A DNA stretch of 36,958 nucleotides from Flavobacteriales bacterium (lineage in GTDB: Bacteria; Bacteroidota; Bacteroidia; Flavobacteriales_F; PHOS-HE28). Each line of letters begins with the position of its first letter. Position 1 is the stretch's first letter. Position numbers and translations under genes: made by a program. Where the stretch lies: contig JAGQVN010000230.1 of assembly GCA_020437905.1 (NCBI GenBank), forward strand, positions 1-36,958, written 5' to 3'. Shown piece by piece: positions 1 through 36,958 of the stretch. The notes beneath the pieces were generated by a model. The model saw only the letters and a program-made list of their open reading frames with translations, searched no databases and was not told where the DNA came from.

Positions 1-1
1 C

Positions 2-514
2 ATTCAGGTGGCCATCAGCGTAACCTCCTTGTCTGTCGGTTTTCGGGGCATCCTCGAACCGCGAACAAGCACGGGAGCGAAACGGATCGAGACCATAAGG
101 CGCCTGACGGAAGCCGGCATACCGGTGATGGTCATGTGTGCGCCCATCATTCCCGGCCTCAATGACCATGAGCTTCCCGCCATCCTGAAAGCAGCTTCCC
201 AGGCCGGTGCACGCGCAGCTGGCTATACGGTACTCCGGACCAATGGGCCGGTGGAAAGGGTATTCCATGAGCGATTGACGAACGATCTGCCGGAGCGTGC
301 GAGACGGGTGGTGGCCCTGTGCCGTGAGCTGCATGAAGGCAGCATGCAGGACACACGCTTTGGGCGCAGGATGCGTGGCGAAGGGGTCATTGCCGAACAG
401 ATCGCCAGGACCTTTTCCATTTTCGAGCGCCGGTATTTCAGGGACCGAAGCATGCCCCGGTTCGACCGAACCCAGTTCAGGGTGCCACGAGACCAACTCG
501 AGCTTTTTCGCTGA
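2..514 (+). CDS. PA0069-family radical SAM protein, C-terminal part (5' truncated by window edge)
   Basis: The frame is open to the window edge, so only about the last 170 residues are seen. The stretch EAGIPVMVMCAPIIPGLNDHE, followed by an ARAAGY segment and then DTRFGRRMRGEG, is characteristic of the PA0069/SPL-like (Rv2578c-type) radical SAM proteins. These carry the CxxxCxxC cluster motif near the N-terminus, which lies outside the window. The exact reaction of this family is not established; it is related to spore photoproduct lyase and binds a 4Fe-4S cluster and S-adenosylmethionine. The segment just before LEPR (residues SVGFRGI) differs from the acidic stretch I expect there, but the length is unchanged. 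The stop at 512-514 is followed by 133 bases holding the promoter of the next gene. Confidence 0.8.
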   Translation: MQVAISVTSLSVGFRGILEPRTSTGAKRIETIRRLTEAGIPVMVMCAPIIPGLNDHELPAILKAASQAGARAAGYTVLRTNGPVERVFHERLTNDLPERARRVVALCRELHEGSMQDTRFGRRMRGEGVIAEQIARTFSIFERRYFRDRSMPRFDRTQFRVPRDQLELFR

Positions 515-571
515 CCGATGGAAGCAACCTCAGGTGCAGGCGGCGAATCTCGGCACATGACCATTAGGTGG

Positions 572-603
572 TTTGACGTCCGTTCGCTTAGGAACTACTT
601 TTG
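572..603 (+). promoter_or_regulatory. Bacteroidota-type promoter (-33 TTTG, -7 TACTTTTG)
   Basis: TTTG at 572-575 is followed after 20 bases by TACTTTTG at 596-603, an exact match to the TAnnTTTG -7 consensus with the usual spacing of about 19-21 bases. Transcription would start near 608, giving a leader of about 40 bases before the ATG at 648. This is the best two-box promoter in the window. Confidence 0.65.
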
Positions 604-647
604 TCGAAGAAAACGGTTTATTCGTCGAAGTCTTTCTTCCATTCAGC

Positions 648-3600
648 ATGCAGTTCCCCGTTCCTTTCCGCGCCGTACCGGTTCTTGCCCTTTTTCTTGT
701 TCCAGAGTTGTCCGCGACTGGGCAGGCGGTCCCTGCGGATTTCTCGACCATCCCTGTTTCCAGTGGCTGGAACGAACCGCAGGGAATGGTCTGGGACGAT
801 GCCGGACGCATGTATGTGTGGGAGAAGGCTGGTCAAGTTTGGATCGTTGAGCCGGATGGGACGCGCTTGGTCGACCCCCTGATCGACCTCAGCGAAGAGG
901 TCGGCAATTGGAGGGACCAGGGCATGCTCGGTTTTGCGCTGGACCCATCCTTTGCGACCAACGGTCACATCTACATGTTGTATACGGTGGATCGCCACCA
1001 TCTGATGAACTTCGGTACGGGTTCGTATTCCCCCGCTTCTAACGAGTATTTCGCGGCCACCATCATCCGCTTGTCCCGTTACACGGTGGAACTCCCGCTC
1101 GGCACCTCCGTGGATCCGAACAGCCGGACCGTCCTGCTGGGTGAATCACCGCAGACCGGGATCCCCCTTTTGCATGAATCGCATGGCCCCGGGACCTTGC
1201 TGTTCGGCACCGATGGCTCGCTGCTGGTCTCCGTCGGTGACGGTGCGAGCTTCTCCAGCACCGATGTAGGCAGTGCCAGCGAATCATACTACGCCACGGC
1301 GTTGCAGGATGGCATTATCCGTCCGGAGGATAACGTCGGTTCCTTCCGCTCCCAGATGGTGAACAGCCTGAACGGCAAAGTCCTGCGCTTGGACCCCGCC
1401 ACCGGGGATGGTCTGCCCAGCAACCCGTTCTACGATGCGAATGATGCAAGGGCACCCTGTTCCCGGGTGTGGGCGCTGGGGCTTCGTAACCCGTTCCGGA
1501 TGAGCTTGAGGCCCGGAAGTGGTAGCCCCGACCCTGCCAATGGTGATCCGGGAACGCTGTACATCGGTGACGTCGGCTGGTTCCAATGGGAGGAGATCAA
1601 CGTGTGCTACGAGCCGGGCATGAACTTCGGGTGGCCGCTGTTCGAGGGTCTCGAAGAGAACGTGAACTATGCTTCACTAGCGACCCCGAACGGGGATGCA
1701 CCTGTTCCGGGGTATGATGCGGTGATCTGTCAGCAACAGTTCTACTTTTTTCAGGACCTGCTTGTGCAGGATACACCGATCCACCTGAACGGGCATCCGG
1801 ACCCGTGCGACCCGAACAGCCAGGTGCCGGTCGTGATACCTCATTTCTTTCACAGCCGACCGACCATCGACTACCAGCATTCGCCCGATCGCTCGAGGAC
1901 CGGCATCTTCAATGGGAACCAAGCGGCGACGATCGACCTTGACGATCTCCTTTCCCCGGTACCTGGGCCACCGTTCAGCGGGTATGCTTCCATAGGTGGG
2001 ACCTGGTTCTCCGGTCAGGGCTGGCCGGCGGAATATCAACAGACCTACTTCCACGCGGACTTTGCCGGTGGCTGGATCAAACGGTTCGAGTATGACCAAC
2101 AGGATAGCCCGATGAGCGTCCACGACTTTGCCAGTGGACTTGGTCTGATCGTCCAGATGGCCCAGGCGCCTGACGGGTGTTTGTATTACATCCGCTACTC
2201 GAACGGTACGATCTGGAAGATCTGCTACGACCTGGTCGCGGATCTGCCTCCGGTGGCCGTGGCCTCGCAGGATGTGCAATTCGGACCAGGACCGCTTTTG
2301 GTCGCCTTCGAAGGTTCGGCCAGTTACGACAATGAATCGCCTGCGCTCGACTTCCTCTGGGAGTTCGGTGATGGCGGCACGAGCAGTGATGTTGCGCCCA
2401 CACATCTGTTCAATGCTCCACCGGGAGTGCCCACCTCCTACACGGTCGTGCTAACTGTTACGGATACGGCCGGACAGACCAACAGCACATCCCTGCTGGT
2501 GAGCGTGAACAATACACCACCTGAGGTGGCCATTACGAGCTTTCCGAATGGGCATGAATACCCGCCTGGGGTGGACACGGTGTATGTGCTTGAAGCCGAT
2601 GTGATGGACTTGGAGCATGGTCCCGGCCAGTTGTCCTATGCGTGGCGCACCACGCTGCACCACAATACACACATCCATCCCGAGCCGATCGATCCTGCCA
2701 TCGTTTCGAGCACGGTGATCAGCGGGGTCGGGTGCGACGATGACACCTATAGTTATTCGATCGAGTTGACGGTCACCGATGCGGAAGGTCTTTCCACTAC
2801 CGTGACACATTGGTTGTATCCGCGCTGCTCATCGATCCCGCCAGTGGCGATCATTCGGACGAACACCCTGGCCGGCCCCGGACCCCTGGCCGTGCAGTTC
2901 GACGGTGCCGACTCCTACGATCCAGGTATGATCGTTTCCTATCAATGGGATTTCGGCGATGGCAGCTTCTCGAGCGACCCCACACCCATGCATGTGTATC
3001 CCTATATCGGGGAACATGTGGTCACGCTCACGGTGACGGACGACAATGGCATGACCGACCAGGCTAACGTGACCATCAGTGTCATTTCGACCGCCCCGCC
3101 GCAATGTTCGGGACCGGCCGGGCAATTGCTCCGGGAAGTTTGGACCGGAGTCCCGGGCACTTCATTGGCGAACCTTGTTGGATTCCCCAATTACCCGGAC
3201 GCGCCAAGTTCGTCCGGTTACATTTCCACGTTCCAAGGCCCGACCAACCTGGGGAACAACTATGGCACGCGGGTCAGGGGGTATATCGTTCCTTCGACCA
3301 CAGGCTTTCATACGTTCATAGCCACCTCGGACGACCATTCCGCGGTCTTCCTCAGCCCCAACGCTCAGGAGCGTTACAAGCGGCAGATCTGCAACATTGT
3401 TGGCAATACGGGAGCTACACAGCTCACCAAGTATGCCTCGCAACGGAGCGCGCCGATATGGCTGGAAGCCGGTCGCTATTACTACGTGGAGATGCTGCAC
3501 AAGGAGGGTAGTGGGGGAGACCACTTTGCCCTGTGGTGGGAACGTCCGCAGGACCCGACCGCGGTCATCATCGACGGTGCATTCCTTGTTGCTTGGGAGG

Positions 3601-4349
3601 ATTGTCCCACCAATGCCAGCTTGAGGTCATTGCTTTCCGGATGTTATGTGAACAATACAGGGCTCATGCGAGATGATCTCCGCGCAGCAGGTCTGATCCC
3701 GCTACAGGAACCGTATACTGCCGCGGGTATGCTTGATGCCCAGAACGGTGGACAGCAGGTGGATCCGAGCATGCTTCAACAGGCCGGACCTGGTTCCGTG
3801 GTGGATTGGGTCCTTGTTCAGTTGCGGGACAAGAACGATCCGACCATCGTGGTGGATGCCACCGCTGCGTTGATCACGCGGGCGGGGAACGTAAGGACCG
3901 CTGATGGATATGATCGCATCCTGTTCGACGTTCCGGCCGACCAGTACTACATCGCCTTATTGCATAGGAACCACCTGGGGATCATGACCGCCGATCCGGT
4001 GGGTCTGGATCGGGACCTGACCCTGGTTGACCTTTCTTCCGCAGCGACCAATGTAGCCGGCACGGATCCACGCCTGGAGCTCGTGAACGGGCGGATGGCC
4101 ATGTTCGCCGGTGATGCGCTCAAGGATGAGGTGCTCAAATACACCGGTAGTTCCAATGACCGCGATCGCATCCTGCTCACCATTGGCGGTTCGGTGCCAA
4201 CTGCGGTCGTATTTGGCTACAATGATCAGGACCTGAACATGGATGGCAAGGTCAAATACGCAGGTCAAGCGAACGACCGGGACGTCCTGCTCAATATGAT
4301 CAATGGTTCAGTACCGACCGCCGTTCGAATGGGGTCGCTGCCCAATTGA
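648..4349 (+). CDS. Secreted PQQ-type sugar dehydrogenase-fold protein with PKD, PA14 and dockerin-like C-terminal repeats
   Basis: 1233 residues from the ATG at 648, chosen because it opens a signal peptide (MQFPVPFRAVPVLALFLVPE, cleavage near TGQA) and follows the promoter at 572-603. Residues ~30-530 form a glucose/sorbosone dehydrogenase-like six-bladed propeller with family motifs DQGMLGFALDPSF, LGLRNPFRMSLRP, GDVGWFQWEEIN and NFGWPLFEG. Then come a PKD domain (~536-625, WEFGDGG), an Ig-like segment (~626-730), a second PKD domain (~731-815, WDFGDGS) and a PA14-like domain (~823-978). The C-terminus (~1154-1228) has two copies of a KYxGxxNDRDxLLxxIxGSVPTAV unit; the second is preceded by a dockerin-like calcium loop DLNMDGKVK, which the first has lost. 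Such tails are common on Flavobacteriales surface proteins. It probably acts on carbohydrate outside the cell, but cofactor and substrate are inferred only from the fold. Confidence 0.8.
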   Translation: MQFPVPFRAVPVLALFLVPELSATGQAVPADFSTIPVSSGWNEPQGMVWDDAGRMYVWEKAGQVWIVEPDGTRLVDPLIDLSEEVGNWRDQGMLGFALDPSFATNGHIYMLYTVDRHHLMNFGTGSYSPASNEYFAATIIRLSRYTVELPLGTSVDPNSRTVLLGESPQTGIPLLHESHGPGTLLFGTDGSLLVSVGDGASFSSTDVGSASESYYATALQDGIIRPEDNVGSFRSQMVNSLNGKVLRLDPATGDGLPSNPFYDANDARAPCSRVWALGLRNPFRMSLRPGSGSPDPANGDPGTLYIGDVGWFQWEEINVCYEPGMNFGWPLFEGLEENVNYASLATPNGDAPVPGYDAVICQQQFYFFQDLLVQDTPIHLNGHPDPCDPNSQVPVVIPHFFHSRPTIDYQHSPDRSRTGIFNGNQAATIDLDDLLSPVPGPPFSGYASIGGTWFSGQGWPAEYQQTYFHADFAGGWIKRFEYDQQDSPMSVHDFASGLGLIVQMAQAPDGCLYYIRYSNGTIWKICYDLVADLPPVAVASQDVQFGPGPLLVAFEGSASYDNESPALDFLWEFGDGGTSSDVAPTHLFNAPPGVPTSYTVVLTVTDTAGQTNSTSLLVSVNNTPPEVAITSFPNGHEYPPGVDTVYVLEADVMDLEHGPGQLSYAWRTTLHHNTHIHPEPIDPAIVSSTVISGVGCDDDTYSYSIELTVTDAEGLSTTVTHWLYPRCSSIPPVAIIRTNTLAGPGPLAVQFDGADSYDPGMIVSYQWDFGDGSFSSDPTPMHVYPYIGEHVVTLTVTDDNGMTDQANVTISVISTAPPQCSGPAGQLLREVWTGVPGTSLANLVGFPNYPDAPSSSGYISTFQGPTNLGNNYGTRVRGYIVPSTTGFHTFIATSDDHSAVFLSPNAQERYKRQICNIVGNTGATQLTKYASQRSAPIWLEAGRYYYVEMLHKEGSGGDHFALWWERPQDPTAVIIDGAFLVAWEDCPTNASLRSLLSGCYVNNTGLMRDDLRAAGLIPLQEPYTAAGMLDAQNGGQQVDPSMLQQAGPGSVVDWVLVQLRDKNDPTIVVDATAALITRAGNVRTADGYDRILFDVPADQYYIALLHRNHLGIMTADPVGLDRDLTLVDLSSAATNVAGTDPRLELVNGRMAMFAGDALKDEVLKYTGSSNDRDRILLTIGGSVPTAVVFGYNDQDLNMDGKVKYAGQANDRDVLLNMINGSVPTAVRMGSLPN

Positions 4350-4390
4350 TCGACACGGTCAAGCGATGCATGGGATCGGTGGTCTGCCCA

Positions 4391-5536
4391 TCAATCCCCG
4401 GTGCTGTTCTTACGCATGAGCAGGACCTGATAACTGAGCGGGCCGAAGCTCCAGCCGGTGGCATGAAAGCCGGTAGGTATTGCTTCGATGTCCTCGATCC
4501 TGTCACGGTCCCCAAGGTCGTAGGTCTTTTCCCAGGACAGGTTCCCGTTCTGGTCCATCTTGACCACCAACGCGTCTGAAGTGCCTTCACCGGTCAGTTC
4601 ACCACCAACATAGAGCACGCCATTGGAACCGGTCACCCCGTACGCCCGTCGATCAACGAGCGTATCTCCGATCACGGAGGTCCAGAGGGTATCACCTATC
4701 GCATCCACGGCAAGCACCCAGACGTTCTCCTTCCTGATGGAATCACTGTCCACCATTCCGAAGCTGGTGGTATGGCCGGCCACGACATAGGATCCATTGT
4801 TCTGGGCGATGATCGCCCTTCCGACGTCCTCGGAGATGCCTCCCCACGACGTGGTCCACTGGGTGGCTCCGTCCAGGTCAGTTCGCCAAAGGAAGAGATC
4901 GGCGTCACCACCAAAATTGGTCAGCCTTCCGGTCGCAATGATCCCTGCTGCATCGACGACCAAATCGCACACATTGTCGTGGAGTGGTCCTCCTTCCGAG
5001 GCGGTCCAAAGGATGTTGCCCGAAGGACCGTATTTGATGAGCGAGCCGTTCTGATGACCATTCGCCGCCATTGAACCACCACAATACAGATTCCCGTTCG
5101 CATCCGTCTGGATGGCTAGCAGGTGTTGATCATCGGGTTCATCGGCAGACACGATCCATTCGACCAGATCGTTGCTGTTCACCTTGATGAGCAGGGCATC
5201 GTGATCGTGCTTTCCATCGGGTATGATGCTTCCCGCCAGGACGACGCCACCCCCTGTGGTGCGTACTGCGTCATGGATGAATGTTCTCCCGGGAACGGAT
5301 ATGAGGATGCTGTCCACCATGGCACCGTTGGAATTCGTCCGGATCAGGGCAGGAAGGTGCCTGTTGGACCCCTGGTCGAACACGGTGCTTGCGATCACAT
5401 ACGCGCTACCATCCGTAACAACGGCCCGGCCGAACTCGGCTGAGCTGCCACCGACCGCCTGTTCGAAGGACTGGCTGCGGATCGCTAAGGACAGCAACAT
5501 GCCGGGTCCGATGAGAAGGAGGGCTCGGTTCCACAT
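4391..5536 (-). CDS. Secreted beta-propeller (SBBP/Kelch-like repeat) protein
   Basis: 381 residues from the ATG at 5536, which opens a signal peptide (MWNRALLLIGPGMLLSLAIR). The body is a run of roughly 50-residue repeats of the type G(D/S)ADLFLWRTDLDGATQWTTS...GGISEDVGRAI. Each is a four-stranded blade in which an observed value is followed by a phrase such as VVAGHT or YVGGELT, typical of SBBP-like propellers in Bacteroidota. I see no catalytic motif and no T9SS sorting domain: the protein ends shortly after the last blade at MRKNSTGD. The gene converges on the dehydrogenase gene with 41 bases between stops and diverges from the PAP2 gene with 45 bases between starts. TATCTTGC, a degenerate -7 box, lies just upstream. 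Role unknown; a binding scaffold is likely. Confidence 0.7.
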   Translation of the reverse strand: MWNRALLLIGPGMLLSLAIRSQSFEQAVGGSSAEFGRAVVTDGSAYVIASTVFDQGSNRHLPALIRTNSNGAMVDSILISVPGRTFIHDAVRTTGGGVVLAGSIIPDGKHDHDALLIKVNSNDLVEWIVSADEPDDQHLLAIQTDANGNLYCGGSMAANGHQNGSLIKYGPSGNILWTASEGGPLHDNVCDLVVDAAGIIATGRLTNFGGDADLFLWRTDLDGATQWTTSWGGISEDVGRAIIAQNNGSYVVAGHTTSFGMVDSDSIRKENVWVLAVDAIGDTLWTSVIGDTLVDRRAYGVTGSNGVLYVGGELTGEGTSDALVVKMDQNGNLSWEKTYDLGDRDRIEDIEAIPTGFHATGWSFGPLSYQVLLMRKNSTGD

Positions 5537-5569
5537 GGAAGCAGCAAGATAGCAAGAGGTCCAGCCGAT

Positions 5570-5577
5570 TAGTTTTG
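5570..5577 (+). promoter_or_regulatory. -7 promoter box TAGTTTTG close to the PAP2 start
   Basis: TAGTTTTG matches TAnnTTTG exactly and ends only four bases before the GTG at 5582. No -33 TTTG is seen at the proper distance. If used, the transcript would be nearly leaderless. Confidence 0.4.
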
Positions 5578-5581
5578 CCAC

Positions 5582-6238
5582 GTGCGATCCAGGGCTTTGG
5601 CCGTATTCATAGGGGTGAGCGGATTGATCGCTTGTCCGGCCATCTGGGCGGTGATGGCTCACGATAAGCTGGACCTGCATCTGAGCGTGAACAAGGTCGT
5701 GGTGGGCGTGGCCGATCGCTTCTTTCGTTGGATCACCCATGCCGGTGATGGCATGGTACCAACGCTGATCTCCTGTTCGCTCCTTGTCCTGGGATCGTGG
5801 CGTTCGTTCCTGTTCATGGCCATGAGCAACTCCCTGGGGGGGCTTATTGCCCAGCTCTTGAAACGCCAGGTCTTTGGTGAATGTGACCGTCCGGTCGAAT
5901 TCCTGGCGGAGATGCCCGGGCTCAATGTCGTGCAGGGCGTGGAACTACACCACCACCTGTCGTTCCCGAGCGGTCATGCTACCGCTGCGTTCAGCATGTG
6001 CATGGCGATGGCCGTACTCCTGAACCGGGTCGGATGGGCGGCATTGCTCGCCGTGCTGGCTTCCTTCATCGCATTCTCGAGGGTCTACCTATCCCAGCAT
6101 TTCACCGAGGACATCCTGGCAGGAGCCGCGATAGGAGTGTTCTCATGCACTGTCAGCTATGTCCTCCTGTATCGGTCCAAGTGGGCCCAAAGACCGTGGA
6201 TTGACCGGCGACCCATCGCTTGGCATGGGAGGGGATGA
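5582..6238 (+). CDS. PAP2-superfamily membrane phosphatase
   Basis: 218 residues. All three phosphatase signatures are present: C1 as K94...R103-P104 (LKRQVFGECDRP), C2 as PSGH at 129-132, and C3 as SRVYLSQHFTED with S166, R167, H173 and D177. Five to six hydrophobic helices fit an integral inner-membrane enzyme with its active site facing the periplasm. Members dephosphorylate undecaprenyl pyrophosphate, phosphatidylglycerophosphate or similar lipid phosphates, and the substrate cannot be told from sequence. The start is GTG at 5582 or TTG at 5597. The next GTG, at 5615, would cut into the first membrane helix. A stop codon lies just upstream in frame. The gene ends exactly where the convergent small gene ends, with no bases between. 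Confidence 0.85.
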   Translation: MRSRALAVFIGVSGLIACPAIWAVMAHDKLDLHLSVNKVVVGVADRFFRWITHAGDGMVPTLISCSLLVLGSWRSFLFMAMSNSLGGLIAQLLKRQVFGECDRPVEFLAEMPGLNVVQGVELHHHLSFPSGHATAAFSMCMAMAVLLNRVGWAALLAVLASFIAFSRVYLSQHFTEDILAGAAIGVFSCTVSYVLLYRSKWAQRPWIDRRPIAWHGRG

Positions 6239-6550
6239 TCACACGGCCATGGTGCCGCCCATCAATTCATTGGTGCTATCCGGGTCCAGGCTCGTGACCG
6301 CTTCCGCCCAGGTCCGCACAAGCCGGTCCTTCAGCAGATCCTGTGCTTCGCTCTGTATCCTCCTATAGAGCAGTGACTTGGTCATTCCGCTGAGGTGGAT
6401 CAAAGGACGGTAGGCGATGCCATCGCTCTTTAGCACGATCTCCCGATGCTCCTCCACCGTCAGATAAAGGACGAGACGTTCCTGCATCAGGAATTTGGCA
6501 AGCCTCTCCGAGTCCTCGAGCTCCTTGGTCAGAAATGAGATGCGTATCAT
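6239..6550 (-). CDS. Small hypothetical protein, possibly CutA-like fold
   Basis: 103 residues, ATG start. The N-terminus (MIRISFLTKELEDSERLAKF) reads as a beta strand plus helix, with a second strand at LVLYLTVEE. The later helix SLLYRRIQSEAQDLLKDRLVRTW resembles the overall plan of small ferredoxin-like CutA proteins, but I do not see the CutA signature clearly, so this is only a suggestion. No signal peptide or membrane segment. It lies 77 bases downstream of the sorbosone-dehydrogenase-like gene on the same strand and may be the third gene of the uspA transcript. It abuts the PAP2 stop codon. Confidence 0.55.
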   Translation of the reverse strand: MIRISFLTKELEDSERLAKFLMQERLVLYLTVEEHREIVLKSDGIAYRPLIHLSGMTKSLLYRRIQSEAQDLLKDRLVRTWAEAVTSLDPDSTNELMGGTMAV

Positions 6551-6627
6551 GAGTTGCTCCGTTGTTCCTGGATCGAACGTTGCTGGTGGACCGATCGGTG
6601 TGTTCCCTGCTGGAAAGATCGCAGGAG

Positions 6628-7758
6628 CTAGGGTGAATAGCTGATGCGGTAGATCATGCCCGCTGCATCGTCACTGACGAGCAGATCACCCTTTTGTGTC
6701 ATCAGCACATCCACTGGCCGGCCCCACGCACGGGAGCCGTTCAACCAGCCATCCGCGAAGACCTCGGTAACGGCATTTCCAGTACTGTCCGTGAAGGCTA
6801 CGACCACACGATAGCCGATGGGCCGACTTCTGTTCCAACTGCCGTGTTCTGCGATGAACGCTGCATGATGATACTTGGAAGGGAACGTTCCACCGGTGTA
6901 GAACCGCATCCCCAAAGGGGCGACATGCGGTCCGAGAAGGGCAGCCGGCGGGACGAAGGAGGGGCACTCCGGGCCCGGGTCCAAGTCCGGGTCAGCGATC
7001 GTACCTGCATGACAGAACGGATATCCGAAGTGCTGTCCGCTGAAGGTGGAACGGTTCAGCTCACAATCCGGCGAATCATCCCCCATCCAATCGCGTCCGT
7101 TATCAGTGAACCACAATTCACCGGTGATGGGATGCCAGTCGAAACCGACCGAGTTCCTGACCCCATGTGCCACGATCTCCAGGTCCGTTCCATCGGGGTC
7201 CATGCGGGTGATCGTCGCGAAGATGCTGTCCTCACTGAGGCAAATGTTGCACGGTGCCCCAACGGGTACGTATAGTTTCCCATCGGGTCCGAAGGCAATG
7301 AACTTCCAGCCGTGATGCTTTTCATCCGGGAAACCGTCATAGACGACCACAGGTTCGGGAGGATCCGCGAGGCGCTCTTCGATCGAGTCCAAACGGACAA
7401 TGCGGTCGACGGAGGAGACGTAGAGCGAACCATGGTGAAAGGCCACGCCCACGGGCATGTTCAGGTCCTCCGCAACGACCCATCGCGCATCCGCTTGTCC
7501 GTCCTCGTCGGTATCCTTCAGCGCATGCACAATTCCTTTGCTACGCGTTCCGACGAACAGCGTGCCTTGATCTCCCCAGCACATCGCCCGAGCGCTCGGC
7601 AGGTCATCCGCAAATACATGGATCGTGAATCCTTCCGGCAGGTTGATCGAGGACAGGTCAGGACCACCTCCACTGATGGAGGGCATGCAGACGCCCCCAA
7701 GGAACAGACACGGGGACAGGAGGAACAGGGAGGCCATATATGCCAGGTGCCTGTTCAT
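6628..7758 (-). CDS. L-sorbosone dehydrogenase-like (PQQ-dehydrogenase fold) exported protein
   Basis: 376 residues with an N-terminal export signal (hydrophobic stretch to about residue 25; a Cys at 24 leaves a lipoprotein possible, but the lipobox is poor). Motifs of the sorbosone/glucose dehydrogenase superfamily are present: LPEGFTIHVFADDLPSAR, MPVGVAFHHGSLYVSS, KLYVPVGAPCN, GVRNSVGFDWHP, LWFTDNGRDWMGDD, FIAEHGSWNRS, and a C-terminal GDLLVSDD segment. The family oxidises sugars or related aldoses in the periplasm with PQQ, although many members are unassigned. The ATG overlaps the uspA stop by four bases (ATGA), so the two are translationally coupled. It is a second member of the fold found at 648-4349, without the extra domains. 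Confidence 0.82.
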   Translation of the reverse strand: MNRHLAYMASLFLLSPCLFLGGVCMPSISGGGPDLSSINLPEGFTIHVFADDLPSARAMCWGDQGTLFVGTRSKGIVHALKDTDEDGQADARWVVAEDLNMPVGVAFHHGSLYVSSVDRIVRLDSIEERLADPPEPVVVYDGFPDEKHHGWKFIAFGPDGKLYVPVGAPCNICLSEDSIFATITRMDPDGTDLEIVAHGVRNSVGFDWHPITGELWFTDNGRDWMGDDSPDCELNRSTFSGQHFGYPFCHAGTIADPDLDPGPECPSFVPPAALLGPHVAPLGMRFYTGGTFPSKYHHAAFIAEHGSWNRSRPIGYRVVVAFTDSTGNAVTEVFADGWLNGSRAWGRPVDVLMTQKGDLLVSDDAAGMIYRISYSP

Positions 7759-8192
7759 GATCGATAAGGCACGATCAAGACGGGTACCACTGCGCGAGCA
7801 AGCACTTCCTTCGTTACGGAACCTACAAGTGCTTTCATCAAGCCGCCTTTTCCATGGGATCCCATGACGATCATATCCGCGTTCAGCCTGGTGGCCTCCT
7901 CGAGAATGGTTTCCGTGGTGGGTCCCTGGACCAGGAGCGCGCGCGCATCGATCCCTTCCTTTTTCAAGGCATCGGCCATGTTCTGAAGCACCCGATGTTC
8001 CTGGCGAAGGGTCTCGGCACGGTGCGCTCGAACATGTTCCGGGCCCGTTCTAAGTCCCACGAAATCCGGTTCAGGTGCAGCGACATGGATCAGCCAGAGG
8101 GTGGCCTGGAGCGCTTTGGCCAGGTGGGCACCGGAGCTGGCGGTCCGTTCACTGATCGGGGAAAGGTCCAACGGGACCAGGATATGCTTCAT
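7755..8192 (-). CDS. UspA-family universal stress protein
   Basis: 145 residues from the ATG at 8192, where the family motif MKHILVPLDLS begins. The ATP-binding signature GSHGKGGLMKALVGSVTKEV, matching Gx2Gx9G(S/T), occurs near the C-terminus, followed by the terminal strand VPVLIVPY. Single-domain cytoplasmic protein that binds ATP and dimerises; these proteins support survival under stress. It is the first gene of a coupled pair with the sorbosone-dehydrogenase-like gene, an unusual partnership that suggests the sugar enzyme is expressed under starvation or stress. Its leader contains the terminator of the upstream gene, with a candidate -7 box inside that terminator. Confidence 0.9.
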   Translation of the reverse strand: MKHILVPLDLSPISERTASSGAHLAKALQATLWLIHVAAPEPDFVGLRTGPEHVRAHRAETLRQEHRVLQNMADALKKEGIDARALLVQGPTTETILEEATRLNADMIVMGSHGKGGLMKALVGSVTKEVLARAVVPVLIVPYRS

Positions 8193-8209
8193 GGTTGGAG
8201 TGGTTCGGA

Positions 8210-8217
8210 CAAAAATA
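8210..8217 (-). promoter_or_regulatory. Candidate -7 box TATTTTTG for uspA, inside a terminator T-tract
   Basis: On the minus strand TATTTTTG matches TAnnTTTG exactly and would start transcription about a dozen bases before the uspA ATG at 8192. The same bases are the T-tract of the upstream terminator. Confidence 0.4.
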
Positions 8218-8240
8218 AAGGGGAGACCAGTGCCTCCCCT
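8210..8240 (-). terminator. Rho-independent terminator of the Lys-rich hypothetical gene
   Basis: Minus strand: AGGGGAG (8240-8234), an 8-base loop, CTCCCCT (8225-8219), then a TTTATTTTTG tract. A 7-bp GC-rich stem followed at once by a T-rich run is a textbook intrinsic terminator, 22 bases after the stop of the 8263-8823 gene. Confidence 0.75.
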
Positions 8241-8262
8241 TCCGATCACAGTGCCAGCACGA

Positions 8263-8823
8263 TCAGTTCGTAGCCAGGTCCAATCGGTCGAGGTTCTGGC
8301 TTCGCAGCTTGCCTGTGGAGGCAAAGAACCACTCCTTCAGTCCGTAATGGTAACCGCGCTGCAGACCCGAACGATAGGTGCCCAACATGCCTCTGCGTCC
8401 GCTGAGCTTCTGCAGGACACGGGTAAGCTTGATGTCCACGTCCTCGGGTTTCATTTTCGGGTCCGCCTTGGCAGCGAACTTGGTCATGGGAACGAGCAGG
8501 TCCTGTTTGGTCTGCAACTTGCCCGTCTTGGTAATGTGATCCAGGATCACATTATCCCAGTCGCTCAGGCGATAGCCTCCATCCTTGATGGTACGCTTCT
8601 TCCTCGGTCCACGCTTCTTCTTGTAACCCGAACTTTTCTTTTTCGCCGTGGCCTTTTTCGCCTTGGTACCGATCGCCCTTTTGGGGCTGCTTGGATCATT
8701 GCTCTTCAGGTCGCTGATGATGGCCCGAACGTGCTCAAGTTGGAACAACAATCGCTTGCGTTCACTGCGGTAATGGTTCAACAATTCTTCGATATCGCTT
8801 TCGGAGAATCTCTTTTTCGGCAT
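8263..8823 (-). CDS. Lys-rich hypothetical protein (possible nucleic-acid-binding)
   Basis: 186 residues, ATG start. An acidic/basic helical N-terminus (residues ~5-45, ESDIEELLNHYRSERKRLLF) looks like a short coiled coil. It is followed by a Lys/Arg-rich linker (~48-82) containing AKKATAKKK and KKKRGPRKKRTIK. The C-terminal part (~85-186) has a mixed fold with DWDNVILDHITKTGKLQTKQ, reminiscent of a winged-helix start, and aromatic GYHYGLKEWFF. I do not recognise a named domain. The basic linker, resembling histone H1-like or AT-hook proteins, suggests DNA or RNA binding; this is inference from composition. The gene has its own -7 box and a strong terminator, so it is probably monocistronic. 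Confidence 0.7.
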   Translation of the reverse strand: MPKKRFSESDIEELLNHYRSERKRLLFQLEHVRAIISDLKSNDPSSPKRAIGTKAKKATAKKKSSGYKKKRGPRKKRTIKDGGYRLSDWDNVILDHITKTGKLQTKQDLLVPMTKFAAKADPKMKPEDVDIKLTRVLQKLSGRRGMLGTYRSGLQRGYHYGLKEWFFASTGKLRSQNLDRLDLATN

Positions 8824-8857
8824 TGGACTTACGTTGGTTGAAGTATAGGAGCGTTCA

Positions 8858-8865
8858 CAAAGTTA
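8858..8865 (-). promoter_or_regulatory. -7 promoter box TAACTTTG upstream of the Lys-rich protein gene
   Basis: TAACTTTG on the minus strand matches TAnnTTTG exactly, 34 bases before the ATG at 8823. No clear -33 TTTG is seen, so this rests on one box. Confidence 0.45.
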
Positions 8866-8905
8866 GTGGCTCATTGCATCCCACCCGCGAGGATCCCTGT
8901 TCCAA

Positions 8906-8925
8906 CGGATCAATTACTTGATCCG
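8906..8925 (-). terminator. Hairpin after selD, possible terminator
   Basis: CGGATCAA (8906-8913) and TTGATCCG (8918-8925) form a perfect 8-bp stem with a 4-base loop, 10 bases after the selD stop. There is no T-run on the minus strand, so termination is uncertain. Confidence 0.35.
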
Positions 8926-8934
8926 ATCGCTATC

Positions 8935-9996
8935 CTAACCGCGATCAGTGACCACGTTTATGGTTTTTTCTCCCTTCTCGGTGAATGTGCCGATCGCGAT
9001 CGCATCGATGCCATGGGCGCTGCAGACATGGATGAATTCGTCACGCGCTGCAATGTCCAGTGCGATAAGAAGTCCGCCGTTGGTCTGCGGGTCCGATCCG
9101 GCCATCATCCATTTCATGTCGGACGCACCTGATATCCGGTCGTGATAGGAACGCCAGTTCCGCATGGCACCATCGGCGTAACAGCCTTGTTGGATCAATT
9201 CGGCTACTGCCGGCAACAGCGGCAACAGATCGCCGTTCAGGTCAACGCTTGCATGATCGCTGCACATTTCGATCAGGTGGCCGAACAAGCCGAAGCCGGT
9301 GACGTCGGTCATCGCATGTACACCTCCGATCCCGCCAAGGTCCATTCCGATCCTGTTCAAGTGGCCCATGGAGGCATGCAGGACCTGTATTCCTTGGTCT
9401 TCCAGAAGGCCACGTTTCAACGCGGTGCTCAGCACACCCGTTCCGATCGGGCGGGTCAGGTAAAGCACATCACCGATCTCCGGTGTATCGTTCCGTTTCA
9501 TACCGTCAAGGTCCACCATGCCCGTCACGGCTAGACCAAAGAAGGGCTCCGGCGCATCGATACTATGACCTCCCGCGAGCGGTATCCCGGCCTCCATGCA
9601 GATCGAACGGCCACCATCCACCACGCGCGAAGCAAGCTCAGGTGATAGTTTTTCCATGGGCCACCCGAGGACGGCTACCGCCATGAGCGGCGTCCCCCCC
9701 ATGGCATACACATCGCTCAAGGCATTGGCACCGGCGATCCGCCCGAACTCGAACGGATCATCAACGATCGGAGAAAAGAAGTCCACCGTGCTGATCAACG
9801 CCGTACCATCCCCCCGATCCAGGACAGCGGCATCATCACGATCGCTGCCCCCGACCACCAGTTCTTCCGGCAGGAACATGGCTGAGGAGCCTTTCAGTAT
9901 CCTGTCCAGTTCGGCGGGTGCGATCTTGCACCCACAGCCTGCCGCATGACTGTATTGGGTCAGGCGGAGCGGGGCCGCTGATCGTGCTTGTTGCAT
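8935..9996 (-). CDS. selD: Selenide, water dikinase (selenophosphate synthetase)
   Basis: 353 residues from the ATG at 9996. Makes selenophosphate from selenide and ATP, the selenium donor for selenouridine and selenocysteine. The N-terminus LRLTQYSHAAGCGCK is the family's catalytic loop: C21 and K24 match E. coli C17 and K20, so this is a Cys form rather than a selenoprotein. Further AIRS-type motifs are ALISTVDFFSPIVDDPFEFG, IAGANALSDVYAMGG, GGHSID, DVTGFGLFGHL and the C-terminal DPQTNGGLLIA. It is last in the DUF429-mnmH-selD transcript, 66 bases after mnmH, and a hairpin follows its stop. No selA, selB or selC is seen here, so the visible use of its product is tRNA modification by MnmH. 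Confidence 0.95.
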   Translation of the reverse strand: MQQARSAAPLRLTQYSHAAGCGCKIAPAELDRILKGSSAMFLPEELVVGGSDRDDAAVLDRGDGTALISTVDFFSPIVDDPFEFGRIAGANALSDVYAMGGTPLMAVAVLGWPMEKLSPELASRVVDGGRSICMEAGIPLAGGHSIDAPEPFFGLAVTGMVDLDGMKRNDTPEIGDVLYLTRPIGTGVLSTALKRGLLEDQGIQVLHASMGHLNRIGMDLGGIGGVHAMTDVTGFGLFGHLIEMCSDHASVDLNGDLLPLLPAVAELIQQGCYADGAMRNWRSYHDRISGASDMKWMMAGSDPQTNGGLLIALDIAARDEFIHVCSAHGIDAIAIGTFTEKGEKTINVVTDRG

Positions 9997-10062
9997 GGAG
10001 GCTGGAGCGTAACGCCCCAAAGGTATCCGTCCTGTGGTCGGTGGACGGTCAAAGATGCTCTA

Positions 10063-11094
10063 TCATCGATCCGAATTGGCCAACATGGCCCGGTCCGCGA
10101 GGGCGATCAACGAACGTGCTTCCGGTCGCGCGGTAGGGACCCGGTGGACGGTATGCTCGGACCGGGAAGCCGCGCCATGGAGATAGGCCTTGTCATAATA
10201 TCGGAGCGCGATCTTGGCGACCGTTCCCAAGTCTCCGGATCCCAGGGCTTGCAACGCGGCTTTGCAATGTTGAGGACCCAGACGTTTCTCGATCCGTCGC
10301 AATGCATTGGCCAGGTCGGCTATCGGGGCGTTCCCGTAGCTCCGGACCAGGTTTTCGACCCGCACCTCCAACGGGACCTCCAGGAACAGAAGCGGCGAAC
10401 TCCGCAGCTGCCGGAACAGACCATCGGGGACCTTGACCGAACCGATCATCTGGCTTTCGTCCTCGACCCAAATGGGGCGGGAAGGGTCCAATTCCGCAAG
10501 TCGCTTCCACAGGAGGTTCTCGAAGTGTTCGGTGGTCGGTTGTGGTGAAAGGCCCAATCCGCCGAACGCGGATCCCTTGTGCGAGGCCAGTTCTTCCAGA
10601 TCGACCACCTGTTCACCGAGTTCTGCCAACTCCTGAAGCAGTTCGGTCTTGCCCGACCCGGTGTACCCGCCAACGACGAGGAGGGTCCAGCTCTGCTGAA
10701 GACAGGAAAGGACATGGCCGCGGTACCGTTTATAACCCTCTTTGAGGAGCAGGATCTCCTGGAAACCAGCCGCATCCAACAACCAGGCCATGCTCGCGCT
10801 GCGTTGACCGCCTCGCCAACAGTGCAGTGCTGCAACACCTTCAGGTGCCAGCTTATCGGCCTGGTCCACGAGGTCCCTCAACTTGGGACCTACGATGGAT
10901 AGCCCGGTTCGGATGGCCTCCGGTTTCCCTCGTTGCTTGTATGTCGTTCCTACCAGCGCTCGTTCGGCATCCGAGAATAGGGGCAGCGAGTGAGCACCAG
11001 GGATGTGAGCCCGTGAGAATTCCCCGGGGGACCTTACATCGATCAATGGATATCCACGGCCCAGGAATTCCTCAAGCTGCACGGTCCTGACCAT
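10063..11094 (-). CDS. mnmH: tRNA 2-selenouridine synthase
   Basis: 343 residues from the ATG at 11094 (a TTG two codons earlier is less likely). The enzyme replaces sulfur with selenium in 2-thiouridine at the wobble position of Lys, Glu and Gln tRNAs, by geranylation then selenation using selenophosphate. Residues ~1-130 are a rhodanese domain (PLIDVRSPGEFSRAHIPGAHS) with the catalytic Cys in HCWRGGQRS (C92). Residues ~135-340 are a P-loop domain with Walker A GGYTGSGKT (142-150). Length is close to the usual ~360. selD directly downstream supplies the selenium donor, which strongly supports the assignment. Confidence 0.94.
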   Translation of the reverse strand: MVRTVQLEEFLGRGYPLIDVRSPGEFSRAHIPGAHSLPLFSDAERALVGTTYKQRGKPEAIRTGLSIVGPKLRDLVDQADKLAPEGVAALHCWRGGQRSASMAWLLDAAGFQEILLLKEGYKRYRGHVLSCLQQSWTLLVVGGYTGSGKTELLQELAELGEQVVDLEELASHKGSAFGGLGLSPQPTTEHFENLLWKRLAELDPSRPIWVEDESQMIGSVKVPDGLFRQLRSSPLLFLEVPLEVRVENLVRSYGNAPIADLANALRRIEKRLGPQHCKAALQALGSGDLGTVAKIALRYYDKAYLHGAASRSEHTVHRVPTARPEARSLIALADRAMLANSDR

Positions 11095-11127
11095 GCCCAA
11101 AAGTAGCTTCGATGGAGCCTCCGGATG

Positions 11128-11730
11128 TCAAGCCAGTATGGCTCCTTCCTCGGGATCGCCGAACACCTTGGCCTCCCCGCGCACATGCCGCAGGCCGATG
11201 AGCCAGCATAACCAGGCATCCAATTCGTGCCGGTCGGCAGGTTCGGGCGAAGGGACTTGAAAGGTACCCGCCATGAGACGAACGGTCTGTTTGGGAACGG
11301 CCCTGCCGGCCTTCAGTTCGAGGTGCTTCCATTCCGCTCGGATCAGCGCTGCTGGATAGGCTTCATGAACGATGGCCCCCGCTGCTCTTATCGACTCGGC
11401 GAGCTGGATCGCGCGTGCGGTCAGACCGCCGAGGAACATGGGGCTCATGCCTCCAGCTTCCTTATCGGCAAGGCGGAAGAAATGGTCGGACCCCTTGCCG
11501 AAGAACGCACCAGGGAGGCTCAGCGGAGCATCGACATAAATCGCCTTTGCAGCCAATTTCCTAAGCCTGGTCAGCAGCCATCCGTCGTTGTTGGCTGCTT
11601 CAGGTGCCCGATGGAAGACGAAGCGGCCCTGCTCCCAACTACAGATCACGGTATTTCCTGTTGAACGAGAGCCCAGGTCGATCCCTACGATACCTTGGTC
11701 CAGAGGGTGCTTCTCACTGTCGTTGCGCAT
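11128..11730 (-). CDS. DUF429-family protein (predicted RNase H-fold nuclease)
   Basis: 200 residues, ATG start. The N-terminal GIVGIDLGSRSTGNTVI is the first strand pair of an RNase H-like fold with an acidic residue at D18. YVDAPLSLP places D67, HEAYPAALIRAEW places E123, and HELDAWLCWL gives D171; together these fit the acidic residues of DUF429 proteins, which are predicted nucleases with no settled function. No signal peptide. It is first in the transcript with mnmH (33 bases downstream) and selD, so a role in tRNA or selenium metabolism is possible but is only inferred from position. No clear -7 box is seen in front of it. Confidence 0.78.
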   Translation of the reverse strand: MRNDSEKHPLDQGIVGIDLGSRSTGNTVICSWEQGRFVFHRAPEAANNDGWLLTRLRKLAAKAIYVDAPLSLPGAFFGKGSDHFFRLADKEAGGMSPMFLGGLTARAIQLAESIRAAGAIVHEAYPAALIRAEWKHLELKAGRAVPKQTVRLMAGTFQVPSPEPADRHELDAWLCWLIGLRHVRGEAKVFGDPEEGAILA

Positions 11731-11994
11731 GGTACACGGGTATGGCCTTTCGGGCGGGCTGGTCGAGTCGGTCTGAGTGGGTCGCGCTCTGCGATCACCA
11801 GATGGACCGATGACGATGGTTCAACAGCCTGGCCATGGAAATGGTTCGAGAGACCCTTGGCCGGCAACGGTGGCCCGGTTCGGTCGTTTTGGATCGACCC
11901 CTCGTTGGAATTCGATCACCATCGCCACTGATACAGTGCTAGCGAAGGACCATAGGATGTTCAGGTGACCCAGGGACGCCTGAGCGAACGGCCT
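11731..11994. other. Intergenic region between ppsA and the selenium operon, no feature seen
   Basis: 264 bases between the end of ppsA and the start of the DUF429 gene, both on the minus strand. It should hold the ppsA terminator and the promoter of the selenium operon. I find no TAnnTTTG box on either strand and no strong hairpin with a T-tract. A weak stem TCAGG/CCTGA at about 11962-11984 is not convincing. The short open frames here lack family motifs. Confidence 0.5.
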
Positions 11995-14457
11995 TCAAGC
12001 CCTGATCGGTGTCCCGCTGGTCTTTACGTGTTGTTCCACCTGGGCGATGGCCCGTCTGGTCTTCAACAAGCTGTCCGGTGTCACGCTGATGCTGTCGATG
12101 CCCAGCTCCACAAGGAACTGCGCGAAATCAGGGAAGTCGCTGGGGCCTTGACCGCAGATCCCCACCTTGGTGCCGGTCTTCTTAGCGACGTTGATGAGCT
12201 GTGCGATCATCCGTTTCACCGCCGGGTTGCGCTCATCGTACAGATGGCTCACCAAGGCGCTGTCGCGGTCCAGGCCCAGGGTCAGTTGCGTCAGGTCGTT
12301 ACTGCCTATGGAGAAACCGTCGATATGCTCGGCGAACTCCTCGGCCATCAGGATGTTGCTGGGAAGTTCGGCCATGAGGTAGAGCTCGAGTCCTTCCTTG
12401 CCGCGCTCCAGACCGTATTCCTTCATCACACCCTCCACCTGCTTCAGTTCTTCCACGGTTCGGCAGAAGGGGACCATGACCACTACGTTCTTCAACCCCA
12501 TCTTCTCCCGGACTCGACGGATCGCCTTGCATTCCAGCCCGAACGCTTCCTTGTACACATCGCTATAGTAACGACTTGCACCTCGCCAACCGATCATGGG
12601 GTTTTCCTCATCCGGTTCGAAGTGGTCCCCACCGAGCAGGTTCTTGTATTCGTTCGACTTAAAGTCGCTGAAGCGCACGATCACCCGGTTCGGGTAGAAT
12701 GCACTGGCGATCTTGGCGATGCCATAGCTGAGACGCTTGACGAAGAAGGTCTCTTCATCCTCATAGCCGTTGATCAGGTAGCTGATCCTTCCGCTGAGCT
12801 CTACGTCCCCGAGCTCCTTGTGCTGCAACAAGGCAAGCGGATGGGCCTGGATGTAGTTGTTGATGATGAATTCCTCCCGGGCCAGACCGACGCCTGCATT
12901 GGGAAGTCCGGCGAATTTGAAGGCCAGGTCGGGGCTGGCCACGTTCAACATGATCGGGGTCCGCACGTTCGGAAGGTCACGCAGATCGGTCTCGATACGC
13001 TCGAACGCGACCGCACCGGCGTAAACAATGCCCGTGTCCCCTTCGCAGCAACTGACGGTAAGCTCGTCGCCGATCTCCACCTTCTCCGTCGCATCCACAC
13101 AACCAACGATCGCTGGCACGCCCATTTCACGAGCTACGATGGCGGCGTGACAGGTCCTGCCGCCCTTGTTGGTGATGATGGCGGCCGCCTTCTTCATGAT
13201 GGGCTCCCAATCCGGGTCGGTCATTTCGGTGACCAGGATATCCCCTTCCTGAAAGTCCTTTCCATCCGTACTACCATCGCGACCGTCCAAACTGTACAGG
13301 ATGCGGACCCTGCCTGTACCCACTTTGTCGCCGATCGCGATGCCTCGTGCCACCTCCTTCAGTTCCGGATGCGCCTGCCGGTCCAATTTGTACTCGACCA
13401 TCCGGTCATTGTCACGCCTACTGTGGATGGTCTCGGGCCTTGCCTGGACGATGAACAGCTGTTTGGACAAGCCGTCCACGGCCCATTCCACATCCATCGG
13501 GCTCCAATGACCGCGCTTTTCGGAGTAATACTTCTCGATGGCCACAACGCTCTTGGCGATCTCCAGGGCCACCTCATCAGGTACGCAGAACCTGTTCCGC
13601 TGCGGTCGTTCCACGGGTATCACGTGCACCGGCTCACCAGGCTCCACGCCATAGATCATCTTCCTGTCCTTGATGCCCAGCTTCTTCTCAATGATCGCGG
13701 AATGCCCTTCCGCGAGCGTGGGTTTGAAGACCAGGAATTCGTCCGGGCTGACGCTCCCTTGCACCACCATTTCGCCGAGCCCATAGCTGCCATTGATCAG
13801 GACCACATCCTTGAAACCGCTTTCGGTGTCCAATGAGAAGGCCACCCCGGAAGATGCCAGATCGGATCGGACCATCTTCTGGACCCCCACGCTGAGGCCT
13901 ACTTCGAAGTGGTCATATCCCAGGTTGTGACGGTAGACGATGGCCCGGTCCGTAAAGAGGCTGGCAAAGCAATTCCTGACAGCCACCAGCAACTCCTCCG
14001 TGCCTCGGATATTCAGGTAGGTCTCCTGCTGCCCTGCGAAAGAGGCGTCGGGAAGGTCCTCGGCCGTGGCACTGCTGCGCACCGCCACGTCGGTCGCCTC
14101 CTGACCGTACTGCTCGCTCATTTCGCGATAGCGGGCCGCGATCTCCCTGCTGATCGCCTTGGGGAACTTGCCGTTCTTTACCAAGGCTCTGACCGCAAGC
14201 CCGGTCCGGCGAATGCTCTCCACATCCTCCGGGTCCATGGCACCCACCAGTTCGCGGATCTTGGCATCGAGCTCATTGTGGGCGATGAAAGCCTCATAAC
14301 TAGCCACTGTGACGACGAATCCGCCGGGAACGGAAACGCCCAGTTTCGACAGGTTCTGGATCATTTCTCCGAGGCTGGCATTCTTGCCGCCTACGGATGC
14401 CAGATCGTCCATGTTGACCTCGTGGAGCCATTTCAAGTGATCGGGATGGTTGGTCAT
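11995..14457 (-). CDS. ppsA: Phosphoenolpyruvate synthase
   Basis: 820 residues, ATG start. Converts pyruvate, ATP and water to phosphoenolpyruvate, AMP and phosphate in the cytosol, for gluconeogenesis. The N-terminal ATP-grasp-like nucleotide domain has GGKNASLGEM and AVRSSATAEDLPDASFAGQQ. The central phosphohistidine domain has GGRTCHAAIVAREMGVPAI with catalytic H437. The C-terminal TIM-barrel has FSIGSNDLTQLTLGLDRDS and VGICGQGPSD, whose Cys is the acid/base residue of this superfamily. Length fits PEP synthase and is shorter than pyruvate phosphate dikinase. It stands alone and diverges from the T9SS protein gene across a 202-base gap. Confidence 0.95.
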   Translation of the reverse strand: MTNHPDHLKWLHEVNMDDLASVGGKNASLGEMIQNLSKLGVSVPGGFVVTVASYEAFIAHNELDAKIRELVGAMDPEDVESIRRTGLAVRALVKNGKFPKAISREIAARYREMSEQYGQEATDVAVRSSATAEDLPDASFAGQQETYLNIRGTEELLVAVRNCFASLFTDRAIVYRHNLGYDHFEVGLSVGVQKMVRSDLASSGVAFSLDTESGFKDVVLINGSYGLGEMVVQGSVSPDEFLVFKPTLAEGHSAIIEKKLGIKDRKMIYGVEPGEPVHVIPVERPQRNRFCVPDEVALEIAKSVVAIEKYYSEKRGHWSPMDVEWAVDGLSKQLFIVQARPETIHSRRDNDRMVEYKLDRQAHPELKEVARGIAIGDKVGTGRVRILYSLDGRDGSTDGKDFQEGDILVTEMTDPDWEPIMKKAAAIITNKGGRTCHAAIVAREMGVPAIVGCVDATEKVEIGDELTVSCCEGDTGIVYAGAVAFERIETDLRDLPNVRTPIMLNVASPDLAFKFAGLPNAGVGLAREEFIINNYIQAHPLALLQHKELGDVELSGRISYLINGYEDEETFFVKRLSYGIAKIASAFYPNRVIVRFSDFKSNEYKNLLGGDHFEPDEENPMIGWRGASRYYSDVYKEAFGLECKAIRRVREKMGLKNVVVMVPFCRTVEELKQVEGVMKEYGLERGKEGLELYLMAELPSNILMAEEFAEHIDGFSIGSNDLTQLTLGLDRDSALVSHLYDERNPAVKRMIAQLINVAKKTGTKVGICGQGPSDFPDFAQFLVELGIDSISVTPDSLLKTRRAIAQVEQHVKTSGTPIRA

Positions 14458-14659
14458 CGGTGTCGCGTGATTCGTGGAACGGCTTTGTACGCGATGTGAA
14501 GGTCAAGGTTATTTGCGGACTTTTCGGAAGATCGCGGTGGCGAAGCTGGATGCGCAGTACCGATCGATCTGTCCAGGGTAGGGTGGATAACTCGAGTGAT
14601 CTGCGGGAGGACGCGCTTTGTTTAACCCTAATTTCACCGCCCATCACACCACTCGGACC

Positions 14660-17600
14660 ATGAAAAGAAGCTACACCCACATCAACTTTCTGATACTCAT
14701 CGCGACCCTGTTCGGGATCACGATGGAATTGAACGCGCAAAGTGGACGGTCAGCCACCCGTCCCAATTACAAGGAAGGTCAAGCGCTTGACAACATTCAC
14801 CTGGCTCGTTCGCCTCATGCCGAGCTGCATGTTTTCAACAGCGGGGTAAAAGGAGAACAGCATTCGCTGACAGCTCTTTCCAGTGTTCCGCCGGCGATGG
14901 TGCCGAATACCCGTGTACCCGGCGCTTCAAGCGCATTGCGCGCAGGAGGGCCACCGAACGACAACTGTTCGGGTGCCACCGGTGGTGTGCTGATCAATGG
15001 CGTGACGCAGACCTTCTCGGGAAGCATTGCCGGAGCGACCGATAGCGATGGGCTCGGCGTGATCGGCGTTTGGGAATCGTTCACGCTGACCCAGTGCATG
15101 GACGTGGTGATCGACTATTGCGGAACGGTACCGGATCCGGCACAGTACGTGATCGCCTTGTTCGAGGACTGTCCGGTGATCGATCCGAACACCTGGATCG
15201 AGGGAACACTTGCCTTGAGCACGTGCAGCCCGAACGAGGTCCAGTACCCCGGACTTGCGGCAGGTACCTATTACTATCCGATCATCGATGGTTTGGGCAT
15301 CACCGCATATACCATTACGGTTACCGGGACGAACTGCGGCGGACCTCCTCCGAACGACAACTGCCTGGGTGCGGTTCCGATCACCCCGAACGGAACGTGC
15401 ATTCCCTTCGCGGGAAGTTCCTCCGGCGCCACTCAAAGCCTGCCTCCCGGCACCTGCAGCACGTTCACTTCCTCGGTCGCCAATGACGTGTGGTTCGTTT
15501 TTCAGGCGACCGCTGCGAACCACGCGGTGCAGGTCACCGGGGCAGGCACCTATGATCCGATCGTTCAGGCATATTCCGGTTCGTGCGCAGCATTGAGCTC
15601 GTTGGGTTGTGTGGACGCTACGATCGACGGTGAGACCGAGTCTCTCGCTCTGACCGGATTGATCCCGGGCAACATGTACTACGTCCGCGTGTACGCGTGG
15701 AACGGTGGGGGCATCGATCAGCAGTTCGACATCTGTGTCATCGGAGCAGGGGGGGGAGGACCGGCCAATGACCTCTGTGGCAGCGTGGCCTTCACGCCAT
15801 TGGCGGTGGGAGGTTCGATCAATTTCTCCGGGAATAATACCGGTGCTACCGCCACTGGGGATTATGTGCCTGGATCTACGCTGGATGCCGATGGCTATCC
15901 TTCCGTGTGGCATGCCTTCACCATTGGCACATGTGCTGATATCACGGTAAGCTATTGCGGGACCGTACCGGATTTTGAGCTCGTCTGGGGGGTGCTTAGC
16001 ATCAATTGCCCTGCGGACAATGACCTGGTCTTCAATTCAGGTGTGGATTTCGTGACCTGCGGTGACGACAACGCCACCATCACGTACTTGAACCTCCCGG
16101 CAGGGTCCTACTATCTGCCCATCCTTTCAGACCCGTTGGAGAATGCGATAGGCAACTATTCCGTGGATGTCAGTGCCGCGCCGTGCTCAGGTACCCCATC
16201 GAACGATGATTGCGCCGGAGCAGTATTGTTGACCCCTGGCGTGAATTGCAATGCCATCCTGGGGTCATCTCTGGGAGCGACCGAGAGCCTGCCACCGAGC
16301 GAGTGCAGCACCTTCACCTCACCGATAGCGAACGATGTGTGGTTCTCTTTCGTGGCGACCTCGACTTCTCATGATATCGAGGTCACCGGATTGAATACGT
16401 ACGACCCTGTGGTTGAGCTATTCAGTGGACCCTGTTCAGCGCTCAATGCGGTGGAATGCGTGGATGCCACACTGGATGGGGAGACAGAGGTCCTGAGCGT
16501 GACGGGATTGACCCCGGGTGCGCTGTATTTCGTGCGTGTTTACGCATGGAACGGTGGCGGCCTGGACCAGGCTTTCGAGATCTGCGTGACGGGGTCCGTT
16601 GGTGGTGTGCCAGTGAACGACCTTTGTTCCAGTGTGAGCCCGCAGCTGTTGAACGTAGGAGGCACGTTGAACTTCACGGGGAACAATACAGGCGCGACCA
16701 GTACCAACGACGCTCTTCCTGGAACGATCCTGGATGTCCAGCCGGATACGGCAACGGTCTGGCATGCCTTTACACTGACCGATTGTGCGAACGTGACGAT
16801 CGCTTACTGTGGCACATTGCCGGCCTTCACCACGATCTGGACCGTCCTGGCCACCAGTTGCCCTGCGGATGACAATGTGATCTTCGCCACGAACGCGGAA
16901 TTCACGAGCTGTCCGGATGGGAACGGTACCATGACCTATCAGGACCTCCAGCCTGGGACCTATTACCTCCCGGTCTTTACCACGGGGACGGTCCAGGGCT
17001 CTTATGCCGTCCAACTTTCGGCGTCAGCTTGTTCCGGACCTCCTTCCAACGATGAGTGCGGGGATGCCATCGGTCTGCTGATCAACGTGCCCTTGGATTG
17101 TCCGGCGAACTCGGTGCTCGGCGACAATGGGAACAGCACGGTCACGACCGATGACCCGGACTGTGATATGACCACGGTCGGTTATCAGGACGTGTTCTAC
17201 ACCTTCAATTCCTTGGGTAACAACAGCGTCAATATCGATCTTTCCGCCCTCACAGCCACCGACCTGTTCCTGGAGGTGCTCGATGCGTGCAACGGTAATA
17301 CGGTGTTCTGTGACATTGCACCATCTCCATTCACGGTCATGGTGGCTCCGAACCAGGACTACATCGTTCGGGTGTTCTCGAACAATGAATTCGGATCAGG
17401 AGGGACCTTCAACATCTGCATCAGCGGGAACATTTCCTCCAGTGTGGAAGGAACGTCCAGTCCATCCCTGGACCTCTTCCCGAACCCGGCGGACGATGTG
17501 TTGAGCTTCCAACTTGGCGAGCATAGCGGTACCGTGCTGATGGAGGTGTTGGATGTACAGGGACGCGTGGTCCAATGGGAGAGTCGGTCGGCATCCTTGG

Positions 17601-17704
17601 GAACGGCCACCCTTGTCCTGGAGCCGACATTGGTGCCGGGGACCTATGTGCTGCGGGTCAGTTCGGACCAGGTGTTGGAGCAGGCCACGTTCATGAAGCG
17701 TTGA
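14660..17704 (+). CDS. Large secreted repeat protein with T9SS type A sorting domain
   Basis: 1014 residues from the ATG at 14660, which opens a signal peptide (MKRSYTHINFLILIATLFGI, cleavage near LNAQ). The body is built from two kinds of ~140-residue beta-sandwich module in alternation, A-B-A-B-A, then a last related module. Each begins with a PPNDNC or PSNDDC-like motif and contains WHAF or DVWF strands and conserved Cys pairs, resembling pre-peptidase C-terminal-like domains. The C-terminus from about 935 (LDLFPNPADDVLSFQL...VLDVQGRVV...GTYVLRV) is a type A sorting domain, so the protein should cross the outer membrane by T9SS and be anchored or released. No catalytic domain is seen; an adhesin or surface-layer role is likely. 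A strong hairpin follows the stop. Confidence 0.85.
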   Translation: MKRSYTHINFLILIATLFGITMELNAQSGRSATRPNYKEGQALDNIHLARSPHAELHVFNSGVKGEQHSLTALSSVPPAMVPNTRVPGASSALRAGGPPNDNCSGATGGVLINGVTQTFSGSIAGATDSDGLGVIGVWESFTLTQCMDVVIDYCGTVPDPAQYVIALFEDCPVIDPNTWIEGTLALSTCSPNEVQYPGLAAGTYYYPIIDGLGITAYTITVTGTNCGGPPPNDNCLGAVPITPNGTCIPFAGSSSGATQSLPPGTCSTFTSSVANDVWFVFQATAANHAVQVTGAGTYDPIVQAYSGSCAALSSLGCVDATIDGETESLALTGLIPGNMYYVRVYAWNGGGIDQQFDICVIGAGGGGPANDLCGSVAFTPLAVGGSINFSGNNTGATATGDYVPGSTLDADGYPSVWHAFTIGTCADITVSYCGTVPDFELVWGVLSINCPADNDLVFNSGVDFVTCGDDNATITYLNLPAGSYYLPILSDPLENAIGNYSVDVSAAPCSGTPSNDDCAGAVLLTPGVNCNAILGSSLGATESLPPSECSTFTSPIANDVWFSFVATSTSHDIEVTGLNTYDPVVELFSGPCSALNAVECVDATLDGETEVLSVTGLTPGALYFVRVYAWNGGGLDQAFEICVTGSVGGVPVNDLCSSVSPQLLNVGGTLNFTGNNTGATSTNDALPGTILDVQPDTATVWHAFTLTDCANVTIAYCGTLPAFTTIWTVLATSCPADDNVIFATNAEFTSCPDGNGTMTYQDLQPGTYYLPVFTTGTVQGSYAVQLSASACSGPPSNDECGDAIGLLINVPLDCPANSVLGDNGNSTVTTDDPDCDMTTVGYQDVFYTFNSLGNNSVNIDLSALTATDLFLEVLDACNGNTVFCDIAPSPFTVMVAPNQDYIVRVFSNNEFGSGGTFNICISGNISSSVEGTSSPSLDLFPNPADDVLSFQLGEHSGTVLMEVLDVQGRVVQWESRSASLGTATLVLEPTLVPGTYVLRVSSDQVLEQATFMKR
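14947..17035 (+). repeat. In-gene tandem duplication of an A-B module pair
   Basis: A modules begin near 14947, 15763 and 16609; B modules near 15346 and 16196. The A2-A3 and B1-B2 offsets are both close to 850 bases. B1 and B2 share long near-identical stretches such as VDAT(I/L)DGETE and YVRVYAWNGGG / FVRVYAWNGGG, so one A-B pair was duplicated as a unit. The two copies have diverged by many substitutions. Confidence 0.75.
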
Positions 17705-17723
17705 TCTTCTGACTGATGTATCA

Positions 17724-17757
17724 GGAACAGGGCGGACCGGAAGGTCCGCCCTGTTCC
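17724..17757 (+). terminator. Terminator hairpin, perfect 15-bp stem with GGAA loop
   Basis: GGAACAGGGCGGACC pairs perfectly with GGTCCGCCCTGTTCC across a GGAA (GNRA) tetraloop, 19 bases after the stop of the T9SS protein. Only a broken T-tract (GTTCTGTTC) follows. Its symmetry means it could act in both directions, but both neighbouring genes read rightward. Confidence 0.75.
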
Positions 17758-17851
17758 GTTCTGTTCGATCGGCGTCACGTATCCGATACATTCGTGGCGA
17801 AAGGATAGGACCTCCTAATTTGCCATCGTCTCTTGGACGAGGTGTTCCGGT

Positions 17852-19285
17852 ATGCTCTTCAATTCCCTGGACTTTGCAGTATTCCTGCCGGTGGTATTCC
17901 TGCTCTATTGGGCAGTGCCGATGGGCATCCGTCAGCGGAACCTGTACCTGCTGGCCCTAAGCTACCTGTTCTACGGCTGGTGGGACGCCCGCTTCTTGAT
18001 CCTGATCGCGTTCAGCAGCCTTGTCGACTTTGAGGTCGGCAGGGCGCTTGGTCGGACCTCGGATCGATCGAGGCGGGGATGGTTGCTGGCTCTGAGCGTG
18101 ATCATCAATCTTGGTCTGCTCGGGTTTTTCAAGTACTTCAACTTCTTCCTGGACAACTTTGTCTCAGCCTTTTCGCTCCTCGGTGTTCCCTTCGACCCGG
18201 TCCGTTTGAGCATCGTGCTTCCGGTCGGTATCAGCTTCTACACCTTTCAGACCCTCAGCTACACCATTGACGTGTATCGCGGTCGTTTGGAACCCACGCG
18301 GGATCCTATCGCATTCTTTGCCTTTGTGAGCTTTTTCCCCCAATTGGTGGCCGGGCCCATTGAGCGGGCGGTCGCATTGCTCCCTCAGTTCGCCGAAAAG
18401 CATCGCTTCGATCGGGACAAGGCCACCGATGGTCTTCGAAGGATCCTATGGGGACTGTTCAAGAAGGTGGTCGTGGCGGACAGCTGTGCCGTCTATGTCG
18501 ACCTCATCTTCGAACGACCGGAGTCGGTGAGCGGCGCGGAATTGTTCGTGGGTGCCTTGCTTTTCGCATTCCAGATCTACGGGGATTTCAGCGGCTATTC
18601 GGATATCGCGATCGGCACGGCCCGGCTCTTCGGATTCGAACTGATGAAGAATTTCGCATTACCCTATTTCAGCAGGGATGTGGCTGAATTCTGGCGGAGG
18701 TGGCACATCTCCCTGAGCACCTGGTTCAGGGACTACGTGTACATCCCACTGGGAGGCAGCCGCGGATCGCAATGGGTGCGGATACGGAACACTGCGGCAG
18801 TGTTCCTCGTCAGCGGTCTTTGGCATGGTGCGAACTGGACCTTCTTCATCTGGGGCGCCCTGCACGCCTTGTTCTTCCTGCCGCTGCTCCTCTGGTCGGA
18901 CCATCGACGACATACCGACCTGGTCGCCGCGTACGGACGGTTCCCTTCGTTGCGGGAACTTGGCGGTATGCTCCGGACCGCTTTCCTGGTCACTCTGGCG
19001 TGGATCTTTTTCCGTTCCGAGGACCTGCACCAGGCCATCACCATCTACGGACGGATATTCGGGCCGGATCTCCTTGGGCCTTTCCTGTTCGCCCCGAAAC
19101 GCCCGGTCGTGTACATTTTCATGCTGCTGCTCCTGGAGTGGATCACTCGGCGTGATGAGCACCCATTGAGCAAGCTGGCCAGCGATCGTCCCGCCTTCGT
19201 GCGATGGGGGATGTACTATGGATTGTTGCTCCTCATTGTTATCAGCTCGGGCAGGGAGCAACCCTTCATTTACTTTCAGTTCTGA
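17852..19285 (+). CDS. MBOAT-family O-acyltransferase (AlgI-like)
   Basis: 477 residues, ATG start. Polytopic membrane protein with ~10-12 hydrophobic helices. Signature segments are YLFYGWWDARFLILI near residue 40, PVGISFYTFQTLSYTIDVYRG (~125-144), FFPQLVAGPIER (~161-172), YGDFSGYSDIAIG (~243-255), WRRWHISLSTWFRDYVYIPLGG (281-302) and the catalytic His in SGLWHGANWTF (H325). These enzymes move acyl groups across the membrane to extracellular polysaccharides such as alginate, peptidoglycan or teichoic acid; the acceptor here is unknown. The stop overlaps the next ATG (TGATG), and the next gene encodes an SGNH partner, as in AlgI/AlgJ and DltB/DltD pairs. Confidence 0.92.
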   Translation: MLFNSLDFAVFLPVVFLLYWAVPMGIRQRNLYLLALSYLFYGWWDARFLILIAFSSLVDFEVGRALGRTSDRSRRGWLLALSVIINLGLLGFFKYFNFFLDNFVSAFSLLGVPFDPVRLSIVLPVGISFYTFQTLSYTIDVYRGRLEPTRDPIAFFAFVSFFPQLVAGPIERAVALLPQFAEKHRFDRDKATDGLRRILWGLFKKVVVADSCAVYVDLIFERPESVSGAELFVGALLFAFQIYGDFSGYSDIAIGTARLFGFELMKNFALPYFSRDVAEFWRRWHISLSTWFRDYVYIPLGGSRGSQWVRIRNTAAVFLVSGLWHGANWTFFIWGALHALFFLPLLLWSDHRRHTDLVAAYGRFPSLRELGGMLRTAFLVTLAWIFFRSEDLHQAITIYGRIFGPDLLGPFLFAPKRPVVYIFMLLLLEWITRRDEHPLSKLASDRPAFVRWGMYYGLLLLIVISSGREQPFIYFQF

Positions 19286-20184
19286 TGTGGCGTTTTGTAC
19301 TTCGCACCTGCCTGTTCCTGTCCCTGCCGGTGGTTTGGGGCGCCTTCTGCTATGCGATCAATCGTTGGCTCATCTCCCAGAATCGCACGGTGATCCAGGA
19401 GCGCATGCTGTTCATGGGTGATTCCCAGATGAGGAACGCAGTAGCCCCAAGATTCTTCCGAGATGCCCGTAATGTGAGCCAGGTGGCGGAACCCATGGTG
19501 ATGACACGGATGAAGTTGGAGCGGTTCCTTGCGGAAAGTGAACGGGATACGATCGTTGTAGGTGTTGGTGCCCAGACCTTGTCCAGGTATCAGGAGTTGA
19601 AGTTCGAGGACCCTGCTGTAGCCCCGGAATTGTTCGATCGGATATACCCGCTTGCAGGACCGAGCGAACTCGACGGGCTTCCGGTGGACAGACAAGCCTA
19701 TTTCCGTTCGATCATACGGAACATGTGCCTGTATCCGTCCATGGATCATCGACCCTATGTGGGAAGCTTCATCGCGGCCCCCGTGCGGTCGTTCATAAGG
19801 AACGAGCAGGAAATGTGTTTGCGGCATTTCGGACCGGAAGGGAGGATGGGGGTCTCCGATCTCATGGCCGCTCAGGTCGAACAGATAGCAAGGTTATGCC
19901 GTGAGCAGGGGGTCGTGCTCATATGGGTGATCATGCCGGTGACCAGGGCATATTACGAACTCGTGCCCCCGGAACAATGGGACTTCCTATTCGCTTGTTT
20001 GGAGCGGACCAGGGAACAAGGGGCCAGGGTCATCGATCTCGCCCGACAGGAGATCCCGGAAGGTGGCTTCCGGGACGCGGATCATTTGAACGAGAAAGGC
20101 GCAGAGCTCTTCACAAGGGCCCTGAAGGACACCTTCAGGAAGGGACCCGTTCAGGTCCGGACCGCATCCGGTTTTGCACAATAG
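19285..20184 (+). CDS. Membrane-anchored SGNH-hydrolase-like partner of the MBOAT protein
   Basis: 299 residues from the ATG at 19285, one base inside the MBOAT stop. An N-terminal helix (~4-24) would anchor it with the catalytic domain outside. The block I motif is MLFMGDSQMRN with nucleophile S47, and the block V motif is FRDADHLNEKGAELF with D264 and H267 as the acid-His pair. The central strand WVIMPVTRAYYE resembles AlgJ/AlgX/DltD-type enzymes. It probably takes the acyl group handled by the MBOAT protein and passes it to, or removes it from, a surface glycan. No other polysaccharide genes lie beside it, so the pair may serve a glycan made elsewhere. Confidence 0.78.
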   Translation: MWRFVLRTCLFLSLPVVWGAFCYAINRWLISQNRTVIQERMLFMGDSQMRNAVAPRFFRDARNVSQVAEPMVMTRMKLERFLAESERDTIVVGVGAQTLSRYQELKFEDPAVAPELFDRIYPLAGPSELDGLPVDRQAYFRSIIRNMCLYPSMDHRPYVGSFIAAPVRSFIRNEQEMCLRHFGPEGRMGVSDLMAAQVEQIARLCREQGVVLIWVIMPVTRAYYELVPPEQWDFLFACLERTREQGARVIDLARQEIPEGGFRDADHLNEKGAELFTRALKDTFRKGPVQVRTASGFAQ

Positions 20185-20221
20185 CCTGTTGATCGATCGC
20201 TGCGAAACGACTTGCGCCGCC

Positions 20222-20252
20222 TTTGATCCCAGTATCCGGCCGAATAGTTTCG
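20222..20252 (+). promoter_or_regulatory. Candidate promoter (-33 TTTG, -7 TAGTTTCG)
   Basis: TTTG at 20222-20225 and TAGTTTCG at 20245-20252 are 19 bases apart. The -7 box has one mismatch to TAnnTTTG. It would give a leader of about 37 bases to the ATG at 20294, separating this gene from the MBOAT operon. Confidence 0.5.
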
Positions 20253-20293
20253 CCCCCCGGCATCGTGGCATACAGGCAACGCTGCCGCGCAAG

Positions 20294-20842
20294 ATGTGGA
20301 CGACCCTCCGAACCACCATGTTGTTGTCGCTGTTCATCGGATCTTTTGACGTATCCGCTGCTCGCCTTCAAGTGACCGGACTTGTGACCAACAAGGTCAC
20401 TGGTGGGCCGATCGAACATGCACTGGTACGCGTATACAAGGACGGGGTGAAGCAGTATATCCTGCACACGGGTTCCACTGGACGGTATGACGTGCTACTG
20501 GACAACAATGCCCACTATGTGATCCGTTTCTCTCTGCCGGGCCATGTGACGAAGTGCTTTACGGTGGACACGCACGGGTCGGAGTGGGAGAACGATCATC
20601 AGGTGGAGAAGGTATTCGTTGAAATGACCCTTTTCCCGGACTTGGATGAGTTGGATCTATCCTTCTTTGATCTTCCCATGGGCATGGCCAGGTTCCAACC
20701 AATGACCGGGCATCTGGGATGGGATGAAGCGTACGACGAGCGGATCCGTGAGCGGGTCAATGACCTGATGTCCGAGTACGAGCGCATGCTTCTCCAACGG
20801 AATGCCACCGCCAGTCTCGACGATCGGGCCACGGCTCGTTGA
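20294..20842 (+). CDS. Exported protein with carboxypeptidase-regulatory-like domain
   Basis: 182 residues from the ATG at 20294, opening a signal peptide (MWTTLRTTMLLSLFIGSF, cleavage near VSAA). Residues ~24-115 form a seven-stranded CarboxypepD_reg-like domain (LQVTGLVTNKVTGGPIEHALVRVYKDG...GRYDVLLDNNAHYVIRFSLPGHVTKC), a fold common in Bacteroidota surface proteins. The C-terminal ~65 residues are charged and helical (DEAYDERIRERVNDLMSEYERML). There is no TonB-dependent barrel after the domain, so it is a stand-alone periplasmic or surface protein. Its stop overlaps a possible TTG start of the next gene, with the ATG of that gene 15 bases on, so the two are probably co-transcribed. Confidence 0.72.
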   Translation: MWTTLRTTMLLSLFIGSFDVSAARLQVTGLVTNKVTGGPIEHALVRVYKDGVKQYILHTGSTGRYDVLLDNNAHYVIRFSLPGHVTKCFTVDTHGSEWENDHQVEKVFVEMTLFPDLDELDLSFFDLPMGMARFQPMTGHLGWDEAYDERIRERVNDLMSEYERMLLQRNATASLDDRATAR

Positions 20843-20856
20843 GACCGGCAGGTCGA

Positions 20857-21912
20857 ATGGAATTCAACGCCATCGATCGGAAGAAGCCGATGTTCCGCAT
20901 CGGTGACCAGTTGTTCGAATACCTCTCTGACCATAGCAGGATCGCCAAGCTGCCGGTTTCGTATTCGGACCTGCTCCATTTCGATGGAAGCATCCCACAG
21001 GTGAGCCCTTCCGGAGCTCCCACGCTCTGGAACACAGTGGTGCTTCGCCCGCAGGACCAAGTGGAGATCCATGAACACCTGGTCGCCTTGTACCAGTTGC
21101 TCGTAGCGGACGGAGGCATGGTGGACCATCTCCAGGTGGCAGGCATCGACCATTGCACGTATGGCAACAGTCAACCTTTTCGGATCAAGATCCTGAACAA
21201 GATCAATGACAATCACGACTACTACTACATCAAGCGGGCTGATGCTTCGCGCGTTTACGGGGCCGAGTTGGAGCACATGCTCAGTCCCAACCGGATCAAT
21301 TACATCCTGGACCGTGAGACCTTGGTCGAGGAGCACATCATCGGCGTGCCCGGTGATGTGTTCATACAGCGGCCGGAACAATACGGTGGTCACTTGAACC
21401 CTGTCCGGCTCAGCAAGGAGTTCGTCAAGTTCAATGAACGCTGTTTCGTCAGGTTGCTCGGCGATATGCGGGCCTATAATTTCGTTGTCGACGTGATCCA
21501 CGACGTGGATCAGGTCCAATACCGCCTGCGTTCGATCGACTTCGATCAACAGTCCTATGAAGGTCGTCACAGGATCTACCTTCCGCAGTTCTACAAGGAG
21601 AACGTGCCGTTCGTCACGTTCGCCCAACAATTCATTTCATCGGAGACGGCCCTGCAGTATGCCACGGAGGAGCGGGCCTTGATGCGTAGACGATATCATT
21701 TGGTCCGTGGGCAACTACGCAGATTGTTGTCAATCATGGAGCTGGATCGGATCTCCACGGAGGAGCACGTCGACCTCCTGGGCCGGGAACTGGCCCGGTT
21801 CCATCAGGATGAGGGCTTCCTGACCTGTGACAACATGGGGAAACTGCTATGGCGGCATCTCCATGTGCGTCTGGCTATCGATCCTTCCGCGCCCTCGGAT
21901 GGAACTGCATGA
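20857..21912 (+). CDS. Uncharacterised protein with kinase-like sequence motifs
   Basis: 351 residues from the ATG at 20857; a TTG at 20839 overlapping the previous stop would add six residues. I do not recognise a named family. Read as a divergent kinase fold, the order of motifs fits: YYYIKRAD with K126 as a beta-3 lysine, GAELEHML with E137 or E139 as its partner, a hinge-like LVEEHIIGVPGD (~156-167), GDMRAYN with D203-x4-N208 as in a catalytic loop, and SIDFDQ with D228-F229-D230 in place of DFG. The N208-D228 gap is longer than in classic kinases. No glycine-rich loop is obvious. No signal peptide, so it is probably cytoplasmic despite its exported upstream neighbour. The 3' end overlaps xerD on the other strand by 38 bases. 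Confidence 0.7.
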   Translation: MEFNAIDRKKPMFRIGDQLFEYLSDHSRIAKLPVSYSDLLHFDGSIPQVSPSGAPTLWNTVVLRPQDQVEIHEHLVALYQLLVADGGMVDHLQVAGIDHCTYGNSQPFRIKILNKINDNHDYYYIKRADASRVYGAELEHMLSPNRINYILDRETLVEEHIIGVPGDVFIQRPEQYGGHLNPVRLSKEFVKFNERCFVRLLGDMRAYNFVVDVIHDVDQVQYRLRSIDFDQQSYEGRHRIYLPQFYKENVPFVTFAQQFISSETALQYATEERALMRRRYHLVRGQLRRLLSIMELDRISTEEHVDLLGRELARFHQDEGFLTCDNMGKLLWRHLHVRLAIDPSAPSDGTA

Positions 21913-22789
21913 TGTTGCTGCGCAGGTATTCCCTGTCCAGATGGGTATAGATCTCCGTGGTGGTGATGCTGGCATGCCCCAACATCTCCTGCACGGCCCT
22001 CAGGTCGGCACCCCCTTCCACCAAATGCGTGGCGAACGAATGACGGAACGTGTGCGGACCGATGTTCCGACGAATACCGGCCCTGGCTGCCAGATCCTTG
22101 ACGATCTTGAACACCGTGACACGCGAGATCGGACCTCCACGTGCATTGAGGAAGAGCAGGTCCTCGGCGTTCCGGGAGACCGGCAGGTGTACGCGCACCT
22201 CCTCCCGATAACGCGTGATCTGCTTGATCGCCTCAGGCCCGACCGGGACCAATCGCTCCTTATCGCCTTTGCCGATCACGCGGATGAACCCTTCGTCGAA
22301 ATACAGGCAGCTCATTCGCAGACCACAGCATTCGCTCACCCTCAACCCACAACTGTACAAGGTCTCCATCATGGCCCTGTCCCGGTGTGCCATGGGAGCC
22401 GACATGTCGATGGCAGCGATGAGCCGGTCGACCTCCTCGACACTGAGGAACTCCGGGAGGTGTCTTCCGATCCTTGGGCTCTCCACAAGCTCCATTGGAT
22501 CATCGCTCCGAGCCCCTTCCCGCAGCAGTCCTTTGAAGAAGCTCCGCAAGGCGCTGAGCATGCGTGCCTGGGTCGTCGGTGCCGATCCTTGTCGGGCTAC
22601 ATGGGCAATGAAGGACTGCACGTGTTCCAATTGGATCGTGGTGGGCGTCAACGCCTTCTCGTGTTGACTGCACCAGGCGCTCAGTTTCGAAAGGTCGGAC
22701 ATGTAAGCCTGGATGGTGCGATCGCTCAATGCCCGCTCCAGCTTCAGGTAGGCATGATGGTCGGATAGCGAACGGTCCCAATCCACCAC
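21875..22789 (-). CDS. xerD: Tyrosine recombinase XerD-type
   Basis: 304 residues; the start is GTG at 22789 or the adjacent GTG at 22786. All catalytic residues are present: R150 (SCGLRVSE), K174 (GKGDKERLVP), H246 and R249 (PHTFRHSFATHL), H272 (LGHASITTTEIYTHL) and nucleophile Y281. The N-terminal SAM-like domain HAYLKLERALSDRTIQAYMSDL is typical of XerC/XerD. With a partner it resolves chromosome dimers at dif. The close match to the housekeeping Xer family, the absence of att-like repeats and the core-gene neighbour aroQ argue against a mobile-element integrase. XerD rather than XerC is likely but not proven. The gene is divergent from aroQ with only 29 bases between starts. Confidence 0.9.
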   Translation of the reverse strand: MVDWDRSLSDHHAYLKLERALSDRTIQAYMSDLSKLSAWCSQHEKALTPTTIQLEHVQSFIAHVARQGSAPTTQARMLSALRSFFKGLLREGARSDDPMELVESPRIGRHLPEFLSVEEVDRLIAAIDMSAPMAHRDRAMMETLYSCGLRVSECCGLRMSCLYFDEGFIRVIGKGDKERLVPVGPEAIKQITRYREEVRVHLPVSRNAEDLLFLNARGGPISRVTVFKIVKDLAARAGIRRNIGPHTFRHSFATHLVEGGADLRAVQEMLGHASITTTEIYTHLDREYLRSNIMQFHPRARKDR

Positions 22790-22790
22790 A

Positions 22791-22798
22791 CAAAGATG
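22791..22798 (-). promoter_or_regulatory. Variant -7 box CATCTTTG at the xerD start
   Basis: CATCTTTG on the minus strand differs from TAnnTTTG only at its first base pair of positions (CA for TA) and ends one base before the first GTG. The same octamer lies upstream of the GT2 and C39 genes. Confidence 0.3.
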
Positions 22799-22818
22799 GC
22801 CTTTCGTTACTTCGCTGC

Positions 22819-23247
22819 ATGTCAGCCATCCTCGTGATCAACGGCCCCAATCTCGGGCTGTTGGGTTCTCGTGAACCCCATTTGTACGGTACTCGGACAT
22901 TACAGGAGGTGATGGATGATCTGAGCGGCCATTTCCCCGATGCGCGGATCGACCATTACCAAAGCGACCTGGAGGGCGAGCTGATCACCGCTATCCATGG
23001 TGCCGCTGGGAAATACGTTGGAATTGTCCTGAATCCCGGTGGGTATGGACATACATCCGTTGCCCTGCGCGACGCCGTAGCTGCATCAAAGGTTCCAGTG
23101 ATCGAGGTGCATCTCACCAACCTCCTTGCACGGGAGCCCTTCCGACACGTTTCGCTGGTGGGTGGAGTGTGCATAGGGAGCATCATGGGGCTCGGAGCAG
23201 CTGGTTATCGTTGGGCTGCTGCCCACTTCTTGGAGCCCGCTGCATGA
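22819..23247 (+). CDS. aroQ: Type II 3-dehydroquinate dehydratase
   Basis: 142 residues from the ATG at 22819. Third step of the shikimate pathway: dehydration of 3-dehydroquinate to 3-dehydroshikimate, in the cytosol by a dodecamer. Family motifs in order: NGPNLGLLGSREPHLYG with catalytic Y23, YQSDLEGELI, NPGGYGHTSVALRDA with H78, EVHLTNLLAREPFRHVS with catalytic H98, and the terminal GYRWAAAHFL. NPGGYGH replaces the more usual NPGAYTH, a conservative change. Length fits the family. The 3' end overlaps the convergent glycosyltransferase gene by 65 bases. Confidence 0.94.
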   Translation: MSAILVINGPNLGLLGSREPHLYGTRTLQEVMDDLSGHFPDARIDHYQSDLEGELITAIHGAAGKYVGIVLNPGGYGHTSVALRDAVAASKVPVIEVHLTNLLAREPFRHVSLVGGVCIGSIMGLGAAGYRWAAAHFLEPAA

Positions 23248-24265
23248 AAGCGCTCTGGTCAAGTCGGTCGAATGTGCGCTGGCCCAGGATGAAGCGGTCG
23301 TAGGCCACACTTCTGCGATACAATCCGGTCATGTCCGGTCGATCCTCCGAGGCTGCCAGTTCCTTTCGCTGCCTGAGCACAGCAGGCAGCCGCATGAAGT
23401 AGTGGCGGTGTGCCCTTCCGACTTGCCAGGTGTGTGCAGCATGGCCCTCCATCAGGAACTTGATGGCGGCGAAGCCATCGAGGATCAGACGGCGCAGGAT
23501 CCGAAGGAAAATGGATCGGCTCCTCAGGTTCTTGGTCAGCACGATCAGGCTGTTCCGGAAGTTCAGGTAGGTCTTGAACGGGCTGCCATAGCCTAGTGAT
23601 CCACCTCCCAAGTGATAGACCGTGGAGCCGGCAACGAAGCCAATGCGCCATCCTCTGCGGCGAGCGCGCCAACACAGGTCGATCTCCTCCATGTGAGCGA
23701 ACAGATCGGCATCGAACCCACCGACCTGACGGAACGCTGTCGCCCGTACCATCATGCAGGCGCCTGTCGCCCAGAAAATGTCGCGGTCCGAATCGTACTG
23801 ACCATGGTCCTCCTCGGTAAGCTCGAAAATGCGGCCCCGACAGAACGGATAGCCGTTCCGGTCGATGAATCCCCCGGCAGCACCCGCATGTTCGAAACGG
23901 TTGCGGCGCACATGGTCCAAGACCTTCGGCTGCACCGCGGCCAGGTCCGGCCGATCCGTCAGCGCTTTGAGGAGTGGAGCCAGCCATCCCGGGGTCACCT
24001 CCACATCCGAGTTGAGCAGCACATAGTGCTCGGCATGGATCGAGGACAGGGCTTTGTTGTATCCACCGGCGAATCCGAGGTTACTTCCAAGTTCGATCAC
24101 CTCCACCGTCGGGAAATCCCGTTCCAGAGTGCTCAACGAAGCATCAGTGCTCCCATTATCGGCCACGATCACACGCGCTCCTTGCGAATGCTTCAGCACT
24201 GAAGGAAGGAACGCGGCAAGGTGATCGGCGCCGTTCCAATTCAAAATGACCACCGCAACATCCAT
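23183..24265 (-). CDS. Family 2 glycosyltransferase (rhamnosyltransferase-like)
   Basis: 360 residues from the ATG at 24265 (a TTG at 24280 would add five). The GT-A fold begins with VAVVILNWNGADHLAAFLPS; nucleotide binding is seen in VIVADNGSTDAS, the metal site in LLNSDVEVTPGW, and the acceptor region in FWATGACMMVR and FDADLFAHMEEIDLCWRARRRGW (ED motif). The C-terminal ~100 residues have an amphipathic region with YLNFRNSLIVLTKNL, common in membrane-associated GT2 enzymes that add rhamnose or similar sugars to lipid-linked glycans. Donor and acceptor are not determined. It lies 49 bases downstream of the GWxTD gene on the same strand, with a possible -7 box in the gap. Confidence 0.88.
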   Translation of the reverse strand: MDVAVVILNWNGADHLAAFLPSVLKHSQGARVIVADNGSTDASLSTLERDFPTVEVIELGSNLGFAGGYNKALSSIHAEHYVLLNSDVEVTPGWLAPLLKALTDRPDLAAVQPKVLDHVRRNRFEHAGAAGGFIDRNGYPFCRGRIFELTEEDHGQYDSDRDIFWATGACMMVRATAFRQVGGFDADLFAHMEEIDLCWRARRRGWRIGFVAGSTVYHLGGGSLGYGSPFKTYLNFRNSLIVLTKNLRSRSIFLRILRRLILDGFAAIKFLMEGHAAHTWQVGRAHRHYFMRLPAVLRQRKELAASEDRPDMTGLYRRSVAYDRFILGQRTFDRLDQSAFMQRAPRSGQQPNDNQLLRAP

Positions 24266-24290
24266 CACACCATGGCTCAAACCACTGGAT

Positions 24291-24298
24291 CAAAGATG
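24291..24298 (-). promoter_or_regulatory. Variant -7 box CATCTTTG upstream of the GT2 gene
   Basis: In the 49-base gap between the GWxTD and GT2 genes, minus strand, ending 26 bases before the ATG at 24265. One mismatch to TAnnTTTG and no clear -33 box. Confidence 0.3.
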
Positions 24299-24313
24299 GC
24301 GAAGCAGAAGTGC

Positions 24314-25771
24314 TCAGCGCGGGTCGTTGAAGAATTCGATCGCCCGCTCCCCGCTCATGCTTTCCACGGGCAACGGGTTGACCCCTTTGATCGCATGGTT
24401 CCTGGAGTGGATGAGCTCGTTCCAACGCGGGTTCTGCATTTCACCGGGTACTTCGGAATGAAGCAGTTCGTAGTCGTTCGTGATCAGGTCCGGCTGATAG
24501 AACACGAAGCGTCGGTTCGTATATCGTCCTGCCCGATAATAATGCCAGATCTGGTAGGGATACGCGTCCATTTCGTTCCCGCGATCGACGATGGAGTTGG
24601 GCATGCCATATTTCAAGTGCACCACCCCCCGATCGGTCTCGTATCCCTTCTTGTTCCGCGTGCCGTACAAACCCTGCACACGCAGCACCTCCTTGTGATA
24701 GTCCTTCCATGCGGCTTCCGGGTCATATCCGTCCCGATTGAACCAGAAGCTGTACATGAAGCGCCGCATGAGTTCCATGTCCTGGTCGCGGATACGGTCG
24801 TCGATGATCTTCCGCTCCATATCCTGGCTTATCGGACGCATGCTCCGAAGGTATTCCGCCAGCGTATCCGGGTCCTGAATGCGATCGGCAAAGGTGCTCC
24901 CCATGCTCACGGTGCTCAGGTCATTGAAATCGTAGGAGATCGGGTTGTTCCGTTGGAGGAGCTGTTCCTTCCGGCAGATCACACTGCCTTTCCGGTCGAT
25001 CGCTTCCAAGGCCAGCACATAGTTCCCGCTCGGCAGGTCCGTGATGTCGAAGCTGCCCTTGAACGGTTCCACTGGGCGTGCCTTTACCCTGGCGGCAGCC
25101 CTGAAGGGACCATGGATCTTCTTTGATTCCAGGCCTTCGATCTGGTAGACCAGGAGGTACAGACTGTCCATGCCAACAGCATGGTCTACATGATAGAGTT
25201 CAGCATAGAATTGAAGCTTGTTCAGACCTTGAGGGTAATAGGTGCCGATGAACGGGGTGATACGGTATCCTCCCTTGTTCGGCCCATCCTGTTCCGCTAC
25301 AGCCAACTCGGCGCACAAGAGCACATCCGAGAAATACGGCGCATCACCATGGTCGCCCACGGCCAGGGGTTCCTTGGAAGTATGAACGGCCCCTTCACTG
25401 TTGTTCAGGTCCTTGACAGAGACCTCCAGCGCATAAGAGCCCGGGTCCAAGGCAAAGGTCTCCGAGTGGCTCAGGTCCATGAGCTCATCGCTCGTCCGTT
25501 CGGGTCCCAGCACTTCTGTTTTTCTGAAATCGATGATGGCACCGTTCTGCTCCACGATGGTGGTCACCTCCAGGCGGGTCTGTTCCCGACCGCTTGCATT
25601 GGGAGCGTGAACCAACGAAGCGCCCAACGCGGCCACACTGACCTCCACGTACGGCCCTTGTTCCGGATGAAGGAAGGTGCGCGTTCCAACGAGGACCTCC
25701 GGAGCGACCTGTGCATTCAACAGAGCGGCCACCAGGAACGAGGGACCACCAAGGGCCTTACGAAAGCTCAT
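24314..25771 (-). CDS. GWxTD domain-containing exported protein
   Basis: 485 residues from the ATG at 25771, with a short signal peptide (MSFRKALGGPSFLVAALLNA, cleavage after AQ). The N-terminal two thirds are beta-rich, with sandwich-like segments such as FALDPGSYALEVSVKDL and SGNYVLALEAIDRKGS. The C-terminal ~150 residues hold the helical GWxTD region: FWFNRDGYDPEAAWKDYHKE, then KKGYETDRGVVHLKYGMPNS at ~374-393. The signature reads GYETD (376-380), with Tyr in place of the conserved Trp. Function of the family is unknown; it is widespread in Bacteroidota and acts outside the cytoplasm. A canonical TATCTTTG box lies four bases before the start codon. Confidence 0.85.
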   Translation of the reverse strand: MSFRKALGGPSFLVAALLNAQVAPEVLVGTRTFLHPEQGPYVEVSVAALGASLVHAPNASGREQTRLEVTTIVEQNGAIIDFRKTEVLGPERTSDELMDLSHSETFALDPGSYALEVSVKDLNNSEGAVHTSKEPLAVGDHGDAPYFSDVLLCAELAVAEQDGPNKGGYRITPFIGTYYPQGLNKLQFYAELYHVDHAVGMDSLYLLVYQIEGLESKKIHGPFRAAARVKARPVEPFKGSFDITDLPSGNYVLALEAIDRKGSVICRKEQLLQRNNPISYDFNDLSTVSMGSTFADRIQDPDTLAEYLRSMRPISQDMERKIIDDRIRDQDMELMRRFMYSFWFNRDGYDPEAAWKDYHKEVLRVQGLYGTRNKKGYETDRGVVHLKYGMPNSIVDRGNEMDAYPYQIWHYYRAGRYTNRRFVFYQPDLITNDYELLHSEVPGEMQNPRWNELIHSRNHAIKGVNPLPVESMSGERAIEFFNDPR

Positions 25772-25775
25772 GTCC

Positions 25776-25783
25776 CAAAGATA
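25776..25783 (-). promoter_or_regulatory. -7 promoter box TATCTTTG adjacent to the GWxTD start codon
   Basis: Exact TAnnTTTG match on the minus strand, ending four bases before the ATG at 25771, so transcription would start at or next to the start codon. No -33 TTTG at the expected spacing. Confidence 0.45.
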
Positions 25784-26018
25784 CGCGAGCTCCAACCCGG
25801 CCAGGGACCGTTCATGGACCGGGAACGTCCGATCCCTGCTCACCTCGCATGGATATCGTCTTCGATGCGAACACGCTCGGAGCGCTGGGAACGCCTCCTG
25901 TAGAGTTGGGCCTTCGAACTCCACCTGCTTCTCGGTCGCTGGCGTGCGTTCATGTCCACCAAGCCCATCACGATCCCATTGCGATGCGCAGCGAACACGC
26001 CAGCATGCGCGGCCCGTT

Positions 26019-26108
26019 TGGCGGAGAGGGAGGGATTCGAACCCCCGTTACCCTTGCGGGTAAAGCGGTTTTCAAGACCGCCGCATTCAACCGCTCTGCC
26101 ACCTCTCC
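26019..26108 (-). tRNA. tRNA-Ser(UGA), CCA encoded
   Basis: On the minus strand GGAGAGG (26108-26102) pairs with CCTCTCC near 26029-26023 as the acceptor stem, followed by discriminator G at 26022 (as expected for serine) and a genome-encoded CCA at 26021-26019. The anticodon stem GCGGT/ACCGC encloses loop CTTGAAA, giving anticodon TGA. A long variable arm (TTACCC...GGGTAA) shows class II structure, and the T loop reads GGTTCGAATCC. It decodes UCA and related codons. A weak -7-like TACATTCG lies at 26123-26116. The rest of the 400-base gap (25784-26018 and 26109-26171) shows no other feature. Confidence 0.95.
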
Positions 26109-26171
26109 AGAGCCGCGAATGTATGCCCTTGGTACGCACACCCCTAACTTGTCACGCATCTCCTCCATGAT

Positions 26172-26954
26172 ATGATCATCGAATTCCTTGGGACCGGGAC
26201 CAGCCAGGGCGTCCCTGTGGTGGGCTGCTCCTGCTCGGTGTGCCGGAGCCATGACCCTCGGGATGCCCGGCTCCGAACCTCGGTACTGGTTCGGGTGGGG
26301 GAGGTTTCGCTGCTGATCGATGCAGGTCCCGATCTCCGTCAGCAGGCGCTGAGGGCGGATATCCAGCGATTGGATGCCGTGCTGCTTACTCATGAGCACA
26401 TGGACCACATCGCCGGTATTGACGAGCTGCGTGCCTTCAATTTCAAGCAACGCAGGCCGATGACCATCTATGCGAACCAAGCCACTTTGGAAGCGGTGCG
26501 TCGGGTCTATCATTACGCGTTCAGCGAAGCGCGCTACCCTGGTGTTCCGGAATTGGAGCTTATCCGGATCGGTAAAGAGCCCTTCCGCGTATCAGGGATC
26601 GAGGTGCGGCCGATCGAGGTGATGCACCTGACGATGCCGGTGCTTGGCTTTCGCATCGGTGGATTCGCGTACATCACCGATGCAAAGACCATGGACGACG
26701 ACCAGTTCGACCGATTGACCGGGGTCGAGGTCCTGGTCTTGAACGCATTGCGTCAGAAATCGCATATCTCCCATTTGAACCTGGAGGAAGCATTGGCATG
26801 GATCGCACGCATCCGTCCGAAGCGGGCGTTCCTGACCCATATCAGTCATTTGATGGGCTCTACTGCAGAGTTGGAAAGGTCCCTGCCCCCCAACGTCACG
26901 TTTGCCTTTGACGGCCTCGTTCTCGAACTGCCGGATCCGGCTAGATCCCAATAA
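26172..26954 (+). CDS. MBL-fold metallo-hydrolase (PhnP-like)
   Basis: 260 residues, ATG start. The metallo-beta-lactamase metal motif is THEHMDH (H74, H76, D78, H79), with later ligands in IEVMHLTMPVLGF, YITDAKTM and FLTHISHLMG. The N-terminal FLGTGTSQGVPVVGCSCSVC with C19, C21 and C24 is the extra zinc-binding loop of PhnP-type phosphodiesterases, which cleave cyclic ribosyl phosphates and similar esters. Cytoplasmic, no signal peptide. There are no phn genes nearby, so a housekeeping or repair phosphodiesterase role is more likely than phosphonate catabolism. It is 67 bases upstream of the M36 peptidase gene on the same strand. Confidence 0.88.
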   Translation: MIIEFLGTGTSQGVPVVGCSCSVCRSHDPRDARLRTSVLVRVGEVSLLIDAGPDLRQQALRADIQRLDAVLLTHEHMDHIAGIDELRAFNFKQRRPMTIYANQATLEAVRRVYHYAFSEARYPGVPELELIRIGKEPFRVSGIEVRPIEVMHLTMPVLGFRIGGFAYITDAKTMDDDQFDRLTGVEVLVLNALRQKSHISHLNLEEALAWIARIRPKRAFLTHISHLMGSTAELERSLPPNVTFAFDGLVLELPDPARSQ

Positions 26955-27021
26955 AGCGAAGCGAACGGATGCCGGACATGAGCGACCGGTCCCGATATTC
27001 GTTGGAGAAACCGTTTTGACC

Positions 27022-29967
27022 ATGCGCTATGTAGAACTCACATTTGGATGCGCGATCCTCCTTGGAGGGCATCTGTATGCCAATGATGGGCATGCCTCGG
27101 GCAAGGAGGTGACCTTCGTGAACGACCGGCAGGCGTTGCCCGACGCGGTCTGGCAGTACGAACTGCGTCATCGACCGAATTGGCAGCTCTTCCTGGGTGA
27201 GCACGGGAATTGGTACGTCGAGTTCAATGAAAGCGCGCATCGACCACACAGGGCCTATGGCAGCCCCATCGTGGTGCCCGGTGCCAGTGCCGTGGAACGT
27301 GCTTGGAACTTCCTGGGGCAGGAATTGGACGGTTTCTCGCTTCCTGTTCAGGACCTTCATGTACTGGGCGAATGGAGCGGAGGGAAGCACACTTACGTGC
27401 ACTTTGGTCAGACCCATGAGGGACTGAAAGTGCTTTTCGCCGATGCGATGGTGAAACTGGACCAGTCCGGAAGGGTCGTTTCCTTCAGTACCGATCTGTA
27501 CACGGGCATCGATGTGTTACTGGAACCCACGATATCAGAGGCAACGGCCATGGCGTCCGCATCTGCCGGCTTGGATGGTCTTGTTTCGTCCACTGTCCTT
27601 CCAGGACCAGCCTTGCTTCCGGTCCCGGTCTTCCGCGGTGCGGATCATCACCTGGTGCTGGAGGTGGTGGTGCATACCATGGTCGACCAGACGCCGGGCA
27701 GATATCGTTGCCTGGTGGATGCGCATGACGGCGAATTGCTCTATCGGCAGAATGAAGTGGTGGAGCACGTTCCTCCGGTCGGTGCCGAAGCCACCATTGT
27801 CGGGAACGTCTTTGAGTTCAACCCGTACATCCCTGCGGCGCAGATGCCCTTGGGACATGTGGAGGTCGAGGTGAATGGGTCGACACAGCATGCCGATGAA
27901 AACGGCTACATCAATACCGGTGCGGTTGGCCCGGTGAGCGCAACGTTCCGGCTTCAGGGACCATGGAGCACTGTGCGGACGGCCGGGGACACTCCCGAGT
28001 TCACCACCACATTGCTGGAGGGTTCGAACGCGGTCAACTTCGACCCCCATGCCAATATCCGTGAACGCAGTGCCTACTTCCATGTGAACATCGTTCACGA
28101 TCACATGAAGTCCTGGCTGCCCACGTTCACCGGTATGGATATCAGCTTGCCAACGAATGTGGATGTAGGTGGGAATTGCAATGCGTTCTACGATGGCAGC
28201 TCGATCAACTTTTACGCCGAAGGCAACGATTGTCAATCCTATGCCACCATCGGCGAGGTGGTATACCACGAGTACGGACATGGTATCAATGACAAGTTCT
28301 ACCAGTCGTTGGGTTCCAGTTTCTCCAATGGGGCCATGAACGAGGGTTATGCGGACATCTGGGGCCTGTCGATCACCGAGGATCCGATCCTTGCCGAGGG
28401 TAGCTCATTGTCCGATCCCGACGATTACATCAGGCGTTACGATCAGGATCCAAAAGTCTACCCGAGCGATCTGGTCGGACAGGTGCATGCGGATGGAGAG
28501 ATCATTGCCGGGGCCTGGTGGGATACGTATGTACTGCTTGGAAATGACATGAACGCCATGATGGAGCTGTTCATCGATGCATTTCCCGGGCTTCAAGCGA
28601 ACACCTTCAACGGCAACGAGGGCCAGGCTTTCCGGGATGTCCTGGTGGATGCCCTTCAGGCCGATGATGATGATGGCGACCTCTCCAACGGTACGCCCAA
28701 CGCATCGATCATCGTCGAAGCCTTTGGCATACACGGCATCACCCTCCTCAGCAACGCGGAGTTGATCCATGAAGGGATCGAGAGCTCTGTACAGGGTGAG
28801 GATATCGATGTCCTGGCCACCGTGATCCTCGATCTGAACTTTCTTCCGTTCGTGGAGGAAGTGCGCTTGTTCTACAAGATCAACAACGGGTCCTCTTGGA
28901 GCACGGTCGCCATGACCGATGTGGGGGGAGGGGACTTCCAGGGCACGATCCCACAGCAACCTGAGGGTACGGTGATTGCCTACTACCTTGGCATCCTTGA
29001 TGCCTTTCAGCAGGTCTCCGCGGTGCAGCCCATCGGAGCCGCACTTCCTGATCCCAACGTTCCCTATTACATTCTGGTAGGTTATTCACTGCGAGCCACG
29101 GAAGACCTTGACAGTAACAACGAATTGGGTGACTGGACACCTGGCCTACCCACGGACAACGCCACCACCGGGCAATGGGAGCTTACGATCCCGATCGGGT
29201 CGTTCGCGACACCCGGCGACCCGTCCACCATTGTTCAGACCGATGCACAGCACACGCCCGGTGGCGAACTGTGCTTCGTGACAGGCAACGCATCCAGCCC
29301 CGCTGCAGCCTTGGGAGAGAACGATGTGGATGCCGGTACGACCACGCTGCTGAGCGACCCCATCGATATCAGCGAGTATGAGAACCCGACGTTCACCTAT
29401 TACCGTTGGTACATCAACGATCCTCCCAGTGGAGCGAATCCAGGTGCTGATTGGTGGCAGGTCTACATCTCCGCGGATGGGAGCACGTGGGTGCCTGTGG
29501 AAGAGACAAGGACCAGCGATCGCAGCTGGCGCCGCGTCGCGTTCAGGGTCCAGGACCATCTGCCGCTGGGAGGTACTGTTCAGTTGCGCTTCAATGTTTC
29601 CGACAGCATCCGGATGGGGCAGAACCTCGATGGCGGAAGCCTGGTCGAAGGAGCGCTAGACGATATTCAGCTGTGGGACAATGTGGGCACTATTGGCATT
29701 GAGGAGGTCGTGCCATCCCTGATCGGTTCAGTGTTCCCGTCTCCGGCCAACGATCGGTTAACACTTTCTTTCGACCTGCAAGGTGAACGGGAAGGTGAAG
29801 TGGAGGTGTTCGATCAATTGGGCAAGCGAATGCTGGTCGCGGGTCTGCGCGGGAATGGTCCCACGCAGCGCGTTCTCGATGTATCGAGCTGGGCGACCGG
29901 TCCCTATGTGCTGCGTCTCACGACGGACAAGTACATGTCAGAACAGCGCTTCCAGATCGTGCGCTGA
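27022..29967 (+). CDS. Secreted M36 (fungalysin-type) metallopeptidase with T9SS sorting domain
   Basis: 981 residues from the ATG at 27022, which opens a signal peptide (MRYVELTFGCAILLGGHLYA). Residues ~25-230 are an FTP-type propeptide that would keep the enzyme inactive until export. The catalytic domain follows: HEYGH at 416-420 holds the zinc histidines and catalytic Glu, and E441 in MNEGYADIWG is the third ligand. Residues ~570-690 and ~700-890 look like beta-sandwich modules, the latter with a FTYYRWYINDPPSG segment. The last ~85 residues (GSVFPSPANDRLTLSF...VFDQLGKRM...GPYVLRL) form a type A sorting domain for T9SS export. Probably a surface or released protease for nutrient acquisition. 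Confidence 0.92.
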   Translation: MRYVELTFGCAILLGGHLYANDGHASGKEVTFVNDRQALPDAVWQYELRHRPNWQLFLGEHGNWYVEFNESAHRPHRAYGSPIVVPGASAVERAWNFLGQELDGFSLPVQDLHVLGEWSGGKHTYVHFGQTHEGLKVLFADAMVKLDQSGRVVSFSTDLYTGIDVLLEPTISEATAMASASAGLDGLVSSTVLPGPALLPVPVFRGADHHLVLEVVVHTMVDQTPGRYRCLVDAHDGELLYRQNEVVEHVPPVGAEATIVGNVFEFNPYIPAAQMPLGHVEVEVNGSTQHADENGYINTGAVGPVSATFRLQGPWSTVRTAGDTPEFTTTLLEGSNAVNFDPHANIRERSAYFHVNIVHDHMKSWLPTFTGMDISLPTNVDVGGNCNAFYDGSSINFYAEGNDCQSYATIGEVVYHEYGHGINDKFYQSLGSSFSNGAMNEGYADIWGLSITEDPILAEGSSLSDPDDYIRRYDQDPKVYPSDLVGQVHADGEIIAGAWWDTYVLLGNDMNAMMELFIDAFPGLQANTFNGNEGQAFRDVLVDALQADDDDGDLSNGTPNASIIVEAFGIHGITLLSNAELIHEGIESSVQGEDIDVLATVILDLNFLPFVEEVRLFYKINNGSSWSTVAMTDVGGGDFQGTIPQQPEGTVIAYYLGILDAFQQVSAVQPIGAALPDPNVPYYILVGYSLRATEDLDSNNELGDWTPGLPTDNATTGQWELTIPIGSFATPGDPSTIVQTDAQHTPGGELCFVTGNASSPAAALGENDVDAGTTTLLSDPIDISEYENPTFTYYRWYINDPPSGANPGADWWQVYISADGSTWVPVEETRTSDRSWRRVAFRVQDHLPLGGTVQLRFNVSDSIRMGQNLDGGSLVEGALDDIQLWDNVGTIGIEEVVPSLIGSVFPSPANDRLTLSFDLQGEREGEVEVFDQLGKRMLVAGLRGNGPTQRVLDVSSWATGPYVLRLTTDKYMSEQRFQIVR

Positions 29968-30022
29968 TCGTTCCAAGGTCGAGAAGCTCCGGAGCGTTAC
30001 CGTTCCAAGGTCTTTTCGTGGA

Positions 30023-30931
30023 TCATGGAACGACCATGTGGGAAAGCCATCGGCTGTCGGCACTCTGCACGACCAGGGTGTAGCTCCCGGACGCGTACCC
30101 CGCGATGGGTAGCGCCGGAAAGGATGGCATGCGGTGTATGCCTACCTGTCGTCCAGCACGATCCAGTACCAGCAGTTCGACAGGGCCTGCCGGTGCATTG
30201 CTTTGTTCGCGTTCACTTTCCGGGAGCGCGGTTGATACGTTGCCGATGACCAGATCGATGATGCCGAGAAGGTCCAGCGCGTGACCGTATATGCGCGCGT
30301 CGTCGATCCATCCGAAATAGGGATAAACTGCCGAAGTGATGTTGAACAAGGTGGCCGGTGATTGAGGATGATAGCCAATGGACCCTGTAGCGGCCTGGGT
30401 AGCGATAAGCGCCCCGTTCATGTAGATCCGCATTTCGCTTCCATCGTACACGCCCGCCACGTGGTACCATGCCCCCGAGAATATGTTGGCAGGCGCACTG
30501 GTCAACACACGCGTGGTCCCTGCCGTCCTCACACGAAAGCGCACGGCAGTATTGTTCACCAGACTGAGCGACCAGATCATGTCGCTGTCGGCTGATCCGA
30601 TGGACTTCGCCATCAGGACACGCTCGGCGGCGCTTACAATGTGGGGACGGACCCAACAGGACAGCGTCAGTTCGTCTCCCGGTGGGGTGGTGATATCGCA
30701 GGGGCCCAGTGCAACATAGGCGTTGTTGCCATTGGCCTGAAGGGCACCTCCATGATGACCTCCGTTCGGGTACCAGATGCAATTGTTGAGGAGTGTACCG
30801 TGGGCTCCCCCCGCGATATCCAAGGCGACGGTGCCCGAAGTGGCGTCCAGTGGCCAATGATGGATCGGTGTCTGGGCAGCGACACCGAATGGGAGGAGCA
30901 GGAGCAGGGTTGGAAGGAAGGGCTTGTTCAT
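30023..30931 (-). CDS. Secreted LamG/concanavalin A-like domain protein
   Basis: 302 residues from the ATG at 30931, with a signal peptide (MNKPFLPTLLLLLPFGVAAQ). Residues ~22-225 are a LamG-like jelly roll: HHWPLDATSGTVALDIAGG, ELTLSCWVRPH, WYHVAGVYDGSEMRIYMNGA and GWIDDARIYGHAL are the usual landmarks. The C-terminal ~70 residues (PVELLVLDRAGRQVGIHRMP...GYASGSYTLVVQS) resemble the second half of a T9SS type A sorting domain but lack the usual PNP strand at its start, so T9SS export is likely but not certain. Probable glycan-binding surface protein. It converges on the M36 gene with 55 bases between stops, and lies 110 bases downstream of the four-gene ligase operon. Confidence 0.82.
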   Translation of the reverse strand: MNKPFLPTLLLLLPFGVAAQTPIHHWPLDATSGTVALDIAGGAHGTLLNNCIWYPNGGHHGGALQANGNNAYVALGPCDITTPPGDELTLSCWVRPHIVSAAERVLMAKSIGSADSDMIWSLSLVNNTAVRFRVRTAGTTRVLTSAPANIFSGAWYHVAGVYDGSEMRIYMNGALIATQAATGSIGYHPQSPATLFNITSAVYPYFGWIDDARIYGHALDLLGIIDLVIGNVSTALPESEREQSNAPAGPVELLVLDRAGRQVGIHRMPSFPALPIAGYASGSYTLVVQSADSRWLSHMVVP

Positions 30932-31040
30932 GGGATCTCCGCTACAATGGACTACGGCCCGGGAGCGGCGGGGTTCGGTTGATCCGACGGAAAGGCTCCA
31001 TGCGCACATGGGGGCATGGCATGGATCGCTGGAATGCCGG

Positions 31041-31730
31041 TCAAGCCTTGCCCGACAGGACCGCCAAGGTCGGCATCAATACGCGCGCCATGCGTTCCGT
31101 CGCGATCGGATCGGCGAGCAGATCGTTCCGGACCTCAAGCTCAATGCCGTGGTAGTTGGGGCCGACCGCTTGACGCAGCGCACGCGTATGTCCATCGCTT
31201 GTGCCCTTGTAGGGAGCATTGCGTCGCACGATCAGGTCCGGGGCGGTGGCCTGGAGAAGCAGTTTCCAACGAGCCGCCAGTTCGCTTTCCCGGCCATGCG
31301 CAGGATCGTACAGGAGGCCTACATGCATATCGCGGACCTGACCATCGAGGATCGGCGTGAAGCTGTGGACAGAGATATGGAGGACCTCCTGACCGCTTCT
31401 GGCCCAGCCGGTCACGGTCCGGAGCACATCCTCGCGGAACGGATCGTAGTAGCGAGCCCGCACCTCATTGCGCTGATGCGCGTCCAACCTCCTGCTCCAT
31501 GCAGAGAACAACCGGGGGTGACGGGCCGATCGGTTCAGCTCCACCAGGAGCCGTGTCACGGTGCAGTGATAGGAAGCATCCGAAATGGGGAGCAGCGCTC
31601 GATACAGGGATAGGGCGCCAGGATCCCATCCGCGATGGCTTTTCAGCTCCCGTTCGGCCGTTGCGAAAACATCTCTGTACGCTTTTGGCACCTGATTCCC
31701 ACCGTGCTCGCAGGTGAGCAGGAGCTTCAT
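31041..31730 (-). CDS. N-formylglutamate amidohydrolase-family protein
   Basis: 229 residues from the ATG at 31730, which overlaps the previous stop by one base (TGATG). Family landmarks: LLLTCEHGGNQVP (E8, H9), SHRGWDPGA (H32, D36), VELNRS, HISVHSFTP (H122) and NAPYKGTSDG, followed by GIELEVRNDL. The fold is a zinc-dependent amidohydrolase related to HutG. There are no histidine-degradation genes around it, so formylglutamate from histidine is an unlikely substrate. As last gene of the operon it may cleave a gamma-glutamyl or N-acyl amide made by the two ligases, either to trim or to recycle the product. Confidence 0.83.
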   Translation of the reverse strand: MKLLLTCEHGGNQVPKAYRDVFATAERELKSHRGWDPGALSLYRALLPISDASYHCTVTRLLVELNRSARHPRLFSAWSRRLDAHQRNEVRARYYDPFREDVLRTVTGWARSGQEVLHISVHSFTPILDGQVRDMHVGLLYDPAHGRESELAARWKLLLQATAPDLIVRRNAPYKGTSDGHTRALRQAVGPNYHGIELEVRNDLLADPIATERMARVLMPTLAVLSGKA

Positions 31731-32956
31731 CAGAACGGCCGGTTGTCTTCCAGGCAACCCGCGAGCTCCTGGTAAACATGGGTCATCACGTGTTGATCCG
31801 GTCGCTCACCGAGCGATCCCATGATCCGTTCGGCCAGGCATCCTCGGGCGGCAAGGATCTTCGCGCAAGAGGTGGCAAGAGGGGAGAGGTCCTCTGCAAG
31901 GGTGGCGAAGATGTGTTCCCAGATCGAACCAGTGCTCGTGGCCGTGTAAAGGCCGAAGGTCTTAAGGAGTTCGGGATGGTCAACAGGGCTGTGCCTTCCG
32001 TTCTGAATGACCTGCTTGAATACGCGGAGCAATTCATGTTCGCTGATCGTGCGATAGGCTTCCGGAGAGCACCATTCCCCTTGGACCAGCCGGCGCAAAG
32101 TGGCTACGATGATCTCGGCGATGCCGAGGTCCATGGCCGGACATTCCTGGATATCGATGACGCGGATCTCGATGGCCCCGCGATCGAAGCGTGCTATGGC
32201 ACCTCGCGAATTCGAAAAGTGCCGCTCCATGACCTTTTCCGTGTCGAACGGGGCCAGGGCGTTCATGATCGGTTTGAAGATCTTCTGCTCGTACGAAGCC
32301 TGGTCGTATACGCGTTCGGGTATCAGCGCCCCCATGAGCACAGGAAGTCGCTCCTGATGATGCAGGTACGCATGCATCCGGGAATCGAACATGCCGGTCA
32401 CTTTTCCGTCCAGGATGGGGGAACTGGCACTGAGCGCGGGGATAAGCGGAAGCAGAATGCGGATCGCGGCATGCAGCTGTCCGAACTCCTCGTCGTTCGC
32501 AAAGGGCAGGTTGAGGTGGGTGCTTTGCAGGTTGCTCCATCCGTGCCCGCGGCAGTCGAAGATCCTGTCGTATAGCGCGTATACCTCGTTGTGTTCGTGC
32601 GGCCAGATGGTGGTCTCGGTGAACGGGTCCATGAATGGATGCGCCGCTGTGGGCAACAACATGGCACCACGCGCCCGGAGCAGTTGGTTGATCGCCCTGA
32701 CCTCCTGATGGAAAAGTTCATTGAACCGCGCAATGTCGGGAGTGGGCTTGGCGGTCTTCAGTTCCACCACGTGCGCCACCAGTTCATTGCTCCACTCCAC
32801 ATCGCCTCGTTCCACGTCACCGGTCATGTGGCCGACCACATCCTTGAACAGGACATCCACGATCGGCAGGATCCGCAGTGAGGACCTGTCCACGACCATA
32901 TACTCCAGTTCGATCCCGGTCACTTCGAACAATCCATATTTCCGCTTCTGGCTCAT
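31730..32956 (-). CDS. GCS2-family carboxylate-amine ligase (glutamate-cysteine ligase-like)
   Basis: 408 residues, ATG start. N-terminal GIELEYMVVD carries the acidic metal/glutamate site (E16, E18). Further landmarks are STHLNLPFANDEEF, LIPALSASSPILDGK, HFSNSRGAIARFDRGAIEIRVIDIQECP and the terminal VMTHVYQELAGCL. This is the glutamine-synthetase-like fold of YbdK/EgtA/GshA-type enzymes that activate a carboxylate with ATP and join it to an amine, often glutamate's gamma-carboxyl. Whether it makes gamma-glutamylcysteine cannot be said; the neighbours suggest a dedicated pathway. Its ATG overlaps the ligase gene upstream by four bases (ATGA). Confidence 0.88.
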   Translation of the reverse strand: MSQKRKYGLFEVTGIELEYMVVDRSSLRILPIVDVLFKDVVGHMTGDVERGDVEWSNELVAHVVELKTAKPTPDIARFNELFHQEVRAINQLLRARGAMLLPTAAHPFMDPFTETTIWPHEHNEVYALYDRIFDCRGHGWSNLQSTHLNLPFANDEEFGQLHAAIRILLPLIPALSASSPILDGKVTGMFDSRMHAYLHHQERLPVLMGALIPERVYDQASYEQKIFKPIMNALAPFDTEKVMERHFSNSRGAIARFDRGAIEIRVIDIQECPAMDLGIAEIIVATLRRLVQGEWCSPEAYRTISEHELLRVFKQVIQNGRHSPVDHPELLKTFGLYTATSTGSIWEHIFATLAEDLSPLATSCAKILAARGCLAERIMGSLGERPDQHVMTHVYQELAGCLEDNRPF

Positions 32957-34422
32957 GGTCGCATGCCGATCTTACGTTCAATGCGGTCCAGCAAGGAACG
33001 GATGATGGCCTCATAGATCCTGTCCCCGAGGACCTTGTCCTCCACACCGTGGTCCACGTTAGGACATTCGTTCACCTCGATCACATAGACCTTTCCGTCC
33101 TTCTCTTTCAGGTCCACCCCAAAAAGTCCTTCGACCCCGATGGCGAAAACCGCCTTCAAGGCACTTTCCACCACCAAGGGTGGCGCTTGTTCGATCGCAA
33201 CGGTCTCGAAATTGCCGGTCTGATCGTCGTGCTTGGAACTGCTCCAGTTGTAGATCTGCCAGTGGCCTCGTGCCATGAAATACTTGCAGGCATATAGCGG
33301 CTTTCCGTCAAGTACTCCAACGCGCCAGTCATAGTCGGTGGGGATGTACTCCTGGGCGATCGCCAGGTCGCTTTCCTCAAGTACCTCGTCCAACCGGGCC
33401 TTGAGTTCTTCCTTGTCGCTAGCCTTCACCACCCCTCGGCTGAAGGTGCTGTCCGGGAGCTTGAGGACCACAGGAAGCCCGAATTTGGAGGCTACCATGT
33501 CCCTGTTCTCACTGTGAACGATCAAGGTGTTAGGCGTGGGAACCCCGGAAGCGGCAAGCACCTCGGCCAGATACACCTTGTTGTTGCATTTGAGAATGGC
33601 TTCCGGGGAGTCCATCACTTCGATGCCCTCGCGCTTGGCCCTGCTCGCGAAGCGGTAGGTGTGGTGGTCCACGTGCGTGTTCTCCCGGATGAACAGGGCA
33701 TCGTACTCCCCGACGCGATCAATATCCTCCGGTCCGATGAGGTCCACAGCGAAACCCATGGAGATCGCCATCTGCTTGAACTTCACGATCGCCCGCTTGT
33801 TGCTTGGAACCGCGGTATCCTCCGGGTTCACCAGGATGGCGAGGTCGTATTTGCTCGTGTCCGCACGCTCCGGGTCGTACCTGCGTCTTCCGAAGTAGGC
33901 TTCTGCGAACACCTCCAGGTCCTCGTGATGTTCATCCGGGATCTCGCTCATCGGGATCGTTCTAAGCGACCGCAGCTCCCATTTATCCGAGCGCATGAAC
34001 CGGGCCCTGAACAATGGGGCTTGGAACACTTTGTTCAGTTCATGGGCAAGCTTGTCGTACCGCTTCTCCACATTCCTGCCGAAATACACGCTCAAGGTGA
34101 ATACGTTCTCCGGCACATCCGCAAGCGCCGATTGCATGACCCCTTCCAGGTCCCGTGACAGCACCTTGACCATGCTCCTGGAGCGCATGTCGAGGATGGC
34201 CTTGGCGTTCGGGATCACCTTGTGTACTCTGGCTTCCGCCAACAAGCTCACGTAATACCCCCGCGATTGGTAGGCGTAGGATCGGGACAAATTGAAGACC
34301 CGGACGTTCCTCAGCTTGCTGAACCGTGGATCGGTGAGGTAATCCCGAGAGGCGACCAACTCCACGCCGGGTACATGGAGGTCCCAGTTCCGGGGCTCGT
34401 TCACAACGATCAGTTTTCTCAT
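32953..34422 (-). CDS. RimK-related ATP-grasp ligase with RLAN-type N-terminal domain
   Basis: 489 residues, ATG start. Residues ~1-190 match the RimK-like N-terminal (RLAN) region: LIVVNEPRNWDLHVPGVELV, VFNLSRSYAYQSRGYYVSLLAEARVHKVIP. Residues ~195-270 are a RimK-type pre-ATP-grasp domain (ALFIRENTHVDHHTYRFA). Residues ~270-480 are ATP-grasp: K321 in VVLKLPDSTFSRGV, IAQEYIPTDYDWRVGVL, D437 in GVDLKEK, and metal ligands E449 and N451 in YVIEVNECPN. Such enzymes make an acyl phosphate and couple it to an amine, commonly adding glutamate-like residues to a peptide or protein. It is coupled by ATGA overlaps to the peptidase gene upstream and the GCS2 gene downstream. Confidence 0.9.
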   Translation of the reverse strand: MRKLIVVNEPRNWDLHVPGVELVASRDYLTDPRFSKLRNVRVFNLSRSYAYQSRGYYVSLLAEARVHKVIPNAKAILDMRSRSMVKVLSRDLEGVMQSALADVPENVFTLSVYFGRNVEKRYDKLAHELNKVFQAPLFRARFMRSDKWELRSLRTIPMSEIPDEHHEDLEVFAEAYFGRRRYDPERADTSKYDLAILVNPEDTAVPSNKRAIVKFKQMAISMGFAVDLIGPEDIDRVGEYDALFIRENTHVDHHTYRFASRAKREGIEVMDSPEAILKCNNKVYLAEVLAASGVPTPNTLIVHSENRDMVASKFGLPVVLKLPDSTFSRGVVKASDKEELKARLDEVLEESDLAIAQEYIPTDYDWRVGVLDGKPLYACKYFMARGHWQIYNWSSSKHDDQTGNFETVAIEQAPPLVVESALKAVFAIGVEGLFGVDLKEKDGKVYVIEVNECPNVDHGVEDKVLGDRIYEAIIRSLLDRIERKIGMRP

Positions 34423-35120
34423 AACGGGTCCTTGGATAGTACGAGCAGGTTCGCGTCGAAGGTCAGAACTCCAAGCAAGATCGCATTGATCACGCGCTGC
34501 ACCCGCTCTTCGTATTTGCGCGCCGGGCTGAACGGATTGTCCTGATACGGATCTGCGATACGGATCCGGTCGCCCTCCATGCCGTAGAGCACCACAAAGT
34601 GCCCGGTCGGTCCTCCACGCAGATCATCTGCGATCAGCTTGTCCTTTTCGTTCGTGTATTCCCTTTCGGTTCCGTACAGGTATGTAGCGCTCAGGCCGGT
34701 GAGGATGGGAAGGTCGCGGCTCAGGTATTCGTGAAGGAGTCGAGCGTCGAGTTCCTCGAAGGCGAAGGTGCCGCCCAGGTCCAGGAATCGCGCATACGCA
34801 GCGCAAGCCACACGCAGTTTGGGGTCGCTCTTGAATTCCAATTGGTTCAGCACCTTATCTCGCAATTCCGATGCATCCAAGGACTTCCATGAAGGATCGA
34901 AGACGAGCAGGTTGTAACTGTGTATCCGTGCTTGAAGTCCGTTCTGCAGGGCATGGATCCCCAGCATCACAGCGAGGGTGCCACCTTCGTCCAGCATATC
35001 AACCTCGCTCAGGATGCGAGGCAGGGGGATCTCCAGACCGAAATGGGAATAAACGGCGTGCAATGCGGTGGGCCCACACGAGCTGTCGTCCGGCTGGGGG
35101 AGGATGCGAAAAGTGCGCAA
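34419..35120 (-). CDS. C39-like papain-fold cysteine peptidase
   Basis: 233 residues from a TTG at 35120; no ATG occurs before the catalytic residues, so a non-ATG start is needed. QPDDSSCGPTALHAVYSHFG carries the oxyanion Gln (Q9) and nucleophile C15, GGPTGHFVVLYG gives H174, and IRIADPYQDNP gives D190, completing the C39/BtrH-like triad. No signal peptide, no membrane part and no ABC domain, so it is not a bacteriocin exporter; a cytoplasmic amide hydrolase or transpeptidase is more likely. The stop overlaps the ligase ATG by four bases. A possible -7 box lies 48 bases upstream, in the 87-base gap after the DUF4340 gene. Confidence 0.85.
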   Translation of the reverse strand: MRTFRILPQPDDSSCGPTALHAVYSHFGLEIPLPRILSEVDMLDEGGTLAVMLGIHALQNGLQARIHSYNLLVFDPSWKSLDASELRDKVLNQLEFKSDPKLRVACAAYARFLDLGGTFAFEELDARLLHEYLSRDLPILTGLSATYLYGTEREYTNEKDKLIADDLRGGPTGHFVVLYGMEGDRIRIADPYQDNPFSPARKYEERVQRVINAILLGVLTFDANLLVLSKDPL

Positions 35121-35167
35121 GTGGGAGGAGGATGCCGGACCCAGTGCTGGTACCGGGTGCTGGGATG

Positions 35168-35175
35168 CAAAGATG
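35168..35175 (-). promoter_or_regulatory. Variant -7 box CATCTTTG upstream of the C39/ligase operon
   Basis: Minus strand, in the 87-base gap between the DUF4340 and C39 genes, one mismatch to TAnnTTTG. It would give a leader of roughly 43 bases to the TTG start. No clear -33 TTTG. Confidence 0.3.
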
Positions 35176-35207
35176 GATCAACTTCCGTTCGGTCCCGATC
35201 GGAGACC

Positions 35208-36143
35208 TCACAGAAAAGCCTGTCGCGTTCGGAACATCCTTGGTAGCTCCCGGTACGCGTCAAAGACCATCGGGCGCTCCGGGTAAAGGGAGCTGATCAC
35301 GACATATCCCTTTGGAGTGGGGTGAACGCTTACCGTCACGGGTTCCTTGCCTGAGGCATATTCCACCGTGAGGCTGTGGCTCACCTCGAACCCGCTCACA
35401 TCCGCATCGTCCGCGAACTGGTGCGCCTGTGCACGTACCAGGGAAGGCGTGAACCCGTCGCAGCGGATCGATGAAGCGGGACCATCATCGAGATGCCAGC
35501 CCGCGGTATCCTTCCAAAGCACGAAATCGGTATCGTTCGCGTAATGGAAAGACATACGGATCACATCTTCCGCACGTCCGTTCACCAGCGTCTTGGGCCT
35601 CCATTCCTCCAAGGGCTGGTCGGTCAACATGGAAAGGGTGCTTTCCACTGCGAAAACCTCATTTTCCTTCGGAAGCTTCACATAGGACCACATACCCACC
35701 TCGCCGGGTGAGAAGGTATTCCTGCCCACCTCGATGGCTATCTCCTGACCATCGACCAAATGGAAGAGGATCAGATCCTTGAGGGTATCCGCCAATGCAT
35801 AGCGATCACGCACCAGATCGATGTACCCGACGAAACGCTTGACCTTCATTCGGGCACAGGTGCTCAACACCTCATTGACCCTTTGGACATCCGCGCGGTG
35901 GCGCTGGTCCCCGCTGCTGACGATCCATTGAACGTTGGGGTCGCGTTCGAACGTAAAGGTCGAACCGGCCTGCGAGGCGGATCGGATCGAAAAGGAGGTG
36001 ACAGCAGCAGTGTCCAACCGCATGACAAGGTCCCGATAGGTCCTATCCTTGGTCCGTGGACCCCAGAGGAACGTAATGGCGTAGAGGGTGGCCATCACGG
36101 CTACCGCGATCAACAGGGCCCTCACACTGACCTTATTCCACAT
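35208..36143 (-). CDS. DUF4340 domain-containing membrane-anchored protein
   Basis: 311 residues, ATG start. A single N-terminal membrane helix (~8-27, RALLIAVAVMATLYAITFLW) is followed by an exported domain built of repeated beta-alpha units: SFSIRSASQAGSTFTFERD...VQWIVSS, then ADVQRVNEVLSTCARMK, a pattern repeated in DUF4340. The family typically sits beside GldG-like ABC transporter accessory genes, and here the ATG overlaps the 3' end of such a gene by 11 bases, so the two are one transcriptional and probably functional unit in the envelope. The molecular function is unknown. The C39 gene follows after 87 bases on the same strand. Confidence 0.85.
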   Translation of the reverse strand: MWNKVSVRALLIAVAVMATLYAITFLWGPRTKDRTYRDLVMRLDTAAVTSFSIRSASQAGSTFTFERDPNVQWIVSSGDQRHRADVQRVNEVLSTCARMKVKRFVGYIDLVRDRYALADTLKDLILFHLVDGQEIAIEVGRNTFSPGEVGMWSYVKLPKENEVFAVESTLSMLTDQPLEEWRPKTLVNGRAEDVIRMSFHYANDTDFVLWKDTAGWHLDDGPASSIRCDGFTPSLVRAQAHQFADDADVSGFEVSHSLTVEYASGKEPVTVSVHPTPKGYVVISSLYPERPMVFDAYRELPRMFRTRQAFL

Positions 36144-36958
36144 GACCGGGTCGCATGCGTGCCTTGCGCTGCCTGCGTCGATAGTGTTTTCGCCCTACGC
36201 CAATACCGACCACCAACAAGATCGGCAGCAACAGCTGTGTCCATTTAATGGTCGTACGCTCTGCGTCGGTCAATTCATCGATCGGTCGATAAGTGATGCC
36301 CTTCGAGCGCAATTCAATGAGACCCGTACTATCAGTCACCCAATCGACCGCATTCACGAGCAGGTTCACATTGTCGGGGTTCAATGGTTGCCCCTGGCCT
36401 TGTCGATCCACAGCGAAAGATCCGCTACCCAACACCACCATCCTTGCTCCCGGGCCTCCGCCGAAAGGACCTTCCAAGGCCAGGCCAAGTGCTTGCGGAC
36501 CAAGGTCCAGGTCCTGGTCACGCCATTGTTTCTGAAGGTCCACCAAATGAGGAAGGGACAGGGAATTGCTGCGGTCCGAGGTTCGGAACAAGGGTGCGGC
36601 TGTGAACGAACTGTCCCCCACATAGGCGACCGGGCTTGCGAATTGAAGCACCACGGCCTCCAGACCGGAGGTTATCGGATGTTCGCTCATGTTCGTGACA
36701 AGCGGGAAATAGGGGAAGGCCACAGCCGTCTGAACATTGAACATGCCACGCTGCTGAACGACCTGGACCTGCCCGCACGAGGCATCAACCACGACCTTCT
36801 CAGCGACCTTAACGCCTAAGCCTTCCAACCAGGGAACGATCCCTGTTGATCGAAGCGTAAGTTCCGGGGAGCTTTGCAGGTCGCTTGCTATCGTGGAAAA
36901 GGCGACGACCACCCCCTTACCGGAAGCCATGAAGTCCAGTAGGCGGTCCAATTGTGCA
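36133..36958 (-). CDS. GldG-like ABC transporter auxiliary protein, C-terminal part (5' end outside window)
   Basis: About 275 residues, open to the window edge. Segments LLDFMASGKGVVVAF, VEKVVVDASCGQ-like strands, FPYFPLVTNMSEHPITSGLEAVVLQFASPV and ARMVVLGSGSFA...NVNLLVNAVDWVTDSTGLIELRSKG match the C-terminal half of Gldg/ABC_transp_aux proteins. A last membrane helix (TQLLLPILLVVGIGV) is followed by a basic tail KHYRRRQRKAR. These proteins pair with a GldF-type permease and a GldA-type ATPase, expected just beyond the window. In some Flavobacteriia GldG is needed for gliding, but in many other Bacteroidota the set has no motility role, so the symbol is withheld. Confidence 0.82.
   Translation of the reverse strand, partial: AQLDRLLDFMASGKGVVVAFSTIASDLQSSPELTLRSTGIVPWLEGLGVKVAEKVVVDASCGQVQVVQQRGMFNVQTAVAFPYFPLVTNMSEHPITSGLEAVVLQFASPVAYVGDSSFTAAPLFRTSDRSNSLSLPHLVDLQKQWRDQDLDLGPQALGLALEGPFGGGPGARMVVLGSGSFAVDRQGQGQPLNPDNVNLLVNAVDWVTDSTGLIELRSKGITYRPIDELTDAERTTIKWTQLLLPILLVVGIGVGRKHYRRRQRKARMRPGHVE

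Follow-up and report, generated by a model that had tools for sequence, protein, structure and literature searches.

A recurrent four-gene operon built around RLAN–ATP-grasp and GCS2 ligases in a Flavobacteriales bacterium, a candidate pathway to a capped peptide-like metabolite

Four adjoining genes of a Flavobacteriales bacterium, encoding a C39-like papain-fold protein, an RLAN–ATP-grasp ligase, a GCS2-family carboxylate-amine ligase and an FGase-type amidohydrolase, are a genuine co-inherited module, far beyond what chance would produce. Its two ligases form amide bonds at the expense of ATP, and the other two proteins probably cleave or transfer such bonds. The RLAN and GCS2 ligase pair is the constant core of this module, and FGase and C39 are each dispensable. 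The operon stands an even chance of being a self-contained cytoplasmic pathway to a small peptide-like metabolite, made without ribosomes and probably capped with a γ-glutamyl group.

The operon and its four proteins

The operon lies on the minus strand at 31041–35120 of the window (the whole stretch of DNA that was analysed, 36,958 nucleotides). Its genes overlap end to end in the sequence, as the first-pass annotation had described: the C39/RLAN junction is ATGA (34422/34419), the RLAN/GCS2 junction is again ATGA (32956/32953), and the GCS2/FGase junction is TGATG at 31730. Because the last of these overlaps the GCS2 stop, the FGase start is most likely ATG 31730 (229 aa) rather than the listed TTG 31757; the C39 start at TTG 35120 is uncertain. 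No σ70-like promoter was found near the operon start with a scan model that does not extend to Bacteroidota promoters. In the source genus the operon mostly has gldG/DUF4340 genes on one side and a gene for a LamG-domain protein or a metallopeptidase on the other (35208-36951 and 30023-31009 in the window), and outside the genus the neighbours differ completely from this setting. All four proteins reach their Pfam cut-offs in the profile search.

The C39-like protein (34419–35120; PF03412, E=4.3e-8) is a stand-alone protein of 233 aa with no fused transporter. Residues Q9, C15, H174 and D190 are invariant in 39 of 39 aligned homologues. The nearest folds to its AlphaFold model (pLDDT 93.7) are the ComA and PCAT1 peptidase domains, the isopeptidase PeiR and CtaG, the last a weak match (E ~0.03, TM 0.28–0.37). 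It shares the Cys-His-Asp active site in a C39 fold with the leader peptidases of bacteriocin exporters, but has neither their fused ABC transporter nor a conserved precursor peptide gene beside it. A phytochelatin-synthase-like reading is disfavoured, as that fold is missing from the best 50 PDB matches.

The RLAN–ATP-grasp ligase (32953–34422; 489 aa) scores 150.7 bits against a cut-off of 25 for the RLAN domain (PF14401, E=3e-44), exceeds the cut-offs of the ATP-grasp_3 and RimK models, and carries no GNAT domain by profile search. K321, D437, K439, E449 and N451 of the ATP-grasp part are invariant in 49 of 49 aligned sequences. The nearest folds to its model (pLDDT 90.2) are Ddl, LysX/ArgX and RimK, over the C-terminal 300 residues, and the RLAN part has no fold match among the matches listed. 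The similarity of the ATP-grasp half to LysX/ArgX and RimK holds in both sequence and fold.

The GCS2 ligase (31730–32956; PF04107, E=5.8e-25; 408 aa) has twelve residues invariant in 46 of 46 aligned sequences (E16, E18, N57, E58, H138, N142, Q144, N149, R251, R256, R259 and E263), which fall into the patterns E-x-E, N-E, H..N.Q..N and R..R..R..E. It reaches the cut-off of none of the named GshA/YbdK models, with 31.3 vs 249 bits for TIGR02048 and 51.1 vs 176.4 bits for TIGR02050. Its only solved relative is YbdK, at a marginal E=0.0025; judged by such distances, the characterised relatives are too remote for substrate specificity to be transferred.

The FGase-type amidohydrolase (31041–31730; PF05013, E=2e-25) keeps E17, H18, R76, H131, E206 and E208 in 37 of 37 aligned sequences, and its solved relative is Atu2144 (2odf, E=5.7e-39). 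A link to histidine utilisation of the HutG type was sought, and no hut gene was found in the conserved neighbourhood. Homologues of histidine ammonia-lyase (HutH) are present on other contigs of the genome, so the first-pass statement that no histidine pathway genes are near stands. Loss of key catalytic residues, which that annotation had named as grounds for rejecting its reading, is not what the operon alignments contain: in them these residues are conserved without loss. One locus (L032:5570-9088, genome G179) has an intact C39 gene and RLAN and GCS2 genes each split across frames, by decay of the operon or by sequencing errors; it was left out of the alignments (A2–A6) that include RLAN or GCS2.

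Distribution and composition of the module

In a phylum sample of 297 Bacteroidota genomes, with class A GCS2 called at E<1e-80 and C39 at E<1e-90, RLAN was present in 36 genomes (~12%) and class A GCS2 in 25 (~8%). All 25 GCS2 genes adjoin a class A RLAN ligase gene (Fisher p about 7e-37 for co-occurrence, phylogeny ignored). A matching C39 was present in 22 of these 25 genomes and in none of the other sampled Bacteroidota; the three genomes that lack it all come from one family (f5) and group with Flavobacteriaceae. The search for the same gene order that had been proposed earlier was extended to 84,980 species genomes, and the phylum list obtained from it is a lower bound. The order C39–RLAN–GCS2–FGase recurs in at least about 15 bacterial phyla, many members being MAG bins. 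Among the matches listed these are Bacteroidota, Balneolota, Ignavibacteriota, Fibrobacterota, Uhriibacteriota, Omnitrophota, Thermodesulfobacteriota, Spirochaetota, Tectimicrobiota, Planctomycetota, Pseudomonadota, Myxococcota, Krumholzibacteriota, Sumerlaeota and Hydrogenedentota. Some loci of this multi-phylum set are without one or both hydrolases. Adjacent genes are separated by a median of 1.5, −1 and −4 bases, and the four proteins have correlated distance matrices (Mantel r 0.42–0.69, p=0.001). Many matches to the operon come from marine or soda-lake bacteria.

Core and accessory genes were counted at 110 loci with RLAN, GCS2 and sufficient flank. FGase alone accompanies the pair at 31 loci (mostly Flavobacteriaceae), C39 alone at 19 and neither at 4. 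Flavobacteriaceae operons lack C39, and many other operons lack FGase. The four genes had at first been treated as one set; the recurring order and the constant adjacency of GCS2 to RLAN bear this out, but the full set is present at only 56 of the 110 loci. No further neighbour was found to recur across lineages beside the operon. A conserved small ORF, as for a LysW-like carrier or a RiPP precursor, was sought in 92 operons without success, which sets aside both candidates there, and no small acidic LysW-type carrier gene is conserved in these locus neighbourhoods. A Legionella adelaidensis plasmid (NZ_LR134436) carries three of the genes in the same order, annotated as RimK family, glutamate-cysteine ligase family and N-formylglutamate amidohydrolase; it differs in having no C39 in the record stretch, and the RefSeq names are by family only.

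Two main classes of RLAN protein occur in the Bacteroidota sample. Class A (~490 aa) adjoins GCS2, and class B (~655 aa; L049:7221-9212, L054-L065) has an N-terminal RimI-like GNAT fused to RLAN–ATP-grasp and is without GCS2 and C39 genes. Elsewhere a GNAT–C39 fusion stands beside RLAN (L201:4763-7470 and L203:6068-8689; Azospirillum and genome G155), and in G155 the RLAN and ATP-grasp parts are encoded separately. The RimI-like GNATs of these sister systems are N-terminal protein acetylases by family name. That they stand in for GCS2 points to an exchangeable capping enzyme. A solo RLAN ligase gene (L199:5908-7497), carried by a P. aeruginosa plasmid, adjoins glutamate/aspartate ABC transporter genes, near ggt. 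Fragments of RLAN-type ligases also occur on three putatively viral IMG/VR contigs (L196-L198), and these three matches of the viral-contig scan gave no sign of a mobile system.

Iyer et al. (2009) reportedly described RLAN–ATP-grasp neighbourhoods with a papain-like peptidase and GCS2 and predicted them to make peptides or peptide-like metabolites; the usual RLAN partner there is said to be a GNAT fused to a papain-like domain. The operon type was reportedly anticipated by these authors and by Pfam PF14401. The present operon resembles those systems in uniting an RLAN-fused RimK-like ligase, a papain-like peptidase and GCS2, and differs in its GCS2, FGase and stand-alone C39, the GNAT–papain fusion being that seen in Azospirillum and G155. 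A literature search of incomplete coverage found no paper on this four-gene set. Features that seem to be new are the wide spread and tight linkage of the GCS2 class, the split into core and accessory genes, and the series of decaying orphan GCS2 genes.

Orphan GCS2 genes in the source genus

Among 45 genomes of the source genus, RLAN was found in 30, C39 in the same 30 and GCS2 in 42. Twelve of the 45 have lost C39 and RLAN and kept GCS2 as an open frame (L215:4145-5386, L216:6085-7311, L218:5633-6871, L219:1769-2998, L220:5109-6374, L221:5851-7113, L222:557-1828, L223:1075-2283, L224:4520-6625, L225:4850-6214, L226:5208-6572 and L227:4718-5899); most members of this series are MAGs, and several frame starts are uncertain. 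The orphan gene has mostly kept its position, with the DUF4340 gene on one side and the LamG or metallopeptidase gene on the other. Operon-borne copies keep 40 of 40 checked invariant residues in 21 of 21 congeners, and orphans keep 19 to 39 of the 40. All 12 chosen active-site columns are kept in just one of the 12 orphans. Mean identity over the N-terminal 100 residues falls from 74% in operon copies to 27% in orphans, and over residues 291–370 it is 55% in orphans vs 57% in intact copies. Rough dN/dS values for the middle and C-terminal parts are mostly 0.16–0.30, with one pair at 0.47 and synonymous sites near saturation. The GCS2 tree cannot be explained with fewer than two losses, nor the neighbour-gene tree with fewer than three changes; branches are long and the tree order is unsure. 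The orphan of G320 is intact and that of G322 carries E18D, and these two look like early stages of decay.

Because the active site decays in most congeners without RLAN, GCS2 catalysis appears to be tied to the presence of the RLAN and C39 partners. The retention of the active site beside RLAN fits a GCS2 product that is a mere intermediate for the RLAN ligase. In the source genus GCS2 also seems to have a second, non-catalytic use, as an apparent pseudo-ligase.

Proposed pathway and competing explanations

In the proposed pathway GCS2 would activate a side-chain carboxylate, by its family most likely the γ-carboxylate of Glu, and join it to an amine X to give γ-Glu-X. The RLAN–ATP-grasp ligase would then activate a carboxylate of this intermediate and add a second amino compound, in parallel with GshB acting after GshA; Glu is a likely choice, because RimK-type relatives use Glu. 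The C39-like cysteine enzyme and the FGase metallo-amidohydrolase would edit, transfer or recycle the product, and since both are optional they probably do not form the core bonds. The first-pass reading was that the ligases build a molecule and the hydrolases trim or recycle it. The invariant ligase core and the optional hydrolases are as it predicted, but C39 may act as a peptidyl transferase instead of a trimming peptidase. One precedent is the pairing of the ATP-grasp enzyme CtaD with the peptidyl transferase CtaG in closthioamide synthesis (PMC6772006). Another is the NAGGN operon (asnO–ngg–peptidase; PMC8070244), where a ligase of the ATP-grasp type works with a capping enzyme and a peptidase to yield a capped dipeptide; its Ngg is a GNAT–ATP-grasp fusion, like the class B RLAN proteins. 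In the present operon, by contrast, GCS2 would cap instead of a GNAT, there is no asparagine-synthase (AsnO) gene, and the peptidases are C39 and FGase.

Two observations count against a metabolite as the product: sister RLAN ligases pair with RimI-like GNATs, and RimK acts on a protein, which might therefore be the kind of acceptor here as well. It is rather unlikely, in our estimate, that the operon serves protein modification, with the RLAN ligase adding a GCS2-made or capped residue to a target such as a ribosomal protein and C39 and FGase removing it, in the manner of RimK and RimB. To our knowledge, all characterised GCS2 enzymes act on small molecules, save the Pup-ligase branch of the wider superfamily, and this speaks against such a role, as does the lack of any conserved neighbour, large or small (the latter in 92 operons), that could be target or carrier. 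The ligase does belong to the same ATP-grasp branch as RimK, the enzyme that glutamylates RpsF, and the LysW-loading enzymes LysX/ArgX; it differs from both in its RLAN domain, its GCS2 partner and the absence of a carrier or ribosomal target gene nearby. The GNAT partners of the sister systems also favour protein modification, C39 and PeiR-like folds cut isopeptide or leader-peptide bonds, and RimB is an antagonist of RimK (PMC12239564). An assembly line free of NRPS, in which C39 is a CtaG-like peptidyl transferase that joins ligase-activated units, is quite unlikely. CtaG structures are among the fold matches, CtaG works with the ATP-grasp enzyme CtaD in the closthioamide precedent (PMC6772006), and C39 and RLAN are present or absent together in the genus (30 of 30 genomes); the nearest folds, however, are true C39 peptidases, the CtaG match is the weak one given above, the operon encodes no carrier protein, and Flavobacteriaceae operons do wholly without C39.

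The sequence of a GCS2 and an ATP-grasp ligase, forming two ATP-dependent amide bonds, is also the enzyme logic of GshA and GshB in glutathione synthesis, from which the operon differs in ligases that miss the GshA and GshB models, in the extra RLAN domain and in its two hydrolases. A glutathione role is unlikely because the genome has a single GSH-S_ATP (PF02955) match, RimK (NF007764, 350 bits vs a cut-off of 331). No GshB was recognised in the genome or the operon, in keeping with the earlier remark that no glutathione pathway genes are near; with the GCS2 scores far below the GshA cut-offs, the glutathione reading is disfavoured. The same model scores bear on the possibility, raised at the outset, that GCS2 is a plain glutamate–cysteine ligase, for which the cut-offs are not reached. 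Synthesis of a γ-Glu-Cys-type thiol, in bacteria without glutathione, would suit the missing GshB, but is very unlikely in view of these scores, of the place of phytochelatin synthase outside the best 50 PDB matches of C39, and of the lack of a thiol-metabolism gene conserved beside the operon. That GCS2 serves the ATP-grasp ligase in a regulatory or structural capacity, its own ligase chemistry being secondary, is extremely unlikely: congeners without RLAN do keep the frame and region 291–370 as the active site decays, but that site is fully conserved in all 21 operon-bearing congeners and across phyla.

The preferred reading, a pathway to a capped peptide-like metabolite, can be widened tentatively, and with more doubt than confidence, to a widespread class of capped-peptide metabolites, in which an RLAN ligase works with interchangeable caps, γ-glutamyl from GCS2 or acetyl from a RimI-like GNAT, together with a non-catalytic GCS2 that survives pathway loss in the source genus. 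The congeners with a full operon, a nearly intact orphan GCS2 or an apparently dead one make the pathway reading testable. If it is true, a conserved four-enzyme pathway in many environmental bacteria would lead to a compound class that is on no metabolic map yet, and the interchangeability of GCS2 and GNAT as partners of a single ligase family would be a simple rule for predicting products.
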